In this document: positions 1-64,000 of the stretch, piece after piece | Layout of the letters: each line of letters opens with the position of its first letter | Position numbering within the stretch: the stretch's first letter is position 1 | Source of the DNA: Rudaeicoccus suwonensis | GTDB taxonomy: Bacteria > Actinomycetota > Actinomycetes > Actinomycetales > Dermatophilaceae | Direction of reading: 5' to 3' | Length of the DNA: 64,000 nucleotides | Assembly: GCF_007829035.1 (NCBI RefSeq) | Contig: NZ_VIVQ01000002.1 | Span: 310,001 to 374,000, forward strand | Notes under the pieces: model-generated | What the model saw: the letters and a program-made list of their open reading frames with translations, nothing else | Database searches by the model: none | What the model was told of the DNA's origin: nothing | Made by a program: the position numbers and the translations under genes

Positions 1-300
1 GTCGAGGTGGGTGGTGTTCCCGACGACTGGCCGGTTGGGGAGTTCGACCTGATCGTGCTGTCCGAGATCGGCTACTTCCTGACCCGGGAGGCCCTGACAG
101 CGGTGGCAACACGCATCCGCGACAACCTCGCCGATGACGGCGTGGTGCTGCTGTGCCACTGGCGACATCCGGTGCACGGATGGCCACTGGACGGGGACGA
201 GGTGCACGACATACTGCTCGGAGCGCTCGACCTGCCGATCGTCGCGTCGGAACGCAACAACGAATTCGCCGCGATCGCCCTGGGCCCGCTCGTGCTCTGA
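1..300 (+). CDS. Class I SAM-dependent methyltransferase, NodS-like (C-terminal part)
   Basis: The reading frame is open from the first base, so the N-terminus lies outside the window and the SAM-binding glycine motif is not visible. What remains is the second half of a Rossmann methyltransferase: a DLIVLSEIGYFL strand/helix, then a VVLLCHWRHPVHGWPL segment. This matches NodS-like methyltransferases, which in actinobacteria often sit beside PIG-L deacetylases, acyl-CoA dehydrogenases and family 2 glycosyltransferases. A family 2 glycosyltransferase lies 1.8 kb away on the other strand. It ends immediately before a convergent TetR gene. The substrate cannot be told. Confidence 0.7.
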   Translation, partial: VEVGGVPDDWPVGEFDLIVLSEIGYFLTREALTAVATRIRDNLADDGVVLLCHWRHPVHGWPLDGDEVHDILLGALDLPIVASERNNEFAAIALGPLVL

Positions 301-897
301 TTAAGCTGGCGCCGGCGCACCTTCTGCCGGCTCGCTCGGCCACCACATCTCGCGCAGCGTCTTCATGAAGGCAGCATGATCGGTCACAGCACACTCACTC
401 GCAACCGGCCACTCGCCCTTGGTGACCAACGCGGCCGCAGCACGGAACGCGGTGAACATCGCGACGTGCGAGCGCGCGAGCGCATCCGGCGTGGGACGCG
501 GACCTGCAACGCGGAGCACCAATTCGTCGTAATTGGTCCTCGCCTCGACACGCCACGGGATGTGCTGCCACAAGGTCATGTCGGTCGACAGCATCAGCAT
601 CGCGTCAGCTTCGTCGGCACCCACCTCACCCGCGCGCTCCAGCAACTTCCAGCGATCGTTCGGGTCCGGCAACTCCTCCGGGGTTGTTTCCAGCAACTCC
701 GTCGTCCTGCGGATCACCGGATCGACAATCTGCAGCAACAGATCGATTTTCGAGTTGAAGTGGTGGTAGAACGCGGCCTTGGTGATGTCGAGTTCGCCGG
801 TCAGGTCACTGATACTCGTCCCGTCGTAACCTTTGCTCACGAAGAGACGGATCGCGGTCTGTTTGAGCGCTGTTCGTGTTGATGTACCCGGTGTCAC
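301..897 (-). CDS. TetR/AcrR family transcriptional regulator
   Basis: A 198-residue DNA-binding repressor. The N-terminal helix-turn-helix is plain: TALKQTAIRLFVSKGYDGTS followed by ISDLTGELDITKAAFYHHFNSK. The C-terminal ligand domain is variable, as usual for the family. The frame stays open further upstream, but I chose the GTG at 897 because GAGGA lies about 7 bases before it and the resulting length is typical. It is convergent with the methyltransferase fragment on its left and 52 bp downstream of a LuxR gene on the same strand, so the two regulators may be co-transcribed. Target and ligand are unknown. Confidence 0.82.
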   Translation of the reverse strand: MTPGTSTRTALKQTAIRLFVSKGYDGTSISDLTGELDITKAAFYHHFNSKIDLLLQIVDPVIRRTTELLETTPEELPDPNDRWKLLERAGEVGADEADAMLMLSTDMTLWQHIPWRVEARTNYDELVLRVAGPRPTPDALARSHVAMFTAFRAAAALVTKGEWPVASECAVTDHAAFMKTLREMWWPSEPAEGAPAPA

Positions 898-949
898 TGG
901 TGTCCTCAGTCGGCATGAGTATGTCGCGACCAAGCCCGCGGGAGTTGCA

Positions 950-1645
950 TCAACTGGCTGACGGCTCGGCCTTTTGTTCGCAGCCGCACTGGGTTTCCAC
1001 CATCGGATCCAGTTGCCCCAAGCCGTGCTGCATGCCCCACCGTACGGCTTGGACCCGTGAACACACACCTATTTGGGCGTAAGCCGCGCGGATGTGCGCC
1101 TTGAGGGTGTTGACCGTGATGAACATTGTCTGCGCGATGGTGTCGTTCGACATACCGCTGGCCACCAACGTGAGCACCTGCCGTTGCCGCAGGGTCAGTT
1201 GGTCGAGCAGTTCACACGTCGCCAGCGGCCGGGCAGCGGCACGATCCGCTTCTGCGCGCTGATCCAGCAACGCGCCGAGGCCCGCGGACACCCGGTCCAC
1301 CGGGAACGTGCGGTCGAAGAAATACCGGACTCCCGCCGATGTGCCTGCTTTGGCAAGTTCCTTTGTGAGCTTCTCGGTGTACGCCGCGACGACGGCCGGG
1401 CCGAAGCGGGCCGTCAGATCGCGGACATCATTCGGTGACTCCACATGCAACAGGACGGCGGCGCAAACGGTCGTCGTTCGGCCCTGGACCCACTGAGATG
1501 TGACGACTGTCGGTGCGTTGCACCGGTTGGTGAGGAAGGCAGCCAGGCTGGCGCGCACAATCTCGTGTCGGCTCATGACCAACACCGGCCCGGTTGTCGC
1601 CGACTGCGGGGTCGCGGCTTCGGGCAGTTCGAGCAATGAGCGCAT
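950..1645 (-). CDS. LuxR-family regulator with degenerate receiver-like domain
   Basis: About 231 residues. The C-terminus is a clear LuxR helix-turn-helix (LTLRQRQVLTLVASGMSNDT, then a TLKAHIRAAYAQIGV recognition helix). The N-terminal part looks like a response-regulator receiver fold. Where the paralogue at 16135-16896 has the phosphoacceptor strand VVLYDAF, this protein reads AVLLHVES, so the Asp is replaced and phosphorylation is unlikely. The start at 1645 is the first ATG giving the whole receiver-like part, with a purine-rich GGAAGG upstream. The protein ends in a short Cys-containing tail (QCGCEQ). It may be transcribed with the TetR gene downstream. Confidence 0.72.
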   Translation of the reverse strand: MRSLLELPEAATPQSATTGPVLVMSRHEIVRASLAAFLTNRCNAPTVVTSQWVQGRTTTVCAAVLLHVESPNDVRDLTARFGPAVVAAYTEKLTKELAKAGTSAGVRYFFDRTFPVDRVSAGLGALLDQRAEADRAAARPLATCELLDQLTLRQRQVLTLVASGMSNDTIAQTMFITVNTLKAHIRAAYAQIGVCSRVQAVRWGMQHGLGQLDPMVETQCGCEQKAEPSAS

Positions 1646-1765
1646 GGCCTCGCCTTCCGTCAGCAGACCTAACCGTCCGGTCGGTAGGTTCAGCTTAAGC
1701 GGTCTACATTGGATTCGGTCGAAATCAGGTCGTGCTTCGATCAGGTCTGGCCACCGCCGGGCCAT

Positions 1766-1797
1766 GAAAAAGAGGCAGCCGACGGGCCGCCCCTTTT
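1766..1797 (-). terminator. Intrinsic terminator of the CsbD gene
   Basis: Read on the minus strand, the sequence forms AAAAG-x-GGC paired with GCC-x-CTTTT around a GC-rich loop and ends in five T. It lies 13 bases after the CsbD stop and 120 bases before the LuxR start, so it separates the two minus-strand genes. Confidence 0.6.
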
Positions 1798-1809
1798 CCA
1801 AAATCTCAC

Positions 1810-2016
1810 TCAGCTGAGTGCGTCCTTGGCTGACTGAGCGGCGCCCTTGAGGTCGCCGTCCTTGAGGTTCTCGCCAGCCTGCTTTGCGTTGGCGCCAGCC
1901 TGGTTGCCCTCGCCCTTGGCCTGTAGGTCCTCGTTGTCGGTCGCCTTGCCGGCGGCTTCCTGGACCTTGCCCTTCACCTCTTGCGCAGCGTTCGACAGAT
2001 TGTCCTTGAGACCCAT
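1810..2016 (-). CDS. CsbD family stress protein
   Basis: A 68-residue hydrophilic protein of the CsbD family, which is made under general stress and in stationary phase; its molecular role is not settled. The sequence is rich in Ala, Gly, Lys, Glu and Asn with the typical repeats (NLSNAAQEVKGKVQEAAGKA at the start, later KQAGENLKDGDLKGAAQSA). The ATG at 2016 is chosen over an in-frame ATG at 2076 because AGGAAGGAA lies directly upstream and the length fits the family. It is monocistronic, with its own terminator at 1766-1797. A stress-type sigma factor may control it, but no promoter was identified with confidence. Confidence 0.88.
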   Translation of the reverse strand: MGLKDNLSNAAQEVKGKVQEAAGKATDNEDLQAKGEGNQAGANAKQAGENLKDGDLKGAAQSAKDALS

Positions 2017-2122
2017 GACGGGTTTCCTTCCTATCGGAGATGCTTGCTCTTCGAGTATGTCCCGAGAGCCATCCACCCACCGAAACGGCGATAAAAAACC
2101 ATTCCTAGGGGTGGGTATCGGC

Positions 2123-2842
2123 TCAACCGGCGGACGCCTCCAATCGGTCCAGATAGTCGGCGAAGCCGCCGCGCAGCCGGCCCGATCGTCGGCCGGAGGT
2201 CACGACAGGGTCATCACCACCGGCGAACAGACGCAGCCCGGCCGTGCGCATCGCGTGCACCAGGACGACGTCCTCATGACAGACGACGTCCGTGAATCCA
2301 CCGACCCTCTGATACGCGGAAAGGCTGAATCCCAAGTTGGCGCCGTGGACGTGCGCATGCCCGTCAGAGAAATCACTACGCGCCCGCCAGCGCTGGTACA
2401 CGCTGGGCGAAGAGACGTCTCCGTCCGGGATCACGGTGCCCACGCGTGCGTCATACCCGTCGCGTGCCGCCCGTAACTGACCGGCCAACCATCCGGGCGG
2501 CACTTCGCTGTCGGCGTCCGTGCAGGCGACCCACACCTGCCCAGCATCAAGTGGGGACAGTCGGTGGAGCGCTTGCTCGACGCCTTTCCGGCGTGCAGCG
2601 CCGACGGAAGCGCACCGAACCTCGACCAGGTCGACCTCCCGAAATCGCGCGGCAATCGATGCGGTGCGATCCGTGCACGAATCGAGCACGACGGTCGTGC
2701 GTACCGCGATTTCAGCTGCCGTTGCTCGCAGATGGAGTCGACTCGACTGCACCGACTGCAGGCAGCGCTCGATTAGTGCTTCCTCGTCCCGTGCGGGAAC
2801 GACGACGTGCAACAGCCGCACGTCAGGTGACGACCGGCGCAT
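2123..2842 (-). CDS. Family 2 glycosyltransferase
   Basis: A GT-A fold glycosyltransferase of about 239 residues. The N-terminal motif HVVVPARDEEALIERCLQSV is the nucleotide-sugar binding strand and helix of family 2. WVACTDADSEVPPGWL contains the DXD-like metal-binding motif, and a later HGANLGFS segment and CHEDVVL resemble the acceptor and catalytic region. There is no membrane helix, so it is probably cytoplasmic. ATG 2842 (GTG 2845 is possible) follows AAGG. It starts 19 bases after the stop of the SDR-like gene upstream, so the two form an operon. Donor and acceptor are unknown. Confidence 0.8.
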   Translation of the reverse strand: MRRSSPDVRLLHVVVPARDEEALIERCLQSVQSSRLHLRATAAEIAVRTTVVLDSCTDRTASIAARFREVDLVEVRCASVGAARRKGVEQALHRLSPLDAGQVWVACTDADSEVPPGWLAGQLRAARDGYDARVGTVIPDGDVSSPSVYQRWRARSDFSDGHAHVHGANLGFSLSAYQRVGGFTDVVCHEDVVLVHAMRTAGLRLFAGGDDPVVTSGRRSGRLRGGFADYLDRLEASAG

Positions 2843-2861
2843 CACGACTCGCCTTGGCTGC

Positions 2862-3839
2862 TCATCCGGCCCACTCGGGGTCGGTCGTGAGTGGGCCCAT
2901 CGGGTCGCCGTCGTCGACGTCGGTGCTCTGCGAGCGGCGCAACGCCTCATCCAGGCCCACCAGTTCGTAACCCGCGGGCAACAGGTCGCGGCGGAAGTCG
3001 TCCTCGTGGCAGACCATGTCGTGATGCAGGCTCTCAACCAGCGCCTCGACGGTCGGCGCAGGAACGTCCGCGATCAACCCCGTGAGCTTGCCGACGAGCG
3101 CGGTCGGCAGCAGCGGTACGGTGACCTGCGGACGGGTGATCCCGGCGACCCGCGCGAAGCGGTCCAGCAGTTCGGCATACTTCAGGGTCTCCGGGCCGCC
3201 GATGTCGTAAGACCGTGAATCTGATTGCACCGCAAGCGCATTGGCGAGCACCTCGATCGCATCGACCACAGCGATCGGCTGCACCCGCGAGTTCATCCAG
3301 GTGGGGATCGTCTGGATCGGCAGCCGCTCGGAGACCTGCCGGATGATCTCGTATGACGTGGACGCGCAGCCCAACAAGATCGCCGCGCGCAATGCGATGG
3401 TGCGGATACCGCTGCCGGTGAGGATCTGCTCGACCTCACGCCGAGACGTGATGTGGTCGGACAGCTCGTCCTCGTCGACCTCGGGGACGATGCCGGACAG
3501 GTAGATCAGACGCTGCACCTCGTGCGTCCGCGCAGCATCCGCCATGATCTGCGCACTGGCGCGATCCTTCTCGACGAAGTCGTCGCCGCCCATCCCGTGG
3601 ATCAGATAGAAAGCAGCGTCGACCCCGTCGACTCCCGCGCGGACCTGGTCTGCCTTGAGGACATTCATCCGGACGATCTCAACATCGCTGGACCACGGAA
3701 AGCGTTCTGGATCTTCGCTTTCCAAGAAGGCGGCACGCACGTGGTGGCCGTCCTGCAGCAGCCGAGGGATCAGGCGTCCGCCGACATAGCCACTGGCTCC
3801 GGTCACGAGCACCCGTTGCGTCGGGCTGTTCTGGGTCAT
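2862..3839 (-). CDS. NAD(P)H-binding atypical SDR (NmrA-like)
   Basis: A 325-residue protein with an N-terminal Rossmann motif VLVTGASGYVGGRLIPRLL (TGxxGxxG form) and the atypical-SDR layout: a VEIVRMNVLK acidic stretch, AAFYLIHGMG, and RLIYLSGIVP in place of a catalytic YxxxK. Such proteins are uncharacterised oxidoreductases, isomerases or NAD(P)H sensors. The C-terminal half carries the DUF2867-like or substrate-side segment. ATG 3839 is the only good start. It is divergent from the CPBP gene with only about 50 bp between, and upstream of the glycosyltransferase in the same transcript. The substrate is unknown. Confidence 0.78.
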   Translation of the reverse strand: MTQNSPTQRVLVTGASGYVGGRLIPRLLQDGHHVRAAFLESEDPERFPWSSDVEIVRMNVLKADQVRAGVDGVDAAFYLIHGMGGDDFVEKDRASAQIMADAARTHEVQRLIYLSGIVPEVDEDELSDHITSRREVEQILTGSGIRTIALRAAILLGCASTSYEIIRQVSERLPIQTIPTWMNSRVQPIAVVDAIEVLANALAVQSDSRSYDIGGPETLKYAELLDRFARVAGITRPQVTVPLLPTALVGKLTGLIADVPAPTVEALVESLHHDMVCHEDDFRRDLLPAGYELVGLDEALRRSQSTDVDDGDPMGPLTTDPEWAG

Positions 3840-3890
3840 GTTTGCGACGCTATGGCAGCGCTGTGGGGTAGCGCAGCACCCGGAACGGTG

Positions 3891-4685
3891 ATGCCGTGCG
3901 ACAGTGGGGCGGTGCTCTCATCGACCCGATCGCTGACCACTGCACTCGCCGCCGCCCGCAACAGCGCCGCGCAGGCGCCATGGTTACGGCCGATCACCGA
4001 CCACGTGCTGACCGGGCGTGCGCTGCGTCGTGCTCGCATCGTCAGCGCGGTCACAATGGTTGCAGGAGCCCCCGTGTTGCGCCGGGCGATCACCAGCCCG
4101 TCGGGTGGTCGACAGTTTCAGCGATGGACTCTCGTGCTTGCAGCGACCTGGACCGGCGGGGCCCTGAGCGCATCTCGGTTGCACGCCGGATATTCACGTA
4201 TGCCGCAAGGTCGTGTGACGCGACCGGTGCTGTGGCCGTTGCTGATCGGTGTGGGCGCGACAGGTGTCTTCGCGGCCGGCGCTGTCCTGACCAGCCAGAT
4301 CCGGCCGTTGCGTGAACGCGTCGAGTCGGTCGTCGACCACGCGCGCGACGGATCATTACCGGTGGTGGTCGGCTTGGCGCTGGTGACCGGTGTCACCGAG
4401 GAGTTGTTCTTCCGCGGTGCGTTGTATGCCGCGCTCGATCTGCCGGTGCTGCATCCGGTGGTGTCGACAACTGCTGTCTACACCGTCGTCACGTGCGCGA
4501 CCGGCAACCCGATGCTGGTGTTCGCCGCAGGGCTGCTGGGCGTGGTGACCGGCCTCGACCGACACGTGACCGGTGGCGTGCAGGGCCCGGTGATCATCCA
4601 CCTGACCTGGTCGGCAGGGATGCTGCTCGTGCTGCCGCCACTGGTGCACCACTTCGACCAGCCGCGTCGGTCGCTCGTCGAATGA
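3891..4685 (+). CDS. CPBP family intramembrane metalloprotease
   Basis: A multi-spanning membrane protein of about 264 residues. The signature is EELFFRG (the EExxxR motif of CPBP/Rce1-type proteases) followed by a histidine in the VIIHLTWSAG segment, which completes the metal and catalytic set. Hydrophobic stretches such as LLIGVGATGVFAAGAVL and MLVFAAGLLGVVTGL are the membrane segments. Bacterial members are often linked to prenylated-peptide processing or bacteriocin immunity, but no such genes are nearby. The start is uncertain: ATG 3891 (or GTG 3888) leaves 51 bp for the divergent promoter, while ATG 3852 would leave almost none. Its stop overlaps the next gene. Confidence 0.78.
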   Translation: MPCDSGAVLSSTRSLTTALAAARNSAAQAPWLRPITDHVLTGRALRRARIVSAVTMVAGAPVLRRAITSPSGGRQFQRWTLVLAATWTGGALSASRLHAGYSRMPQGRVTRPVLWPLLIGVGATGVFAAGAVLTSQIRPLRERVESVVDHARDGSLPVVVGLALVTGVTEELFFRGALYAALDLPVLHPVVSTTAVYTVVTCATGNPMLVFAAGLLGVVTGLDRHVTGGVQGPVIIHLTWSAGMLLVLPPLVHHFDQPRRSLVE

Positions 4686-5314
4686 TGAAGCATCACAAGG
4701 GCTTTCGCACCGACGTCTTCCGTGGCCACATTCTCGGGACGGGCACATCGTCCGGCATTCGCGTCGTGGTCGGTATCTGGCCCCTGTCACCCCTTGGAAG
4801 CTTCAGCGACTGCATGATCGCGATGCCGGACGGGCAACGCGTGCTGCTGGCCCCGAACGAGGCCGTTGCGTCATACGTCGGCTCGACCTACAGCTTCGAC
4901 GAGGTGCAGATCGTGGCCGTTAATGCGCGGGTCGATGACGAGGTGGCCGTGGTGACGGCCGGTGATCTGCGGCTGACGGCTGACATCGGCAGAGTCACGA
5001 TGCTGGGACGACTGCTCGGAGCGATTCCGGAAAGCGTCTCTGCGTCAACGCATTTCGCGCGACTGTGCGATCCTGTTGCTCGTGTCGCCATGCCGGGCGT
5101 GCGCACCGTCGGCAGCGCCGGCAACGGGCGCCAGGAGTTCTACAGCGCGCGGCAGGTGAGGGCGGTGACCGGCGTGAGCGGCGAGTTCGGCGACGTCGAT
5201 CTGGGTGCCTTGAGACCCGTGCAGCCCTCTCCTGACTTCGGATTCAGCTCAACACCGCGTACGCCGGCTCTCACCGCCGTCACCACGACGGTGCGCGTGC
5301 CGGAGCCGGCCTGA
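4682..5314 (+). CDS. Conserved actinobacterial protein of unknown function
   Basis: A 210-residue soluble protein without a signal peptide, starting ATGATG where the first ATG overlaps the stop of the CPBP gene, so translation is probably coupled. The N-terminus (HHKGFRTDVFRGHILGTGT, then VVVGIWPLSPLGSFSDCMI) and the RTVGSAGNGRQEFYSARQ segment look like a conserved family of actinobacterial hypothetical proteins, by recollection and not by search. There is no catalytic motif I can name. The gene order suggests a shared role with the membrane protease, but this is inference only. Confidence 0.65.
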   Translation: MMKHHKGFRTDVFRGHILGTGTSSGIRVVVGIWPLSPLGSFSDCMIAMPDGQRVLLAPNEAVASYVGSTYSFDEVQIVAVNARVDDEVAVVTAGDLRLTADIGRVTMLGRLLGAIPESVSASTHFARLCDPVARVAMPGVRTVGSAGNGRQEFYSARQVRAVTGVSGEFGDVDLGALRPVQPSPDFGFSSTPRTPALTAVTTTVRVPEPA

Positions 5315-5333
5315 GCCGCGTCACACTGGAGCC

Positions 5334-5969
5334 ATGCTCGAATCAGCAGGCTGGCCGTTCGACGGCCTGCGCATCACCACACCGACGCTCACGATGCGGC
5401 CGGTGCGCGATGCCGACCTCGACGCTCTCGCAGCTGTCTTTCCCGACGATGCCGAGCAGGACCCGCGGTCGGAGCTCATCGAGGGCTTGAGCGCTCACGC
5501 CCAGCGAATCCGCTTGCTGCGACAGGGAATCTGGCGCAACCGGGGCCTGTGGTCGCCGGAGTCGTGGATCCTGGATCTCTCCGTCCTGTCTGCCGGTGAG
5601 GCCGTCGGCATACAGACGCTCGAGGCGGATGGCTTCGCGAGGCTTCGTACCGTCGACACCGGCTCGTGGCTGGCGACGAGCCACCGTGGTCGGGGCATCG
5701 GGATCGCGATGCGAACGGCAGTGCTTGCTCTTGCTTTCGAGCATCTGGGCGCTGTCGCGGCAGTGACCTCGGCTGGATCCGGCAATGCGGCGTCCTTGGG
5801 CGTCAGCCGTCACCTCGGCTATCGCCCAAATGGCGTCAGCCTCAACGATTCCGGCGATCGCGTCGTCGAGCTGACCCACCTGCGACTCACCCGCTCGGAG
5901 TGGCCCGGCGTGGGTGAGGTTCAGGTCACCGGACTTGCACCGTGTCTGCCCTACTTCGGCATCTCGTGA
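5334..5969 (+). CDS. GNAT family N-acetyltransferase (RimJ/RimL type)
   Basis: A 211-residue acetyl-CoA-dependent acetyltransferase. LTMRPVRDADLDALAAVFPD is the usual N-terminal strand/helix. LATSHRGRGIGIAMRTAVLA is motif A with the R/QxxGxG/A pyrophosphate-binding loop, and the segment from SGNAASLGVSRHLGYRPNG is motif B with the familiar N-x-A-S-x-x-V/L-x-x-x-L-G-Y pattern. Substrate unknown, possibly a protein N-terminus or small amine. It follows the hypothetical gene by 19 bp on the same strand and overlaps the convergent MFS gene by 19 bp at its 3' end. Confidence 0.85.
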   Translation: MLESAGWPFDGLRITTPTLTMRPVRDADLDALAAVFPDDAEQDPRSELIEGLSAHAQRIRLLRQGIWRNRGLWSPESWILDLSVLSAGEAVGIQTLEADGFARLRTVDTGSWLATSHRGRGIGIAMRTAVLALAFEHLGAVAAVTSAGSGNAASLGVSRHLGYRPNGVSLNDSGDRVVELTHLRLTRSEWPGVGEVQVTGLAPCLPYFGIS

Positions 5970-7210
5970 ACCACCTCGTTCTGGCCCGTTTGTTGAGGTG
6001 ACGAGTTCGTAGAGCTCACACGCGTCCACATGATTGAGGTGACCACCGCCGTCAGCGTCATGACACCGGCCGGCATCAAGAGGGTGAAAGTGAAGTTGGT
6101 GCGGGCGCTGACGAATCCGCCGACCGCAGTGCCCGCGGATGTTCCGAGATTCGCGATCGTCGTGACCCACGTGCTGGCCTCTGTTCGTTTGGCAGTTGCG
6201 ACGGCGTCGTCCGCAGCTTGGTATGCCACCACCCATATCGGTGCCGAGGCGGCGCCCGCAAGTATCAGTGCGGCAACGGTGACCGGGCTGTCCTTGAACA
6301 CAGCGACGAGCAGCGCAGCCGAACCTGAAATGAGGAGCAGCACCTTCATACTCCGCCCGGCGCGTGCCGTCCGACGCAGCTTCCCCCATACGACGCCGCC
6401 GACGACCCCACCTACACCGAGGGCGACGTCGGCGACCGCTGCAAGAACGCGATGACCGCGATGGTTCGCGGCGGCCGCGATTCCGATGATGAGCAGCGAA
6501 CCACCGAGGCCCGTCCCCAACATCGTTATAAGTACCGGCCACAAGCGCCGATTCATCGCCACGGGCCGCGTGTTGGATGCGCTCGACTCAGCCGGATTCA
6601 TTCTCTGCTGCGGCGGACGCCACTGTGAGGTTGCGAGGCCGATTGCGCCGATCATCAATACGGGCGGAACAAGCAGCAGACCGACGGCCGGTGGAGCGGT
6701 CGAGATGAGCACTCCGGCCAACGCCGGTCCGAGCAGCCACAGGAGTTCTTCGATGGTGGCGTCAAGGGCGTATGCGGAGTCGAGGTGATCGGGTGCGATG
6801 CGACGCCATTGGGCTCGCACCGAGGGGCCGAGCGGCGGGGCGCAGAGCCCGACAACAACGGCCAACACAATCCACACGACGGGTGGAGTTGATGTCTTGG
6901 TGATGTCGATGACCGCCACAGTGAGAAGTGCGGCACCCGACAGCGCAGCCATCGCCGTCAATGAGCGCGGTTGCCCAAAGCGGTCGATCAGATGGCCTTT
7001 GGCGGGCATCGTGAAGCTGGCGAAGCCGAAGCCCGCCATCGCGGTTGCGGCGGTGGTGAAGGACGACGATCCGTCGGCGATGGTGAACAGAAAGAGAAGC
7101 GGCAGCATTGCGTAGCCCAATCGCCCGAGGTCGGCGAGTGCCATTACGCGGGGCACCCCGGGTTGAGTGAGCAGATTGCGATAGCTGCCGACACGAGTCG
7201 TGCCGGTCAT
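5951..7210 (-). CDS. MFS transporter
   Basis: A 419-residue major facilitator with about 12 hydrophobic segments, for example YAMLPLLFLFTIADG, VWIVLAVVVGLCAPPLGPS and a long LWPVLITMLGTGLGGSLLII. The loop GHLIDRFGQPRSL matches the MFS loop 2-3 signature (G-x-x-x-D-R-x-G-x-R/P-R). ATG 7210 is chosen over an in-frame start 57 bases upstream because AAAGGAA lies 8 bases before it. Drug or metabolite export is likely; the substrate cannot be deduced. The 3' end overlaps the convergent GNAT gene. Confidence 0.86.
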   Translation of the reverse strand: MTGTTRVGSYRNLLTQPGVPRVMALADLGRLGYAMLPLLFLFTIADGSSSFTTAATAMAGFGFASFTMPAKGHLIDRFGQPRSLTAMAALSGAALLTVAVIDITKTSTPPVVWIVLAVVVGLCAPPLGPSVRAQWRRIAPDHLDSAYALDATIEELLWLLGPALAGVLISTAPPAVGLLLVPPVLMIGAIGLATSQWRPPQQRMNPAESSASNTRPVAMNRRLWPVLITMLGTGLGGSLLIIGIAAAANHRGHRVLAAVADVALGVGGVVGGVVWGKLRRTARAGRSMKVLLLISGSAALLVAVFKDSPVTVAALILAGAASAPIWVVAYQAADDAVATAKRTEASTWVTTIANLGTSAGTAVGGFVSARTNFTFTLLMPAGVMTLTAVVTSIMWTRVSSTNSSPQQTGQNEVVHEMPK

Positions 7211-7547
7211 GAAGTGGATTCCTTTGGGATGCGCAGGACGAGACAAACTCGCCAATGGGTAGGACAAATCCGGCCTGCGGGTCTCCGATTGACGGGGAGG
7301 GCAGGCTGTTGCGGATTTGCCTAAGGCCGCATCACATTCACGAGCGGGACCTTATCAGCGCGTGATCCGCAAGCGTCGGCGCTTTTCTGCTGCGGGCACT
7401 CTTTCCGAACATCCACGGCATACCCGTCACGTACGTGGAACTAGGAATTCGTTGCCAGTTGCCGAAAGGCGCGGACTCAGCATGCAGCCGAGTTTCCCCG
7501 GCGGAGCCACCCGCGCGTGCCCGGCCTCGGCCAGGTCGTGCTGAGTT
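7211..7547. other. Intergenic stretch between MFS gene and DUF222 pseudogene
   Basis: About 340 bp without a credible gene. It must carry the promoter of the MFS gene. A small perfect hairpin AAGCG-TCGG-CGCTT followed by TT lies near 7373-7386, and an A/T-richer stretch around 7430-7460. No tRNA, repeat or operator was recognised. Confidence 0.5.
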
Positions 7548-8709
7548 TTAGGCGGCGCGGGGGTGGGCCATGTGGTGTGTCATTCGGCCGGGGGTGGGGT
7601 CCCAGGTGACGGTGTGGTTGGTGGCGTGGGCGGTGAGGTTGTTGCGGTGGACGATGGTGTGGTGGCGGGGGCATAGGAGTGCGGTGTTGGTGAGGGTGGT
7701 GTGTCCGCCGGCCCACCAGGGGTGGATGTGGTGGGCGTGGCACCACTGGGGTGGTCGGTCGCAGCCGGGGAAGGTGCAGTGGCGGTCGCGGATGATGACG
7801 GCGGTGCGCAGGCCTGCGGTGACTAGGCGTTTGTGGCGTCCGACGTTTAGTGGTTCGGATCTGCTGCCGAGGACGACGGGGATCAGGTCGGCGTCGCAGG
7901 CGAGTTGTCTGGCGGTGGTGGGGTCGATGATGTCGCCGGAGCGGGTGGGGAAGAGGCCGTGTCGGGTGTCGGGTGTGGTGCGCTGGTGGTGGTGAGGGCT
8001 TCTTTGACGATCGCTGCGTGTGCTGGTGACAGGTCAGCGATGAGTCGGATCATGCCGGTGGGAAGTTCTTGCCAGGTCAGGGTTTCGACCTGCTGGTGAT
8101 GGTCTTCGTCGTCGGAGAGGGTGTGTTCACCGAATGCGGCGATGACGCGCCGGGTGAGCGTGCGCAATGTGTGGGGTGTCGGGTCGTCCAGGGCGAGGTA
8201 CCAGGAGTGGATCTGCGAGCGTTCGACGGTGGGGAACAGTGGCGTGATCTTGGCGGCTTCGCGCAGCGCGGTCGCTGCTGTCGTGACGGACACGGCACCC
8301 TCACGCACGGCTGTGGTGATCGCACTGTTGCGGTTGTCTCGTGCGGCGCCGGCGAGTTCGGCGATCGCGCGGGCTTGGTGACGATTGATGCCGGGGTGAG
8401 TGCACGGACCTAGTGTGTGATCGACGCAGCAGTCGATTGGGCGATCGTGCCCCGCTCGGCTGCGTCGATGGTGGCGACTGCCGTGATGGTCTCGGCGCGG
8501 CGGCTCAGGTGCAGCATCACCGCCGCCAGCGCGCTCAGATCGGCATCGCCGAGGTGGTGCATCGCCGCCGGCCACGCATCCAGCGACTGCAGGAACGCTT
8601 GCGCTGACGCGAGAAGATCACCAGCCGTACCTGGGGCTGCTGGTGCGGCATCCGCGGCTGACGCTGGCAGGGGAGTTTCCGGCAATGACGGGACGTGGTC
8701 GATGGTCAT
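7548..8709 (-). pseudogene. DUF222/HNH endonuclease (13E12 type), frameshifted and internally deleted
   Basis: Three frames must be joined to read this gene. The N-terminal DUF222 part (from ATG 8709 behind GGAAAGGAG) runs to a stop at about 8410. The next part (HPGINRHQARAIAELAGAAR through IRLIADLSPAHAAIVKEAL) is in a second frame and degrades after about 7990. The HNH part (ARQLACDADLIPVVLGSRSE, CTFPGCDRPPQWCHAHHIHP, LLCPRHHTIVHRNNL) is in a third frame, ending with TAA at 7548. Intact relatives have roughly 80 more residues between the second and third parts, so a deletion is likely besides the frameshifts. Such genes relate to the M. tuberculosis 13E12 family and are often mobile or multicopy. 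Confidence 0.82.
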
Positions 8710-8746
8710 GTCCGGTCTCCTTTCCTTGGTGTGCGACTACGTCTAT

Positions 8747-8762
8747 TAGAACAAATGTTCGA
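8747..8762 (-). promoter_or_regulatory. LexA/SOS box upstream of DUF222-HNH gene
   Basis: The sequence TAGAACAAATGTTCGA matches the mycobacterial-type SOS box TCGAAC-N4-GTTCGA at all but one position and has the right 4-base spacing. It lies 37 bases upstream of the pseudogene start. 13E12-family genes of M. tuberculosis are among those reported to have SOS boxes, so control by LexA is a consistent reading. Not tested. Confidence 0.65.
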
Positions 8763-8821
8763 GTCAAGTGCAAGAGGCTGGAATCACGAATTTCGTTTGG
8801 TACCAGTTGTTTTCGGACATT

Positions 8822-8858
8822 TTATCCACAACTTGACTACCACAGCGAGTTATCCACA
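8822..8858 (+). promoter_or_regulatory. Pair of consensus DnaA boxes
   Basis: Two exact copies of the DnaA box TTATCCACA lie at 8822-8830 and 8850-8858 in the same orientation, 28 bases apart, within a locally AT-rich stretch. No dnaA, dnaN or rpmH gene is near, so this is not a typical chromosomal origin. The pair could be a DnaA-titration site or the remnant of an element origin. Confidence 0.55.
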
Positions 8859-9378
8859 GACAGCACGAGGCGCGAAGCGAATGGTCTCGATCCCGGCTAC
8901 GCGTGACCAGTGCCCCGGGACGATCGCAAGTGGTGACTGTCAGCGTCGATCGGCGACCAATGCGGGCGTATGACGCGAGGCACATAGTGCGCGGTGCGGC
9001 GTGGATGAGCGCGATCTCGGCCCCGAACGACCGGCGCTCGTCGCCCATAGATTTGCGGCAACCACCGCCGTGAAGTGACATCGCTAAGCAAGAAATGGCC
9101 ATCAGTGATCGGTGCCCGGATCGAACGACAAGTTCGATCGACAATGGGCACAGTGCGAGGCCCGGTCTGAAGGAGTCTGAACAAGAGCCTCCAATCGCCT
9201 GAGAATGCGTCGATATGACTGTTCCGGACTGACATATTCCTGATAGGACGATCCTCGACAACTGGGGGTCACGTCGACGTCAGAATGCACGCTGGCAGGC
9301 AACGCCTCATCACCCACTGGACCAACCGACGGCGAAAGTCGTTCGATGCGGTCTTCCCTGCCCTGAAAGGCGCACCCG
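8859..9378. other. Long intergenic region before the secreted protein gene
   Basis: About 520 bp with no convincing gene: the open frames here lack family motifs and Shine-Dalgarno sites. It holds an 8-bp inverted repeat at 9119-9139 and the presumed promoter of the gene at 9379. The DnaA boxes and the SOS box lie just to its left. Confidence 0.5.
9119..9139. repeat. Inverted repeat GATCGAAC/GTTCGATC with 5-base spacer
   Basis: Perfect 8-bp arms (GATCGAAC and GTTCGATC) around GACAA. It resembles a LexA box, but the spacer is 5 instead of 4 bases, so LexA binding is doubtful. It could be an operator for the gene at 9379, 240 bp away, or for nothing at all. Confidence 0.4.
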
Positions 9379-11544
9379 ATGTTGAAGAAAACGGTGCCCA
9401 CCACGCTGGTCGTCGCAGTTGCGGCTGCCAGCGCCGCCTTGGCGACCGGCTCGGCTGCTCGCGCTGCCGTCCCCGCACATCACACCTCCGTTGCGCAGCA
9501 GGCCGCTGCGGCAGCGTTCATACCGGCGGCGCTGCGCCCGGCATCGCAGTTCGCTGCGCGCACCCACCGCGCCGTCGTCGTGAACAGCCAGACCACCGCC
9601 ACCAGTCAGCTCACCGCGCTGCCGAATGGCCAGTTCAAGCTCGATGTGTCACAGGGCCCGGTACGCGTGCAGCGAGGAGGCAGCTGGGTCTCGATCGACA
9701 CGACGCTGAGCCGGGGCGCAGACGGCATGATCCGGCCCGCAGCGACCACCGATCAGGTCGCATTCAGCGGCGGCGGCGACGGCCCGACCGTCATACTCGG
9801 CAGCGGTTCCCACACGACCTCGCTGCGCCTGCCCCTCACGCTTCCGGCGCCGACGCTGTCCGGATCAAGTGCGACCTACCGCAACGTGTATGCCGGTGTC
9901 GATCTCGTGCTGACCGCGACGGCGAGTGGTTACACCGAGACCCTCGTCGTCCACAATGCCGCAGCGGCGGCGAACCCCCACCTGGCTCAACTGCGCATCT
10001 CCGCAACCACCAAGGGCATGACCCTCACACGCGGCAGCGATGGTGGCCTGTCACTGACCGGTGGCAGCCAGCAGTTCCATGCCTCCGCGCCGGTCATGTG
10101 GGACTCGGCCAGCAATCCACTCGCCGGACCTGCGCCCACCGCGACCGACCCGGGCGGCGCCAATGTGACCGGCATACCGAACGCACTGCACTCGGCAGCG
10201 AGCGGCAGCACGTTGACGTTGGCACCGCTGAAGAGCGCACTCACCGGTGCCAACGTGCGCTACCCGGTGTACATCGATCCGACGTTCACGGCTTATCAGT
10301 CGGACCACCTGACGACCTTCGCGAACGGCACCCATTACTACGACGACAGTGACGAAGACCTACTTGTCGGCGACTGCACTCTGAAGGGCTGCAACGGCGC
10401 CGGGGCGGCGCGCTCGTTCTTCGACTTCAACACCCAGGCGTTCGCCGCACCGGGCACCGTCAAGGTCACCGGCGCAACGATCTACGCCGACGAGATCTGG
10501 TCGGCAATCGCGTCACCGACGCCCGTGACGCTGGAGAGCACCGGCACCTTCGGCAGCACGACGACCTGGCCTGGCCCGAGCAACCTGCGGACACTGGAGA
10601 CCAGGTCGTCGAACGCCGGCTCGTCGGCGCACTATCCCGCCAACGTCACCTTCGGAAACAGCAACGTGGTCAACGTCTTTGCGCGGATGGCAAATGCGCA
10701 CCAGACGAACATCAACTTCGGGCTGGTCTCGCCGAACGAGAGCTACATCCACGGCCTGAAGCGCTTCTCGAACGTCGGCAGCGACCTGACGGCGGAGGTG
10801 TACTTCGACTACGCCCCGACCCTGGTGGCGGGCAGCGTGAACCTCGGCAACGACGAGGTCGCGTGCCCGGGCAAGCCGATCTACTCGGACACCACCACAC
10901 CGACTTTCGCCGCCTCAGCCACCGACAACAATCCGAGCGGGAACAGTGAACCCCTCGGCATCAATTTCCAGCTGTATCAGGGCGACTCGACCAATCCGGC
11001 ACCCGAACTGTTCGACCAGACGCAAACTCCGATCATGGCGCAAGGTGTAACCAATGCGTTAGCGACCTGGGACGCGTCGACGACGGACGCGACCAACCCT
11101 GAGCCGATGACCGCCGGCGCGTGGGAAGTTCGCGCACAAGCGATCAGCCTCGACACGGACAGCGCGCAAGAGACGTCACAGTGGTCGAGCTACCTGAAAT
11201 TCGTCGTCGACCCGACTGCCCCGGCAATGCCGACCATCACCCAGAACCCGAACGGTTCCTACGCTCTGAGCTCGTCTGGAGCGGTCGCATTCGTTTGGTC
11301 CCTCGCATCCGGGGAAGAGCCGATCCCGAGCAGCACCACCTGTGACTACAACTTCACGGGAAGTATCAGTGGTGGAATCGCTGCCGACAGCAGCGGGAAC
11401 GCAACGCTCACCCTGCCCGCAGCCGACTCCGGGCCAGGCCTGTCGCTCTATGTCTACGCCATCAGCGCCGCGCACGTCCCTTCATCCGAGGCCAACAATG
11501 ACTCGACGGAGGCCCAGAGGTCGGTGCCCCACTTCGAGCGCTGA
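9379..11544 (+). CDS. Large secreted protein related to the N-terminal part of DNRLRE/RHS-type surface proteins
   Basis: A 721-residue protein with a Sec signal peptide (MLKKTVPTTLVVAVAAASAA followed by an ALATGSAARA cleavage region near residue 30). Residues about 80-300 contain QFKLDVSQGPVRVQRGGSWV and YRNVYAGVDLVLTATASGYTETLVV. This reads like the N-terminal module of streptomycete DNRLRE-domain or RHS-repeat secreted proteins. A beta-rich middle part follows (about 320-490), and two Ig-like C-terminal parts (about 490-720). There is no RHS repeat, toxin tip, LPXTG or membrane anchor. ATG 9379 follows GAAAGG. It appears to be a stand-alone secreted or wall-associated protein; function unknown. 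Confidence 0.68.
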   Translation: MLKKTVPTTLVVAVAAASAALATGSAARAAVPAHHTSVAQQAAAAAFIPAALRPASQFAARTHRAVVVNSQTTATSQLTALPNGQFKLDVSQGPVRVQRGGSWVSIDTTLSRGADGMIRPAATTDQVAFSGGGDGPTVILGSGSHTTSLRLPLTLPAPTLSGSSATYRNVYAGVDLVLTATASGYTETLVVHNAAAAANPHLAQLRISATTKGMTLTRGSDGGLSLTGGSQQFHASAPVMWDSASNPLAGPAPTATDPGGANVTGIPNALHSAASGSTLTLAPLKSALTGANVRYPVYIDPTFTAYQSDHLTTFANGTHYYDDSDEDLLVGDCTLKGCNGAGAARSFFDFNTQAFAAPGTVKVTGATIYADEIWSAIASPTPVTLESTGTFGSTTTWPGPSNLRTLETRSSNAGSSAHYPANVTFGNSNVVNVFARMANAHQTNINFGLVSPNESYIHGLKRFSNVGSDLTAEVYFDYAPTLVAGSVNLGNDEVACPGKPIYSDTTTPTFAASATDNNPSGNSEPLGINFQLYQGDSTNPAPELFDQTQTPIMAQGVTNALATWDASTTDATNPEPMTAGAWEVRAQAISLDTDSAQETSQWSSYLKFVVDPTAPAMPTITQNPNGSYALSSSGAVAFVWSLASGEEPIPSSTTCDYNFTGSISGGIAADSSGNATLTLPAADSGPGLSLYVYAISAAHVPSSEANNDSTEAQRSVPHFER

Positions 11545-11579
11545 CCGATGACGTCACACCTTTGACGACCAGCATCGAC

Positions 11580-11622
11580 CGGAACCGGGCCTGCGGCATA
11601 CAGCTCGCAGCGCCGGGTTCCG
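11580..11622. terminator. Inverted repeat between convergent genes (probable terminator)
   Basis: CGGAACC...CTGCG pairs with CGCAG...GGTTCCG across a short loop, with mismatches inside. It lies 36 bp after the secreted-protein stop and 44 bp before the 3' end of the convergent gene, and is followed by T-rich sequence (AAAGTATTTT). It may serve both genes. Confidence 0.45.
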
Positions 11623-11665
11623 TTGTGTCGAAAGTATTTTCGCGAGGGTTACGCCGGGCCCCGCT

Positions 11666-12199
11666 TCAGCAGCCGCTGACCGGATGGGTGGCCGCTGCGA
11701 CGACAGCTTGGTAGTCCCATGGGGACGACGGCCGCGCGTCGGGACCACCGACGAGCTGAAGCTCGGCCTCCTCGCCGTTGGCGAGCTTCTTGTCCCATCC
11801 CCACTGCCCGCCCCCGTATGGCGGTGTCACCGTCCAGCCCATCGCGCGCAACGAGCGGTTGACCGACGCGACGAAGGCGTCAGGGGAAGCGACGTGGTCG
11901 ACACTCGCGTCGACCGTCACGTCGTCCCACCCAAAAGTGGACCGGATGTCGTCGCAGCCATCCCACCGCGGCGCCAGCTGCTGTATGTCGAAGACGTGGA
12001 CGCTGGTGGGCAGCGCCTTCAACGTCAGACGAAGTTGCTGAGCCAACCGGCCACCAGGGTCGGCCTGCCCCACAGGGCGAGGTGCGTCGTCCTTGTGCAG
12101 CAGGTGGTAGCCGCCGACGCCCAGGACGAGCAGGACGATCGCCGCGACGAAACCCGTAGCGATGGCGAGCAGCCGAGACTCCGATGCGCGCTTCAACAT
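11666..12199 (-). CDS. Membrane-anchored protein of unknown function
   Basis: A 177-residue protein: a short basic N-terminus, one transmembrane helix (LLAIATGFVAAIVLLVLGVG, about residues 9-32), then an extracytoplasmic domain of about 140 residues. That domain has two paired regions with Cys (WDGCDD and the terminal VSGC), which could form a disulfide. ATG 12199 is preferred to 12241 because AGGGGG lies just upstream. I do not recognise the family. It is divergent from the ThrRS attenuator region, with about 150 bp between its start and the leader peptide. Confidence 0.6.
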   Translation of the reverse strand: MLKRASESRLLAIATGFVAAIVLLVLGVGGYHLLHKDDAPRPVGQADPGGRLAQQLRLTLKALPTSVHVFDIQQLAPRWDGCDDIRSTFGWDDVTVDASVDHVASPDAFVASVNRSLRAMGWTVTPPYGGGQWGWDKKLANGEEAELQLVGGPDARPSSPWDYQAVVAAATHPVSGC

Positions 12200-12345
12200 G
12201 TGCGTGCCCCCTGGTGGTGCTGATGGCTCATCAGGGCTCATCCTGCCGCCACGCGGTCGAGCTAGGACGCAACCGCGCCGACACGCGGTGCGTGCCCGCC
12301 GTTGACCTCACCGCAACTCGGTGGCTCAAGCAGTTCCTGCGGTTG

Positions 12346-12351
12346 TAGCCT
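12346..12351 (+). promoter_or_regulatory. -10 element (TAGCCT) for a leaderless thrS leader transcript
   Basis: TAGCCT fits the actinobacterial TAnnnT -10 hexamer. The leader-peptide ATG begins 7 bases after it, which is the spacing expected when transcription starts on the A of the start codon. No Shine-Dalgarno sequence precedes that ATG, which agrees with a leaderless leader peptide. The -35 region is weak. Confidence 0.45.
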
Positions 12352-12358
12352 GCTACCC

Positions 12359-12418
12359 ATGCAGCGCGCGCAACACACGACGACGCCGGATCTCTCCGGC
12401 GCTGCCAGGCTGCACTGA
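12359..12418 (+). CDS. Leader peptide with three Thr codons upstream of thrS
   Basis: ATG to TGA encodes the 19-residue peptide MQRAQHTTTPDLSGAARLH. Codons 7-9 are ACG ACG ACG, three consecutive threonine codons, in front of a threonyl-tRNA synthetase gene; this is the classic arrangement of ribosome-mediated attenuation. The gene is too short for ordinary gene calling. A -10 hexamer 7 bases before the ATG suggests leaderless translation. The first RNA hairpin overlaps codons 9-14, immediately behind the Thr codons, so a ribosome waiting for charged tRNA-Thr would cover its left arm. Seen directly: the frame and codons. Inferred: regulation. Confidence 0.68.
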   Translation: MQRAQHTTTPDLSGAARLH

Positions 12419-12463
12419 ACCAACCCGCACCCTCGCCCCGGAGCCACGACCCGGGGGCGATTT
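12384..12463 (+). promoter_or_regulatory. Transcription attenuator: pause hairpin, antiterminator and terminator
   Basis: Hairpin 1:2 is CGCCGGA-TCTC-TCCGGCG (12384-12401), perfect over 7 bp. The terminator 3:4 pairs TCGCCCC (12433-12439) with GGGGCGA (12454-12460, after one extra G) and is followed by TTT. The alternative 2:3 pairing joins CTCCGG (12394-12399) with CCGGAG (12438-12443) and would break both. When charged tRNA-Thr is plentiful the ribosome passes the Thr codons and the terminator forms. When it is scarce, stalling frees segment 2 to form the antiterminator. No T-box motif is present. The folding is deduced by eye. Confidence 0.62.
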
Positions 12464-12512
12464 CGCGTTCCAGGACCGCCGGCTCCGGCAAACCCGACCT
12501 GGAGTCCAGCCC

Positions 12513-13805
12513 ATGAACGATCAATCAGCACAACCACATTCGCAGGATTACCGCGAGATCAACCAGTCCATGCAGGTGTTCGCCGGAGATCCGCTTGCCG
12601 GCGCCGGCCTGCCGCTGTGGCTACCGGCGGGCTCGGTGATCCGCAACGAACTGGAGCGACTGGCCTGCGACATCGCCCGCGCCGACGGCTGCATCTCGGT
12701 CCATTCCCCGGTGCTCGGCAAGCGCGCGCTGTTCGAAAAGTCCGGCCATTGGGCGAAGTTCGCCGACGACATGTTCCCCGCGATGCGGCTCGGCGGGAGC
12801 GACGACGACCCGGACGAACTCGTGTTGCGCCCGGCGAACTGTCCGCATCACGCGCTGACCTATCGCGCCAGCAGGCACTCGTACCGCGAATTGCCCATCC
12901 GGCTCAACGAACTCGCTCCGATGTTTCGTGCGGAGCGTTCCGGCGTGGTGTCCGGCCTCACCCGTGTGCGGCAGATCAACCTCGACGACACCCATGTGTT
13001 CTGCCGGCCCGATCAGGTGGCCGGCGAGGCGGCGCGGGCACTGCGCTCCGCGCTCAAAGCGCAGCAGATCCTGGGACTGCCAGTCGATTACGTGCGACTG
13101 AGCAAGCGCGATGACAGCGCGGCATACCTGGGCGATGCGCAGATGTGGCGAGACGCGCAGGCCGCACTGCGACGCGCGGCACAGGAGGCCGGGCTCGACG
13201 ACATCGCCATACCTCTCGTGGAGGCTGAGGGGGAAGCGGCGTTCTACGGGCCCAAACTCGATCTACAGGTGCGCGACGAGCGCGGTCACGAGGAGACCAT
13301 CGCAACAGTTCAACTCGACTTCAATCAGCCGGAGCGCTTCGACCTCACCTACGACGCGGCGGACGGCTCGCGCGAGCGTGTTGTGATGATCCACCGCGGG
13401 ACCGTCGGGGCGATGGAACGTGTCACCGCGGCATTGCTGCAACACCATCAGGGTCGAATGCCGTTGTGGTTGGCGCCGATTCAGGTGTGCGTGTTGCCTG
13501 TCAGGCCGGAACAGGACCGCGATGCACGCGAGATCGTCGACGCCCTGGTGGCCGTCGGCATACGTGCGCGGATGGATCCGCAGGGCTCGCTCGGTGGGCG
13601 TATCCGAGCCAGCCGGGCACGACGGGACGCGGTGATCGCCGTCATCGGTGAGGCCGAGGTCGCGGCGCGTGCGCTTCAGGTGACCGACGTGCGGTCAGGA
13701 TTCCGTGGGACCGTGCCGCTGCGGCGCTTCGTCGATCTCGTGTCCGAGGCGTATGACGAACGCCGCAGCGAACTGCGATGGAATGCGCCGGTCAGGCCCA
13801 GCTGA
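12513..13805 (+). CDS. thrS: Threonyl-tRNA synthetase, short form without TGS and editing domains
   Basis: A 430-residue class II synthetase that charges tRNA-Thr; ordinary ThrRS is about 640-690 residues. The catalytic core begins at once, with no N-terminal TGS or editing domain. The three zinc ligands known in E. coli ThrRS are all present: Cys110 (RPANCPHH), His161 (NLDDTHVFC) and His294 (VMIHRGTVG). Motif 2 is ELAPMFRAERSG and motif 3 GTVGAMERVTAALL; the anticodon-binding domain (LAPIQVCVLPVRPEQDRDAR) closes the protein. ATG 12513 follows GGAG. A Thr-rich leader and attenuator precede it. It is probably a second, editing-free ThrRS, perhaps conferring drug tolerance or serving in starvation. 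Its 3' end overlaps the convergent gene by 14 bp. Confidence 0.85.
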   Translation: MNDQSAQPHSQDYREINQSMQVFAGDPLAGAGLPLWLPAGSVIRNELERLACDIARADGCISVHSPVLGKRALFEKSGHWAKFADDMFPAMRLGGSDDDPDELVLRPANCPHHALTYRASRHSYRELPIRLNELAPMFRAERSGVVSGLTRVRQINLDDTHVFCRPDQVAGEAARALRSALKAQQILGLPVDYVRLSKRDDSAAYLGDAQMWRDAQAALRRAAQEAGLDDIAIPLVEAEGEAAFYGPKLDLQVRDERGHEETIATVQLDFNQPERFDLTYDAADGSRERVVMIHRGTVGAMERVTAALLQHHQGRMPLWLAPIQVCVLPVRPEQDRDAREIVDALVAVGIRARMDPQGSLGGRIRASRARRDAVIAVIGEAEVAARALQVTDVRSGFRGTVPLRRFVDLVSEAYDERRSELRWNAPVRPS

Positions 13806-14409
13806 TGACGTCCTCGTGCTCCAGACGCGGCAGTCGGTTGAACCACGCCTGCTCGCCGGGGTGTCCGATGTTGACGACGAGCAGCGAGTGCAGGCGACCG
13901 CCCGGGAAGAACTCCTTGTCGACGGCCTCGGCGTCGAAGCCGGCCATCGGGCCCGCCGCAAGGCCGGCCGCCCGAACGGCGAGGATGAAGTAGCCGATCT
14001 GCAGGGTGGCGTTGAAGCGAGCCATCGCTTCGGTGCCGCTCGGGTTGGCTGCGAGCTGGTCCTTCATCTCGGGGCGGATCGGGAAGACGTGCGGGATGTG
14101 CTCGTAGAACTCCGAGTCGACGGCAAGCACTGCCACCGCGGGGGCGGAGGCGGTCTTGGCCTGGTTACCCTCGCTCATCCGCTCCACCAGCCGGTCGCGA
14201 CCTTCGCCCGGGCGCACGAACAGCACGCGCAACGGCTGGGTGTTGGCCGCGGTCGGAGCCCACTTCGCCAACGACCAGATCCTCTCCAACTCCTCGTCGG
14301 TGACGGGGGTGTCGGCGAAGCTGTTGGCTGTCCGGGCCTCCGTGAAGAGGGTCGCCAGAGCGTCCTCGTCGAGACGCGGCAGGGTGATCGGGGCGGTGTC
14401 GATCGTCAT
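13792..14409 (-). CDS. Malonic semialdehyde reductase-like nitroreductase (RutE/HadB family)
   Basis: A 205-residue FMN-dependent NAD(P)H oxidoreductase. The N-terminal ARTANSFADTPVTDEELERI, WAPTAANTQPLRVLFVR and the C-terminal IGYFILAVRAAGLAAGPMAGF with VNIGHPGEQAWFNRLPRL match the RutE-type nitroreductases annotated as malonic semialdehyde reductases. No other rut genes are present, so a general role in reducing aldehydes, quinones or nitro compounds is as likely. It is divergent from an HxlR regulator with 74 bp between, containing a strong inverted repeat, which suggests control by that regulator. Confidence 0.87.
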   Translation of the reverse strand: MTIDTAPITLPRLDEDALATLFTEARTANSFADTPVTDEELERIWSLAKWAPTAANTQPLRVLFVRPGEGRDRLVERMSEGNQAKTASAPAVAVLAVDSEFYEHIPHVFPIRPEMKDQLAANPSGTEAMARFNATLQIGYFILAVRAAGLAAGPMAGFDAEAVDKEFFPGGRLHSLLVVNIGHPGEQAWFNRLPRLEHEDVISWA

Positions 14410-14430
14410 GAGTGCTCCTTTTGTGAATGT

Positions 14431-14466
14431 CGCTTCGAAAATAAGAGTATCAGCTGATTTCGAAGC
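14431..14466. promoter_or_regulatory. Operator between nitroreductase and HxlR genes
   Basis: The outer arms GCTTCGAAA (14431-14439) and TTTCGAAGC (14458-14466) are perfect inverted repeats, and the perfect palindrome ATCAGCTGAT (14449-14458) lies near the right arm. A TATGAT -10 hexamer at 14471-14476 follows at once. HxlR proteins bind such symmetric sites in the divergent promoter, so this is a likely autoregulatory operator. Confidence 0.6.
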
Positions 14467-14483
14467 CGAGTATGATCTACGTC

Positions 14484-14831
14484 ATGCCCACACCCGAGCG
14501 TCATGACACGCGCACCTGCAACGCCGCACTGACGCGCGCGTTCCAGTTCCTCGGGAAGCGCTGGACCGGCGTGCTGCTCGCCTCCCTCACCGACGGACCG
14601 GCCAGTTTCACCGAACTCAAGCGCGCCGTCGTCGGCATCAGCGACTCGGTGCTGTCGGACCGACTGAGCGACCTGACCCAGACCGGGCTCGCGCAGCGCG
14701 TGGTGCACGAGGGGCCGCCGGTGACCATCGTCTATTCGTTGACGACCGCCGGCGAGGCGCTGTTGCCGGCGATGAAGGAGCTCGGCGACTGGGCTTCGGT
14801 CAACCTCCCAGAGCAGTCCCCGTGCACGTGA
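14484..14831 (+). CDS. HxlR family winged-helix regulator
   Basis: A 115-residue redox/aldehyde-type HxlR (DUF24) regulator. The single Cys near the N-terminus (RTCNAALTRAFQFLGKRWTG) is the position often used for thiol sensing. FTELKRAVVGISDSVLSDRL is the recognition helix region, followed by the wing with VTIVYSLTTAGEALLPAM. ATG 14484 is chosen over ATG 14472 because TATGAT, a good -10, ends 7 bases before 14484 and no Shine-Dalgarno site precedes either, pointing to a leaderless mRNA. It probably controls the divergent nitroreductase gene. Confidence 0.82.
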   Translation: MPTPERHDTRTCNAALTRAFQFLGKRWTGVLLASLTDGPASFTELKRAVVGISDSVLSDRLSDLTQTGLAQRVVHEGPPVTIVYSLTTAGEALLPAMKELGDWASVNLPEQSPCT

Positions 14832-15550
14832 TGGCCGCCGGCGTCGCGTTCAGCGAGCCGACCGGTCAGGGCTGGGCGCAATTCGTCGAACTCGCCCTCG
14901 CCCTGGTGATGTGCTCGGCGATCGGCCTCGAGCGCGAGTTACGACGCAAGAGCGCCGGAATGCGAACACACGCCATCGTCGGGCTCGGCTCGGCACTGTT
15001 CATGCTCGTCAGCAAGTACGGCTTCACCGACGTGCTCAGCCGCAACGTCGTGCTCGATCCCTCACGTATGGCGGCGCAGATCGTCTCCGGTATCGGCTTC
15101 ATCGGCGCAGGCATCATCTTCGTACGGCGCGACAACGTGCGTGGTCTCACGACGGCGGCCGCCGTCTGGATCAGCGCCGCGGTCGGCACCGCGTGTGGCG
15201 CGGGGCTGCCGTTGCTCGCCGTCTTCGTGACGGCGGCGTATTTCTTGATCGTGCGCGGGTATCCGCTGTTGCTGCGTAATCTGCGTTCCGAGCAGGAAGG
15301 TCGGCGGCATCTCAACGTCGAATATCTCGATGGCCACGGCTTGCTCGGCGGGATCCTCGGCCACATCACCAGCCTCGGGTATGTCGTGACACACGTCGCC
15401 ACAACGCGATCGCAGAACGACGACCTCGTGCGTTTGTCGGTGGACCTCGTCGGTTCCGGAGATGCCGGCCCGCTGGTGTCCTCGCTGTCGGACATCGAAG
15501 GTGTGCAGGCGGTGCGGACCGACGAGACGCCGGACGCCGACGAAGAGTAG
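14831..15550 (+). CDS. MgtC/SapB family membrane protein
   Basis: A 239-residue inner-membrane protein of the MgtC family, linked to Mg2+ limitation, acid stress and, in E. coli and Salmonella, modulation of F-ATPase. ALVMCSAIGLERELRRKSAGMRTHAIVGLGSALF is the N-terminal signature (given here as landmarks at about residues 25-60); GFIGAGIIFVRRDNVRGLTT and WISAAVGTACGAGLPLLAVF are the central membrane segments. A soluble ACT-like C-terminal domain follows (about 150-235). ATG 14831 overlaps the HxlR stop (TGATG); GTG 14822 or 14828 are alternatives. Cotranscription with HxlR is likely. Confidence 0.86.
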   Translation: MAAGVAFSEPTGQGWAQFVELALALVMCSAIGLERELRRKSAGMRTHAIVGLGSALFMLVSKYGFTDVLSRNVVLDPSRMAAQIVSGIGFIGAGIIFVRRDNVRGLTTAAAVWISAAVGTACGAGLPLLAVFVTAAYFLIVRGYPLLLRNLRSEQEGRRHLNVEYLDGHGLLGGILGHITSLGYVVTHVATTRSQNDDLVRLSVDLVGSGDAGPLVSSLSDIEGVQAVRTDETPDADEE

Positions 15551-15565
15551 GCGCGAAGCTTCGCT

Positions 15566-15608
15566 CGATATTCGACAGTGGGGCGGTGATAACCGCCCGC
15601 GCGTCGAA
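15566..15608. repeat. Palindromic intergenic repeat, copy A
   Basis: It begins CGATATTCGACAGTG and contains a strong hairpin, GGGCGGT-GATA-ACCGCCC, then GCGCGTCGAA. The right outer arm is cut short compared with copy B. It sits between convergent genes, so it may also act as a transcription terminator. Confidence 0.6.
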
Positions 15609-15628
15609 CTCCACAAGAGCAGTCCCGC

Positions 15629-15676
15629 CGATATTCGACAGTGCGGCTGTTATTGCCGCCCTGGCGTCGAATATCG
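15629..15676. repeat. Palindromic intergenic repeat, copy B (best formed)
   Basis: A 48-bp element with perfect 11-bp outer arms CGATATTCGAC and GTCGAATATCG and an inner GCGGC/GCCGC stem. It shares the CGATATTCGACAGTG start with copy A and CCGCCCTGGCGTCGAATAT with copy C at 20064-20117. It lies 21 bp after copy A, in the same gap between convergent genes. Confidence 0.65.
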
Positions 15677-15710
15677 CCGAGGTGAGTCCACCCGGAGACG
15701 CGAGGACGCG

Positions 15711-16082
15711 TCAGGAGTAGATCGCGCGCTGCTCGGACTCGGGGTCGGAGTGCACCGGCTCACCCTCGCCGCCGTAATTGCGTTCACCGGCCAGCAGAGT
15801 GTTCTCGGTGACGATGCTGATGTAACCGCCGGAGCCCAGCATGATCTCGATGAGCGCCTTGAACTCGATCGGCGGGGAGGGCACACCGAAACGCTCCTGC
15901 ACCGCACTGAGCTCATCGGCCAGTTGCGCACGCTCGACCGTGCCGACCAGATCGGCGACGCCCACGAGCGCTTCGGCATACGGCACGGCTTGGTCACCGA
16001 GGCTCTCGACGAAGTGGCCCGACAACTGGATCGGGGTGGTGGCCCGCGCCGGTTCGGGTTCCGAGTGATGGGTCACGGTCAT
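15711..16082 (-). CDS. Small soluble protein of unknown function
   Basis: A 123-residue acidic protein starting at ATG 16082 behind AGGAG. There is no signal peptide or membrane helix. The middle (YAEALVGVADLVGTVERAQL, then DELSAVQERFG) is helical with coiled-coil potential. The C-terminus (GGYISIVTENTLLAGERNYG) is Gly-rich. I do not recognise the family. It lies 52 bp downstream of the LuxR-type regulator gene on the same strand and may be co-transcribed with it, much as the other LuxR gene in this window neighbours small stress-type genes. Confidence 0.55.
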   Translation of the reverse strand: MTVTHHSEPEPARATTPIQLSGHFVESLGDQAVPYAEALVGVADLVGTVERAQLADELSAVQERFGVPSPPIEFKALIEIMLGSGGYISIVTENTLLAGERNYGGEGEPVHSDPESEQRAIYS

Positions 16083-16134
16083 GGCTACTCCTGGAGAGGA
16101 TGTCGGACGAGTCGCCCGGGCGGTCTGCAACGTG

Positions 16135-16896
16135 TCAGAGGTTACGCGGCCAGCCCGGAGAGGATCCGGGACGCCTTGTTGCAGGGCGTGTGGCCGTGTC
16201 GGGCGCCGGCTTCGTCCGGGTGCGGGCGCTGCGCGGAACGAAGCCGTGCCGGATCGCCCACAACACGGCCTGGGAGCGGCTCGTGACCTCGATCTTGCGA
16301 TAAGCGTGCCGGATGAAGCTCTTCACCGAGTTGATGCTGATGTAGATCCGCTCGGCGATCTCCTGGTTGGACAGGCCACTGGCGACGAGCGCCAGTACCT
16401 CGGACTCCCTTGCCGTCAATCCGAATTCGCGGCCCGGCCACGCGCCTTTGGACGTCGCCTGCTCTTCTTGCTCGGCGTTGACCGGCAGGTGCACGACGGT
16501 CCGGCCGGCGTGGATCTGCTCGATGGCGGTGACCAGATCCTCCGCCGCGATCGCTTTGCTGATGAACCCGGCCGCGCCATTCGCGAGGCCCTCAGCGACG
16601 AGTTGCTCATGCAGATTCCAGGTATAGATCGCGACGCGGGCGCTGGTCATGTTGACGGTCTTCTCGACCGGTCCCACGACCCGGCCACGGCTGAACGCGT
16701 CATACAAAACGACGTCGACCTCGCTGGCGACCTCGAGCAGCGAGGCCACCTCGATGATCTCGACGCGGTCGGTGAACGGCTCGAGCATCGCCGCGAGCCC
16801 GGCCGCGACGATCTCGAAGTCATTGACGATCGCGACGCGTACGACCTCCGTAGACGTGGAATCGACGGATGGTGGCCCTGTCAGGAGACTCGACAT
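16135..16896 (-). CDS. LuxR-family response regulator
   Basis: A 253-residue regulator. The N-terminal receiver domain has the acidic pocket (VAIVNDFEIV, Asp26), the phosphoacceptor strand VVLYDAF (Asp66) and the lysine loop GAAGFISKA. The C-terminal LuxR helix-turn-helix is LTARESEVLALVASGLSNQE followed by SVKSFIRHAYRKIEV. It ends in a basic, Pro/Arg-rich tail. ATG 16896 follows GGTGGA. No histidine kinase is nearby, so it is an orphan. It is a close paralogue of the regulator at 950-1645, which has lost the Asp. It is divergent from the P450 gene across 118 bp. Confidence 0.82.
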   Translation of the reverse strand: MSSLLTGPPSVDSTSTEVVRVAIVNDFEIVAAGLAAMLEPFTDRVEIIEVASLLEVASEVDVVLYDAFSRGRVVGPVEKTVNMTSARVAIYTWNLHEQLVAEGLANGAAGFISKAIAAEDLVTAIEQIHAGRTVVHLPVNAEQEEQATSKGAWPGREFGLTARESEVLALVASGLSNQEIAERIYISINSVKSFIRHAYRKIEVTSRSQAVLWAIRHGFVPRSARTRTKPAPDTATRPATRRPGSSPGWPRNL

Positions 16897-16989
16897 GGGT
16901 CCACCGTAGGTGCTGGCACCGACAACGATGTCGCCCGTAGCGGGGGCATTCGCGCCGCCGGGACGAGCCCGCGACACCTTCCACGCAAG

Positions 16990-17005
16990 GTTACGCGTGC
17001 GTAAC
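16990..17005. promoter_or_regulatory. Operator palindrome in front of the P450 gene
   Basis: GTTACGCGTGCGTAAC has perfect 7-bp arms (GTTACGC/GCGTAAC) around GT. It ends 9 bases before the P450 start codon, so a bound protein would block initiation. The form is typical of TetR-type operators. No TetR gene is adjacent, so the regulator is not identified. Confidence 0.6.
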
Positions 17006-17014
17006 ATAGCGGCC

Positions 17015-18379
17015 ATGACCACGTATGACGATCGGCCGGCCACCCGTCATACCGCTCGGTGGCCGTCAACCACCTTCGATGCAACGACGAAGTGGGCCCG
17101 CGAGGCAGTGCATTGGGGAGCACTGCACGGGGTGCCGCGGGTTGGCATGCGGATGGCCGCGCGCAAAGGGGATACCCAGGGGCAGCTGATCCTCGCCGCG
17201 GCATCCGACCGCGAGGACGAGGTCTGGACCCTCATCGAGCAGGCGCGCTCCGAGGGCCGCGTGATCAAGGGCCAGTTCGCCTACCTGACCACCGACCACG
17301 ACGCCGTGCGAGAAGTGCTCAGCAGCAACGATTTTCAGACCGGCACACCAGCCGCGTCCCGAAGTCGCCTGACTCGGCTGATCGAGTGGTCCTCATCGGG
17401 CCTGTTGCATCCGGTCGAGGCTCCGTCCCTGCTGGTCAGTGAGCCGCCCGATCACACGCGCTACCGCAAGCTGGTCACACGGGTGTTTACCGCGCGAGCC
17501 GTGATGAATCTGCGCGAGCGTACCCAACAGATCGCTGATGACCTGCTGGATTCGCTGGATCCGACGCGCCCGGTCGATCTGGTCGAGAGCTATTGCGGAC
17601 TGCTACCGGTGACCGTCATCTCGCAGATCCTCGGCGTTCCGCAGTCCGAACAGGCCCGAGTGCTGCAGATGGGTACCGCCGCTGCCGCCAGCCTCGACAT
17701 GGGGGTCTCGTGGCACCGGTTCCGCGATGTCAACGACGCCCTCGCAGAGTTCGACGTATGGCTCACCGAGCACATCGGCCACCTGCGGCAGCACCCAGGT
17801 GACGACCTGATGAGTCAACTGGTGCAGGCGCGCGACGAGCAGGGCGCGCTGTCCGATCAAGAGCTCAAGGCGACTGCGGGTCTGGTGCTGGCCGCCGGAT
17901 TCGAGACGACGGTCAACCTACTCGGCAACGGCATCGCGTTGTTGGACCGTCATCCCGATCAGCTGCAGGTTCTGCGAGAAGACCCCGACCTGTGGCCGAA
18001 TGCCGTCGATGAGGTGTTGCGACTCGACCCGCCAGTCCTGTTGACCGGGCGGGCGTGCGTGCGCGACACGACGGTTGTCGGCGTGCCGATCGCCGCCGGA
18101 TCGTTCGTCACCACAGTGCTCGCCGGCGCCAACCGCGACCCGAAGGTCTTCACCGGACCGGCACGCTTCGACGTCACCCGCGAGAACGCGCGCGACCACA
18201 TCGCCTTCTCCGCCGGGCGGCACTTCTGTCTGGGCGCGGCACTGGCACGGATGGAGGGCGAGGTCGGCCTGCGCAGCCTGTTCGACCGATTCCCCTCGAT
18301 GCGCGTGTTGCCGGGTGCGCGTCGTCGGGACACTCGTGTGTTGCGTGGATTCGCCTCACTGCCAACGCAGCTCGGCTAG
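17015..18379 (+). CDS. Cytochrome P450
   Basis: A 454-residue soluble heme monooxygenase. The heme-binding loop is FSAGRHFCLGAALARME with Cys405 as the axial ligand. The I-helix oxygen motif reads AAGFETT (293-299; Phe in place of the common His). The ExxR pair is in AVDEVLRLDPPV, and the N-terminal SEPPDHTRYRKLVTRVFTAR is the usual C-helix region. It needs ferredoxin and reductase partners, and none are encoded here. The class resembles bacterial CYP107/CYP125-like enzymes, but the substrate is unknown. A palindromic operator overlaps the promoter. A split transketolase follows 55 bp downstream. Confidence 0.92.
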   Translation: MTTYDDRPATRHTARWPSTTFDATTKWAREAVHWGALHGVPRVGMRMAARKGDTQGQLILAAASDREDEVWTLIEQARSEGRVIKGQFAYLTTDHDAVREVLSSNDFQTGTPAASRSRLTRLIEWSSSGLLHPVEAPSLLVSEPPDHTRYRKLVTRVFTARAVMNLRERTQQIADDLLDSLDPTRPVDLVESYCGLLPVTVISQILGVPQSEQARVLQMGTAAAASLDMGVSWHRFRDVNDALAEFDVWLTEHIGHLRQHPGDDLMSQLVQARDEQGALSDQELKATAGLVLAAGFETTVNLLGNGIALLDRHPDQLQVLREDPDLWPNAVDEVLRLDPPVLLTGRACVRDTTVVGVPIAAGSFVTTVLAGANRDPKVFTGPARFDVTRENARDHIAFSAGRHFCLGAALARMEGEVGLRSLFDRFPSMRVLPGARRRDTRVLRGFASLPTQLG

Positions 18380-18399
18380 CGAATCTGTGTGGGCTGTTG

Positions 18400-18417
18400 A
18401 CTTCAAGCTCACTTCAA
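18400..18417 (+). promoter_or_regulatory. Direct repeat ACTTCAA x2, 11-bp period
   Basis: ACTTCAA occurs at 18400-18406 and 18411-18417, one helical turn apart, right after a TTGACT element and before the transketolase gene. Such 11-bp direct repeats are typical of activators that bind side by side (PhoP-like or SARP-like). The regulator is not known. Confidence 0.3.
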
Positions 18418-18434
18418 CTTGCAGTCTATGAGGT

Positions 18435-19127
18435 ATGACGCAGACCCTCGCCGACAACGCACGCGCACAGCTCGAATCACTCATGTCGTTGATGACCGGC
18501 GACGAAAAACACTCTGCTGCAGCGACCTCCACTCTCGATGTGCTCTGGGTGCTGTACGACCACGTGCTCGACATCGCACCCGACCGCATGGATGACCCGA
18601 CACGCGACCGCTTTCTGTTGTCAAAGGGTCATGGCCCGATGGCGTACTACGCGGTGCTCGCCGCCAAGGGGTTCATTCCGGTCGACTGGCTGCGATCCTG
18701 GGGGCGAGTCGATTCTCCGCTCGGCTTCCATCCGGATCGCACCCTCGTGCCAGGAGTCGAGATCAGCTCCGGCTCTCTGTGCCATGGCCTGCCCCTCGGC
18801 GTCGGGGTGGCGGCCGGACTCCGAGCACAACGGATCGACTCCCGCGTAGTGGTGCTGGTGGGCGATGCCGAGCTCGACGAAGGGTCGAATGCAGAGGCGA
18901 TCGAGCTTGCCGCCGGCATCGGGCTTGGTGCGTTGACGGTCGTGGTGATCGACAACCAGTCATCGACATACAACTCGGACGGTCTTATAGCGCAACGTTT
19001 TTCAGCGAATCGCTGGCGTACGAGATCAGTTGACGGACGCGATCATGCGGCGCTGACGGACGCGCTGGGCGATGACCGCAGCGGTATGCCGACCGTCGTG
19101 GTCGCGCGCGTGGAGGCGAAGTCATGA
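18435..19127 (+). CDS. Transketolase, N-terminal (thiamine diphosphate-binding) subunit
   Basis: A 230-residue protein matching the N-terminal third of transketolase. FLLSKGHGPMAYYAVLAAKG and the GDAELDEGSNAEA motif (a GDG-type ThDP/Mg site), followed by VVVIDNQSSTYNSDG, are clear. In split transketolases this subunit and the C-terminal subunit associate to transfer two-carbon units between sugar phosphates. The stop overlaps the next start by 4 bases (ATGA), so the two are co-translated. A full-length housekeeping transketolase presumably exists elsewhere; this pair may serve a special pathway, possibly with the P450. Confidence 0.85.
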   Translation: MTQTLADNARAQLESLMSLMTGDEKHSAAATSTLDVLWVLYDHVLDIAPDRMDDPTRDRFLLSKGHGPMAYYAVLAAKGFIPVDWLRSWGRVDSPLGFHPDRTLVPGVEISSGSLCHGLPLGVGVAAGLRAQRIDSRVVVLVGDAELDEGSNAEAIELAAGIGLGALTVVVIDNQSSTYNSDGLIAQRFSANRWRTRSVDGRDHAALTDALGDDRSGMPTVVVARVEAKS

Positions 19128-20038
19128 CGACTGGCACGCGAGAGACGTTTGCGGAAACAGCTGCGGACATTGTCCGTTCGGATGACCGGGCTGCGATCGT
19201 GTATGCCGAGATCTCGGGCCAGTTGCTCAGTGAGATCGAGGCGGAGCACCCAGAGCGGGTGCTCAACGTCGGTATCCGCGAGCAACTCCTGGTGAGCGTC
19301 GGGGCCGGTCTTGCGCTGAGTGGGTTGCGTCCGATCGTTCACACGTTTGCGTCGTTTCTTGTCGAAAGAGCCTTTGAACAGGTCAAACTCGACTTCGGAC
19401 ACCAAGACGTGGATGGCGTCCTGGTCTCCACAGGTGGGTCCTTCGACATCGCCTCCGGCGGCCGCACTCATCAATCGCCGGGTGACGTAGCGCTGATGGA
19501 CACCCTGCCTGGCTGGTCGATCCATGTGCCCGGCACAGCGGCGGAGGTCGACGCTGTCATCCGGCACGGTATGCGCGCCGGTGGCCGTCACTACGTCCGC
19601 GTCGAGGAGCACCAGAACGACACGTCCAGCGCGCGGATTCTCTCTGGCGACAATGGTTTCGAGGTGGTGCGCGAGGGGCGGAGCGGAGTCGTGATCGCGG
19701 TCGGGCCGATGCTGACCGACACCCTCGCCGCGATCGAAGGCATGGATCTCGCCGTGCTGCATGCCGCGACGGTGCGTCCGTTCGATGCAGTCGCGCTGCG
19801 CTCCGCTGTCGACAGGAGCACCGCGGACGTCGTGCTCGTCGAGCCATATCTGGCCGGTACCTCCGCCTGGGCGGTCGATGCTGCCCTGACGCGGATGGCC
19901 CACCGAACACTCGCTCTCGGGACATCTCGCGAGCGCGAGTTGCGCAAGTACGGGACAGCGGCACAGCACCGACGCGCACACGGCCTTGACCGCTCGTCAT
20001 TGCGCGAATCGATAGCCCGATTCATCGACGAGGGCTAA
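19124..20038 (+). CDS. Transketolase, C-terminal subunit
   Basis: A 304-residue partner with the pyrimidine-binding domain (RVLNVGIREQLLVSVGAGLA carries the conserved Glu of the N-I-x-E/IREQ motif) and the C-terminal domain (FEVVREGRSGVVIAVGPMLT, LHAATVRPFDAVALR). The sequence LVSTGGSFDIASGGRTHQSPGD corresponds to the GxxxGxDGPTHQ substrate loop (landmark, about 105-125), although the DG is replaced by GG. It starts ATGA within the end of the N-terminal subunit gene. A palindromic repeat follows the stop. Confidence 0.83.
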   Translation: MTTGTRETFAETAADIVRSDDRAAIVYAEISGQLLSEIEAEHPERVLNVGIREQLLVSVGAGLALSGLRPIVHTFASFLVERAFEQVKLDFGHQDVDGVLVSTGGSFDIASGGRTHQSPGDVALMDTLPGWSIHVPGTAAEVDAVIRHGMRAGGRHYVRVEEHQNDTSSARILSGDNGFEVVREGRSGVVIAVGPMLTDTLAAIEGMDLAVLHAATVRPFDAVALRSAVDRSTADVVLVEPYLAGTSAWAVDAALTRMAHRTLALGTSRERELRKYGTAAQHRRAHGLDRSSLRESIARFIDEG

Positions 20039-20063
20039 CGGCAGCCGCGCCATACCTCTCGTT

Positions 20064-20117
20064 GCGTCGAAGTTTGCTCCAGTGGCGCCTATAACCGCCC
20101 TGGCGTCGAATATTGCG
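20064..20117. repeat. Palindromic intergenic repeat, copy C
   Basis: GCGTCGAAG...AGTGGCGCCTATAACCGCC...CTGGCGTCGAATATTGC shares its right half with copy B (15629-15676) and the ATAACCGCC core with copy A. It lies 26 bp after the transketolase stop. The remaining gap up to 20375 (about 260 bp) holds the Zur-like site and the znuA promoter and otherwise shows nothing. Confidence 0.55.
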
Positions 20118-20243
20118 GGAGTGGAAGGCAGCGCGCGAGAGCGAGGCAACGGTGCACGCACGGTGCACGCGAGACCTGCGTCAGCAGCAGGCGTGGAAAC
20201 GCCGGCCAGACGCTCCGGACTCGGGCAATCTTCAGGTTGCTAA

Positions 20244-20258
20244 CGGGAATGATTATTA
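20244..20258 (+). promoter_or_regulatory. Putative Zur box before the zinc importer operon
   Basis: CGGGAATGATTATTA agrees at about 10 of 15 positions with the streptomycete-type Zur site TGAAAATGATTTTCA, keeping the AATGATT centre. It stands in an unusually AT-rich patch about 120 bp before znuA. Repression by zinc-loaded Zur is the expected control for these genes. Confidence 0.45.
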
Positions 20259-20375
20259 ATACATGGTTAGAGTGTGCCCGGCTGATCCGAGAATCGGCCC
20301 GCTGCGGCATGAACCGACGCCCGCAGTTGATGCGCACCGGCGGCGTCCGGTGATGACGACAGAGGGAACCAACAC

Positions 20376-21311
20376 ATGCGTAACGGGTTGAAAACACTAG
20401 GTTTTGGCATAGCGCTGCTCGGCGTCACCGGAGCCGCGGCCGGCTGCACCTCCGCGCGCGCCAGCAGCAACTCCTCGGGCCACGGCACGATCTCGATCGT
20501 TGCCGGCGAGAACGAGTACGGCGACGTGGCGCAGCAGATCGGCGGCGCCTATGTGAGCGTGCACTCGGTCGACTCCAACCCCAACACCGACCCGCACACC
20601 TACGAGGCGACGCCGAGCGTCGGCCGTGAGATCGCGCAGGCGAACCTGCTGATCGAGAACGGCGTCGGCTACGACACCTTCATGACCTCGATGGCCTCCG
20701 CCTCGCCGAACTCCGCACGCAAGGTCATCGACGTGCAGAAGCTGCTCGGCCTGCCGGACTCCACGCCGAACCCGCACCTGTGGTACGACCCGAAGACGAT
20801 GCCCGCAGTCGCGAACGAGTTGGCCACCCAGTTGTCCGCCCTCGACCCGGCTCATGCCGCGACCTTCCGCGCAAACGCGACGGCCTTCACCGCCTCCCTC
20901 AAGCCCTGGCTCAACGCGATCGCGGCGTTCAAGGCCACGCACGCCGGCACCAAGGTCGCCACGACCGAGCCGGTCGCGGACTACCTGCTGCAGGCGATGG
21001 GCATCGACAACGTGACGCCCTGGCGGTTCCAGGCCGACATCATGAACGGCACCGACCCGACCCCGCAGGATGTCGCCCTGGAGAAGGGCTTCTTCACCCA
21101 ACACCAGGTCAAGGTCTTCTGCTACAACCAGCAGGTCACCGACCCGCTCACGGACTCGATCCGCCAGACGGCGCTGTCTGCGAACGTGCCTGTCGTCGGC
21201 GTCTACGAGACGATGCCGACGCCGGGTTACGACTACCAGTCCTGGATGATGGCCGAGCTCAACGCCATCGAAAAGGCTGTCACCAGCGGCCAATCCACCC
21301 AGCGGCTGTGA
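20376..21311 (+). CDS. znuA: Zinc/manganese-type ABC transporter substrate-binding lipoprotein
   Basis: A 311-residue cluster 9 metal-binding protein. The signal peptide ends in a lipobox (GVTGAAAGC, Cys24), so it is membrane-anchored outside the cell. NPNTDPHTYEATPSVG and NPHLWYDPKTMPAVANEL give metal-ligand histidines, and VATTEPVADYLLQAMGI with Glu/His positions completes the site. The His-rich loop typical of many ZnuA proteins is absent. It is first in a four-gene operon; its stop TGA overlaps the GTG of the ATPase gene. Zn2+ is the likely metal because of the upstream Zur-like site; Mn2+ is possible. Confidence 0.87.
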   Translation: MRNGLKTLGFGIALLGVTGAAAGCTSARASSNSSGHGTISIVAGENEYGDVAQQIGGAYVSVHSVDSNPNTDPHTYEATPSVGREIAQANLLIENGVGYDTFMTSMASASPNSARKVIDVQKLLGLPDSTPNPHLWYDPKTMPAVANELATQLSALDPAHAATFRANATAFTASLKPWLNAIAAFKATHAGTKVATTEPVADYLLQAMGIDNVTPWRFQADIMNGTDPTPQDVALEKGFFTQHQVKVFCYNQQVTDPLTDSIRQTALSANVPVVGVYETMPTPGYDYQSWMMAELNAIEKAVTSGQSTQRL

Positions 21312-22141
21312 CCGCCACGACCCCGCTGCAACCGGCCGCCGACAACGTCCTGGCGGTCGATGGCGTGACCGTCCGGCTCAACGGCCGGATGATCCTCGAC
21401 GACGTGACCTTCGCCGTGCCCCCCGGCGGTTTTTGCGGACTGATCGGCTCGAACGGCGCCGGCAAGACGACGCTGCTGCGGGTGCTGCTCGGACTTATCA
21501 ACCCCGGCAGCGGGCAGGTCCAGGTCGCGCCGAGCCGCGAGCGCGGCGGTGTCGCGATCGGATATGTGCCGCAGAAGATCAGCCTCGACGGTGACCTCCC
21601 GCTACGCGCACGCGACCTGATCGGCCTCGGCCTCGACGGCCAGCGGCTGGGCACGGGATGGCCGAGTCGCAACCGCCGCAACGCCATACAGGACATGGTC
21701 GAAGCCGTCGGAGCGGCACGGTTCGCGGACAACCGGGTCGGCAATCTCTCCGGTGGCGAGCAGCAACGCGTGATGATCGCGCAGGCCCTCATCAGCCGGC
21801 CCCGGTTGTTGCTGCTGGACGAGCCGCTGGCCAATCTCGACATCCGTTCGGCGGCCGAGGTCGTCGACCTGCTGGCGCGGATTGCCCGCGACAATGGTGT
21901 CGCGATCGTGCTGTCCGCGCACGACATGAATCCGCTGTTGCGCGCGATGGACCAGGTGGTCTACCTCGCCGACGGACGCGCGGTGTCCGGCACCACCGAC
22001 GAGGTGATCCAGAGCGGCACCCTCAGCCGGCTCTACCGCCACGACGTCGAGGTGATCCGAGCGCAGGGCCGCGTGCTGGTCGTCTCCGGCGGCGATCCCG
22101 CCGACACCGACGGGCTGCATCACCCCGGACGTGCCGTATGA
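21308..22141 (+). CDS. znuC: Metal ABC transporter ATP-binding protein
   Basis: A 277-residue ABC ATPase that drives metal import with the two permeases downstream. Walker A is GSNGAGKTT, the signature NLSGGEQQRVMIAQAL, Walker B RLLLLDEPLANLD, and the switch His is in VLSAHDMNPLL. GTG 21308 overlaps the znuA stop by 4 bases. The stop itself overlaps the ATG of the first permease. No start further upstream is plausible because it would lie deep inside znuA. Confidence 0.9.
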   Translation: MTATTPLQPAADNVLAVDGVTVRLNGRMILDDVTFAVPPGGFCGLIGSNGAGKTTLLRVLLGLINPGSGQVQVAPSRERGGVAIGYVPQKISLDGDLPLRARDLIGLGLDGQRLGTGWPSRNRRNAIQDMVEAVGAARFADNRVGNLSGGEQQRVMIAQALISRPRLLLLDEPLANLDIRSAAEVVDLLARIARDNGVAIVLSAHDMNPLLRAMDQVVYLADGRAVSGTTDEVIQSGTLSRLYRHDVEVIRAQGRVLVVSGGDPADTDGLHHPGRAV

Positions 22142-23055
22142 CGATGTCCGCGTCCGCGCTCCTCGAGCCCGGCTTCCTCACCTCCGGAGCAGTGCAGACC
22201 GCGCTCGTCGTCGGAGCGATCGCCGCGATCGTGTCGGGGGTCGTCGGAGTGTTCACGGTGATCCGCGGTCAGTCCTTCGCCGGCCACGCGTTGTCCGACA
22301 TCGGCACCGCCGGCGGCTCGGCGGCATTTCTCGTCGGGGTGCCGACGCTGTACGGCTTCATCGTCTTCAACGTCATGGCCGCCGGTGTCATGGAGCTGAT
22401 CGGCATCCGCAAGGCACGCGGCCGGGATCTGGCGACCGGCATCGTGCTCGGCGCCTGCCTGGGCCTGGCCGCCCTGTTCCTCTACGAGGACACCATCCAC
22501 TCCAGCACGACGGGAGCGGCGGTCAACGTGCTGTTCGGCTCGATCTTCACGCTGCCGCCGGGCATCACGACGGTCATGGCCTGCCTCGGTATGGCGTCTC
22601 TGGGCCTGATCGTGTTGCTCTACCGCCCGCTGCTGCTCAGCTCGATCAGTCACGAGGTCGCTGCCGCGCGCGGCGTGCCGGTGCGACTGGTCGGCACGGG
22701 CTACCTGCTGGCGCTGGCTCTGGCAGTGTCGATGTCGGCGGTGACGGTGGGGGCGATCCTGTCGACTGCGCTGCTCGTGGCTCCCGCGGCGACAGCGTTG
22801 CGGCTGAGCAAGCGCACGTCGAGTGCGGTGCTGGTCGCGGCCGGCACCGGCGTGCTCGCCTGCTGGCTCGGCACGCTGATCGCCTACGACACGACCGACT
22901 GGTTCAACGGCAACGGCTGGCCGGTGAGCTTCTGCATCGTCGTGGTGCTGTTCCTCGGCTACCTGCTGGCCGGCGCGGTCGCGACAGTGCGCGAAAAGCA
23001 CCGCACCCGTGGCACTTTCACCGATCGCACCACCACCGTCGGCGAGGTGGTGTGA
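22138..23055 (+). CDS. znuB: Metal ABC transporter permease (ABC-3 family), first subunit
   Basis: A 305-residue membrane protein with about 8-9 helices. VVGVFTVIRGQSFAGHALSD is the conserved ABC-3 N-terminal segment, and YRPLLLSSISHEVAAARGVP is the cytoplasmic coupling-helix region that contacts the ATPase. ILSTALLVAPAATALRLSKR is the pore-lining helix. It starts at ATG 22138, overlapping the ATPase stop, and ends at 23055, overlapping the second permease by one base (TGATG). The soluble C-terminal tail is basic. Confidence 0.88.
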   Translation: MTMSASALLEPGFLTSGAVQTALVVGAIAAIVSGVVGVFTVIRGQSFAGHALSDIGTAGGSAAFLVGVPTLYGFIVFNVMAAGVMELIGIRKARGRDLATGIVLGACLGLAALFLYEDTIHSSTTGAAVNVLFGSIFTLPPGITTVMACLGMASLGLIVLLYRPLLLSSISHEVAAARGVPVRLVGTGYLLALALAVSMSAVTVGAILSTALLVAPAATALRLSKRTSSAVLVAAGTGVLACWLGTLIAYDTTDWFNGNGWPVSFCIVVVLFLGYLLAGAVATVREKHRTRGTFTDRTTTVGEVV

Positions 23056-23897
23056 TGTTCGCCAGCTGGATGCTCAACGCCTGGGAGGCCGCCACCATCG
23101 TCGCGGTCGTCGCGGGCGTGGTGGGTTTCTTCACCGTCATACGTGGAGCGGCCTTCGCCGCCCACGCCATACCGAACGGCGCCTTCGCCGGGGCTGCCGG
23201 TGCCGTCCTCGTCGGCGCGAGCACGCTGCTCGGTCTGGGGGTCTTCGCCGTCGCCGGCGCAGTGCTGATCGCCGCACTCGGCCGCCGTGGCCGCTCCGAC
23301 GTCGCAACTGCTCTGACGATCGTGCTGATGCTCGCAACCGGCGACCTCTTCCTGTCCCGCACCAGCGAATACGCGCCGGAGATCTATGCGTTGCTGTTCG
23401 GCGAGACGCTGGGCGTGTCCAGCAACAAGTTGCTGCCGACCGCCGTGCTCGCGCTCGTGTGCATCGTCGCGATCGCTGTGCTGTATCGCCCGCTGATGCT
23501 GTCCTCGGTCGCCCCCGAGGTCGCCGCAGCGCGCGGCATCAGCACGGGCGCGATCAACCTGGCCTTCCTGGTCGTCGTGGCGCTCGTGACCACGATGGCT
23601 GTTCCGGTGGTCGGGTCGATGCTGATCTTCAGCCTGATGATCGGACCGCCCGCGGCTGCACGTTCGCTCAGCAACCGGCCGCTGCCCGCGCTCGGACTGT
23701 CGGTGGTCATCGCCGTCGCGACGGCGTGGGCAGCGATCGCGCTGTCCTATCGCACCGAGTTGCCGGTGGGCTTCTTCGTGGGTGCCATTAGTGCACTCGC
23801 GTACGTCGCAGGTCAGGTGCGGACGCTGCGCGGCCGTCGGATCAGCCGCGTCGCCCGCGCTTCGGAAGACCTCAGCGGTCAGGTCAGCGCACTTTGA
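23055..23897 (+). CDS. Metal ABC transporter permease (ABC-3 family), second subunit
   Basis: A 280-residue paralogue of the preceding permease, with matching segments VVGFFTVIRGAAFAAHAIPN and YRPLMLSSVAPEVAAARGIS and a similar helix pattern. Two different permease genes with one ATPase and one binding protein imply a heterodimeric channel, a common actinobacterial arrangement. It is the last gene of the operon; a GGCCGAG/CTCGGCC hairpin follows at 24012-24029. Confidence 0.88.
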   Translation: MFASWMLNAWEAATIVAVVAGVVGFFTVIRGAAFAAHAIPNGAFAGAAGAVLVGASTLLGLGVFAVAGAVLIAALGRRGRSDVATALTIVLMLATGDLFLSRTSEYAPEIYALLFGETLGVSSNKLLPTAVLALVCIVAIAVLYRPLMLSSVAPEVAAARGISTGAINLAFLVVVALVTTMAVPVVGSMLIFSLMIGPPAAARSLSNRPLPALGLSVVIAVATAWAAIALSYRTELPVGFFVGAISALAYVAGQVRTLRGRRISRVARASEDLSGQVSAL

Positions 23898-24011
23898 CGA
23901 CCGTTGCAGCGTCATACGGCAGGGATTGTGAAAGGCTTCGCCTGCACTGGTGCGGTGCGTGCAACGGCGCTCGGTGAATGCCGCACGCCTGACGGACGCA
24001 TGTTCCGCGCT

Positions 24012-24029
24012 GGCCGAGTTGGCTCGGCC
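24012..24029 (+). terminator. Hairpin after the zinc importer operon
   Basis: GGCCGAG-TTGG-CTCGGCC has perfect 7-bp arms 115 bp after the last permease stop, but no T run follows. It may be a weak terminator or a leader structure of the carboxylase gene 60 bp downstream. Confidence 0.3.
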
Positions 24030-24089
24030 GGGCACGCCGTGACACGGAGTGACTGGTGAGTAACGGCATCGACGCGGGAGGCTAGCTGG

Positions 24090-27000
24090 ATGGCATCTGT
24101 GCAGGAACACCCCACCTTGAGGACGATTCGACGGATCGCGATCGTGAACCGTGGCGAGGCCGCGATGCGACTGATCCATGCCGTCCGGGACCACAACGCC
24201 GACGCTGCCATGACCGGCGGCGAGCCGATCCGCACCATCGCTCTGCACACCGACGGCGAGCGCGGCGCGATGTTCGTGCGCGAAGCCGATGAGGCCTACT
24301 CCATCGGACCGGCCGCGGCCCGCCCGTACCTCAACCACGACGTGCTCGCCGAAGCGCTGACGGCGACGAAAGCCGATGCGGTGTGGGTGGGTTGGGGTTT
24401 CGTCGCCGAGGATGCCGGCTTCGCCCAGCGCTGTCAGGACCTCGGCGTCACCTTCATCGGACCGAGCCCCAAGGCGATGCTCACCCTCGGCGACAAGATC
24501 GGTTCGAAGCTGATCGCCGAAGAGGTCGGGGTGCCCGTCGCGCCGTGGAGCGGTGGCGCCGTGCCGACCCTGCAGGAGGCGCACCGCCAGGCCGAACGCA
24601 TCGGTTTCCCGTTGATGCTGAAGGCCTCCGCCGGAGGTGGCGGACGCGGCATACGTGTCATTCGTTCGGCCGCCGACCTGGACGACGCCTTCGACCTGAC
24701 GCGCGACGAAGCCCTGCGCGCGTTCGGCAGCGATGTGGTCTTCCTCGAGCAGATGGTGAGCGGCGCCCGGCACGTCGAGGTGCAGGTCATCGCCGACAGC
24801 CACGACACCGCGTGGGCGCTCGGCGTGCGCGACTGCTCGGTGCAGCGCCGCAACCAGAAGGTCATCGAGGAATCCGCCTCACCGCTGCTGTCGCCCCAGC
24901 AGACCGGCGACCTCAAGGCGTCGGCCGAGCGCCTGGCTCAGGCCGTGGGCTACTGCGGCGCCGGCACGGTCGAATTCCTGTATCACCCGGAGCGCAAGAC
25001 GTTCTCGTTCCTTGAGGTCAACACCCGGCTGCAGGTCGAGCACCCGATCACCGAGATCACCACCGACACCGACCTCGTGCGTGCCCAGCTGTATGTCGCA
25101 GCCGGTGGTCGCCTCACCGGCGACAAGCCGGCCGAAGCAGGTCATGCGGTCGAGGCACGACTCAACGCCGAAGACCCGGACCGTGATTTTGCACCGTCAC
25201 CGGGCCGCATCGAACTGCTCGAACTGCCCGCCGGCCCCGGCATCCGCGTCGACACCGGGGTCAGTGAGGGCGACACGATTCCCGCCGACTTCGACTCGAT
25301 GATCGCCAAGATCATCGCGCACGGCAGCACCCGCGAGCAGGCACTGGCGCGGCTGGCGCGCGCGGTCGCCGAGACCTCTGTCGTCATCGAAGGAGGCGCG
25401 ACCAACAAGAGCTTCGTGCTCGACCTGCTCGCACAGCCGGAGGTGCTCGACGCAACTGCCGACACCGGCTGGATCGACCGGGTGCGAGCGCAGGGACGCC
25501 TTGTCGCAGAACGCCATTCGGGCGTAGCACTGATCGCCGCCGGCATCGAGGCATATGAGGACGACGAACTCGTCGAGGTCAGCCGGCTGCTGCAGACCGC
25601 GCGTGGCGGACGCCCGCAGGTGCAGCACCGGGTGGGCCGACCGATCGACCTGAAGCTGCGCGGCCGGGCCTACCGCGTCGCGGTCTCGCGCGTCGGCGCG
25701 CACCGCTTCCGGGTGACCGTGACCGCGGACGGCGAGCCCCACGTCGCAGACGTGGACGTCGAGGCCATGGGCCGCAACCGGATGCGTCTGACCCTCGCCG
25801 GTGAGAGTTTCCGGGTGCTGACCGCGACACACGGTCCGGTGCACTTCGTCGAGGTCGACGGAGTTGCGCACCGGGTCAGCCGCGACGAGGGGGGCGTGCT
25901 GCGTGCGCCCGCACCGGCGCTGGTGGTCGCCACTCCGGTGACGGTCGGAAGCCAGGTTGCTGCGGGTGCGCCCGTGATCGTGCTCGAGTCGATGAAGATG
26001 GAGACCCGGCTGGTCGCGCCGTTCGCCGCGGTCGTGCGGGAGTTGCCGGTGTCCGCCGGCAGTCAGGTCGAGACCGGCACTCCGCTGATCCGGCTCGAAC
26101 CCATCGGCGACGAAGAAGAAACGTCGAGCGACGGAGATGCTGTCGACCTCGAACTGCCTTCTGCCGAAGACGTTTCCGAGGACAAGATCGCGCGCGGTAT
26201 GGCGGACCTGCGTGCCGTCGTGCTCGGCTTCGACGTGTCCCCCGACGACGACGGCCACATGCTGCAGCACTATCTCGCAGCGCGTGACGCCGCTGCCGCG
26301 GACGGCACAGACGTCATCACCGCCGAGGTCGAACTCCTGCGCCTGTTCACCGACTTCGCCGACCTGAGCCGCAACCGGCTCGATGCCGACGAGATGCGCA
26401 ACGAGCTGCGGGTGCACAGCCCACGGGAGTACTTCCACAGCTACCTGCGCACGCTCGACCTCGAGCGCAGTGGTCTGCCGGACAGCTTCGCCGCCAAGCT
26501 GCAGGCGGTGCTCGTCCACTACGGGGTCACCGAACTCGACCGCACTCCCGAGCTGGAGGAGGCCGTCTTCCGTGTCTTCCTGGCTCAGCAGCGGTCCGCT
26601 CCGGACCTGAGCATCGTCGCGGCCATCCTGCGTCGGTGGCTGGTCGAGCCTGCACCGACCGGCGACGACGCTGCGCCGATCCGGGAAGCGCTGGACCGCC
26701 TGGCGTTCGCCATACAGGTGCGCTTCCCTGCGGCGGGTGACCTGGCGCGCAGCGTCCGCTTCCGCTGGTTCGACGAGCCTGTCGTCGCGCAGGAGCGCAC
26801 CGAGTTGCTGGCCGGCGTTCGCAGCGAAATCGACGCGCTGGCAACCGAACCCAACACGATCGACCGTGCTGAGCGAATGAACGCGCTCGCTGCGATCCCG
26901 GAACGCATCGTCAGCTTTCTCGCCGACCGTCTCGAGCACGGCGTGCCCACGAGCGAGCCGCTGCTGGAGGTGCTGATCCAACGGCACTACCGGGAGTATG

Positions 27001-29654
27001 AGCTGACGCACCTACGGTCGGTGAGCAGCGACAGCCGTCCCGCCGCGATCGCCGACTACGTGCTCGACGCGCGCCCGACGCATCTGGTGTCCACCCTGGG
27101 CCGGTTCGACGAGCTGACCCCGGACAGCAGTCTCAGCAGATCACTGACCCAGCTGGTCAGCGATCGCGCCGACGATCACCAGGCAGTCGTCGATCTCTAC
27201 GTGTCCTGGCCAGGTATGCCGGAGGACCCTGCTGCCGCGTCCGCCCAACTCGCACGCGCGCTGTCGTCGCTGCCCGTTGCCGGCGATGTGCGACGCATCG
27301 CTGTCGGCGCCTGCCCCGGTGGTCAGAGCCCGGTCAGCTACTTCACTTTCCGGCCGGACTCGTTCGGGGAGGACGTACCCGTCGACGAGTCGGGTGCGCT
27401 GCACGAGGACGAACTCGTGCGCGGTCTGCACCCGATGGTGGCGCGCCGACTCAACCTCTGGCGGCTGCGGGAGTTCGACATCACCCGCGTCGACGCGCCC
27501 GAGGATGTCGTCATCTATCACTGCGTCGCCAAGAACAACCCCGCCGACCAGCGCCTCGTCGCGATGGCGCAGGTGCGCGAATTGACAGTGGTGCGAGATG
27601 AATTCGGCGCGGTGGCGTCACTGCCGCAGATTGAGCGCACCATCGCCAACTGCGTCGAGGGCATCCGCCGCGGGCGGGCCGCGCTGCGGTCGCCGAAGGT
27701 CCACCTCGACATGAACCACGTCTGGGTGCACATCTGGCCACCGATCGACGCCGAGCTCGATCAGTTGACCGCGCTGAAGCGCGGCATCGCCCCGTTGACC
27801 GTCGGCGCAGGCATCGACGAGGTCGTCGCGCAGGGCCGGGTCGCGGCCGCGGACGGCGCGGTCATTCCCGTGGCGGCACGGTTCTACTACCAGCCGGGTG
27901 CCGGTGTGCAGTTCCGCGTCGAGGAGCCACCCACCGAATTGCTCTCTCCGCTGGACGATTACGCACAGACCGTGCTGCGTGCACGGCGGCGTGGCACGGT
28001 CTACCCCTACGAGTTGCAGGCGATGGTCGCCGGCACTGACGGCACCATCGTCGAGCACGACCTCGACGACACCGGCCGCCTCGTTCCGATCGACCGCGCC
28101 CCCGGTCTGAACTCCGTCGGCATCGTCGTGGGCGTCGTCACGACACCGACTGCGCTGCACCCGGAGGGCATCACCCGCGTCATACTCTGCGGCGATCCGA
28201 CCAAGGCACTCGGTGCGGTGTCCGAGGGCGAGTGCTCGCGGATCATCGCCGCGCTCGACCTCGCCGACGAGCTGGGAGTGCCGGTCGAGTGGTACGCCCT
28301 GTCGGCCGGCGCCCGCATCTCGATGGATTCGGGCACCGAGAACATGGACTGGGTCGCCAAGGCGCTCAAGCGGATCGTCGAATTCACCCAGGCGGGCGGC
28401 GAGATCAACGTCGTGGTGGCCGGCATCAATGTCGGCGCTCAGCCCTACTGGAACGCCGAGGCGACGATGCTGATGCACACCCGCGGCGTGCTGGTGATGA
28501 CTCCGGACAGCGCGATGGTGCTCACCGGCAAGCAGTCGTTGGACTTCTCCGGTGGCGTGTCGGCCGAGGACAACTTCGGCATCGGCGGCTACGACCGCGT
28601 CATGGGTCCGAACGGGCAGGCGCAGTATTGGGCGCCGGACCTCAAGGGCGCCCGTGACCTGCTGATCCAGCACTACGACTACACCTATCGCGCCAGTGGT
28701 GAAGAGTCGCCACGGTCGGCGATCAGCAATGACCCGATCGACCGTGACGTCACGGTGATGCCGCACGACGTGCCGGACAGCGACTTCACCACGATCGGTG
28801 AAATCTTCTCTGCCACAACGAATCCCGACCGCAAGAAGCCGTTCGACATACGTACGGTCATGCGAGCGCTTGCCGACCAGGATCAGCCGACGCTCGAGCG
28901 GTGGGCGGACATGGCCGATGCCGAGACGGCAGTGGTCTTCGATGCCCGCCTCGGTGGGCAGCCGGTGTGCATGCTCGGGATCGAGTCGCGCTCGGTGCCG
29001 CGTCGCGGGTTCCCGCCCACGGACGGACCAGAGACCTACACCGCAGGCACGCTGTTCCCCCGCTCGTCGAAGAAGGCCGCGCGGGCCATCAACGCCGCCA
29101 GCGGCAACCGGCCGGTCGTCGTGCTGGCGAACCTCTCCGGATTCGACGGCTCGCCGGACTCGATGCGCAACCTGCAGTTGGAGTATGGCGCCGAAATCGG
29201 CCGGGCCATCGTGAACTTCGACGGCCGCATCGTGTTCTGCGTGATCTCGCGCTATCACGGTGGCGCCTTCGTCGTGTTCTCCAAGGCGCTCAACCCGCGT
29301 ATGACGGTGCTGGCGATCGAGGGCTCCTACGCCTCCGTGCTCGGCGGCGCGCCCGCTGCGGCGGTCGTCTTCGCTCGCGACGTCGACGCGCGCACTGCGG
29401 CCGACCCCCGGGTGGCCGATCTGGCGACGCGGTTGCGTGAGGTACCCCAGGCCGAACGCGCTTCCGTCGCAGCGGAACTCACCGAGGTGCGCACCGCCGT
29501 GCGCGCGGAGAAGATCGGTGAGGTGGCGGCGGAGTTCGACGGCATCCACAACATCCACCGGGCAGTGGAGGTCGGATCCGTCGACGCGGTCATCGAGGCC
29601 TCGGAGCTTCGTCCGCGCATCATCGGTGCGCTGACTGCCGCGCCGCGCGACTGA
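24090..29654 (+). CDS. Single-chain multidomain acyl-CoA (acetyl-CoA) carboxylase
   Basis: A 1854-residue biotin enzyme that fixes bicarbonate onto an acyl-CoA. Biotin carboxylase covers about 1-460 (RIAIVNRGEAAMRLIHAVRD, ATP-grasp loop KASAGGGGRGIRVI, EVNTRLQVEHPITE). The biotin carrier domain has its biotinyl Lys636 in VLESMKMETRL. A central helical domain (about 690-1170) resembles the central region of eukaryotic ACC. Carboxyltransferase N- and C-halves follow (about 1200-1830; GARISMDSGTEN, GNRPVVVLANLSGF, ISRYHGGAFVVFSKALNP). The architecture is that of bacterial single-chain carboxylases called YCC. ATG 24090 follows GGGAGG. The acyl substrate cannot be told. Separate AccA-type subunits presumably exist elsewhere. 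Confidence 0.88.
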   Translation: MASVQEHPTLRTIRRIAIVNRGEAAMRLIHAVRDHNADAAMTGGEPIRTIALHTDGERGAMFVREADEAYSIGPAAARPYLNHDVLAEALTATKADAVWVGWGFVAEDAGFAQRCQDLGVTFIGPSPKAMLTLGDKIGSKLIAEEVGVPVAPWSGGAVPTLQEAHRQAERIGFPLMLKASAGGGGRGIRVIRSAADLDDAFDLTRDEALRAFGSDVVFLEQMVSGARHVEVQVIADSHDTAWALGVRDCSVQRRNQKVIEESASPLLSPQQTGDLKASAERLAQAVGYCGAGTVEFLYHPERKTFSFLEVNTRLQVEHPITEITTDTDLVRAQLYVAAGGRLTGDKPAEAGHAVEARLNAEDPDRDFAPSPGRIELLELPAGPGIRVDTGVSEGDTIPADFDSMIAKIIAHGSTREQALARLARAVAETSVVIEGGATNKSFVLDLLAQPEVLDATADTGWIDRVRAQGRLVAERHSGVALIAAGIEAYEDDELVEVSRLLQTARGGRPQVQHRVGRPIDLKLRGRAYRVAVSRVGAHRFRVTVTADGEPHVADVDVEAMGRNRMRLTLAGESFRVLTATHGPVHFVEVDGVAHRVSRDEGGVLRAPAPALVVATPVTVGSQVAAGAPVIVLESMKMETRLVAPFAAVVRELPVSAGSQVETGTPLIRLEPIGDEEETSSDGDAVDLELPSAEDVSEDKIARGMADLRAVVLGFDVSPDDDGHMLQHYLAARDAAAADGTDVITAEVELLRLFTDFADLSRNRLDADEMRNELRVHSPREYFHSYLRTLDLERSGLPDSFAAKLQAVLVHYGVTELDRTPELEEAVFRVFLAQQRSAPDLSIVAAILRRWLVEPAPTGDDAAPIREALDRLAFAIQVRFPAAGDLARSVRFRWFDEPVVAQERTELLAGVRSEIDALATEPNTIDRAERMNALAAIPERIVSFLADRLEHGVPTSEPLLEVLIQRHYREYELTHLRSVSSDSRPAAIADYVLDARPTHLVSTLGRFDELTPDSSLSRSLTQLVSDRADDHQAVVDLYVSWPGMPEDPAAASAQLARALSSLPVAGDVRRIAVGACPGGQSPVSYFTFRPDSFGEDVPVDESGALHEDELVRGLHPMVARRLNLWRLREFDITRVDAPEDVVIYHCVAKNNPADQRLVAMAQVRELTVVRDEFGAVASLPQIERTIANCVEGIRRGRAALRSPKVHLDMNHVWVHIWPPIDAELDQLTALKRGIAPLTVGAGIDEVVAQGRVAAADGAVIPVAARFYYQPGAGVQFRVEEPPTELLSPLDDYAQTVLRARRRGTVYPYELQAMVAGTDGTIVEHDLDDTGRLVPIDRAPGLNSVGIVVGVVTTPTALHPEGITRVILCGDPTKALGAVSEGECSRIIAALDLADELGVPVEWYALSAGARISMDSGTENMDWVAKALKRIVEFTQAGGEINVVVAGINVGAQPYWNAEATMLMHTRGVLVMTPDSAMVLTGKQSLDFSGGVSAEDNFGIGGYDRVMGPNGQAQYWAPDLKGARDLLIQHYDYTYRASGEESPRSAISNDPIDRDVTVMPHDVPDSDFTTIGEIFSATTNPDRKKPFDIRTVMRALADQDQPTLERWADMADAETAVVFDARLGGQPVCMLGIESRSVPRRGFPPTDGPETYTAGTLFPRSSKKAARAINAASGNRPVVVLANLSGFDGSPDSMRNLQLEYGAEIGRAIVNFDGRIVFCVISRYHGGAFVVFSKALNPRMTVLAIEGSYASVLGGAPAAAVVFARDVDARTAADPRVADLATRLREVPQAERASVAAELTEVRTAVRAEKIGEVAAEFDGIHNIHRAVEVGSVDAVIEASELRPRIIGALTAAPRD

Positions 29655-29718
29655 AGGTGGAGCGCCGGAGCGGGCGGTGTATGCCGCTCCCCCGGCGCCG
29701 CCTCGTAGCGTCAACGTG

Positions 29719-29809
29719 GTCCGCTCGCGCCGTGACGTGTCATCGATTTCTCCGAGTGACGTCGAGGTCTCGACGTCACTCGGAGAAGTCGATGACACCC
29801 TGAGCGGAC
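29719..29809. repeat. Very large near-perfect inverted repeat between convergent genes
   Basis: The arms at 29737-29765 and 29770-29798 are 29 bp each, complementary except one T/G position, with a GGTC loop. Further out, GTCCGCTC (29719-29726) pairs with GAGCGGAC (29802-29809). It lies between the carboxylase stop and the 3' end of the convergent lipoprotein gene and could terminate both. Its length is far beyond an ordinary terminator, so a MITE-like or solo-inverted-repeat origin is possible. Confidence 0.65.
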
Positions 29810-29822
29810 TACGACGGAGCCC

Positions 29823-30353
29823 TCATGCTCCTGGCGGTGCGAAATCTGGGCACGACCCACCGCGTGCCGCGACGGCGATCCCGCTCTTCGCGGTGACCTC
29901 GGCTGCGCCTCGCGATGTCTTGTAGGCGACATAGAAGCCGTCGGACCAATGGCTGAAAACATTCGGATCCTTGGCGCGGACTTCCAGCGCCACCAATGCC
30001 ACTCTGCCGGCGCCCACCACTGTCGGCGCATTGCCCGGCTTTGCCCACGGAGTACCGATTCCCTGCGGAATCTCTGCCTTGGGGACTGGAATGACCCACC
30101 AGTCGACGACCCTGAACGGGCTGGACTTCGGCATGGACACGCCGGTTATATGCGCAGTCAAACCGGTCTCGTTCTTGATCTCGATCGGCAGGAACGTCTG
30201 CAGTCCGTTGGCCAATGCGGGAGTGCACGCGGCATCCCCGCTTTCGTCGACCATGCCGCCATCCAGGGCGACCCTGGTCGAGGCGCGGCATCCGGTGACC
30301 GCTGTCAGCGTGAGAACGACTGCACCCGCCGACAGCATTCGAGTGACCTTCAT
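29823..30353 (-). CDS. Lipoprotein of unknown function
   Basis: A 176-residue secreted lipoprotein. The signal peptide ends in the lipobox LTAVTGC (Cys22). The mature part is beta-rich with two further Cys (DAACTPALANG and GGSCPDF near the C-terminus), which may pair. ATG 30353 follows AAGGGGGAG; upstream in-frame starts lack a site. I do not recognise the family. It is divergent from the DyP peroxidase gene, with about 160 bp between. Confidence 0.68.
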   Translation of the reverse strand: MKVTRMLSAGAVVLTLTAVTGCRASTRVALDGGMVDESGDAACTPALANGLQTFLPIEIKNETGLTAHITGVSMPKSSPFRVVDWWVIPVPKAEIPQGIGTPWAKPGNAPTVVGAGRVALVALEVRAKDPNVFSHWSDGFYVAYKTSRGAAEVTAKSGIAVAARGGSCPDFAPPGA

Positions 30354-30516
30354 GAGCGCGCTCCCCCTTGCGGCATACCTGACGGGTATGTCGAAACACC
30401 CGTCACCGGTGACCAGATCATGGCACGCGCGCGGCCTCTCGCACGCGACTTCGGGCTCACTGCCGTAATGTCGTCGAGGGCCCACGTGGCCCGCGATGCA
30501 CACGAGAGGAAGCTCC

Positions 30517-31443
30517 ATGGTCGTTCAGCAGATCGTCGCCCGACCGACCAGGACAGCGATGTTCCTCGTCCTGACGGTGGCGCCGGGCAGCGAAGGCGCA
30601 GTACGCGAGTTCATCACCAATGTCTCCGGCCTGACCCGCACCGTGTCCTTCCGAGTGCCCGACGACCAGCTGATCTGCGTCACAGGGATCGGTGCACACC
30701 TGTGGGACCGCATGTTCGACCTGCCACGTCCGCGCGGCCTGCACCCCTTCCAGCCGATCGTCGGCGCCAACCACACCGCCGTGTCGACGCCGGGTGACCT
30801 GTTGTTCCATCTGCGCGCAGACAGCCTTGATCTGTGTTTCGAGCTGGCACATCTGATCACCGACGCGCTGAAGGACCACGTGACAGTGGTCGACGAAGTG
30901 CACGGCTTCAAGTTCTTCGACGAACGTGATCTGCTCGGATTCGTCGACGGCACAGAGAATCCCGAGGCCGACGACGCCGTTGCGGCCGTCACGATCGGCA
31001 ACGATGACGAGGCGTATGCCGGTGGAAGTTACGTCATCGTGCAGCGCTATCTGCACGACCTCGACGCCTGGAACGCCCTCTCGACCGAGGAGCAGGAACG
31101 CGCCATCGGCCGTCGCAAGGTCAACGACCTCGAAATCCCTGATGCGGACAAGGCTGCTGATGCGCACATCGCGCTTGCGTCGGTGGACGACGCCGATGGC
31201 AACCAGCAGCAGATCGTGCGCGACAACATGCCGTTCGGCCGGATCGGTGCCGACGAGTTCGGCACGTACTTCATCGGTTACGCCAAGGACCCTGCCATCA
31301 CCGAACGGATGCTGCATCGCATGTTCGTCGGCGAGCCTCCCGGCACCTCCGACCGGATCCTCGACTTCTCCACCCCGCGCACCGGCAGCCTGTACTTCGT
31401 GCCCAGCGCCGCCTTCCTGGATGAGGACCACCCAGCAGTATGA
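30517..31443 (+). CDS. Dye-decolorizing (DyP-type) peroxidase
   Basis: A 308-residue heme peroxidase of the short, class B-like DyP type. The GxxDG motif is GFVDGTENPEADD with the catalytic Asp144. The proximal heme His is probably in KAADAHIALASVDD, and the distal Arg in QQIVRDNMPFG. Peroxide-dependent oxidation of dyes or lignin-like phenols is typical; physiological substrates are uncertain. There is no Tat signal, and the C-terminus (AAFLDEDHPAV) lacks a clear encapsulin-targeting tail; no encapsulin gene is near. ATG 30517 follows GAGAGGAAG. Its stop overlaps the start of the next gene (ATGA). Confidence 0.9.
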   Translation: MVVQQIVARPTRTAMFLVLTVAPGSEGAVREFITNVSGLTRTVSFRVPDDQLICVTGIGAHLWDRMFDLPRPRGLHPFQPIVGANHTAVSTPGDLLFHLRADSLDLCFELAHLITDALKDHVTVVDEVHGFKFFDERDLLGFVDGTENPEADDAVAAVTIGNDDEAYAGGSYVIVQRYLHDLDAWNALSTEEQERAIGRRKVNDLEIPDADKAADAHIALASVDDADGNQQQIVRDNMPFGRIGADEFGTYFIGYAKDPAITERMLHRMFVGEPPGTSDRILDFSTPRTGSLYFVPSAAFLDEDHPAV

Positions 31444-32675
31444 CGCCGGCCCCACCTGACGACGCTGATCCAAAAGGCAAACCGCACAAGCGGATTCGAC
31501 CACACCTTCCCAGTCGTGATGCGCTACGCGCTCCTGGCATACCGGAGGCTGCTGCACGTCGAATCCCACGACGAAAGTCCAAGGTCGACCTCAGCGGCTG
31601 GTCGGCACCCGAACTCACCGCCTATCTCCGCACACCCAAGGGCGGGCTCGAACCACCGCGACGAGCCGGGTATGACGCAGTGCGCATCGCCAACGCGCTG
31701 TCCGGCATGTTGCCCACCGAGGCTGTGCTGCTCGCACGGGCTATCGCAGATGCCGCGCCACCGCCGAGCGAATACCTCAGCCCGACCCTGCAAGCCATCG
31801 TGTGCGACTACCTGACCGACACGCTCGTGGCCTTCCGCGGCGGTGGCCGAGTTGCCACCGACACGAGCACAGCGCTGGTGCTCGAACAGTTGCGCCTGCT
31901 GCATCGGGTCACCGGCGAGGTGCAGCGCGCGGAGGCCGAGCACAACGAGCGCGAGTTACGGGTCCAGGAGCGCTTCCTGCGCGAAAGGTTCGCCACCTCG
32001 CAGCCGAATCCCCTTGACCTCGGACCTGATCCGGCCGGACCGCCCCGCGACCGCATGTCAGTGCCCAATCGCCCGGCGTTCTCGCGCCAGCCTGCTGACA
32101 AGGTCGTCACACCAGCGGCCGATCTCGCTGCGTCCAAGGGCGTTGCGCATCACCAGCTGCAGGTGGACGGCGACCCGACTGCGCTGCTCACGCCCTCAGG
32201 CAAGAGCCGCGACAAGTTGAGATTGCGTCTTGCGGTGCCGACCGGAATCCCGGTCACGCTCGGATACGTGGTCGAAAGACACACTGGCGCCATCGAATTC
32301 GCGACCTCCGTGCGTCGCATCATCGGAATCGCGCGACGGCGGCAATCCGGCTTCGGCGCGGCTCAGGTCGACGTGTCACTGGAACTGCCGACCGACGGCC
32401 TGCGCCGGTTCGTCGTCTATGCGACCAGCCGAGGCACCGCGACAGCAACTGATGCAGTGCTGTTCGTCAGGGGTGACGATGAATCCGCCGAAATGCCAAC
32501 ACTGCTCGCGCGGCGGCCGATGGTGCAGACGACCGTGGTGGCTTCTGGCCATGACACCGGTGAGGGCCTCCTGCTGCGCAACGAGTCACTGGTGTTCGGC
32601 GACCTGCACAGCGCCTGCGATGCCTACGGGTTCACCAAGATCACCTGGATCGCGCCGGACACGCCTGCGGTCTGA
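31440..32675 (+). CDS. Unknown protein translationally coupled to the DyP peroxidase
   Basis: A 411-residue soluble protein. The N-terminus is basic and Pro-rich (about 1-60). A helical part follows (about 70-190) with a charged stretch, QRAEAEHNERELRVQERFLRE-like, that should form a coiled coil, then a linker. The C-terminal half (about 240-410) is beta-rich. No family or catalytic motif was recognised and there is no signal peptide or membrane helix. The ATG lies in the peroxidase stop (ATGA), so the two proteins are probably made together; a partner or cargo-binding role is only a guess. Confidence 0.6.
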   Translation: MTPAPPDDADPKGKPHKRIRPHLPSRDALRAPGIPEAAARRIPRRKSKVDLSGWSAPELTAYLRTPKGGLEPPRRAGYDAVRIANALSGMLPTEAVLLARAIADAAPPPSEYLSPTLQAIVCDYLTDTLVAFRGGGRVATDTSTALVLEQLRLLHRVTGEVQRAEAEHNERELRVQERFLRERFATSQPNPLDLGPDPAGPPRDRMSVPNRPAFSRQPADKVVTPAADLAASKGVAHHQLQVDGDPTALLTPSGKSRDKLRLRLAVPTGIPVTLGYVVERHTGAIEFATSVRRIIGIARRRQSGFGAAQVDVSLELPTDGLRRFVVYATSRGTATATDAVLFVRGDDESAEMPTLLARRPMVQTTVVASGHDTGEGLLLRNESLVFGDLHSACDAYGFTKITWIAPDTPAV

Positions 32676-32718
32676 GGGCGTTCTCTGACCGCGGCCGAGT
32701 ACCGGCGAATCAGGGAAA

Positions 32719-33042
32719 TCAGCTGGTACTGCTGGGAATCGCCTGCAATGCGGCAGACGTCACAGGGTCGACGAGGTCGTCCCAGTCATGGTGGTCTGCG
32801 ACATACTTCTTGACGAAAGAGCACACCGGCACGATCCGCAGACCGTCGGCACGAGTGGCGTCGAGAGCCTGGTGCACGACCGTCCCGGCCAGACCGCGTC
32901 CCTTGTAGGCGTCCTCGATGATGGTGTGGAAGAAGATGCGCTGCCCGTCGTGGTCGACGTACTGCGCAAATCCGGCGACACCGTCATCGGTGGTGATCTC
33001 AAAGCGCGGTGGGGCGGACTCCTGCGTCACGGTTTCGCTCAT
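32719..33042 (-). CDS. GNAT-fold N-acetyltransferase (small YjdJ-like type)
   Basis: A 107-residue protein of the minimal GNAT family found in many bacteria and in human GNAT-like proteins. FAQYVDHDGQRIFFHTIIED is the beta sheet; AYKGRGLAGTVVHQALDATR is the acetyl-CoA loop; IVPVCSFVKKYVADHHDWDD is the conserved C-S-F-V-x-K-Y region. ATG 33042 follows GGAGG. It is a single gene, convergent with the DyP operon. The substrate is unknown. Confidence 0.85.
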   Translation of the reverse strand: MSETVTQESAPPRFEITTDDGVAGFAQYVDHDGQRIFFHTIIEDAYKGRGLAGTVVHQALDATRADGLRIVPVCSFVKKYVADHHDWDDLVDPVTSAALQAIPSSTS

Positions 33043-33133
33043 GCCTCCACCCTCGCACACGGGCCGGTCGCGGTCGCCTCCCGCGCGGAAACCTTCTGCC
33101 GCACGGTCTGACGACCGCTACCACGCGCCCGTC

Positions 33134-34714
33134 TCAGAGCCCTCCTGCCGACAACTGATCCGCGATGTACTCGGCCTGCCGGATCGCGAGCGCCACGATC
33201 GTCAGGGTCGGATTGGCCGCGGCACCACTGGTCATCACCGAGCCGTCCGACACGAACAATCCCGGCACGTCGTGCGCCTGACCGAAGGCATCGACCACGC
33301 CGTCCTGCGGTCGCGCACTCATCCGGCAGGTTCCGAGATTGTGGGTCGAGGGGTATGGCGGGGTGTGGTGGGTGCCGAGCGCCCCGACGCTCTCGTAGAG
33401 CAGATCGGCCCGCGAATAGCCGTGCTCTCGCATCGCCAGGTCGTTGGCGTGGTCGTCGTAGTGCACATCAGCCACCGGCAGCCCCCATTCGTCAACTTCG
33501 CTGGTGTGCAACGAGATTCGGTTGGTTTCCTGGGGCATGTCCTCTCCCACGATCCACAGGCCTGCGGTGTTGGCGTAGGCCTCGAGCAGGTCGGTCAGGT
33601 CGTGCCCCCACGCGCCTGGCTCGATGAAGGAGGCGAGGAACGCCGGACCGAGCGAGATCGTTTCGAAGTAGTATCCGCCGGCGAAGCCGCGAGATGTGTC
33701 GAGCCGCGCCTCGTCGGCCACGATGCCGGCCATCGTCTCGCCCCGGTACATCCGCACCGGCTTGTCGAAGCGGGCGTAGACCGAGCCGGTCATGTGGCGC
33801 ATGTAGTTTCGGCCCACCTGCCCGGAGGAGTTCGCCAGACCGTCGGGATGCATCGCCGAGGCGCTCATCAGCAACAGGCGCGGCGACTCGATCGAATTGC
33901 CCGCGACGCACACGATCGTGGCGCGCTGCCGATGCAGATTGCCGTCCTTGTCCAAGTAGAGCACCGCGTCGACCCGCCCACGAGCGTCGTGGGTGATCTG
34001 CACCGCCTGTGCCTCAGCTCGCAGATCGAGTTTGCCGGTCGACAGCGCCCGTGGGATCTCCCGCACCGCCGTCGACCACTTGGCCGACTGCTTGTCGCCC
34101 TGGAAGTTGAAGCCGTCCTGCACCGAGGCCGGGCGGCCGTCATACGGCTCGGCGTTGGTGCCATACGGACCCGTGGCATAGAAGCGGTAACCGACCCGCT
34201 CAGCTCCGCCGGCGAAGACCTTGTAGTTGTTGTTCGCCGGCAGCGGCGGCCGGCCATGCCGGTGGGTCGAGCCGATCGCGCGCTCCGCGCGGTCGTAGTA
34301 CGGCGCAAGCTCGCCGAGGGTGATCGGCCAGTCCAGCAGGTTCGCGTCGCGCACACCGCCGTAGTAGGTCTTGGTCTTGAACTCGTAGTCCTTGAAGCGT
34401 GGCGTCGCACCCGACCAGTGGGTCGTCGAACCGCCGACCGCTTTGACGATCCACGCCGGCAGATTCGGGAAATCCCTTGCCACGCGCCAGGATCCGCTCG
34501 ACACGCGCTTGCTCAGCCACGCCATCTGGTTGAACGCAGCCCACTCGTCGTTCTCGTAGTCGTCCGGGGTCAGATAGGGCCCCGCCTCCAGTACGACGCA
34601 CGGTATGCCGCGCGCAGTCAGCTCGTAGGCCAGCGTCCCGCCGCCGGCACCGGAACCGACGATGACCACTGCGGGCTCGTCGTGACCGATCGGGTTTCCG
34701 TTTTGCGCAGCCAT
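33134..34714 (-). CDS. GMC-family FAD oxidoreductase (gluconate/sugar dehydrogenase large-subunit-like)
   Basis: A 526-residue flavoenzyme. The FAD-binding motif is VVIVGSGAGGGTLAYEL (Gly20-x-Gly22). The GMC N-domain includes AVGGSTTHWSG. The C-domain holds THNLGTCRMS, with the catalytic-type His, and AAANPTLTIVALAIR. There is no Tat or Sec signal, in contrast to many membrane-bound gluconate dehydrogenases. It is 3 bp downstream of the subunit-3-like gene, so both are one operon. No cytochrome c subunit is present, so the electron acceptor is unclear. Sugar or polyol oxidation is likely, the exact substrate unknown. Confidence 0.86.
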   Translation of the reverse strand: MAAQNGNPIGHDEPAVVIVGSGAGGGTLAYELTARGIPCVVLEAGPYLTPDDYENDEWAAFNQMAWLSKRVSSGSWRVARDFPNLPAWIVKAVGGSTTHWSGATPRFKDYEFKTKTYYGGVRDANLLDWPITLGELAPYYDRAERAIGSTHRHGRPPLPANNNYKVFAGGAERVGYRFYATGPYGTNAEPYDGRPASVQDGFNFQGDKQSAKWSTAVREIPRALSTGKLDLRAEAQAVQITHDARGRVDAVLYLDKDGNLHRQRATIVCVAGNSIESPRLLLMSASAMHPDGLANSSGQVGRNYMRHMTGSVYARFDKPVRMYRGETMAGIVADEARLDTSRGFAGGYYFETISLGPAFLASFIEPGAWGHDLTDLLEAYANTAGLWIVGEDMPQETNRISLHTSEVDEWGLPVADVHYDDHANDLAMREHGYSRADLLYESVGALGTHHTPPYPSTHNLGTCRMSARPQDGVVDAFGQAHDVPGLFVSDGSVMTSGAAANPTLTIVALAIRQAEYIADQLSAGGL

Positions 34715-34717
34715 GAT

Positions 34718-35212
34718 TTACGCCTCCTTCGGCAGGTCGTGCTCGGCGACTTCGACCAACCGCTCGGGCCCGTCGTACTCCTCGATGCGTGGATCGGGCA
34801 GCCAGTCCAGATCGTCGAAGCCGCGGTGCAGATAACCGCCTTTGGAGAACGACTCACCCTCATATCCGAGGTGCTCCCAGACCTCGTGGTCGTCATACAG
34901 CGTGGTGACCGCGACCCCGCGGATGAACACGAAGAACTCCGCATCGGCGATCTTCTGCAGCACCTTTCCCGCAGCCTCGTCGTCGAGCGCGGCGAAGTCA
35001 CCGTCGGCTGCTTCGTCGAGGGATTCCAGGCCGCGCACCAGCGCGAGCCGGTGCCACAGCGAGGCGTCCAGCTGGGCCAGGATCACGTCGGCGGTGCGTT
35101 CGTAGGGGTCGTCCGGGATGCCTTCGTGCGGGTATGCCGCCCGCAGCAGCTTCACCAGATTCGTCCGGGTATGACCACTGATCCCGTGTGTGGTGTCTGC
35201 GTCGTCGGCCAT
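34718..35212 (-). CDS. Gluconate 2-dehydrogenase subunit 3-like protein
   Basis: A 164-residue small-subunit partner for the GMC oxidoreductase encoded directly downstream. The family (gluconate 2-dehydrogenase subunit 3) usually carries a Tat signal that takes the complex out of the cell. Here the N-terminus (MADDADTTHGISGHTRTNLV) has none, so the complex is probably cytoplasmic. YDDHEVWEHLGYEGESFSKG is the conserved C-terminal region. ATG 35212 stands 6 bases after AGGAGG. A CRP-like site and a TAGTAT -10 lie just upstream. Confidence 0.8.
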   Translation of the reverse strand: MADDADTTHGISGHTRTNLVKLLRAAYPHEGIPDDPYERTADVILAQLDASLWHRLALVRGLESLDEAADGDFAALDDEAAGKVLQKIADAEFFVFIRGVAVTTLYDDHEVWEHLGYEGESFSKGGYLHRGFDDLDWLPDPRIEEYDGPERLVEVAEHDLPKEA

Positions 35213-35231
35213 CGCTGCCTCCTGAGCTGAG

Positions 35232-35250
35232 TGTGATCTGCGTCATACTA
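35232..35250 (-). promoter_or_regulatory. Promoter and CRP/GlxR-like site of the GMC operon
   Basis: TGTGA-TCTGCG-TCATA (35232-35247) differs from the CRP/GlxR consensus TGTGA-N6-TCACA at one base. A TAGTAT -10 hexamer on the minus strand (35250-35245) overlaps it, so binding would repress. This would fit carbon-source control of a sugar dehydrogenase. Confidence 0.4.
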
Positions 35251-35326
35251 GGCAGCCTCGGGAGCCCACCCAACGGTCGTTCTCACCGCGCGATAACGGC
35301 ACCGGCAGGCCGGTCGGGCAGGCGTG

Positions 35327-36112
35327 TCAGCGAGTGTGGCCGGAGCGGTAGTAGCGGCTAGCCGCCGAGGCAGTCAGGCGTAGTTCGCGCTCGACCTCCG
35401 GTCGTCGCGCCTCGAATCGCTCGGTCGTCGACGAGACCGCGACCGATCCGACCACCACCCCGCTCGCACCCCGGACCGCTGCTGCGGCACACATCGATCC
35501 CGCTTCGAATTCTTCTATCTCCCAAGCAATTCCGCTGTCGGCGACCACCCTCAACTGGACATCCAGATCATGCCGAGTGGTGATCGTGCCCGGGCCGTGA
35601 CGACGGAACGGCTCCTCGCCCAGATGCCGGTCACGCTGCTCTTCGTCCATGTCGGCGAGCAGGATCTTGCCGAGCGCCGTCGCGTGCGCGGCTTCGTGGA
35701 ATCCGAACGCGATCGGCGTCAGCCGAGGAGCTCGTGGCGAGTCGACGGTGTGCACGACCACGATCTGCGAGCCTCGGTGCACCGCGAGGTATGCCGCAGC
35801 GTCGAGTCGCTCGTGCAGCGCAGCGATCTCGCCACGGACCGCTCTCGGCACGCCGATCTGCTGGTGCAGGCTCAGCGCCAATTCGTGCAGCTTGTAACCG
35901 AGTTCGAAGCGTCGCTCCTCGCGGATGTGCACGAGATACTCGGAGTCGAGCAGTTCACGGACCAACCGATAGACGGTCGGCAACGGCAGATCGATGGCCT
36001 CGGCTATCTCCTTCGCGCTGGCCCCGCCGCGGGCCGCGACGGTCTCGAGGATCTGCAGCGTGCGGTGCACTGATCCGGCGCGGTTGCGGACGTCGTCGTC
36101 CACGATGCTCAT
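35327..36112 (-). CDS. IclR family transcriptional regulator
   Basis: A 261-residue regulator. The N-terminal winged helix is VHRTLQILETVAARGGASAKE then IAEAIDLPLPTVYRLVRELL. The C-terminal effector domain has the IclR pattern (HEAAHATALGKILLADM, later SGIAWEIEEFEAGSMCAAAAVR). ATG 36112 follows GGAGG. It faces away from the monooxygenase gene and lies next to the GMC operon on the same strand; either may be its target. Such regulators often control aromatic or sugar catabolism. Effector unknown. Confidence 0.88.
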   Translation of the reverse strand: MSIVDDDVRNRAGSVHRTLQILETVAARGGASAKEIAEAIDLPLPTVYRLVRELLDSEYLVHIREERRFELGYKLHELALSLHQQIGVPRAVRGEIAALHERLDAAAYLAVHRGSQIVVVHTVDSPRAPRLTPIAFGFHEAAHATALGKILLADMDEEQRDRHLGEEPFRRHGPGTITTRHDLDVQLRVVADSGIAWEIEEFEAGSMCAAAAVRGASGVVVGSVAVSSTTERFEARRPEVERELRLTASAASRYYRSGHTR

Positions 36113-36269
36113 GCCTCCACCATAGGCAGGCCGATCAGGCCGCGTCGGTCGTTTGCGGACGGCCTTGTCACCGGGCGAGAAGCGCCCTGCCCGCGCGTGC
36201 CGCAGCCGTGCCAGGCTGAGGTCGCACCGACATACGCGGCCGGCGCCGCTACCCGACGAGGAGGACGAC

Positions 36270-36590
36270 ATGATCTTCATCTGTGTGAAGTGGAAGGTGA
36301 AGCCCGAGTATGCCGATCAGTGGGTCGAGCTGAGCCGCGATTTCACCGAGGCCACGCGAGCCGAGCCGGGCAATCTGTTCTTCCAGTGGTCGCGCAGCGT
36401 CGACGACCCGAACGAGTACATCCTCATCGAGGCCTTCAAGGACGACGCCGCCGAGGCGCACGTGACCTCAGATCACTTCAAGGCCGCCCAGCGCGATCTG
36501 CCGCAATACGTCCAGGCGACGCCGAAGGTGCGCAACGTGCTGATGGAGGGCGACCACTGGGACGACCTCGGCGAGTTCACTATCGCCTGA
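36270..36590 (+). CDS. Antibiotic biosynthesis monooxygenase (ABM/YgiN-like) domain protein
   Basis: A 106-residue cofactor-free ferredoxin-like protein. FICVKWKVKPEYADQWVELS, TRAEPGNLFFQWSRSVDDPN and EYILIEAFKDDAAEAHVTSD are the typical ABM strands and helices, with SDHFKAAQRDLP as the closing helix. Such proteins are quinol or heme-type monooxygenases and dimerise. ATG 36270 follows GAGGAGGA. It is monocistronic and divergent from the IclR regulator, which may control it. Confidence 0.86.
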   Translation: MIFICVKWKVKPEYADQWVELSRDFTEATRAEPGNLFFQWSRSVDDPNEYILIEAFKDDAAEAHVTSDHFKAAQRDLPQYVQATPKVRNVLMEGDHWDDLGEFTIA

Positions 36591-36695
36591 CCGAGCTGGG
36601 CGGACCGCCTGCTTCGGCCACTCGGAGCCAACCGAGCGTGCGGCTGCGACGTCTTGCACACGTACGCAGTCCGCACAACTCGCTCGGGGGTTTTC

Positions 36696-37109
36696 ATGTC
36701 ACACCGCAATCACACTCGCGTCGCGGGTCTCGCCGGAGTCGCCTTCCTCAGTTGCGCCGCGCTCGTCGCGGGCCCGGTGGCAGCGGCGCAGGCGAAATCC
36801 GGTGTCACCATCTCGGCCAGCCCGGGTCACGTTCGCGTCGGGGCGAGCGTCACCGTGCAGGCCATCGGCGGCGGGGACACGGCGGGTTTGGCCCAGGTCC
36901 TGTGCATCCAGCACCAGCACAGCCGCAACCAGTGGGTCGATGTCGCCTGCCGACGCCTGCCCGATCAGTCGAGTGGCACCGTCACCGCACATATAAGGGA
37001 ACAACGCGTGGGTAGGGCGACGTACCGCGCGTACTTGAGCTTCCCGGGTAGCCACGGGACCTGGACCGGCTATGCGTCTGCGCCGACCACGGTGACGGTC
37101 ACCGGCTGA
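36696..37109 (+). CDS. Small secreted protein with Ig-like fold
   Basis: A 137-residue exported protein. The Sec signal peptide is VAGLAGVAFLSCAALVAGPV, with cleavage after AAAQA. The mature domain (GVTISASPGHVRVGASVTVQ, then two Cys in QVLCIQHQHS and DVACRRLP, ending TTVTVTG) looks like a single Ig-like beta sandwich with a likely disulfide. ATG 36696 follows GGGGG. No family is recognised. The next gene begins directly after its stop. Confidence 0.68.
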   Translation: MSHRNHTRVAGLAGVAFLSCAALVAGPVAAAQAKSGVTISASPGHVRVGASVTVQAIGGGDTAGLAQVLCIQHQHSRNQWVDVACRRLPDQSSGTVTAHIREQRVGRATYRAYLSFPGSHGTWTGYASAPTTVTVTG

Positions 37110-37127
37110 GTGGTCGATGATGGTGCG

Positions 37128-37748
37128 GTGACTGATCACTCCGCCCCGCATGGGCACATGGCCGCCGACTGGGATGCTCGCTATTCCGAGGAATCCCGCA
37201 TCTGGAGCGGCAATCCGAACCAGGCTCTCGTCGCCGAGGTCACCGGACTGACACCGGGCACAGCCCTGGATGTCGGTTGCGGCGAAGGCGCCGATGCGAT
37301 CTGGCTGGCGCAGCAGGGCTGGCAGGTGACAGCGCTCGACCCGTCTTCCGTTGCGCTCGAACGCGCCCGCGCCGCAGCCGAATCCGCGGGTGTGACGATC
37401 GACTTCCGGCATACCGGCCTGACACGTATGTCGCAGAGTTTCGACCTGGTGTCGGCCTTCTATCCGGCGCTGCCCAAGGTGGATGACGCGATGACGGACC
37501 TGCTGGACGCGGTCGCACCGGGTGGCACTCTGCTGATGGTGCATCACGTGGAGTTCGACCGTGACCGCGCGTTGGAGCACGGCTTCGACCCCGATGACTT
37601 CGTCAGCGTGGACGAGGTTGCGGCTGCTATGGAATCGGCCTCGTGGCAGATCGTCGAGCACGCCGTTCGAAATCGCGACGTGCGCGAGGGCGCCGGTGCG
37701 CATCACACCCAGGACTTGGTGCTGCGCGCCACGCGATCGCGTTCGTAA
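37128..37748 (+). CDS. Class I SAM-dependent methyltransferase
   Basis: A methyltransferase of about 206 residues. WDARYSEESRIWSGNPNQAL is the usual start, and ALDVGCGEGADAIWLAQQGW is the SAM-binding motif I. ALDPSSVALERARAAAESAG is motif II, and GGTLLMVHHVEFDRDRALEH a later conserved loop. This is the TehB/UbiE-like group with unknown substrate. The start is unclear: GTG 37128 is taken, but GTG 37110, directly after the preceding stop, is also possible. It may be transcribed with the secreted protein gene. Confidence 0.84.
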   Translation: MTDHSAPHGHMAADWDARYSEESRIWSGNPNQALVAEVTGLTPGTALDVGCGEGADAIWLAQQGWQVTALDPSSVALERARAAAESAGVTIDFRHTGLTRMSQSFDLVSAFYPALPKVDDAMTDLLDAVAPGGTLLMVHHVEFDRDRALEHGFDPDDFVSVDEVAAAMESASWQIVEHAVRNRDVREGAGAHHTQDLVLRATRSRS

Positions 37749-37775
37749 CGACGGTCCACGCCCTACGCTCGCGGG

Positions 37776-38390
37776 ATGAGTCATCGCGACGAGTGGACCT
37801 GGATCATCACCGACATCGAAACCGACGGACCGTGGCCAGGAGCCAACTCGATGCGGTCGTTCGCATCGGTCGCGACGACTATGGACGGTCGGACCTTCGG
37901 TGAGTTCGAGGCAGTGCTCGAACCGCTGCCCGGATCTGCTCCGCATCCCGACACGAAGCAGTGGTTCGACTCGTGTGCCGGCACGTGGGAGGCCGCGACG
38001 ACCGACCCGCGGCCGATCGTCGAGGTGCTGAGCGACTGGATCCGGTGGATCAGGGAGCTCCCGGGCAAGCGCGCATTCGCGGCCGCCCCACTGGCGTTCG
38101 ACGGAACGTGGATGGACCACTACCTGCGCCGCTTCACCAACTACGCATTGGCACAGGGGCCGTACGAAACGGACCGGCTGTTTGACGGACCCGCGCTCTG
38201 TCTGCGGTCGTACACAGCAGCGCTCACCGGCCAACCGCCTGCGGAATTGGCTGCGCCGAGCCTGCCACCCAAGTGGCTCGGCGACGTCACACACACCCAT
38301 CGCGCGATCGACGACGCACGCGGCTTCGCCAACCTTCTGCACTTTCTCCACGCTCAGCGTGGGCCGGTCCCGGCGTCGCTGACGATCTGA
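37776..38390 (+). CDS. DEDD-type 3'-5' exonuclease-like protein
   Basis: A 204-residue RNase H-fold protein. The first motif WIITDIETDGPWPG gives Asp13 and Glu15. The second acidic site is in LAFDGTWMDHYLRRF, and the third motif THTHRAIDDARGFANLL has the His and Asp of the DEDDh class. There is no polymerase domain, so it is a stand-alone exonuclease. It is convergent with the RNA-repair operon; the left copy of the DinB-end repeat lies in the 70-bp gap. Confidence 0.8.
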   Translation: MSHRDEWTWIITDIETDGPWPGANSMRSFASVATTMDGRTFGEFEAVLEPLPGSAPHPDTKQWFDSCAGTWEAATTDPRPIVEVLSDWIRWIRELPGKRAFAAAPLAFDGTWMDHYLRRFTNYALAQGPYETDRLFDGPALCLRSYTAALTGQPPAELAAPSLPPKWLGDVTHTHRAIDDARGFANLLHFLHAQRGPVPASLTI

Positions 38391-38393
38391 CGC

Positions 38394-38454
38394 GGCCGGG
38401 ACGCGGATTGCGTCATACGTTCGCGGCGATGCGGTCGAGATCGCGCTCGACATA
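38394..38454. repeat. Left copy of the DinB 3'-end direct repeat
   Basis: About 60 bp that match 42570-42629, with an identical core of 42 bp (38401-38442). On the minus strand it reads as the codons Y-V-E-R-D-L-D-R-I-A-A-N-V-stop, the last 13 residues of the DinB protein encoded at 42588-43325 apart from one Ala/Val change. It lies just past the end of pnkp, so the two copies bracket the hen1-pnkp operon. Confidence 0.85.
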
Positions 38455-38461
38455 CGCACTG

Positions 38462-41023
38462 TCACAACCGTGGATCGACCGGCTCGGACTCTAGCGCGAG
38501 CACCGCGAAGACCGCCTCGTGCACACGCCACAGCGGCTCGCCGCGCGCCGAACGCTCGAGCGCCTCGACACCGAGTGCATACTCACGCAGCGCCAGCGAT
38601 CTCTTGTGACCGAGGTTTCGGTCACGCAAGCGTCGAAGGTGTTGCGGGAGCGTGTAATCCGGGCCATAGATGATGCGCAGATAATCCGGCCCACGAACTT
38701 TCAGCCCTGGCTGCACCAACCTTTTGCCGTTGAGCACATGTGCAGCTGAAGGTTTGACCACCATGCCCTCACCGCCGGCTGCGGTGATCTCCTCCCACCA
38801 ACTGACACCAGCGTTGGTCGATTCGGTCGAGGTCGTGTCGACGGGCAGCCGACGCGTGGCCCGAAATGTCGCTGGATCGGCAGCAACCAGTCGATCGATC
38901 AGCTCCAGGTGCCACATGTGAGGCTTCGTGTGAAAGGTGCGACCGTGACCCGCGAGGATCATGAAGGGAGCTACCTGCACGCCGCTCAGTCCCTCGACAT
39001 CCCAGCAGTATCGGCGATAGACGTCAGTGAACGCGGCCGCGTTGTACTCACGCTCCGTCGTGCGATGGAGGAGATCGGCAACATCCAGACCACGCTCTCC
39101 TGCGCGTTCAAGGGCCTCGTGAGCGGCCGGTAGCGAAGCACGTGCGGCCGCACCAACAGCGGCATACTGCTCGCGCAGAAGTCTTTCGGCCTTCAGCGAC
39201 CAGGGCAGCAGTTCAGCGTCGAGTAGTACCCAGTCAGACCCCAACTCGTCCCACATCGCAGTTCTCTCTACGGCGGTACGCACCCGGTCCAGCAGAGCCT
39301 CGGTTAACTCCGGTGCGAGAAACCCACGACCGGTACGCGTGAAGATTGCTCCCGTAGCCCCGCCGTCGGCGGCGAACTCCCGCTCCGCGACACCAGCATC
39401 ACGACACGCGAGCAGCACAGCTCGAGAGCCCATGTGCTTCTCCTCGCACACAACCTCGCGCACATTTTCGCCGGCGAAGTACGCGAACGCCTCGTCCGGA
39501 TGCTCCAGAAAGTCCGCTCGAGCCGAGGTGGCCACGGGTGCCATCGTCGGAGGCAGATACCTCATCCAGCGTGGATGCAGCGCGAACCGGCTCATCACCT
39601 CCAGCGCACCAGCGGCGTTTTCGGCTCTGATCGAAATGCGACCATGATCCGCCGTTGCGATGGTGCGTCGACCCAGCACATCGGTGACGTCCAGGTCTTC
39701 AGCAGCACGTTCAGAGTTGCGAGTCTGCCCTGAGTCTGCGGAACCGCCAAAGGGTTTCGCCGGTCGGTACCACATCTTCTCGGCGGCGACCTGGACCACT
39801 TGCTTCTCCGGATAGCGCAGAGCCGTCAGATGCCCACCGAAGACGCAGCCCGTGTCCAGGCACATCGTGTTGTTGATCCACTCCGGCTCGACCGTCGGGG
39901 TGTGGCCGTACAACACCATTGCGCTGCCGCGATAGTCCGCGGCCCACGGATAACGCACCGGCAGCCCGAACTCATCAGTCTCACCCGTGGTGTCGCCATA
40001 CAGTGCGAACGAACGCACCCTCCCCGAGGTCCGCCCGTGATACACCTCCTTTAAGCCTGCATGCGCGACAACCAGCCGGCCGTCGTCCAACACCAGATGG
40101 GACACGAGTCCGTAACACCACTCGCGCACCTGCGCACGAAACTGCTCCGACTCTCGCTGCAGCTGGGCCAGGGTGGTTTCCAGTCCGTGCGATGCGGTCA
40201 CCTTTGCGCCATCCAACGCGCGAACCAATTTGTGTTCGTGGTTGCCGGGGACCGCTAGGGCATGTCCGGAAGCTGTCATGCCCATCGCCAGTCGCAGGAC
40301 TCCAGGCGAGTCCGGGCCGCGGTCGACCAGGTCACCGACGAAGACAACACGACGCGACTGCGGGTGCGTCGCATCGACGGCGCGGCCCTGGGCATCCCGC
40401 TGGATCTCGTAGCCCAGCCGCTGCAGCAGGGCCACGAGTTCGGTCAAGCAGCCGTGCACGTCACCGATCACGTCGAAGGGCCCATGCTGATCACGCAGAT
40501 CGTTCAGCAGCTTCTCGCGCAATATGCTGGCTGAGTCGATCTCGTCTACGCCGTGAAGCACATGAACCTTGCGAAACCCTTCGCGGCCAAGGCTTTTCAG
40601 TGATCGTCGCAGCTGGTCGTGATGCCGCTGCACAACACGTGCACCGAAATCGCGTTCCGGCCTGCTCGCGTTGCGCTGCACCGCGATGCCGACGGGGACA
40701 TCCAGCACGATCGCCACCGGCAGGACGTCGTGCGCCCGGGCCAAGTCCACGAGCTGCTTTCGTGCATCCCGCGTGACGCTGGTGGCGTCGACAACGGTGA
40801 GCAGGCCACGGTCCAAACGCTTTGCGGCTATCCGACCGAGCACGTCGAAGGCGTCGGCGGACGCGCTCTGGTTATTTTCGTCATCGGACACAAGGCCGCG
40901 GCAGAAGTCGCTCGAGATCACTTCGAAACGACCGAAGTGCTGGGCAGCGAACGTTGACTTACCCGACCCCGACACACCGATCAGCACCACGAGGGACAGC
41001 TCAGGTATGGCGATGCTTGTCAT
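38462..41023 (-). CDS. pnkp: Polynucleotide kinase-phosphatase-ligase (bacterial Pnkp)
   Basis: An 853-residue RNA-repair enzyme. Its three modules heal and seal broken RNA: 5' kinase (P-loop GVSGSGKST, Lys22), 2',3'-phosphatase of the metallophosphoesterase type (GDVHG with Asp188, GNHEH near 260-264, YGHTP), and a C-terminal adenylyltransferase/ligase domain with nucleophile Lys529 in EEKHMGSRAVLL. Bacterial Pnkp ligates only with its partner Hen1, encoded directly upstream with a 4-base overlap. The pair repairs tRNAs cut by ribotoxins and blocks repeat cutting. The length is normal for the family (about 840-870). ATG 41023 overlaps the hen1 stop. Confidence 0.95.
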   Translation of the reverse strand: MTSIAIPELSLVVLIGVSGSGKSTFAAQHFGRFEVISSDFCRGLVSDDENNQSASADAFDVLGRIAAKRLDRGLLTVVDATSVTRDARKQLVDLARAHDVLPVAIVLDVPVGIAVQRNASRPERDFGARVVQRHHDQLRRSLKSLGREGFRKVHVLHGVDEIDSASILREKLLNDLRDQHGPFDVIGDVHGCLTELVALLQRLGYEIQRDAQGRAVDATHPQSRRVVFVGDLVDRGPDSPGVLRLAMGMTASGHALAVPGNHEHKLVRALDGAKVTASHGLETTLAQLQRESEQFRAQVREWCYGLVSHLVLDDGRLVVAHAGLKEVYHGRTSGRVRSFALYGDTTGETDEFGLPVRYPWAADYRGSAMVLYGHTPTVEPEWINNTMCLDTGCVFGGHLTALRYPEKQVVQVAAEKMWYRPAKPFGGSADSGQTRNSERAAEDLDVTDVLGRRTIATADHGRISIRAENAAGALEVMSRFALHPRWMRYLPPTMAPVATSARADFLEHPDEAFAYFAGENVREVVCEEKHMGSRAVLLACRDAGVAEREFAADGGATGAIFTRTGRGFLAPELTEALLDRVRTAVERTAMWDELGSDWVLLDAELLPWSLKAERLLREQYAAVGAAARASLPAAHEALERAGERGLDVADLLHRTTEREYNAAAFTDVYRRYCWDVEGLSGVQVAPFMILAGHGRTFHTKPHMWHLELIDRLVAADPATFRATRRLPVDTTSTESTNAGVSWWEEITAAGGEGMVVKPSAAHVLNGKRLVQPGLKVRGPDYLRIIYGPDYTLPQHLRRLRDRNLGHKRSLALREYALGVEALERSARGEPLWRVHEAVFAVLALESEPVDPRL

Positions 41024-42489
41024 GCCCGCACCACCTCCTGCTGGGTCGCCATCGCGTCAGATCGGCGGAAGATCGCAAGCTGCGTGGGGGCGCCATGGGT
41101 TTCATCCGCGGGGCCGATCGGGCGCAGTGCGACGTCATACCCGTGGCGTTCGGCTACACCGGTCGCCCGCTGCTCGAATTCCGCTCTGCTCCACTCAAAT
41201 CGGTGGTCTGTGTGGCGCATCTCGTGAGCCGCCAGGTGTGGGTACAGCACGTTGTAGTCCGCATTGGGCGTGGTCACCACGACAGCCGCCGGGTGAGCCT
41301 GGCCGAAGACGCTGCGCTCCAGCGATGGCAGTCGGTCCATATCCACATGCTCGATGACCTCCATGAGCACGACGGCGTCGTACCCGTGCAGAGCAACATC
41401 CCGATAGGTCGCCGACGACTGACGCAGGGTGAGACGTGCCCGCACCGAGTCGGGCATCCGCTCCAGGCCCAGTCTCCGCTCGGCCCGCTCCAGCACAGTG
41501 GCGGAGACATCGACACCAACGACCTCTGTGAAAGATGGGTCGCTCAGCAGTCGCCGAATCAAGGCGCCTTCTCCGCAACCAAGATCGACCACGCGATGGG
41601 CGCCGACCTCCTGCAAGGCGCCGATCACCGCCGCCGCCCGCTGCTGCGCGAGCGTGGCAGGGAGCGCAAGGTCGGGTGCCGTAGATGCACTCCCCGTCTC
41701 ACCCTGTGCACCCGCTTCAACCGTGTCATCCAGGAGGACGTCACCACCCGGACCAGCCAGACGTGCTTCGGCTTCGGCGACAAGGTCACGCTGGTGCTTG
41801 AGATATCTGCGAATGATGAGATCTCGCTCCGGGTGGGTGTCGAGCCAGCCACCGGCATTGCGAATCAGCTTGTCGATCTCGTCGGTGCTGACCCAATAGT
41901 GCTTGGCATCGTCAAGCACCGGAAGCAGTACGTAGAGATGACTGAGAGCTTCGGCGAGAGGCATCGTGCCCACAAGTTCCACGTCGCAGTATGGCGATTG
42001 ACCCCATTGAGGAATGGTCGGGTCGACAGGTGGCACTTCTGCCGTGACCTGCCAGCCGAGAGGTGCGAAAACCCTTGTAACCAGGTCGGAGTCACCCGAG
42101 CAAGCGAGCGCCGGGATGGAGATCTCAAGCGGCAAGGAGACTCCCTCAAGGTCGGGTCTGACCTTGCACCGACCCTTGAGCGCTGTGTTCCACACCTTGC
42201 CCATGGCCACGGCCAGCATTGAGGACGCTGCATAGGGTCGATCGTTGACGTACTGGGACAACGCAAAATCACCGCCACCGAAGCGCTTTTCGCGCACCAT
42301 GCCGATGGGGTCGACCTCGAGCATGAAAGCGGCCGTGCATCGCTGCGCGCTGACCACTGGGTAAAACACGTGCGCCCGGCCCACTGACAATTCGAAGCTC
42401 TGCACCCGGTCCGGATGTTTGTGCAGCAAGAATCCAAGGTCGCTCGGAGTGACGTCCGCAGTGCCTGTCGTCGAGAGGGTCAGAAACAC
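41020..42489 (-). CDS. hen1: 3' terminal RNA ribose 2'-O-methyltransferase Hen1
   Basis: A 489-residue partner of Pnkp. The N-terminal half (FLTLSTTGTADVTPSDLGFL through about 270) is the domain that activates the Pnkp ligase. The C-terminal half is a SAM methyltransferase (VVDLGCGEGALIRRLL), with the Hen1 metal-binding set in LMEVIEHVDMDRL (Glu377, Glu380, His381) and a later His in RHTDHRFEW. It methylates the 2'-OH at the break so that the mended RNA resists another cut. It is the first gene of the operon and translationally coupled to pnkp. The promoter must lie within about 30 bp of a terminator belonging to the DinB gene. Confidence 0.95.
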   Translation of the reverse strand: MFLTLSTTGTADVTPSDLGFLLHKHPDRVQSFELSVGRAHVFYPVVSAQRCTAAFMLEVDPIGMVREKRFGGGDFALSQYVNDRPYAASSMLAVAMGKVWNTALKGRCKVRPDLEGVSLPLEISIPALACSGDSDLVTRVFAPLGWQVTAEVPPVDPTIPQWGQSPYCDVELVGTMPLAEALSHLYVLLPVLDDAKHYWVSTDEIDKLIRNAGGWLDTHPERDLIIRRYLKHQRDLVAEAEARLAGPGGDVLLDDTVEAGAQGETGSASTAPDLALPATLAQQRAAAVIGALQEVGAHRVVDLGCGEGALIRRLLSDPSFTEVVGVDVSATVLERAERRLGLERMPDSVRARLTLRQSSATYRDVALHGYDAVVLMEVIEHVDMDRLPSLERSVFGQAHPAAVVVTTPNADYNVLYPHLAAHEMRHTDHRFEWSRAEFEQRATGVAERHGYDVALRPIGPADETHGAPTQLAIFRRSDAMATQQEVVRA

Positions 42490-42516
42490 CCGGCCATTGT
42501 GCCTGCTGACCGCGCC

Positions 42517-42538
42517 AAAAGCGCCGGGTTATCCGGCG
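42517..42538 (-). terminator. Intrinsic terminator of the DinB gene
   Basis: On the minus strand CGCCGG-ATAAC-CCGGCG is followed by CTTTT. It lies about 50 bp after the DinB stop and 28 bp before the hen1 start, so it separates the two genes and marks the right edge of the repeat-bounded segment. Confidence 0.6.
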
Positions 42539-42569
42539 AGAGGACGGCAACCCCAGCAGGCGCCGCCGA

Positions 42570-42629
42570 GGCCGGACGCGGATTGCGTCATACGTTCGCG
42601 GCGATGCGGTCGAGATCTCGCTCGGCATA
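42570..42629. repeat. Right copy of the DinB 3'-end direct repeat
   Basis: It covers the last codons and stop of the DinB gene (stop at 42588-42590) and about 18 bp beyond. It is identical to 38401-38442 over 42 bp (42576-42617) and similar over about 60 bp, with three substitutions and one indel. Differences inside codons are one silent change (CGA/CGC) and one Ala/Val change. Confidence 0.85.
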
Positions 42630-43325
42630 GCGCAAGTGCTCCCACTCCTCCCCGAGGATCGTGTGCAGGCACGACAACACGGTTTCGGAATAGTCCGGAT
42701 CCCAAGGACTTTCGCGGGTTTCCTTCAGTTGCTCGGCTGACACGTCGGCGAGGAAGTCGCGCACCATCGCCACCCGCTCCGCGCGAACCTGCAGCACCGT
42801 GTCGTATGACGGCGGCTCCGTGACGAAGATGCTCATGTCGTAACCGTCCTGCTCGTACTCCGCGAACGGCATGCCGATCGGATGCAGCGCCTGATCGCGT
42901 TGCAGGATCGTCTGCCCGAGCCAGACATCGGTGGCCAGGACAAGGTGACGCAGGGTCTGCGCGAACGACCATTCGTCGTCGACCGACACATCGACCGTTC
43001 CGGGTGGCATGTCCGCGACCCGATCAAGCATCGCGCCCCAGGCTCGTTCGAGCGCTGACCACGCCGATCGCAGTCCTGCCGGGTCCCTCGCGGTTCGCGC
43101 GGCTCGACCGGGGTAGCGCTCGTTCAGTACCGCATCGATGAGTGGCACAACGTCAATCCCGTTGACTACCAACGATGCTCCGTCCTCGAACAGCCAGGGC
43201 GAATCCAACTCGGCGTCCTGCAGGATCACCCCGCGCATGACCACTCCGGACAGGTTGGATCTGATGAATCGCGCCTTCACCAGGCTCTCGTCGACGAATG
43301 TGCGTGGCTCCGAGCTCTCGGTCAT
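42588..43325 (-). CDS. DinB superfamily protein with pentapeptide-like N-terminus
   Basis: A 245-residue protein. The N-terminal part (FIRSNLSGVVMRGVILQDAE) has pentapeptide-like repeats. The C-terminal four-helix part is DinB_2-like: DEWSFAQTLRHLVLATDVWL with the metal His, and SCLHTILGEEWEHLRYAERD with two more. Actinobacterial relatives are thiol-dependent transferases or isomerases, often using mycothiol. ATG 43325 follows GGAAGGGGA. Its last 13 codons are duplicated at 38394-38454 beyond the hen1-pnkp operon. Confidence 0.85.
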   Translation of the reverse strand: MTESSEPRTFVDESLVKARFIRSNLSGVVMRGVILQDAELDSPWLFEDGASLVVNGIDVVPLIDAVLNERYPGRAARTARDPAGLRSAWSALERAWGAMLDRVADMPPGTVDVSVDDEWSFAQTLRHLVLATDVWLGQTILQRDQALHPIGMPFAEYEQDGYDMSIFVTEPPSYDTVLQVRAERVAMVRDFLADVSAEQLKETRESPWDPDYSETVLSCLHTILGEEWEHLRYAERDLDRIAANV

Positions 43326-43580
43326 AGCCGTCCCCTTCCATCTGTGTGCCCCGGGTGAGCTGTATGCCGCAGGCACCCGCCACGATCAGCCTGCCGCGCG
43401 CGACGACTCGATGGAAGAGCCGAAGCAGCGAGGTTGTCGGTGGGCGATGCCATAGTTGCCGGTGGGTGAAGAGAAGCGACCGATCACCTCGAAGAGGTCG
43501 CTCAGCAACCGGTCCCGCGCCGGTGCTGTTCGAGGAACACCCGGCCACACGGCAACCGCCGCTGCGGTCACGCGGGCTCG

Positions 43581-43599
43581 GGATTCGGGCCCCGAATCC
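43581..43599. promoter_or_regulatory. Palindrome GGATTCGGG/CCCGAATCC upstream of the DUF3293-like gene
   Basis: Perfect 9-bp arms around a single C, ending 13 bases before the start codon and just before the AAGGA ribosome site. As DNA it could be an operator; as RNA it could hold back ribosome binding. The rest of the 43326-43612 gap shows nothing. Confidence 0.45.
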
Positions 43600-43612
43600 T
43601 AAGGAATCATCC

Positions 43613-44710
43613 ATGTCGTCAACGGCCCCAGAGTCCCCGAACACTCCCATCCAGATTCCGTGGGTCCTCGACCCGATGTCGGAGCCTGGCTGTCGACCGG
43701 ACCCACGCGAACCGCTCGCCACCAGCTGGCGCACCAACCACCTGCGTATCACCACCGACTCGGGTGTCTTCACCGTGCGGCCGGCGCAACAGGGCGAGAC
43801 GTCGGCGACGCCCGACGCCCTCTTCCCAGGCACCAGCCGGGTGCACATCCTGACCGCCTGGAATCCCGCCGGTCTACCCAAGACATTGCAGGACAACATC
43901 AGCGCAGACGCCGAACTCTGGTCCTGGGAGCAGGACGACGACCCCTCGCCTGCAGTCGTGTACGGCACTGAGCATGCCTGGGTGGAGCCCTCGCTTGCGT
44001 TGAAGGATCACACGAGGTCAGATGCACTTCGCGACGCCCACCGATTCACGCAACCTGTTGTGCTGGAATGGGATTCGGCTGGAATGCGGCCGTTGGCAAC
44101 TGGTGTCGTCGACGTGTCTGGACTTGACGAAACGCCATACCCAGTAGTGGTCGAACCTGCACCTCTTGGCTGCCCGATGACGGTCGGCTTCGTCGGACCG
44201 TGCCGGTCGGCAGGTGGACCATACGGCAGTAGGGCGATCAACGCAGCCGCCATGTGGCAGCAGCACCGAGCGCTCTTGGTGTCAGCGTTCGGGTGTGCCG
44301 ATCAGTGCCCACGCAGTCATGGCGGCGCCATTGCGCTCGAAAACGCCTACGTGCCATCACGATTCGGCGGATGGCAGTGGGCAGACCGGCGAGCGGATGC
44401 GCAGCGCGAGGAGGCGATGGGCCACCTCGGCTGGATCGGCGACGGGCTGGTCCTCGCCTTCCTCGACTGGGACCCGGAGTACATCAACAGTGCCTATAGC
44501 GGCGAACATGACGGCCGACAGTTCACGATCGTGCCGTCACGACAGAGTGGGCGCTGGGGTCTGATCCTCACGCATTCCGAGGAAGGCCGCCTGCTTGGCA
44601 GTCGCTTCGTCTCGAATGAAGAGCTCCGAAGGCTCGGGATGGAACAACAGCGCGACCACGTCTGGGCGACGCTGGGCGAACTCATCGGGAGCCCGCCACG
44701 CGACTGGTGA
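43613..44710 (+). CDS. DUF3293-like domain protein of unknown function
   Basis: A 365-residue soluble protein. The N-terminal third has SRVHILTAWNPAGLPKTLQDN, which matches the DUF3293 pattern (T-A-W-N-P). The rest (about 150-365) includes PRSHGGAIALENAYVPSRFG and LTHSEEGRLLGSRFVSNEEL without a recognised fold. ATG 43613 follows AAGGA. It is a single gene, ending before a bidirectional terminator. It lies between the RNA-repair locus and the catabolic cluster and has no evident link with either. Confidence 0.62.
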   Translation: MSSTAPESPNTPIQIPWVLDPMSEPGCRPDPREPLATSWRTNHLRITTDSGVFTVRPAQQGETSATPDALFPGTSRVHILTAWNPAGLPKTLQDNISADAELWSWEQDDDPSPAVVYGTEHAWVEPSLALKDHTRSDALRDAHRFTQPVVLEWDSAGMRPLATGVVDVSGLDETPYPVVVEPAPLGCPMTVGFVGPCRSAGGPYGSRAINAAAMWQQHRALLVSAFGCADQCPRSHGGAIALENAYVPSRFGGWQWADRRADAQREEAMGHLGWIGDGLVLAFLDWDPEYINSAYSGEHDGRQFTIVPSRQSGRWGLILTHSEEGRLLGSRFVSNEELRRLGMEQQRDHVWATLGELIGSPPRDW

Positions 44711-44742
44711 TCGGCCCACTCGATGGGTATCCGATGCCAACA

Positions 44743-44776
44743 GGGGAGCGCGATCTACGTCGACGTCGCGCTCCCC
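44743..44776. terminator. Bidirectional terminator hairpin
   Basis: GGGGAGCGCGA (44743-44753) and TCGCGCTCCCC (44766-44776) are perfect 11-bp arms with a 12-base loop. It lies between the convergent ends of the DUF3293-like gene and gabD. It has no long T run, as is common in actinobacteria. Confidence 0.65.
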
Positions 44777-44783
44777 ACCTACG

Positions 44784-46265
44784 TCACACGTTCGCCGGAA
44801 TGGACCTGGGCAGGGCGAGGTATCGGACCTCGAGGAACTCCTCGATACCGGTGCGGCCACCTTCACGCCCGAGCCCGGACTCCTTCACACCACCGAAAGG
44901 CGCCGCTGGGTTGGACACCAGACCCGTATTGATACCGAGCATGCCGACCTCAATGGCTTCTTGCAGCCGGAAGGCGCGATCCACGTCCTGGGTGAAGGCG
45001 TACCCGACCAAGCCCCACTGCGTGTCGTTCGCGAGTCGGATGGCGTCGCATTCGTCATCGAAGGCGATCACGGCGGCAACCGGTCCGAAGATCTCCGTCG
45101 ACATCAATTCCGATTCGGGGTCCACATCCACCAGCACTGTCGGCGGGAAGTAGTAGCCGCGACCCTCCGGCGCCTGGCCGCCGCACAAGATCCGGGCACC
45201 ACGGCGAACAGCGTCGGATACCAGCGAAATCACCTTCTCGACGGCCTTCGGTTCAATCAGGGGGCCGATCTGTGTCGCAGGGTCTATGCCGTCGCCGACC
45301 ACCAATGCGCTCATGCGTTCAGTCAATCGTCGAGCGAATTCGTCCGCCACATTTCGCTGCACGAAGATGCGGTTCGCCGCCGTGCACGCCTCACCCATGT
45401 TGCGCAGCTTCGCGATCATCAGACCGTCCACCGCAGCATCGACATCCGCGTCGTCGAAGACGATGAACGGTGCGTTGCCGCCCAACTCCATCGACGACCG
45501 CATGATGTGCTGGCTCGCCTGTTCCAGAAGGCGGACGCCGACGGCTGTCGAACCGGTGAACGACACCTTGCGTGCCTTGCCACTGCGCATCCACGGCTCC
45601 ACCACCGATCCGGGATCGGAAGAGCACACGACGTTCAACACACCGTCGGGCAGACCTGCCTCACGGAGGATTTCGACGAGAGCGAAGGAACTGAGCGGCG
45701 TCAGATGAGCCGGCTTGAAAACCATGGTGCAGCCGGCCGCTATCGCCGGCCCGATCTTGCGGGTTCCCATCGCCAGCGGGAAGTTCCACGGAGTCACTAG
45801 CACGCACGGTCCGACAGGCGCCTTGGAAACGATGATGCGGGTTCGACCATCGCCACTGACCGTGGCGTCTCCGCCGATGCGCACAGCCTCCTCGGAGAAC
45901 CACCGGAAGAACTCCGCCGCGTATGCGACCTCACCACGCGCCTCCGCGAGGGGTTTGCCCATCTCCGCAGTGATGATGCTCGCAAGCTCGTCCTGGCGCT
46001 CCATCATCTGCTCGTATGCGCGACGCAGGATCTCACTGCGCGCTCGTGGTGCTGTGCGCGCCCACGAGTCCTGCACAGCCGCAGCCACCTCGATGGCACG
46101 CTCGGCATCCTCCGCTCCGCCGTCCGCGATCGACGCGATTACGTCTTCTGTGGCTGGATCGATCACGTCGCATCGTTTTCCCGACTGTGCCTCGACCCAC
46201 TGACCGCCGATGAACAAGCCGGTGGGGATCGCGGCGATGAGATCGCGTTTGTTGCTCGTCGTCAT
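44784..46265 (-). CDS. gabD: NAD(P)-dependent succinate-semialdehyde dehydrogenase
   Basis: A 493-residue aldehyde dehydrogenase of the GabD type. VLVTPWNFPLAMGTRKIGPA is the cofactor site, FTGSTAVG the nucleotide loop, MELGGNAPFIVFDDADVDAA holds the general base Glu, and MGEACTAANRIFVQ the catalytic Cys294. Oxidation of succinic semialdehyde to succinate fits the aminotransferase gene just upstream (41 bp). ATG 46265 follows GGAG. It is last in the minus-strand operon starting near 52147. Other semialdehydes, for example glutaric, cannot be excluded. Confidence 0.87.
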   Translation of the reverse strand: MTTSNKRDLIAAIPTGLFIGGQWVEAQSGKRCDVIDPATEDVIASIADGGAEDAERAIEVAAAVQDSWARTAPRARSEILRRAYEQMMERQDELASIITAEMGKPLAEARGEVAYAAEFFRWFSEEAVRIGGDATVSGDGRTRIIVSKAPVGPCVLVTPWNFPLAMGTRKIGPAIAAGCTMVFKPAHLTPLSSFALVEILREAGLPDGVLNVVCSSDPGSVVEPWMRSGKARKVSFTGSTAVGVRLLEQASQHIMRSSMELGGNAPFIVFDDADVDAAVDGLMIAKLRNMGEACTAANRIFVQRNVADEFARRLTERMSALVVGDGIDPATQIGPLIEPKAVEKVISLVSDAVRRGARILCGGQAPEGRGYYFPPTVLVDVDPESELMSTEIFGPVAAVIAFDDECDAIRLANDTQWGLVGYAFTQDVDRAFRLQEAIEVGMLGINTGLVSNPAAPFGGVKESGLGREGGRTGIEEFLEVRYLALPRSIPANV

Positions 46266-46306
46266 GGTGCTGTCTCCTTCATCTCACATCTGGGTGACGG
46301 GATGTT

Positions 46307-47563
46307 TCAGTCGTTGGTCGCGTCGGCGAGTGCGAGTGCGAGGCGTTCCAGACCGAGGTCGATCTCGTGTTCGGTCACGACTAGGGCCGGGATGAGACGG
46401 AGCACGTTCCCGGCCGGGCCGCAGGTGAGCGTCAGCAATTCGTGTCGGGTCGTCGCCTGTTGGACCGCCGTCGTCGTGGCCGCGTCCGGGTCGCCGGCGG
46501 CTGTCACGAACTCAAGTCCTTGCATCAGCCCGAGACCACGGATGTTCCCGATGACGGGGTGTTTGTGCTGCAGCACGCGCAGCCCGTCAGCCAACTGGTC
46601 ACCACGCAAGCGGGCGTTCTCAACAAGCTCTTCATCACGTATGACGTCGAGCGTCGCGCAGCCTGCAGCCGCCGCGACTGCGTTTCCGCCATACGTGCCG
46701 CCCTGCGAACCAGGCCAGCCCTTCGACATCAGCGCTACGGGTGCGGCTATCGCGCTGATCGGGAATCCCGAAGCGATCCCTTTGGCAGTGACGAGAATGT
46801 CCGGCACGACCGAGGAGAATTGGTGTCCCCAGAATCGACCGGTCCGACCGCAGCCCGCCTGCACCTCGTCCAGAATGAGCTTGATGCCGTGCCGATCGGC
46901 GCGCTCGCGCAAACCCTCCAAGAATGCCGGCGGAGTCGGCAGGTATCCGCCATCGCCGAGAACCGGTTCGATGAGGAAGGCCGCAGTGTCATTGGGCGCA
47001 ACGCGACTCACCAGGAGGTAGTCCAACTCGCGCAAGGCGAATTCCACCGCGGCATCCTCGTCCCAGCCGTAGCGGAACGCGTATGGGAACGGTGCCATGT
47101 GCACCCCGGACATCAGCGGCGCGAAGCCGGCTGAAAAGCGCGTCCCAGCGGTCGTGAGCGATGCCGCAGCGACCGTACGGCCATGGAAGCCGCCCTGGAA
47201 GACAACGATGTTGGGGCGACCGGTCGCCATCCGTGCCAGTCGGATCGCTGCCTCGACAGCCTCAGATCCGGAGTTCGCATAGAACACCGAGTCGAGCGAG
47301 CTGGGCAATACGGCACCGAGCTTGTCCGTCAACTCGAGCAACGGTTTGTGCATCACGGTCGTGTACTGCGCGTGGATGATTCTGCCTGTCTGTTCCCGCG
47401 CTGCTTCGACTACTCGTGGGTGGCAGTGGCCGGTGCTGGTCACACCGATGCCGGTGGTGAAGTCCAGATACTCACGCCCGTCGGTCGCGTGGATCCAACT
47501 GCCGGATGCATGGTCGACGACGACTGGAGTGGCTTGCTTCAGAAGGGGGCTCAACGATGTCAT
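46307..47563 (-). CDS. gabT: Class III aminotransferase (4-aminobutyrate aminotransferase type)
   Basis: A 418-residue PLP enzyme. GIGVTSTGHCHPRVVEAARE and YANSGSEAVEAAIRLARMAT bind the cofactor and substrate; LILDEVQAGCGRTGRFWGHQ carries the Asp contacting the pyridine N; Lys261 in VTAKGIASGFPISAI forms the Schiff base. It converts a terminal amine, probably GABA, to the semialdehyde that GabD oxidises. It lies 41 bp before gabD and 44 bp after the dehydrogenase gene. Substrate preference among omega-amino acids is not visible from sequence. Confidence 0.87.
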   Translation of the reverse strand: MTSLSPLLKQATPVVVDHASGSWIHATDGREYLDFTTGIGVTSTGHCHPRVVEAAREQTGRIIHAQYTTVMHKPLLELTDKLGAVLPSSLDSVFYANSGSEAVEAAIRLARMATGRPNIVVFQGGFHGRTVAAASLTTAGTRFSAGFAPLMSGVHMAPFPYAFRYGWDEDAAVEFALRELDYLLVSRVAPNDTAAFLIEPVLGDGGYLPTPPAFLEGLRERADRHGIKLILDEVQAGCGRTGRFWGHQFSSVVPDILVTAKGIASGFPISAIAAPVALMSKGWPGSQGGTYGGNAVAAAAGCATLDVIRDEELVENARLRGDQLADGLRVLQHKHPVIGNIRGLGLMQGLEFVTAAGDPDAATTTAVQQATTRHELLTLTCGPAGNVLRLIPALVVTEHEIDLGLERLALALADATND

Positions 47564-47607
47564 GGGCGTCTCTCGTTCGAAGAATCAAATGTCAGGTAGG
47601 CGGGGGC

Positions 47608-48672
47608 TCAGTTGCCGCTGGACAGTGCACGCAGGACGGCCGAGGTGAATTCCTGGGTGCCGGCCGTGCCACCCAGATCAGCGGTCAGCACTCCATCGCT
47701 CATGGCCGTTTCGATGGCTGTCATCAGCGCGGTGGCCGCTTCGGCTTCGCCCAGGTGGTCCAGCATCAGCGAGGCCGACCAGAGCTGGCCGACGGGGTTG
47801 GCGATGCCCTTGCCTGCGATGTCCGGTGCCGAGCCATGAATGGGTTCGAACATCGACGGGTGGTGCCGCGGCGGGTTGATGTTGGCGCTCGGCGCGATTC
47901 CGATCGAGCCCGCGAGCGCTGCAATCAGATCGGAAAGGATGTCTCCGAAAAGATTTGACGCGACGATCACATCGAAGTCGCCCGGTCGCAGCACCAGGGC
48001 CGCCGCAAGCGCATCGATCAAAGTGCTGCGCAGGCGCACACCCTCGACCTCGCTGACGACCGACGCCACGACCTCGTCCCAGAACGGCATCGAGTGGATG
48101 ATGCCGTTGGATTTCGTCGCGGATGTGAGCGAACCGCGACGGGTCGCGGCCAATTGGGCGGCATACCGAGCCACCCGGGTGATGCCCGTCCGGGTGAAGA
48201 CCGCTTCCTGGATGGCGAATTCGTCGGTTGTGCCGCGATATGCACGACCGCCGACGGCGGAATACTCGCCTTCGACGTTCTCCCGGACAACCACGATGTC
48301 AAGAGCCTCCACGTCCCGCAGGGGTGACACGACCCCCGGAAGCACGCGGACCGGTCGCAAGTTGACGTACTGCAAGAACTCACGGCGAATCGGGATGAGC
48401 AGACCCCAGAGTGTCTCGTGATCCGGCAAGTCGGGATGCCCCACGGCGCCCAGCAGGATGGCGTCGCCGTCAGAAAGTTGCTCAATGCCGTCGACCGGCA
48501 TCATCCGGCCGTGTTCGAAGAAGTATGCCGAGCCCCAGTTCCTGTCTCGCCACGTCATGTCAAACCCATGCCGACGAGCAAGCGCGTCGACGACCCTGGT
48601 CGCGGCGGGAACAACCTCTTGGCCGATGCCATCTCCGGCGATGAGATCCACCGTGTACCTACGCGAATTCAT
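47608..48672 (-). CDS. Tartrate dehydrogenase/isopropylmalate dehydrogenase-family protein
   Basis: A 354-residue NAD-dependent beta-decarboxylating dehydrogenase. LIAGDGIGQEVVPAATRVVD is the N-terminal nucleotide region; LRPVRVLPG and VVVRENVEGEYSAVGG form the substrate site; MFEPIHGSAPDIAGKGIANP is the family signature. The VRENVEGEYS form and YFFEHGRMMP resemble tartrate or D-malate dehydrogenases (TtuC/DmlA) more than LeuB. Its ATG overlaps the stop of the aldehyde dehydrogenase gene upstream by 4 bases, so the two are coupled. Its role in the amine pathway is unclear. Confidence 0.84.
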   Translation of the reverse strand: MNSRRYTVDLIAGDGIGQEVVPAATRVVDALARRHGFDMTWRDRNWGSAYFFEHGRMMPVDGIEQLSDGDAILLGAVGHPDLPDHETLWGLLIPIRREFLQYVNLRPVRVLPGVVSPLRDVEALDIVVVRENVEGEYSAVGGRAYRGTTDEFAIQEAVFTRTGITRVARYAAQLAATRRGSLTSATKSNGIIHSMPFWDEVVASVVSEVEGVRLRSTLIDALAAALVLRPGDFDVIVASNLFGDILSDLIAALAGSIGIAPSANINPPRHHPSMFEPIHGSAPDIAGKGIANPVGQLWSASLMLDHLGEAEAATALMTAIETAMSDGVLTADLGGTAGTQEFTSAVLRALSSGN

Positions 48673-50174
48673 TGACCTGCCAGGCCTTTCGAGGAGTTAG
48701 AGGCACGACCCGGTTCACTCGGCACCGTCATCAGTACACAACGGGGCGCCGTCATCTCGACCGCAGCGCTGCGCACGCCCTCCCGGCCGATGCCGGACTG
48801 ACGGAAACCGCCGAACGGCATCGAGTCGATACGGAAATCGCTGGTCTCGTTCACCAGGACAGCTCCGACGGTCAAGGTGCGTGCCGCCTTGGTCGCAGAA
48901 TCCAGAGAGGCGGTGAAAATTCCTGCCTGCAGCGCAAATTCGCACTCACCAGCACGCTGCAGCGCTTCGTCGAGCGAGCTGACGGGCTCGATGACGACAA
49001 CAGGGCCGAAGATCTCATCGCGAGAAATCGCACACGCCGTCGGAACGCCGGTCAGCACGGTCGGCGCGACGTACGTGCCGTCTCGACTGCCGCCGGCAAC
49101 CAGACGGGCACCGCCTGCAATCGCATCATCGACCAAGGCGGTCACTCGTTCCGCTGCAGCAGCGTTGATCAGCGGACCGATGTCGGTGGCGTGGTCGTAC
49201 TTGGATCCGACAACCAGGGCGGCTGCACCGTCAGCGACCGATCGCAGGACAGCCTCGAAGACGCTCGTCTCGGCGTAGACCCGCTGGACCGAAAGACAAT
49301 TCTGACCGGCGACGCCGAATGCGCCGTCAACGATTTTCCGAGCGGCCAGATCGACGTCGGCGTCAGCGCACACGATGGTCGCGTTGTTTCCGCCGAGTTC
49401 CATCAACATCTTCTTCACACCGGCACCGCGGGTGATGGCCTCTGCCGTCCGGACGCCGCCGGTGAAAGATACGACCGCTACCTCGGGGTGGGCGACAAGG
49501 GCATTTCCCACCTCTGCGCCACCGCACACGACCGACAAGCGCTCAGGAGGTACCCCGCACGCCAGCAGCACGCGAGCCAAGTGCAGCGCTGACAACGGCG
49601 TGAACTCCGACGGTTTCACGACGATGCCAGCCCCGGCCAGCAGTGCTGGTGCGACTTTGTGCGCGACGAGATTGAGCGGATCGTTGAAACTGCTGATCGC
49701 GCCGACGACGCCCAGTGGTTCACGGGTGAACCAGCCGATCCGGTTGCCGCCTCGCGGGCTAGCGTCGAGTTGCAAGGTCTCACCGGTGAGCACATCGGCT
49801 GCCCCGGCGGCGACGTGCAGCGTCTCGACGCACCGCAGAACCTCAGCTCGCGCCTCGCGAATTGTTTTCACTCCTTCGGCGGCGATCGTCTCGGTGAATA
49901 CGTCGATCTCCGCCAGAACTCGGTCGCCGCACCGACGCAATACATCGACACGTTCGTGCAGTGGCCAGTCATCCTGCATCGAAGTGGCTGCAGCGCGAAC
50001 CGCCTGGTCGACATCCCCCGGGGTGCACCGGTGGACCGTACCCACTGGAAGCTCGGTAGCGGGGTCTCGAACAGGCAGATCGAGTGGCTCTTGTCGCCAC
50101 TGTCCGGCGATAAGCGCACCCCCCGGCGGAGCCGGCGCGATCCGCATCTCGGAGTCGAGGCTGATGCTTGTCAT
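48669..50174 (-). CDS. Aldehyde dehydrogenase (phosphonoacetaldehyde/sulfoacetaldehyde-like group)
   Basis: A 501-residue aldehyde dehydrogenase distinct from GabD. VVGAISSFNDPLNLVAHKVA replaces the usual PWNFP motif and is typical of the group with phosphonoacetaldehyde and related dehydrogenases. VSFTGGVRTAEAI is the nucleotide loop, LMELGGNNATIVCADADVDL has the base Glu, and GVAGQNCLSVQRVY the catalytic Cys293. It starts within the stop of the flavin oxidoreductase gene (4-base overlap), suggesting that it oxidises the aldehyde released by that oxidase. The actual aldehyde is unknown. Confidence 0.84.
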   Translation of the reverse strand: MTSISLDSEMRIAPAPPGGALIAGQWRQEPLDLPVRDPATELPVGTVHRCTPGDVDQAVRAAATSMQDDWPLHERVDVLRRCGDRVLAEIDVFTETIAAEGVKTIREARAEVLRCVETLHVAAGAADVLTGETLQLDASPRGGNRIGWFTREPLGVVGAISSFNDPLNLVAHKVAPALLAGAGIVVKPSEFTPLSALHLARVLLACGVPPERLSVVCGGAEVGNALVAHPEVAVVSFTGGVRTAEAITRGAGVKKMLMELGGNNATIVCADADVDLAARKIVDGAFGVAGQNCLSVQRVYAETSVFEAVLRSVADGAAALVVGSKYDHATDIGPLINAAAAERVTALVDDAIAGGARLVAGGSRDGTYVAPTVLTGVPTACAISRDEIFGPVVVIEPVSSLDEALQRAGECEFALQAGIFTASLDSATKAARTLTVGAVLVNETSDFRIDSMPFGGFRQSGIGREGVRSAAVEMTAPRCVLMTVPSEPGRASNSSKGLAGQ

Positions 50175-51469
50175 GACTTACCTCCCCGCAGCAGATTCCA
50201 CCGGTCGACGACGTGTGCGCCGGCGCCGATGAAGGGCAGGAACCATGGCGGTCCGACGTGGCCCGGCACGGGCCGGAATGCGATGCCGGAGAACGGCAGA
50301 TCCGCGCGAAGACCAAGCAATTTGCGAGCGATCTGCTGCCCCGAGTGTGTCGCCATCTGGACGCCGTGGCCGCTATAGCCGAGGCTGTAATGCACACCAC
50401 TGTGTTCACCGACGTGAACCATCTGATCCATGCTGATGTCAACCAGCCCACCCCACGTGTAGTCGATGCGACGGTCACCGAGCTGCGGGAAGATCTCGAC
50501 CATGGCCGACCGCAGAATCTGCGCGCTGCGCTGATCGGAGTCGGGGCTCGACAGAGCGAATCTGGCACGCCCCCCGAACAGCAGCCGGTTATCAGGAGTC
50601 AGCCGGAAGTAATAGGTCAACATCTTGGCGTCCGATGCCATCCGACGGTGCGGCAGGACGTCAGCTGCCAGCGCATCCCCGAGGGGTTCGGTACAGATGA
50701 CGAAACTCCCCACCGGTATCACGCGCCGCTGCAGCCACGGGGTCAATGCGGAGGTGTAACCACTCGTCGCAATGAGCACCTCCTTAGCCGAGACCACGCC
50801 TCGGGTCGTCTGCACCACGTGCCGCGCGCCCTCTCGACTTAGGGACACCACGGGTGAGTCCTCACAGATGGTCGCGCCGGCCGCTACTGCTGCCACCGCA
50901 AGACCGCTCACGAACTTGCCGACGTGCAGACCTGCACCGAGCGGGTCGACCATCCCACCGTGGTAGTAGTGCGACCCGATTTCTTTGCCGACCTCGTCCG
51001 GACCCAGCACCATCAGGTCGGGCAGCGCGCCGATACTCGCGATCGCACGTTGTGTCGTGCGCATAGCGGCGACATCCCGCGGGGTGAGTGCGAGCGACAG
51101 CTTGCCGGAACGGGTGAAGTCGCAGTCGATCGAGTGCTCGTGGACCAACGACTCCACCGTACTGATGGCCTTGTCGTATTCCAGGTAGTACTCCACGGCG
51201 CGGTCCCTGCCGTAACGCTTGACGGCTTGGCCAAACCCGATGGCTAGTCCTGTCGTCGCCATACCGGCGTTCCGGTTGGATGCGCCCCAGCCGACGTGAT
51301 GGGCTTCCAGAACGGCGACCGTTGCGCCGCCTCGAGCCAGTTCGAGCGCCGCGGACAGCCCGGTGAGGCCGGCCCCGACGATGGCCACATCGACGTTCTC
51401 GGGCACGGGGATCTTGCGGAAGTCTCCAGGTGGCGCAGTCGTATCCTGCCAGTACGAAATGAGTTTCAT
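50171..51469 (-). CDS. FAD-dependent amine/amino acid oxidoreductase (DadA/PuuB-like)
   Basis: A 432-residue flavoprotein of the D-amino-acid oxidase fold. The dinucleotide motif is VAIVGAGLTGLSAALELARG (Gly32-x-Gly34). The Trp- and Gly-rich WGASNRNAGMATTG follows, and LGYSGHGVQMATHSGQQIAR closes the FAD site. Such enzymes oxidise secondary amines, gamma-glutamylputrescine or similar compounds to aldehydes. The coupled aldehyde dehydrogenase supports aldehyde release. ATG 51469 is 6 bp after the dehalogenase stop. Confidence 0.83.
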   Translation of the reverse strand: MKLISYWQDTTAPPGDFRKIPVPENVDVAIVGAGLTGLSAALELARGGATVAVLEAHHVGWGASNRNAGMATTGLAIGFGQAVKRYGRDRAVEYYLEYDKAISTVESLVHEHSIDCDFTRSGKLSLALTPRDVAAMRTTQRAIASIGALPDLMVLGPDEVGKEIGSHYYHGGMVDPLGAGLHVGKFVSGLAVAAVAAGATICEDSPVVSLSREGARHVVQTTRGVVSAKEVLIATSGYTSALTPWLQRRVIPVGSFVICTEPLGDALAADVLPHRRMASDAKMLTYYFRLTPDNRLLFGGRARFALSSPDSDQRSAQILRSAMVEIFPQLGDRRIDYTWGGLVDISMDQMVHVGEHSGVHYSLGYSGHGVQMATHSGQQIARKLLGLRADLPFSGIAFRPVPGHVGPPWFLPFIGAGAHVVDRWNLLRGGKS

Positions 51470-51475
51470 TGCGTC

Positions 51476-52147
51476 TCAGTCGATTCCAAGCATCTGGTTC
51501 AGCTCGTCCAGCGAGTCGACATCGACATACCCGTAGGAGTGTGCAGCGGGGTCGTACCCGCGTCGCAGCATGACCAAGTTCCTGAATCCGAGGTCGTGCA
51601 TCGGCATGATGTCGTAGCGCGTGTGGGATGAGACATGCAAAAAGTCCTCCGGCCGAGCATTCAGCTGCTCGACCATGTACTCGAACGCCTGGTACCGAGG
51701 CTTATAGACGCCCGCCTGTTCAGCGGTGAAGACCGCGTGGAACGGCGCTTCGAGCTTTGGCACAGACACGTCGAGAAACGCGGTGTCCGCGTTGGACAGA
51801 ATCACCAGCTGATAACGCTCCGCCATCTTCGTCAAGGGCGCGACCACATTGTCGTGGGGGCCCCAGGACAGCACGGCCTCACCGAACTGCTCGCCAGCGC
51901 TCTCGTCTGACTCGATGCCCCACGTGCGGCAGGTGCGGTCGTACGCATCCTGAAGGACCTGTCGGTACGGGTAATAACTGCCGAGCACCTGGTCGTAGCG
52001 GTACTTGCTGAACGATTCGCGGAATGCGGGCCAATCCGCCTCGTCGATCTGACCACGAACGACCGTCCGTGTCGCAGCGTCGATCTGGTAGTTGATCAGC
52101 GTTCCGTAGCAGTCGAACGACACGTACTTCGGGCGGTAGTCGATCAC
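51476..52147 (-). CDS. Haloacid dehalogenase, type II (HAD superfamily)
   Basis: A 223-residue HAD hydrolase. Motif I is VSFDCYGTLINYQ with nucleophile Asp12; motif II LVILSNADTAFL; motif III lysine in GVYKPRYQAFEYM; and the last motif HVSSHTRYDIMPMHDLGFRN, resembling the S-x-x-x-x-D pattern of L-2-haloacid dehalogenases. In such operons the protein may act on another ester or phosphate instead of a halide. It is the first gene of the minus-strand catabolic operon, directly behind the promoter region shared with the GntR gene. Confidence 0.82.
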   Translation of the reverse strand: MIDYRPKYVSFDCYGTLINYQIDAATRTVVRGQIDEADWPAFRESFSKYRYDQVLGSYYPYRQVLQDAYDRTCRTWGIESDESAGEQFGEAVLSWGPHDNVVAPLTKMAERYQLVILSNADTAFLDVSVPKLEAPFHAVFTAEQAGVYKPRYQAFEYMVEQLNARPEDFLHVSSHTRYDIMPMHDLGFRNLVMLRRGYDPAAHSYGYVDVDSLDELNQMLGID

Positions 52148-52251
52148 GATTCATCGCTCCTGGCATCACTTGATTGAGGGTTGGGGTTGCCGGTGGATCG
52201 TCGGAAGATCGCTCATCCTCAGCCGGTACACGGACCGTACTCCCATTTCTG

Positions 52252-52269
52252 CATATTGTCGACAATATG
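52252..52269. promoter_or_regulatory. 18-bp perfect palindromic operator (GntR/FCD type)
   Basis: CATATTGTCGACAATATG is a perfect palindrome with the TTGT-CG-ACAA core expected of FadR-type GntR regulators. It sits between the divergent catabolic operon (start 52147) and the GntR gene (start 52341), so one regulator dimer could control both directions. Confidence 0.75.
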
Positions 52270-52280
52270 ACAGCACACCG

Positions 52281-52310
52281 TTGACACCATACAGTTGACG
52301 GGTCTACCTT
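52281..52310 (+). promoter_or_regulatory. Promoter of the GntR-ABC transporter operon
   Basis: TTGACA (52281-52286) and TACCTT (52305-52310) are spaced by 18 bases, a good sigma-70-type promoter, 12 bases after the operator palindrome. A second TTGACG at 52295 may be an overlapping -35. The start codon follows 31 bases later. Confidence 0.5.
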
Positions 52311-52340
52311 TCACACCACCCGACACGAGGAGCCACCGCT

Positions 52341-53057
52341 GTGGACCCAGAACTGCGGCTAGCGCCGTTGCAATTCACCTCGACCACGGATCGGGTCAGC
52401 ACCGAACTCCGGCGCCTGATCATTTCCGGGGCCCTGGCGCCGGGACAGGCCCTCAACGAGAAGGCCGTGTCGGACCAGCTCGGGGTGTCTCGTTCACCGG
52501 TGCGCGAAGCGTTTCAGCGCCTCGTCGCCGAACGCCTGCTCGTCTCCGAACGAAACAAAAGCGTCACCGTCAACACGTTCAGCGACACGGACATCGAGGA
52601 GATCTATGACGCGCGCATCGCCATCGAGAGTCACGCTGCTCGCGGCATCATCGCGGCTGGCTCAACGACCATCGACTCCACGGCGGCCCAGCTCGAGGTC
52701 GCATTGGACAACCTGCGGACTCAGCTGGATGTCGGCGATCGCTTGGCAGTTGCACATGCCGACCTCGCCTTCCACCAGCAGCTCGTCGCTGCTGGCGGTA
52801 ACACCCGCCTCCTGGCGGCATACGAACTTCTCTCGGCCGAGACGCTGACCTGTATGGCGTGGCTGGAGAACGTCAAACCGTCGGGGGACGAACTGATGCA
52901 AGACCACCGGGATTTCATCGACGCGCTTCAGGCCCAGGATTCGGACCGGATCAGCGCCGTCATCACCCAGCACCTCTCCCGGGCGAATCTCAATCTCACC
53001 GCCAGCGATCCCGCTGAGCGGGCACTGCCAAACGTCGCTGATGCGCCCATCGATTGA
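52341..53057 (+). CDS. GntR family (FCD/FadR-type) regulator
   Basis: A 238-residue repressor. Winged helix: RVSTELRRLIISGALAPGQA then VSDQLGVSRSPVREAFQRLV. The all-helical FCD ligand domain includes IEEIYDARIAIESHAARGII, VAHADLAFHQQLVAAGG (metal-type Asp/His) and LMQDHRDFIDALQAQDS. The GTG start at 52341 follows GAGGAG. It lies beside the palindrome it probably binds and is the first gene of the transporter operon. The ligand is probably an intermediate of the neighbouring amine pathway. Confidence 0.88.
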   Translation: MDPELRLAPLQFTSTTDRVSTELRRLIISGALAPGQALNEKAVSDQLGVSRSPVREAFQRLVAERLLVSERNKSVTVNTFSDTDIEEIYDARIAIESHAARGIIAAGSTTIDSTAAQLEVALDNLRTQLDVGDRLAVAHADLAFHQQLVAAGGNTRLLAAYELLSAETLTCMAWLENVKPSGDELMQDHRDFIDALQAQDSDRISAVITQHLSRANLNLTASDPAERALPNVADAPID

Positions 53058-53070
53058 TCAGGAGTCACCC

Positions 53071-54039
53071 ATGAAGAAACGAATCATTCCGGTGCTGGCC
53101 GCCGGCATCGCAGTTGCCGTGACCGGCTGTTCCAGTTCTGGCAGTTCCGGCACAGGCACCGGCGCCAGCAACAAGTCGTCCGGAGCGAGCAATGTCGCCG
53201 TCGGCACGGTCGGAAACATCGCCGCCGGGGTAGCTGCCGATCCGGCCGCGGTCGCCCTGCTGCCCGCTTCGGCGAAAGCCAACGGCACCATCTCTGTGGC
53301 GATGGACCTGCAGTACCCGCCGACGTCCTTCCTTTCCACCAGCAATCAGCCTGAAGGATTCAACGTCGACATCTCCCGGCTCATCGCTGCCAAGCTCGGC
53401 CTGAAACTGCAGATCGACAACGTCGCATTCGACACGATCGTCCCTGGCCTCACTGGAGGCCGGTACGACTTCACCGCGACCGACATGTCGGCCACGGCCG
53501 CCCGCCTCCAAGTGCTCGACATGATCAACTACTGGAGCGACGGCTCCTCTCTTGCGACCCGCTCCGGCAATCCCGAGAACCTGAGCATCAACAACTCGAC
53601 AATCTGCGGCAAGACGATCGCGGTGATGACCGGCACTACCCAACAGGAGACCTATCTGCCAATCCTGTCGAAGCAGTGCACCACTGAAGGAAAACCTGCC
53701 GTCAAACAGGTAGTCCTCCCGGACGTCAACGGGGCTTTGACGCAGTTGGCGTCCGGACGAGTCGACGGCATTTTCTACGACACTCCATCTTTGGCGTACG
53801 CCGTTCAACAACATGGCGCGGCGTTCGAACTCGCCGGCGCTCAGTACGCCAAGCCCGCTGCGCTCGGCAATGATCTGGTCGCAATCGGGCTGGCAAAGAA
53901 TTCACCCCTGACCAAGGCCGTGCAGAGCGCGATGCAGTCGATCATGGACAGCCCGCTGTATCTCAAGGCATTGAGCGACTGGGGCATGGGCGCCGGAGCG
54001 ATCAAGACCGCGTCGATCGCAACGGCAGCAGCGGGCTGA
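53071..54039 (+). CDS. Amino-acid-type ABC transporter substrate-binding lipoprotein
   Basis: A 322-residue family 3 binding protein. The lipobox is AVAVTGC (Cys20), followed by a Ser/Gly-rich linker. ISVAMDLQYPPTSFLSTSNQ, EGFNVDISRLIAAKLGLKLQ and the FDTIVPGLTGGRYDFTATDM region are typical of polar amino acid or opine binding proteins. Near the end, AIGLAKNSPLTKAVQSAMQ matches the family. ATG 53071 follows CAGGAGT. The ligand is probably the amine or amino acid degraded by the divergent operon. Confidence 0.87.
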   Translation: MKKRIIPVLAAGIAVAVTGCSSSGSSGTGTGASNKSSGASNVAVGTVGNIAAGVAADPAAVALLPASAKANGTISVAMDLQYPPTSFLSTSNQPEGFNVDISRLIAAKLGLKLQIDNVAFDTIVPGLTGGRYDFTATDMSATAARLQVLDMINYWSDGSSLATRSGNPENLSINNSTICGKTIAVMTGTTQQETYLPILSKQCTTEGKPAVKQVVLPDVNGALTQLASGRVDGIFYDTPSLAYAVQQHGAAFELAGAQYAKPAALGNDLVAIGLAKNSPLTKAVQSAMQSIMDSPLYLKALSDWGMGAGAIKTASIATAAAG

Positions 54040-54045
54040 GCCGGG

Positions 54046-54918
54046 ATGGACGCCGCCGACAAGCCCCGGATCCATCGTCGTGGTGCCTACGAATACGCAA
54101 TGTGGGCAATCTGCGTCATCGTGACCGCCGGGATCGCGTACACCCTGATCACTAATCCTCGGTACCAGTGGGGAGTCATCCGTCAGTACCTCACGGCCGG
54201 AACAGTGATGCGCGGCCTGTGGCTCACGATCTGGCTGACAGTTGTCGTGATGGTGATCGCCACTGTGCTGGGCTTGTTCGTGGCGGTGATGCGCTCCTCG
54301 AAAATCCTGCCCGTGCGCCTGCTCGCGATCGGATACATCAACCTGTTTCGTGGGACTCCGGTGCTGGTGCAGTTGATTCTGTGGTTCAACATCGCAGCGC
54401 TGTATCCGAACATCCGGCTCGGCATACCGTTCACGCCGCTTGAGGGAAAGCTCGACACCAACTCCCTCATCAGCGCCACGACCGCGGCAATCATCGGGCT
54501 GTCGCTCAACGAGGCGGCATACATGGCCGAGATCGTCCGCGGTGGGTTCAATTCTGTCTCCAAGGGACAGTTGGAGGCAGGCGACTCGCTCGGAATGAGC
54601 GAGAGCATGAAGATGCGAAAGATCATCATTCCTCAGGCCATGCCCACCGTCATACCGGCCACGGGCAACCAGTTCATCAGCATGCTGAAGGAGACGTCGC
54701 TTGTCAGCGTGCTCGGCGTCGCCGACCTGCTGCAAAGCGTGCAACTGATCTACGCACGCACCTTCGAGACGATCCCGATGCTGCTGGTTGCGTGCATCTG
54801 GTACCTCGTGATTTCGATCCTGCTGAACTACCCGCAGTCGAAGATCGAGGCCCACTACGGCAAGTCCACTCGCGCTGTTCACACGAGACCGACACCACTG
54901 ACGGAGGTTCCGGCATGA
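54046..54918 (+). CDS. Polar amino-acid ABC transporter permease
   Basis: A 290-residue His/Glu/Gln/Arg-type permease. The N-terminal helix is [17 protein letters not shown], and [20 protein letters not shown] starts the conserved domain. [17 protein letters not shown] is the family signature, and [20 protein letters not shown] is the ATPase-coupling EAA-like loop. Only one permease gene is present, so the channel is probably a homodimer. ATG 54046 is 6 bp after the binding-protein stop. The stop overlaps the ATPase start. Confidence 0.9.
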
Positions 54919-55742
54919 GCGACGACATCGGCCGTCCTTCGACCACGCCATTCCGACCGCCGGGGTTGGGCGATGCGGACGGACCAGGAACCGTGCACAT
55001 TCGCAAGTTGGTGAAATCCTTCGGTTCGCACACAGTGCTGAAGGACATCAACGTCGACATCGCCCTCGGTGAGGTCTGCGTTCTGATCGGGCCCAGCGGA
55101 TCGGGCAAGTCCACCCTGCTGCGATGTATCGACGGGCTCGAAGAGATCGACTCCGGTGTGCTGAAGGTCAACGGCGAACACCTCGGGTACGCCGAAGTGG
55201 ACACGCACTTTCGGCCCCTGTCGAGAATCGAGCGGCGACGCCAGCGCACCCAGATCGGGATGGTCTTCCAACAGTTCAATCTGTTCCCCAATCTCACCGC
55301 GCTGGAGAACATCACCGTCGGGCAGACGATGGTCAAGAAGACCTCCAAATCCGAAGCACGGGAACGCGCGCTCGAACTTCTCGCCCGTGTCGGTCTTCAA
55401 GGGCACGACGATCACTACCCGATCCAGCTGTCCGGTGGCCAACAGCAGCGAGTCGCAATCGCGCGATCGCTGGCGATGGACCCGAAGGTGATGTTGTTCG
55501 ACGAGCCCACGTCCGCCCTCGACCCCGAACTCGTCGGCGATGTGCTGGATGTCATGCGCCAACTGGCCGATGACGGTATGACGATGCTCGTCACGACCCA
55601 CGAGATGGGCTTCGCCAGAGAAGTCGCCAACAGCCTGCTCTTCATGGCCGACGGTTACATCGTCGAGCGCGGGGATCCACGCGAGGTTCTCGCGGACCCG
55701 AAGGAAGCTCGCACCAAACAGTTCCTGAAGAAGGTGTTGTGA
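54915..55742 (+). CDS. Polar amino-acid ABC transporter ATP-binding protein
   Basis: A 275-residue ATPase. Walker A is GPSGSGKST, the Q-loop [20 protein letters not shown], the signature [18 protein letters not shown], and Walker [41 protein letters not shown] has the switch His. There is a 40-residue N-terminal extension before the core. ATG 54915 overlaps the permease stop (ATGA). It powers import with the two preceding gene products. Confidence 0.92.
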
Positions 55743-55744
55743 CA

Positions 55745-56878
55745 ATGACCGACGCACACATCGGAGTCATCGGCACCGGCAGCATCGGCAGCATGGCGAT
55801 GTGGCAGGCGACCCGACATGAGACCTCGGTCATCGGTTTCGAGGCCAAGACTCCCGCGCACCCGCGCACCGCCGTTGGCGGCGACTCGCGTCTGTTCCGT
55901 ATGACGTACCGCGGCACCGATCCTTACTTCCCCATCCTGAAGCGCTCCCGCGAGCTGTGGCTGGAACTGGAAAAAGATTCAGGCTCATCGGTTTTCGGAC
56001 AGTGCGGAGGGCTGTCCATCGGCCACCGCGACGGCTCGTACATCCCGGCGCTGCTGGAGTCGATCGACGCATGCGGTGCGGAGCATCGGATCCTTGACCA
56101 TGCGGAAATGAAGGAGCGCTACCCCCAACACGACCTGGATTCCGACGAAGTCGGGGTCTGGGACGCGCAGGCGGGGTACCTGCGAACGGACGCTGCGGTG
56201 CTGGCCGCACTGACCTGCGCGCGGGAGCGCGGCGCGACGGTCCTGACGGACACCAACATCACCTCGGTGACCGAGCACAACGACTACGTCGAAGTCAGCG
56301 ATGGCGACCAGTCGTGGACGGTCGACCGCCTCATCGTCACAGGTGGGGCCTGGGCCGGCGGGATCCTTCCGGACGCACTTCAACGCCGGGTGTATCCGGC
56401 GCGAATCTTGTTGACCTGGTTCGGAACTCAGCGCCCGGACCTGTTCACCCCGGAGGTCTTCCCGATCTTCATCCGGATTGCCCGAGGCACGTCGATGTAT
56501 GGCGCGCCGTGTCTGGACGGCGCATCGGTCAAGGCCAGTCTCGACGGGCGTGCCGAACGTGCCGATGATCCGTCCGACCTTCTGCGCGAACCAACTCTCG
56601 GTGAGATGACTGAAGTGCGAGGCACCGCTGCGAGCTACTTCCCCGATCTGGTTCCGTACGTCGTACGTGCCGACACCTATCCCGACCTCTACACCGACGA
56701 CGGGGCGCCGTTGCTCGGTTTCGCGCCCGGATCACGGCGAGTGGTCCTCGCGACAGGCTTCTGTGGAGCCGGGTTCAAAATGGCGACCGGTTACGGGCAG
56801 ATCGCTGCCGATCTTGCGCTGGACCCAAACTCGGCGAGGACCCCGAAATTCACTGATCCTGCTCGGTTCATGGTGTGA
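55745..56878 (+). CDS. Monomeric sarcosine oxidase-like FAD enzyme
   Basis: A 377-residue flavin oxidase of the MSOX/N-methyltryptophan oxidase group. The FAD motif is IGVIGTGSIGSMAMWQATRH (Gly10-x-Gly12), then HPRTAVGGDSRLFRMTYRGT and the C-terminal VLATGFCGAGFKMATGYGQI. The usual Cys-x-Tyr-Thr-x-Thr-Pro-Asp stretch that covalently binds FAD reads PDLYTDDGAPLLG here, so FAD is probably not covalently bound. It would N-demethylate or deaminate a secondary amine brought in by the transporter. ATG 55745 is preferred (GTG 55739 overlaps the previous stop). It is the last gene of the plus-strand operon. Confidence 0.82.
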   Translation: MTDAHIGVIGTGSIGSMAMWQATRHETSVIGFEAKTPAHPRTAVGGDSRLFRMTYRGTDPYFPILKRSRELWLELEKDSGSSVFGQCGGLSIGHRDGSYIPALLESIDACGAEHRILDHAEMKERYPQHDLDSDEVGVWDAQAGYLRTDAAVLAALTCARERGATVLTDTNITSVTEHNDYVEVSDGDQSWTVDRLIVTGGAWAGGILPDALQRRVYPARILLTWFGTQRPDLFTPEVFPIFIRIARGTSMYGAPCLDGASVKASLDGRAERADDPSDLLREPTLGEMTEVRGTAASYFPDLVPYVVRADTYPDLYTDDGAPLLGFAPGSRRVVLATGFCGAGFKMATGYGQIAADLALDPNSARTPKFTDPARFMV

Positions 56879-56891
56879 GGAAGCAAATCGG

Positions 56892-57440
56892 TCAGACCTG
56901 CCTCTCCGCGAACGTCCGGATTTCCGCCACGGCGAGAGTCTGCTCCGCGTCGTACTCGACGAACGAGTCCCGTATGACGAAGCCCAGTCGCGCCGCCAGT
57001 GCCAGCGATCGCGCATTGCTCGTCTGGGTGACCAGGAGCACGGGTTGGTCAGGCAACTCGGAAGCGGCGGCGTGCAAGACTGCCGTCGCCGCCTCCGATG
57101 CATACCCGAACCCCCAAAACCGCTGCCGCAGAACATAGCTCAGTTCCAGCTCGTCACCCTGAGGGAGGACATGCCCTGGGCGGTCGACCGCTCGCCGATC
57201 CAGAACGATCGTTCCGGCGAACTCTCCGTCGGCGTCGACAACGTAAGTGCCCGGCTGCAGGGCAATGGCCGCGGTACCACCGTTGCTCAGGAAGTGCTGC
57301 ACCTCGGCGCGAGACCGCGGACCTCCGAGGTGGGTGCGCACGACCGGATCCGTCTGCAGCTCGACCAAACCGTCGACGTCCGACGGCTGCGCCCGCCGCA
57401 ATAACAGTCGCTCGCTGCGGATCTCGATCGCCGAAACCAT
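56892..57440 (-). CDS. GNAT family N-acetyltransferase
   Basis: A 182-residue acetyltransferase of the RimJ type. IEIRSERLLLRRAQPSDVDG opens the fold; LSYVLRQRFWGFGYASEAAT is the acetyl-CoA loop (R/Q-x-x-G-x-G/A, here Q-R-F-W-G-F-G-Y-A); TQTSNARSLALAARLGFVIR is motif B. ATG 57440 is chosen; a TTG at 57470 overlapping the LysR stop is an alternative. It follows the LysR gene on the same strand and may be in its operon. Substrate unknown. Confidence 0.85.
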   Translation of the reverse strand: MVSAIEIRSERLLLRRAQPSDVDGLVELQTDPVVRTHLGGPRSRAEVQHFLSNGGTAAIALQPGTYVVDADGEFAGTIVLDRRAVDRPGHVLPQGDELELSYVLRQRFWGFGYASEAATAVLHAAASELPDQPVLLVTQTSNARSLALAARLGFVIRDSFVEYDAEQTLAVAEIRTFAERQV

Positions 57441-57466
57441 CGACGGTCCGTGGCCGACAGGGCCGC

Positions 57467-58366
57467 TCAACCGGCGTCACCCACCACGACGCCAGCCGTG
57501 TCGAGTGCGAGTTCGATTGCAGCATCGATGATCTCGCTCTTCCTGCCGACCTCGCACACCAGCGCGATGTCGCTGGGTGCGAGGTCGGTCACCCGGCAGT
57601 ACGCCACGTCCGGGCGTGTGTAGAAGTTGGCGGCGGACTCCGGAAGGATCGCGATGCCGACCCCTGCTGCGACATACTCCAACTTCTCCTCGACGGTCGT
57701 CGGCATCGGCAGATCGATGGGTCGATCGGCGAGGCCGTTGACCCGCAGCCGCTCCGCGGCATCACGCCACTCGGGAACCGCGTCGACATCTTGCAGCAGC
57801 TCCAGGTCGACGAGGTCGGCCACGCGGAGCGCGGGTCGACGCGCGAGAGGATGACCGACAGGCAGTGCGACCAACCTCGGCTCGCTCGCCATCGGCACGA
57901 CGCGTAGACCTCGCCGCGGCACCGGCAACCGGACGATGCTCACATCGGCGCGCCCATCGCGGACCACCTCGACCTGGTCCTCCCAGGAGCTGCGCAGCAC
58001 CTCCACGCGGGTGCCGCTGAACCGGGCAGACAACTCTCGCGCCATACCGGTGACGATGACACCCGGCATGAAGGCGATAGTGAACCGCGCTTCGCCTCGA
58101 CCATGCACCCTCGCACGCCGCTGAAAGGCGACCGACGACGCCAGCAGCCCGCGGGCATCGTCGACGAGGGCAGTCCCCGCAGCTGTGAGCTCGGTGCCAC
58201 GACTGGATCGCTCGAACAAAATGGCGCCGAGTTCCTTTTCCAGCGAACGCAATTGGCGACTCAGAACGGGTTGCGCGATGTGCAGCGTCTCCGCGGCGCG
58301 GCTGAAGGTTCCGCCGTCGACGATCGCGAGGAAGTATCGCAACTTCCGCAGATCAAGATCGCTCAT
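57467..58366 (-). CDS. LysR family transcriptional regulator
   Basis: A 299-residue regulator. The N-terminal helix-turn-helix LRKLRYFLAIVDGGTFSRAA then ETLHIAQPVLSRQLRSLEKE is textbook. The effector domain begins near residue 90 (ARFTIAFMPGVIVTG) and includes LVALPVGHPLARRPALRVAD. It is 63 bp downstream of an SDR gene on the same strand, a frequent target arrangement when divergent, though here the orientation is tandem. The effector is unknown. Confidence 0.9.
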   Translation of the reverse strand: MSDLDLRKLRYFLAIVDGGTFSRAAETLHIAQPVLSRQLRSLEKELGAILFERSSRGTELTAAGTALVDDARGLLASSVAFQRRARVHGRGEARFTIAFMPGVIVTGMARELSARFSGTRVEVLRSSWEDQVEVVRDGRADVSIVRLPVPRRGLRVVPMASEPRLVALPVGHPLARRPALRVADLVDLELLQDVDAVPEWRDAAERLRVNGLADRPIDLPMPTTVEEKLEYVAAGVGIAILPESAANFYTRPDVAYCRVTDLAPSDIALVCEVGRKSEIIDAAIELALDTAGVVVGDAG

Positions 58367-58429
58367 GGGATCACGGTATGCCGATGCCGCCGACGAGGCC
58401 CGTATGCCGATCTCGCCATGCCATGACGG

Positions 58430-59149
58430 TCAGACGAGTATGGTGCCGCCGTCGACGACGCTGATCGTGCCTGTGACGAAGTCACTTTCCATCAGCGCGA
58501 CGTACGCCTGAGCCACATCGGAGGTTTCGGCAACCCTGCCGGCAGGAATCGACGCCGCCTGCGCGGCATACATCTGTGCCTGATCGTCAGCCGACATCGC
58601 TGCCCACAACGGTGATCGGACGATGCCGGGCGCGACAGCGTTGACCCTGATCGGCGCGAGTTCGACAGCGAGCGCCTTCGTGGCGCCGATGACGGCATTG
58701 CAGATCGCCGACCCGAGCGTCCACCCTGCGGCCGGCCGGAATGCAGCAGTGCCGCTCGTCAAGACGATCGAACCACCTTGTCGCAGAATAGGACTCGCAA
58801 GATGGATCGCCTGTAGCGCTGTGAAGAAGCGGAGTTCGAAGAACTCCCGGGCGGCAGTCGCGTCGTACTCCGCGAGCGGCATCGACCGCAGACCCTCCCC
58901 CGCGGTGATCACCAGGTGATCGAACGGTGCAGCTGCGTCGAAGAACGCCTCGAGCGCACCGTGATCGGTCAGGTCGACGACGTGACCCTCGGCGCCCGTC
59001 GGCAACTCGGCCAATGCCGTATCGACGCTGGACTGCCGACTCGACACCACCACGACCTCGGCCCCCGCTCGTGCAGACGCGACTGCTGTCGCCAGGCCAA
59101 TCCCGCTCGTTCCACCGAACAGGACGACACGCTTGCCGTTCAACGACAT
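58430..59149 (-). CDS. Short-chain dehydrogenase/reductase family protein
   Basis: A 239-residue Rossmann protein. VVLFGGTSGIGLATAVASAR is the TGxxxGxG cofactor motif, LVITAGEG the NNAG-like motif, and SIVLTSGTAAFRPAAG has the catalytic-type Ser. The YxxxK motif is missing: the segment reads GWTLGSAICNAVIGATKALA. Some SDRs of this subgroup lack it, so the enzyme may be altered in chemistry. IRVNAVAPGIVRSPLW is normal. ATG 59149 follows GGAGAGGGA. Substrate unknown. Confidence 0.83.
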   Translation of the reverse strand: MSLNGKRVVLFGGTSGIGLATAVASARAGAEVVVVSSRQSSVDTALAELPTGAEGHVVDLTDHGALEAFFDAAAPFDHLVITAGEGLRSMPLAEYDATAAREFFELRFFTALQAIHLASPILRQGGSIVLTSGTAAFRPAAGWTLGSAICNAVIGATKALAVELAPIRVNAVAPGIVRSPLWAAMSADDQAQMYAAQAASIPAGRVAETSDVAQAYVALMESDFVTGTISVVDGGTILV

Positions 59150-59342
59150 TGATCCCTCTCCGCCGATCACCGTGTGTGATCCGACGACCTCGAGTCTCGG
59201 GCCGCAGGACGCTCGACGTCCAAGACCTCCTTTGTCTCCCGCGATACCTCAGAGGTATGACGCCTTTGACCGTTATCAGTGCCACGTCCGACCGCGGTCA
59301 AGCGCAAAAGAAGCGGACCGGCAGCGGCAGTAGCCTCATGAG

Positions 59343-59927
59343 ATGCCGTTCCCCGACGAGACCGCGCTGACAAACGTGACGATCGCTCTCTACCAGAGCA
59401 ACTGGGCCGTCGAGGGCCGTGACTTTGCACACCAATTGCGCCGACTGGTGCCCGATGCTGCAGCCATTGAGCACATCGGTTCGACTTCGATTCCGGGAAT
59501 GCGCGCGAAGGACTGTCTCGACATGATGGTCGTTGTCGACGACATATCGAGCACGTCGGCAGGTTCGGCACTTGAAGCAGCTGGCTTTCGCCGTCGCCCG
59601 GAGCCGTGGAACGTCGAAGAGCCTGCCGAGGGCCGGTTGTGGCCAAAGATGGTGTTCGCTCCGCGGGTAGGTGCTCGTGCTGTCAACATTCATGTTCGGC
59701 CGGTCGATGCGCCGACGACTCGCCGCGCCCTGCTCTTCCGCGACTTCCTCAGCGCTGACACATTCCATCGCGACACGTGGGCGCGGTTCAAAACCGCTGC
59801 CGCGGCAGTGACGACCGAACTCTCCTCATACGGTGCGATCAAAGATCCCGCATGGCTTCTGCTGATGGAGGTCGCTGAGCAATGGGCCGCCACGACGAAT
59901 TGGAATCCGTCATATCTGAGCGACTGA
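59343..59927 (+). CDS. GrpB family protein (UPF0157, nucleotidyltransferase fold)
   Basis: A 194-residue protein of the GrpB/UPF0157 family, which has a minimal nucleotidyltransferase fold and unknown function. IEHIGSTSIPGMRAKDCLDM is the signature (H-x-G-S-T-S-I/V-P-G-x-x-x-K-x-x-x-D). NIHVRPVDAPTTRRALLFRD matches the conserved N-x-H-V and later R-D-x-L. It starts at ATG 59343, about 190 bp from the divergent SDR gene. It is a single gene, convergent with the CoA transferase gene. Confidence 0.87.
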   Translation: MPFPDETALTNVTIALYQSNWAVEGRDFAHQLRRLVPDAAAIEHIGSTSIPGMRAKDCLDMMVVVDDISSTSAGSALEAAGFRRRPEPWNVEEPAEGRLWPKMVFAPRVGARAVNIHVRPVDAPTTRRALLFRDFLSADTFHRDTWARFKTAAAAVTTELSSYGAIKDPAWLLLMEVAEQWAATTNWNPSYLSD

Positions 59928-59973
59928 CCTCGAGTTCTCGCTGATCACGCCCCTCGCGAGCGGTGCCAACCAG

Positions 59974-61356
59974 TCACCAGCACAGCGGCGACGAGCCGAG
60001 CGGAGCACTGGTTCCGACAGTGCTCTCCCACGGCGGATCCACTGCGACGAATGACGGAAGCGTCCGCACGTCACCAAACGGCCCCGGCCGCGAGACCAGC
60101 TCCACGTCGTTGAGTCGCTCGCGCAGATCCCCGCTACGCGTGCGTCCGGCGAGCAGCCCGAACGACTGCACCCACGTGCACACCCGCGCCAGATCGACGT
60201 GCACGCGCCAACTGCCACCCGACTGCAGCTGGCGCGCCAGCGCAGCGCTGACACCGGCCGACAGCAAGAAAGCGGCCACATAGTCGTTCAACAAGTATGT
60301 CGGTGGCAGACTCGCGTGGTCGCCACCTTCCTCGAATGCGAATCCCGTTGCCGAGCAAGCAAGTTGGTCGAATCCGCCGCGATCTCCCCATGGCCCGTCC
60401 GGCCCCCAGCCGTGCACATCGGCCACCACCAGACCCGGGTGGCGCTGCGCCAAGCTCGCGGCATCGATGCCGAAACGCTCCAGGTGGCGGTATCCGTGGA
60501 TCACCACATCCGCCTGCGCAAGAGCCCATTCGAACTCCTCGCGGTCACTCTCGACTCGCAAGTCGCAGAACGCATTCCGCTTGCCGGCACCCGTCTCGAT
60601 GATCATCGCGTTCGGGTCGGGCCGATCCGGTCGCGACAGGTGCAGCACGTCCGCACCCAGTTCCGCGACGAGCCGTGCGGCCACCGGTCCGGCGATCACG
60701 TGAGTGAGATCCAGCACCCGAATCCCGCTGAGCGGTGGTTCGACCACGCCGAGAGCGCCGCGCACCCGGCTCGGAGCCGCCCCGATCCGCTCCACGCTCA
60801 CCGCCGGGGTCTCCGCGATCGCGCGGCCGGCCTCGCTCTGCTGCCATTCCTCGCTCGAGCGCACCATGGTCGCTGTGCCGCCGACGGCGTTGATCGCCTC
60901 CTCCAGGTCAAGGGCGCGCCACCGCGCTACTGCCGCCGTGATCGCCGCCCGGTTCGGCGGACAACCGAGCACCGCCAGCGCCCTGTCTCTCAGATGCGGG
61001 AACGACAGCAGCACGAAGATCTCGCGACCGTCGGCGCAGCGGTAGAAACCGCTGTCCCCCAACAGATTCGGGTCCTCCATCGTCGTGACCATCGGCACCC
61101 GACCGATGCGTGTGCCGAAGGCCGCCATCAGTTGCAGGATCGCGTCCTCGGTGCGCACGGTCACCGAACGCGCGGGCCCGCCTCGCAGCCGCGCGAACTC
61201 AACCGACGCCACACCATGCGCGGCCATCGCTGCAGCAGCCGTCTTGCCCAACAGATGCGGCGATCCGGTCTCCGGTTCATCCCCGAGCACGTGTGCCGCG
61301 CCGGCATCCTCCAGATCGAGAATACGCAACAGGTGCGCCAGCGGTTCCTCAGTCAT
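59974..61356 (-). CDS. CaiB/BaiF family CoA transferase
   Basis: A 460-residue family III CoA transferase. GIRVLDLTHVIAGPVAARLV and LGADVLHLSRPDRPDPNAMI belong to the CoA-binding domain. KRNAFCDLRVESDREEFEWA and HGWGPDGPWGDRGGFDQLAC are the later conserved parts. The layout is unusual in that the typical CaiB N-terminal motif (VLDLT...GP) appears only near residue 210, after a long N-terminal segment that includes a partial domain repeat, as in fused or circularly arranged members. ATG 61356 follows GGAGAGGG. It is divergent from an IclR regulator gene. The acyl substrates are unknown. Confidence 0.83.
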   Translation of the reverse strand: MTEEPLAHLLRILDLEDAGAAHVLGDEPETGSPHLLGKTAAAAMAAHGVASVEFARLRGGPARSVTVRTEDAILQLMAAFGTRIGRVPMVTTMEDPNLLGDSGFYRCADGREIFVLLSFPHLRDRALAVLGCPPNRAAITAAVARWRALDLEEAINAVGGTATMVRSSEEWQQSEAGRAIAETPAVSVERIGAAPSRVRGALGVVEPPLSGIRVLDLTHVIAGPVAARLVAELGADVLHLSRPDRPDPNAMIIETGAGKRNAFCDLRVESDREEFEWALAQADVVIHGYRHLERFGIDAASLAQRHPGLVVADVHGWGPDGPWGDRGGFDQLACSATGFAFEEGGDHASLPPTYLLNDYVAAFLLSAGVSAALARQLQSGGSWRVHVDLARVCTWVQSFGLLAGRTRSGDLRERLNDVELVSRPGPFGDVRTLPSFVAVDPPWESTVGTSAPLGSSPLCW

Positions 61357-61460
61357 CGGCAGCCCTCTCCATCGGTGTGCGGCATCAAAGCTCACCTCAA
61401 CCATCCCCAACACCGCACGCGCAGCACACGACTTTCGGATATGCGGAAGACTTGGCCACT

Positions 61461-62147
61461 ATGAAGACGCATCGCACCGTCGACCGGATCACCGACATTC
61501 TCGACGCGGTCGCGCGCTCGCAGCGCGGGATGTCGGCGTCCGAGGTCGCGACGACGTTGCAGGTTCCGATGAGCTCGGCGCACGACCTGCTCACCGGGCT
61601 GGCCGCGCGAGGGTGGTTGGTCCGGGATGGGTCGAGCTACCGAATCGGTTCTGCGCCATACGTTCTGGGAGTTGTGGCTGGTGGAGGAGATCCGACATAC
61701 GGCGTCGACATCGACGAGGTGGCCCGGCGATGCGCACTGCCCGCCGCGATCGCCGTCCGCACGGGTGCGACGGTGCTCTACACCAGTCGCTCGAGTCGCG
61801 TGGTGGACGATCGACTGAGCTACATCGCGGATGCGCACCTGCCGCGACGTCTCCTGGCCACCGCCGCCGGCCGGCTGCTGGTCGCTCTCGCCCCCACCCA
61901 GAACCGCCGTGCGATCCTCGCCGACGAGCGCCGGAGCGACCGCGACGTGGTGCGCGCCTTCGAGGCAGCCCTCCCGACCATCCGGCGCGAGCGGATCGCC
62001 TGGAGCGACGGTATGGCGGATCCCGGCGTCGCGGCCGTCGCGGTCGCCATAGGCCAAGCACCGATTGCCGCAGCGATCGTCGTCTTCGGTCACCGCGACC
62101 ATGACCGCGAGACCCTCCGTGCCGCGGCTGCGATCCTCACCGAATGA
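61461..62147 (+). CDS. IclR family transcriptional regulator
   Basis: A 228-residue regulator. Winged helix: TVDRITDILDAVARSQRGMS then ASEVATTLQVPMSSAHDLLT. The effector domain is shorter than usual but has ADAHLPRRLLATAAGRLLVA (the H-x-x-A-x-G-K-like region) and the closing AAAIVVFGHRD segment. ATG 61461 has no evident Shine-Dalgarno. It is divergent from the CoA transferase gene across 104 bp and probably controls it. Confidence 0.82.
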   Translation: MKTHRTVDRITDILDAVARSQRGMSASEVATTLQVPMSSAHDLLTGLAARGWLVRDGSSYRIGSAPYVLGVVAGGGDPTYGVDIDEVARRCALPAAIAVRTGATVLYTSRSSRVVDDRLSYIADAHLPRRLLATAAGRLLVALAPTQNRRAILADERRSDRDVVRAFEAALPTIRRERIAWSDGMADPGVAAVAVAIGQAPIAAAIVVFGHRDHDRETLRAAAAILTE

Positions 62148-62167
62148 TCCTCTGCCACAACGGAATT

Positions 62168-62203
62168 GGCCCGGCATACGCCGCGTATGGCGCATGCCGG
62201 GCC
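62168..62203. terminator. Bidirectional terminator hairpin
   Basis: GGCCCGGCAT and ATGCCGGGCC are perfect 10-bp arms around a loop that can itself pair (GCC/GGC). It lies between the convergent ends of the IclR gene and the alpha-galactosidase gene and is the obvious terminator for both. Confidence 0.7.
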
Positions 62204-62253
62204 GGCCGCCGACTACTCAGACCCGATCGTCGACTCCCGACGAGGGGCGGACA

Positions 62254-64000
62254 TCAGGACTTGAAACCCACTGCGAAGACGTGGATCGCCGAATCGTTGG
62301 GCAGGGTGATCTTGGCGACGGTCTTGCCCGCCAACAACGGGATCGAGTTGTAGAAGATCCGGTAGGCGTAGGCCTGGTGGCCAGGCCGGTCGGCGTGTAG
62401 CGGCCCATGGTGCTGATCGCGACGGTGGCGCCCATGTCGGTGCCGTTCTCGAAGCTCCAGTTCGGAAAGCCGACGCTGGCCGACGACGTCGTGCCGTCGG
62501 TGTAGGTCACTGTCACCGTGCCCGGCTGGTCGATCGCCGATCCGGACCCGAGGAAGGCCAACGCGCTCCCGCTGCCGGTGAGCGTGATGGTCTGCCCGTT
62601 CGCCTGCACGTTGTCCGCCGTGCCTGCGGCGGCGCTGGGCCAGGTGAAGCTCACTCCGCCTGACGTGACCGTGGCTCCTGGCGTTGCACCCGCCGCGGCC
62701 AGCAGCTCAGCTGAGAAACTGTTGTTCGACCCGTCGAAGTTGCCGACCGCGTAGTTCGAACTGTCAGTGATACCAATGTTGTTGAACGCCGACGCCAGCG
62801 ACGGGTAGGCCCGGTTGGAGTAGATGTCGTCCTCCCCCGCGACGCTGGCTCGTGTCCCGTCGGACACGTAGCTCAGGCTTGCCGTCAGGATTGTCGTGTC
62901 CGGTCCGGGTGGCGGGGTCGTCGCACCGGAGACGAAGAAGGCGACAGTCTGCGAGGCGCCCGGCTTCAGCCGACCGACCTTGCCCACAGTCGGCGCAACG
63001 CTCCAACCGGTCGGCACCGACAGCGTCATACTTCCCGAATTCACCGCACTGGGGCCGTTGTTCGTCACCGTCACCTTGATCGGCGTCTTCTTGCCCGTGG
63101 CCAGCGCGCCGTTGGCGAACGCCATACTCACCGCCGAGGCGAGCTTGCCGGTCGTGCCGCGATGCACGCGATACATCACCGTGCCGTGCGCCGGGACGAC
63201 CGCGGAGATCTGACCGTTGGTCGCGGTCTGGTGCCCGCTGACCAGATCGGTCAGCGTGAACGGACCGGCGCCCTTGAGGCCGGCGGTCAGCGCTGTGGTG
63301 CTGATCGTCTGCGAGGTGTTGCCGGAGTTGAACAGCACGACCGACGCGTCACCGCCGGCGAGCGGCTTGGTCAGCACGTTGTAGTTCTTGCCGCGTTGCA
63401 CGATGTGACCCTGCACGCCGAGGGAGTCCTGGTCGACGGCGATGATCCGCTTGTTCCCCAGGATGGCGAGCGCTTGCGGAGTCAACTTGGTCAGGTCGGT
63501 GCTGCTGATCAGCGGCGCGGACATCTCCGCCCACAACGACATCTGCGACTGCATCTCGGTCGTGCTCAGCCCGGAGTCACCGGTCAGCAGGAAGTCGGGG
63601 TCGTTCCAGTGACCAGGCCCGGCATACTTCCCGAGGCCCACGTTGTAGCTGTAGTTGTAATCGATCGCGTCCCACTTGGCGTCGCCCGACTCTTGGCCGA
63701 GCGCGGTGTCGGCGCCTTCACGCCAGAGGTTCGCGACCTTGCTCGCGTCCGAGATCGAAGACTGCCAGTCCGAGGTGCCCTGGAAGTACGCAGGCATCGA
63801 GTCGGAGAACACGATCTTGCGGCCGGTGGCCACGAGGTCGGCGCTGAACGTCTGATACTCCTTCTGATAGACCGCGAGCGCGCTTTGACCGCTCGCGACC
63901 GGCACATTGCAGCCGTCGAGCTTGACGTAGTCGACGCCCCACGACGCGAACGTGTCGGCGTCCTGCTTCTCGTGTCCCCACACGCCCGGATAGCCGCCGC
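62254..64000 (-). CDS. Alpha-galactosidase (GH27) with C-terminal carbohydrate-binding domains; 5' end outside window, frameshift near 62385
   Basis: A glycoside hydrolase family 27 enzyme lacking its N-terminus. GVDYVKLDGCNVPVASGQSA holds the nucleophile Asp, and NDPDFLLTGDSGLSTTEMQS and APLISSTDLTKLTPQALAIL follow as in GH27. An all-beta C domain comes next, then a NEW3-like domain (PIKVTVTNNGPSAVNSGSMT) and a further beta domain ending near STMGRYTPTG. Beyond this the frame breaks. With one base added near 62385 it continues as HQAYAYRIFYNSIPLLAGKT and ends VFAVGFKS-stop at 62254; without it, it runs with unrelated residues to 62217. It is either a real mutation or a sequencing error. The enzyme is probably secreted. 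Confidence 0.8.

Follow-up and report, generated by a model that had tools for sequence, protein, structure and literature searches.

A conserved threonine-codon leader with the layout of a ribosome-mediated attenuator precedes a second, editing-less threonyl-tRNA synthetase gene in actinobacteria

The locus analysed here raises the question of how, and in response to what, an actinobacterium might control a second threonyl-tRNA synthetase (ThrRS). The gene lies at 12513-13805 on the forward strand of the window, the whole stretch of 64,000 nucleotides of Rudaeicoccus suwonensis DNA that was analysed, and encodes a 430-residue protein whose fold is in no doubt: a class II ThrRS catalytic core is joined to an anticodon-binding domain, and the TGS and editing domains are both absent. 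Because the same genome also carries a full-length thrS on another contig, the window gene specifies a second enzyme, and we refer to it as thrS2. As an extra copy it is divergent, its product sharing 34.7% identity with the full-length ThrRS of the same genome, and within the host's family it occurs patchily. Genes for tRNA-Thr with the anticodons GGT, CGT and TGT were present among the 30 best of 46 tRNA matches in this genome. A first-pass annotation of the window had proposed ribosome-mediated attenuation ahead of a thrS gene; that the gene encodes a second enzyme without an editing domain goes beyond that proposal.

When the sequence was re-read, the promoter, leader frame, Thr triplet, stems and thrS were all located where the first-pass annotation had placed them. 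The −10 element of the leaderless promoter, TAGCCT (12346-12351; this and all features below are on the forward strand), stands 7 nt ahead of the ATG at 12359, a spacing typical of leaderless transcription, and has TANNNT counterparts in the orthologues. The leader frame comprises 19 codons, encoding MQRAQHTTTPDLSGAARLH before its stop codon (12359-12418), with the three putative regulatory Thr codons, ACG ACG ACG, at 12377-12385; its end is separated from the thrS2 start by a gap of 94 nt. Strand 1 (CGCCGGA, 12384-12390) pairs with TCCGGCG (12395-12401) in the 1:2 hairpin, and strand 2 (CTCCGGCG, 12394-12401) can take either strand 1 or strand 3 as its partner. Strand 3 (TCGCCCCGGAG, 12433-12443) is in turn both the 5' arm of the predicted terminator and the antiterminator partner, with CTCCGG (12394-12399) pairing with CCGGAG (12438-12443). 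The terminator stem pairs 12433-12441 with 12451-12460; strand 4 (CCGGGGGCGA), the 3' arm, together with the T-run TTT (12461-12463) occupies 12451-12463. With one bulged G and a T-run of TTT only, the terminator of the window is weaker than most (about −15 kcal/mol versus a median of −23 in relatives), and the isolated window RNA folds modestly better than its shuffles (z −1.5).

Orthologues of 43-72% identity were gathered from the host's family and from public genomes, with Nocardioides, Saccharopolyspora, Rhodococcus, Micromonospora, Kribbella, Actinomyces, Microbacterium, Geodermatophilus and Promicromonospora among the sources. A Thr-Thr-Thr leader was found at 72 loci, 66 of them non-redundant, a count inflated by the relatedness of the lineages and not one of independent events. 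Five further loci are without a Thr3 frame. Three of them carry a Thr-Thr variant whose promoter is spaced in the same way (L054, MRSPQFTTPPEPSGARVA; L056, MVSQHVTTPGPPATRC; L067, MASPQHVTTPESSGARLLP), L022 has no leader of any kind, and L102 is a full-length thrS; the roughly 70 non-redundant orthologues thus divide into 66 with the Thr3 leader, three with a Thr-Thr variant and one with none. None of the full-length thrS genes of the sampled relatives has such a leader. In every one of the 66 non-redundant Thr3 leaders a TANNNT hexamer lies 6-8 nt ahead of the chosen start codon, and shuffling the upstream regions never produced the combination of promoter and Thr3 frame (rate 0.0). This conservation suggests that the leader is translated. 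Behind the Thr run the peptide falls mainly into two classes, TTTPDPLRR followed by a stop codon and TTTPDxSGA with a further tail. One RNA hairpin underlies both, read in a different frame in each, so that the constraint is on the RNA and not on the peptide. The CTGCTGCA-type motif at 12409-12414 is likewise kept in the orthologues regardless of the leader reading frame.

The pairings themselves were assessed in an alignment of 45 non-redundant sequences (A1). For helices 1:2 and 3:4, 96.3% of the cells are paired, compared with 38-55% for slid partners, and two-sided changes occur in five pairs and 18 cells, a level reached in 0 of 500 shuffles. Helix 2:3 is paired in 97.4% of cells (23-69% when slid) and has two-sided changes in two pairs and five cells. 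Invariant pairs number 4 of 7, 3 of 9 and 2 of 6, so that the covariation comes from a minority of positions and the stems are kept largely by identity. Strands 2 and 3 can each pair with either neighbour, which on sequence grounds is the classic attenuator layout, and a GC-rich hairpin followed by a T-run, as expected of an intrinsic terminator, lies between leader and gene in nearly all orthologues. The conserved Thr codon runs, the compensatory changes in the stems and the three mutually exclusive pairings (each present in 96-97% of alignment cells) thus bear out what the first-pass annotation had proposed.

The window RNA fold first suggested a fourth pairing that the first-pass annotation did not include, an outer helix between strand 0 (TGCAGC, 12360-12365) and a segment 3' of strand 2 (GCTGCA, 12409-12414). 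Real partners score 17.2 versus 14.6 ± 0.33 when partners are swapped between species, and none of 20,000 permutations scored as high. When the set was cut to 16, 98 of 20,000 did, and among 28 Streptomyces-type sequences 126 of 20,000. With this moderate support we regard the outer helix as probable but not certain; it would enclose the leader start in a hairpin and strengthen 1:2. A GGCTCC-like motif also recurs in the window (12483-12512) and in orthologues; it lies past the terminator, ahead of the Shine-Dalgarno site, and could pair with GGAG at that site or with strand 3.

Taken together, a short frame with a run of cognate codons, the alternative pairings and the terminator-like hairpin argue that thrS2 is controlled by a transcription attenuator of the trp/his/thr type that senses uncharged tRNA-Thr, a reading to which we assign a probability of about 0.9. 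Sequence conservation backs the leader and its distance from the promoter, as well as the pairings and the codon bias, and from these we infer the steps of termination, stalling and induction. Transcription would begin on the leader ATG or beside it, and the leaderless transcript would be translated immediately. When tRNA-Thr is charged, the ribosome would pass the ACG triplet and run to the stop codon, making strand 2 unavailable to strand 3; the 3:4 terminator would then form and thrS2 would be off. Should the ACG-reading tRNA-Thr be uncharged, because Thr is scarce or the housekeeping ThrRS has been lost or inhibited, the ribosome would stall on the ACG codons and cover strand 1 (and strand 0), leaving 2:3 to pair and transcription to proceed into thrS2. 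If the leader were not translated at all, the outer helix and 1:2 would occupy strand 2 and the terminator would again form.

Stems of this kind are common in any single GC-rich sequence, as the z-score of −1.5 illustrates, and the arrangement might in principle be accidental, a small reading frame and chance stems in GC-rich intergenic DNA. The comparative data already refute that reading: the leader criterion has a rate of 0.0 in shuffles and is conserved across many families, which leaves chance a vanishingly small share. Stalling might instead reshape the Shine-Dalgarno region of thrS2, making the control translational and termination minor. The GGCTCC-like motif can indeed pair with GGAGCC/GGAGTC at the Shine-Dalgarno site, with eight contiguous pairs in the window; across 55 orthologues, however, complementarity to this region averages 5.8 nt versus 5.0 nt in shuffles, and nearly all orthologues have the GC-rich hairpin with T behind it. 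We consider translational control very improbable as the main mechanism. Conserved Shine-Dalgarno sequestration as a second layer was also rejected, the complementarity being barely above that of shuffles.

The leader and the gene that follows it differ sharply in their Thr codons, a segregation that the first-pass annotation had not described. In the 66 non-redundant leaders, 181 of 198 Thr codons (91%) are ACG, and the first two Thr positions, which lie outside the 1:2 stem, have ACG in 115 of 132 cases. The thrS2 genes have ACG in only 21 of 623 Thr codons (3%) versus 1251 of 3465 (36%) in flanking genes, the latter taken from mechanically chosen ORFs; 43 of 55 thrS2 genes contain no ACG at all, among them that of the window, with ten Thr codons. 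Threonine itself is scarce, making up 2.3% of ThrRS2 residues versus 6.7% in flanking genes, about a third. The pattern is repeated in 26 Streptomyces-type thrS2 genes (ACG 1.1%, Thr 2.5%). Fisher P-values calculated for the codon contrast overstate the evidence, the lineages being related. Under selective-charging theory, for which PMC1183508 cites Elf et al. 2003, the codon expected in a leader is the one read by the isoacceptor that is first to lose its charge; under cognate-bias theory, an amino acid is expected to be scarce in the enzymes that supply it (PMC4209129). Both patterns appear at the thrS2 locus. With few Thr codons and almost no ACG, thrS2 should still be translatable while ACG codons are starved. 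We think it fairly likely that the two parts of the locus are split by codon across much of the actinobacteria, the leader reading the ACG-decoding tRNA-Thr isoacceptors and thrS2 being purged of ACG, and largely of Thr, so that a back-up ThrRS can be made during ACG starvation.

Ordinary codon bias, set by expression level or local composition and unrelated to the leader, might also account for the low ACG content. ACC is the commonest Thr codon in the genomes compared, full-length thrS cores have ACG at 18.8%, somewhat under average (5 of 14 Thr codons in the core of the host's own gene), and L022, the sole short orthologue without a leader, has one ACG among 19 Thr codons, a total roughly double the usual. 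On the other hand, the usage of C- and G-ending codons for Ala, Pro, Val and Ser in thrS2 equals that of flanking genes (codon choice for Leu and Arg is also nearly the same), and the fusA and tuf genes of the host have ACG in about one third of their Thr codons, so that high expression does not explain the scarcity; the rplB frame was possibly overextended and was not relied on in this comparison. Of the host's own hom-thrC-thrB genes (L190), hom is ACG-poor (2 of 21 Thr codons) but thrC (8 of 21) and thrB (8 of 18) are not. Bias due to expression level was rejected on the strength of fusA, tuf and the unchanged codon usage for other amino acids, and codon bias in its broader form seems to us unlikely.

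A further question is what the switch responds to. The same attenuator could serve mainly to report that the housekeeping ThrRS is blocked, for instance by ThrRS-directed natural products, or has failed, with thrS2 as a resistance paralogue. Its divergence from the full-length enzyme and its patchy occurrence in the family would suit such a role, uncharged tRNA-Thr would report inhibition equally well, and inducible duplicate ThrRSs are known, as with Anabaena T2 (PMC4787780). The Thr-poor coding sequence, however, fits amino acid shortage too, and we rate inhibition as the main signal a real possibility that falls a little short of even odds. In either case the attenuator would sense uncharged tRNA-Thr, and the locus suggests a regulated ThrRS without editing as a possible back-up in starvation or against inhibitors; both the back-up role and the benefit of an enzyme without editing are what we infer from the gene and its leader.

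The kind of element is not new, and here the first-pass annotation, which knew of no described actinobacterial thrS example, has to be corrected. In Streptomyces lividans TK24 the leader thrL, MKRVRPFLETTPGFVPAR (SLIV_19412/19410), was found by RNA-seq to be leaderless and to lie ahead of thrS (PMC8079986). As here, a leaderless Thr leader directly precedes an actinobacterial threonyl-tRNA ligase gene, and SLIV_19410 is, judging by its leader, probably the short paralogue. The S. lividans peptide has two Thr codons, unlike the three of the window, and its tail, TTPxxVPAR before the stop, is the form of our Streptomyces-type members, such as L126 (MKRAQPFLTTTPDSVPAR). Its authors described one hairpin and no clear U-rich stretch, and gave no comparative or structural analysis (PMC8079986). 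An earlier survey of actinobacterial attenuators, from 2005, described classical attenuators ahead of trpS and leuS in Streptomyces, likewise aminoacyl-tRNA synthetase genes but serving amino acids other than Thr, and reported no threonine attenuator and no conserved RNA element for threonine operons (PMC1262725).

Further afield, the leader of the E. coli thr operon (Rfam Thr_leader) likewise combines Thr codons with a terminator and an antiterminator to sense charged tRNA-Thr; it controls biosynthetic genes, whereas the leader here precedes a synthetase gene, and it senses Ile too. Its major regulatory codon is ACC, of which it has eight (PMC1183508), so that the choice of ACG is a difference. 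The Rfam Thr_leader covariance model had no match in the window, nor did the T-box family, and no Rfam family reached its gathering score there. Duplicate, stress-controlled thrS genes in Anabaena and Bacillus are induced by failure of the main enzyme or by uncharged tRNA-Thr. In B. subtilis the duplicate, thrZ, is under a T-box, which binds tRNA directly and without a leader peptide. The Anabaena thrS2 also encodes a second ThrRS with impaired editing and is controlled by stress, unlike here through the zinc repressor Zur (PMC4787780).

A covariance model built from the element (R1) was run on the host's own genome and on 395 genomes of its class. In the own genome it found one strong site, the window leader (E 4e-14); the remaining matches are all weak, and the next, at E 0.004, was judged to be chance. 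One of them, L118, lies inside a long coding frame, another, L120, overlaps a tRNA match, and no thrS stands beside any of the weak matches fetched. Strong matches occur in about 50 of the 395 genomes. Of 29 newly fetched, 26 lie ahead of a short thrS and two ahead of a full-length thrS; the remaining one, L148, was not counted, its short locus containing no ThrRS and its site extraction being unclean. The two full-length genes, L128 in genome G520 and L145 in genome G387, encode the TGS and editing domains and are the only ThrRS of their genomes, so that the switch is attached there to the sole synthetase, an arrangement not foreseen in the first-pass annotation. What is new beyond S. lividans is this placement, the breadth of conservation, the resolved structure and the codon segregation. 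An element represented by one RNA-seq annotation becomes a conserved and structurally resolved one whose covariance model can annotate others. Selective tRNA charging and cognate-amino-acid bias can also be tested cleanly on this natural locus, since it pairs a leader of one Thr codon with a gene nearly free of that codon, and the split by codon, if true, would be a natural, large-sample case of selective-charging theory.

Two smaller observations concern similar sequences. At 56374-56462 the window contains a weak covariance-model match (E 0.03), a Thr-Ser-Thr-Pro frame with a CCGG hairpin, which we judged to be chance. The metL, metNIQ leader of S. lividans, MSTTSDRTPATEATTTPGARCMCRRMCAF, has TTTPGAR within it and resembles the Thr leaders (PMC8079986, Table 4).

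Follow-up and report, generated by a model that had tools for sequence, protein, structure and literature searches.

The question raised by this locus is what a near-perfect palindrome may be doing between the 3' ends of two convergent genes of Rudaeicoccus suwonensis. The palindrome lies at 29737-29798 of the window, as the whole stretch of 64,000 nucleotides that was analysed is called here, and the features around it are collected in Table 1. The explanation that appears probable is that of a bidirectional 3'-end hairpin without a U-tract (I-shaped), which would serve as a terminator, as a protector of RNA 3' ends, or as both, and which is one of three dispersed copies.

Table 1. Features of the locus, in window positions unless a contig is named, and the similar palindrome of another genus
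Feature	Position	Strand or setting	Basis
Fused acyl/acetyl-CoA carboxylase, 1854 aa; 3' end faces the hairpin	24090-29654	+	ORF; Pfam
GC-rich bulged hairpin directly 3' of the carboxylase stop	29655-29703	+	Fold of the 108-nt joined flanks; coordinates read off the fold
Outer stem, left half (12 pairs, two G-U)	29716-29727		RNA folds
60-bp palindromic unit, recurring at C2:424988-425047 (copy 2) and C2:559209-559268 (copy 3)	29738-29797		Repeat scan, folds, genome search
Outer stem, right half, 10 nt past the stop of the facing gene	29801-29812		RNA folds
Facing gene, up to 231 aa	29823-30518	-	ORF; gene call of the coding-potential script, 29823-30353
60-bp palindrome resembling the unit, genome G047	C61, within 7315-7396 (L187, about 1512-1571)	3' of one gene, followed by a co-directional gene	Covariance model R1

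An inverted-repeat scan found two arms (29737-29766 and 29769-29798) that are 97% complementary and 2 nt apart, and no other inverted repeat of comparable quality is present within the window. In RNA, the inner stem has 29 pairs, one of them U-G (29737-29765 with 29770-29798), closed by a loop of 4 nt (29766-29769). The scan and the fold thus bear out the initial annotation, which had described 29-bp arms with a single T/G difference and a 4-base loop. The outer pairing that it gave as 8 bp also exists, but is larger, with 12 pairs. It was further proposed that the T/G change still pairs in RNA and, therefore, suggests selection on RNA structure. The difference indeed forms a U-G pair in the plus-strand (carboxylase) transcript, but a second fold shows an A.C-type mismatch in the minus-strand one. 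Since the pairing is confined to one transcript, the difference alone does not speak for selection. The region 29700-29830 folds with -82.8 kcal/mol, against -47.3 ± 3.7 in shuffled sequences; none of 200 shuffles was as low, and the fold lies 9.6 standard deviations below their mean (z about -9.6). The unit, a palindrome on both strands, can fold not only as RNA but also as single-stranded DNA. Rfam gave no match above the gathering score across the window, and a tRNA/tmRNA search found none.

When the arms were sought elsewhere in the genome (3.83 Mb, 7 contigs), a check that the initial annotation had itself proposed, six arm matches were obtained, all within three palindromes. The inner 60 bp occur in three copies, all of them on one contig of 640 kb, C2, at 339738 (the window copy), 424988 and 559209. 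In the alignment, the similarity among the copies does not extend past the 60 bp, and the flanks are unrelated. Out of 28 pairs compared across the three copies, 18 are invariant, and 4 have changed on both sides with the pairing kept. Paired cells make up 96.4% of the three-copy alignment, versus at most 49% when the partner is slid by 1 to 3 columns. These two-sided changes are better evidence of selection on the stem than the T/G difference, but arm correction as the DNA replicates could produce them as well, and the basis is three sequences. The 60-bp unit is not unique, and its diverged copies are best read as members of a dispersed palindrome family that is small and lineage-specific.

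A palindrome formed by chance was rejected, since none of the 200 shuffles folds as well and chance predicts 0 arm matches for the window. Nothing was found in favour of chance or an assembly artefact, and either deserves next to no credence, as the presence on one contig of diverged copies with compensatory changes already excludes it unless all three are assembly errors.

All three copies stand at gene 3' ends. Copy 3 begins 17 nt after a stop codon, and the next gene is on the same strand. Copy 2 overlaps the stop or last codons of an ORF, which runs into the palindrome up to its stop, while two homologues stop shortly past a shared RHWWP motif. Copy 2 thus seems to have supplied its ORF with a new stop codon. 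Homologues of this ORF turned up in 4 of 57 other genomes; the suggestion is a weak one, because the C-terminal comparison covered just the two best of them.

At the window copy, the ORFs agree with the convergent arrangement noted initially. The carboxylase has Pfam matches to PF02786, PF02785, PF00289, PF00364 and PF01039, which cover biotin carboxylase, biotinyl and carboxyltransferase domains. Pfam gave no family for the protein of the facing gene; to a reader, without a family match, the middle of its translation reads like a secreted lipoprotein. Beyond it lies a Dyp-type peroxidase gene (30496-31443), and the listed start of this ORF overlaps the start of the divergent facing ORF. The 60-bp unit is 25 nt from the stop of the facing gene and 83 nt from that of the carboxylase. 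When it is removed in silico, the flanks fold into two hairpins, the bulged one directly after the carboxylase stop and the outer stem; the joined-flank fold was equalled by 2 of 300 mononucleotide shuffles. The bulged hairpin is probably the carboxylase's own 3'-end hairpin. The inner hairpin may, therefore, be redundant for the carboxylase, being 83 nt from its stop with a nearer hairpin at hand. The simplest history for this one locus would be that each gene first had its own hairpin, and that the 60-bp unit came later into the loop of the 12-pair hairpin of the facing gene.

Either strand has 1 T in the 8 bases flanking the stem, a scan for U-tract terminators did not pick the hairpin, and a canonical (L-shaped) terminator was rejected on this ground. 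An I-shaped terminator is a different matter. According to passages of a review (PMC12288462), most mycobacterial genes use such U-less terminators within 50 bp of the stop codon, and passages of a Streptomyces Term-seq study describe structured 3' ends lacking U as well as two-way ends (PMC8269248). Neither 'I-shaped' nor 'bidirectional' turned up in the passages of PMC8355165. The present hairpin resembles the I-shaped terminators of mycobacteria and other high-GC bacteria in being a strong U-less hairpin soon after stop codons, of a kind common throughout the genome of a high-GC actinobacterium. The distance of about 50 nt holds for the facing gene, copy 2 and copy 3, and the carboxylase stop falls outside it. 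The hairpin also differs from these terminators in that its 29 pairs are extreme for the sizes seen here, its sequence recurs at three sites and its role in termination is a prediction.

Long hairpins at gene ends are a common feature of the sampled part of this genome. The sample scanned was contig C2 (with the first 10 kb of the window counted once) together with ten 20-kb stretches of contig C1, 839,727 bases in all. A long hairpin was defined by a stem score of 14 or more and a loop of 2-10 nt; the score is gapless and misses bulged hairpins such as that at 29655-29703. This gave 58 long hairpins, against 3 in first-order Markov sequence of equal size. With C2 joined, the count is 60, as one hairpin had been cut by a stretch border and the threshold for pruning overlaps differs. 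Gene calls for placement, here and in the related genome G047, came from a simple coding-potential script. Seventeen of the 60 lie between convergent genes, 28 between co-directional and 1 between divergent ones, 11 are in genes and 3 at edges, which corresponds per 100 kb to 43 (convergent), 33 (co-directional), 3 (divergent) and 1.6 (in genes). Many begin about 10-30 nt from a stop codon, and their tails are not U-rich (mean best 2.3 T in 8). Among the intergenic spaces of C2 that are 60-600 nt long, a stem of at least 14 is found in 10 of 44 spaces between convergent genes, in 11 of 162 between co-directional genes and in 1 of 84 between divergent genes (Fisher test, convergent versus divergent, P = 9e-5; co-directional versus divergent, P = 0.06).

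A similar picture was obtained in relatives, where the initial annotation had advised comparing the locus. For the carboxylase, 80 loci, mostly from named actinobacteria, were fetched, and 79 were used, one being too short. In 52 of the 79, a stem of at least 10 follows the carboxylase stop, compared with 0 of 79 coding controls; the median of the best stem is 13 versus 7, and the longest reaches 23.6. The sequences of these stems are unrelated to the unit. In G047, a genome of another genus of the family, 275 kb were sampled and 32 long hairpins were found, one of them with 32 perfect pairs. Their placement is alike, as 11 lie between convergent genes, 12 between co-directional and 3 between divergent ones, while 2 are in genes and 4 at edges. 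Fourteen of these 32 have a similar counterpart elsewhere in the sampled 275 kb. The giant hairpins of G047, several of which belong to repeat families, include those at L207:18168-18234, L206:6327 and L210:16884, 17991 and 18390. As a caveat to the gene-end reading, divergent spaces hold some long hairpins in both genomes (1 of 60 and 3 of 32). The hairpin had been described as much larger than needed for termination; its size is real, but gene-end hairpins of 18-32 pairs are ordinary in its own genome and in the related genus. The window hairpin heads the size range of a common class, as far as the genome was sampled, and it is not exceptional in kind, because large and even repeated gene-end hairpins are usual in this group.

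These comparisons bear on whether the palindrome might act as DNA, either as a cruciform or as a site where proteins bind to organise the chromosome, its place at gene ends being secondary. The symmetry on both strands, the folding as single-stranded DNA and the presence of three copies on one contig would all be in keeping with such a role. Most other long gene-end hairpins, as well as those after the carboxylase in relatives, are unrelated in sequence, however; shape and position are kept and not the sequence, as a binding site would need. A DNA-level role is, therefore, regarded as very improbable.

The two-way gene-end hairpin can be pictured as follows. Polymerases arriving from the carboxylase gene on the plus strand or from the facing gene on the minus strand would transcribe the same palindrome, so that a very stable stem, lacking a U-tract, should form in either nascent RNA. 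Such a structure would stop or strongly delay the polymerase, acting as an I-shaped intrinsic terminator, perhaps together with NusG or Rho. The hairpin remaining at the 3' end would block exonucleases, and long antisense read-through would be prevented. Its inner 60 bp would be a copy of the lineage-specific palindrome, sitting in the loop of the older 12-pair hairpin of the facing gene. The bidirectional terminator named in the initial annotation is thus favoured by where the hairpin lies and by how hairpins are distributed across the genome and the clade, while the stop itself is something that we infer.

Protection without termination has to be weighed at this point. Rho may end transcription farther downstream and exonucleases may trim the RNA back to the hairpin, or RNase III may cut it; 3' hairpins can be leftovers of processing instead of stop sites. 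RNase III could be expected to accept a stem of 29 uninterrupted pairs, and the lack of a U-tract is also in line with such a role. In passages of the same review, about 54% of M. tuberculosis ends are Rho-dependent, the dominant class, and 2-4% are canonical intrinsic ones (PMC12288462). The need for a U-tract is disputed, as the review reports U-less terminators to be common in mycobacteria and also cites work in which the mycobacterial polymerase needs a U-tract (PMC12288462). A purely protective role fits less well with the enrichment being strongest between convergent genes, where a two-way stop would be most useful, although this hardly separates the two, because protection also favours gene ends. 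Owing to the work on the U-tract and the weight of Rho, a role in protection or RNase III cleavage without termination is kept as a possible, if doubtful, explanation, with the minor share of the probability.

As to its origin, the palindrome had also been thought to be a possible relic of a MITE; it would then represent two 30-bp terminal inverted repeats lying back to back and mobilised in trans by a transposase. The copies are indeed several and dispersed, and their ends are defined: the boundaries are sharp at 60 bp, the flanks are unrelated, and all three copies lie on one 640-kb contig. The stop codon that copy 2 seems to give its ORF and the position of the window copy inside another stem point in the same direction. 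The initial annotation held that multiple copies with target duplications would indicate a mobile element. Copies were found, but no clear target duplication was seen at any of the three when the boundaries were varied by 4 nt either way; the best candidates, chosen from many allowed boundaries, were 4-5 bp exact or 5/6. No transposon with the same ends was detected in the own genome, where every arm match is in a palindrome, or in 185 other genomes of the family. A RAYT (Y1 transposase, PF01797) is absent from the own genome, the search being positive in 5 of 14 control genomes, and the GT(A/G)G head (GTAG/GTGG) was not seen by eye in the three-copy alignment. With no clear duplication, no matching insertion sequence and no RAYT, the unit is not a classical MITE or REP. 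A MITE-like relic is considered rather unlikely, and it partly concerns origin and not function, so that it overlaps with the two-way gene-end hairpin.

The arms, allowing up to 3 mismatches, are present in none of the 185 other family genomes (the own genome alone of 186) and in 2 of 396 genomes sampled from the order, namely the own and one other. The single outside match (1 in 395, at 3 mismatches) was taken as chance and adds nothing to the relic explanation. The exact central pattern was found neither in viral contigs nor in genome contigs, from which the own genome was possibly left out. Weak DNA matches in three family genomes (E about 5e-4) looked, on reading, like coding or short chance matches. 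A phage origin was set aside, with no phage match, and so was a plasmid origin, as the one weak match (26 bases, E 0.8) was not taken as related. A short match at C1:2446332 (L011) was a coding overlap and not the end of an insertion sequence.

A covariance model of the three copies (R1) was run on 38 genomes, the own and 37 others, and matched 6 of them, own genome included, at E 0.01 or better. The sole convincing place among the 37 is the 60-bp palindrome of G047, with 51 bits; 18 of its 30 arm positions are identical to the unit, in register. Such identity has P about 2e-5 to 6.5e-5 for one comparison, whereas the palindrome was picked from 37 genomes by a model that rewards sequence, and the likeness is, therefore, only suggestive of a wider, fast-diverging family. 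Five matches in four other genomes (23-27 bits) were dropped as coding-like, with scores at background level. Within 275,201 further bases of G047, there was no second strong match.

Known repeat families offer partial parallels. The unit is a dispersed stem-loop repeat in that it is repeated, similar among copies, conserved in fold and intergenic, with a low copy number and with copy 2 overlapping the last codons of an ORF. SLS families are likewise repeated, foldable intergenic units with conserved shape and diverging sequence, and the novel families of one survey have 9 to 164 copies (PMC2267715), in contrast to the three copies and the nearly perfect palindrome here. REP elements with RAYT transposases are extragenic palindromes dispersed between genes (PMC2817692); they differ from the unit in their GTAG/GTGG head, their Y1 transposase and their tens to hundreds of copies. 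None of the papers found on U-less terminators, GeSTer, Streptomyces 3' ends, actinobacterial extragenic palindromes and Intrasporangiaceae palindromic repeats describes the unit in its title or displayed abstract. MITEs, ERIC and Correia/NEMIS elements are short, dispersed inverted repeats, and some are RNase III substrates. The unit shares the first three traits with them, but lacks an internal region, a clear target duplication and a detected parental transposon.

Other repeats are present in the same genome. A second dispersed palindrome family, with the core TTGCCGCCCNGGCGTCGAA and the shape CGATATTCGACGC...GCGTCGAATATCG, was matched 17 times when up to 2 mismatches were allowed, whereas the reversed control gave 0 matches. 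Its places include C2:189477, 190198, 190261, 304281, 325653 and 428749, and also positions 15566-15676 of the window, where the inverted-repeat arms span apparently two units. On contig C1, four near-identical 57-bp repeats lie about 150-220 bp apart (C1:119309-119891; L153, genome G000), two of them scored as hairpins, and a 36-bp hairpin is identical at the distant places C2:614212 and C1:1503003.

It may be speculated that the giant palindromes of this actinobacterial family are portable terminators. In this view, 60-bp units would originate and multiply within a lineage, settle at gene ends, as here in the loop of an older hairpin, take over from or strengthen the hairpin already present, and stay near-perfect through arm correction or selection. 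This proposal is held to be unlikely; if true, the repeats of G047 and its palindrome resembling the unit would represent the same process in another lineage.

As a single feature, the window hairpin is ordinary, and the interest lies mainly in palindromes that seem to spread as units. If the reading as a two-way, U-less gene-end hairpin is right, three copies of one palindrome, together with the many unrelated ones, would make a natural test series for termination without a U-tract in high-GC bacteria. The same series would also serve the question of how gene-end hairpins arise and spread.
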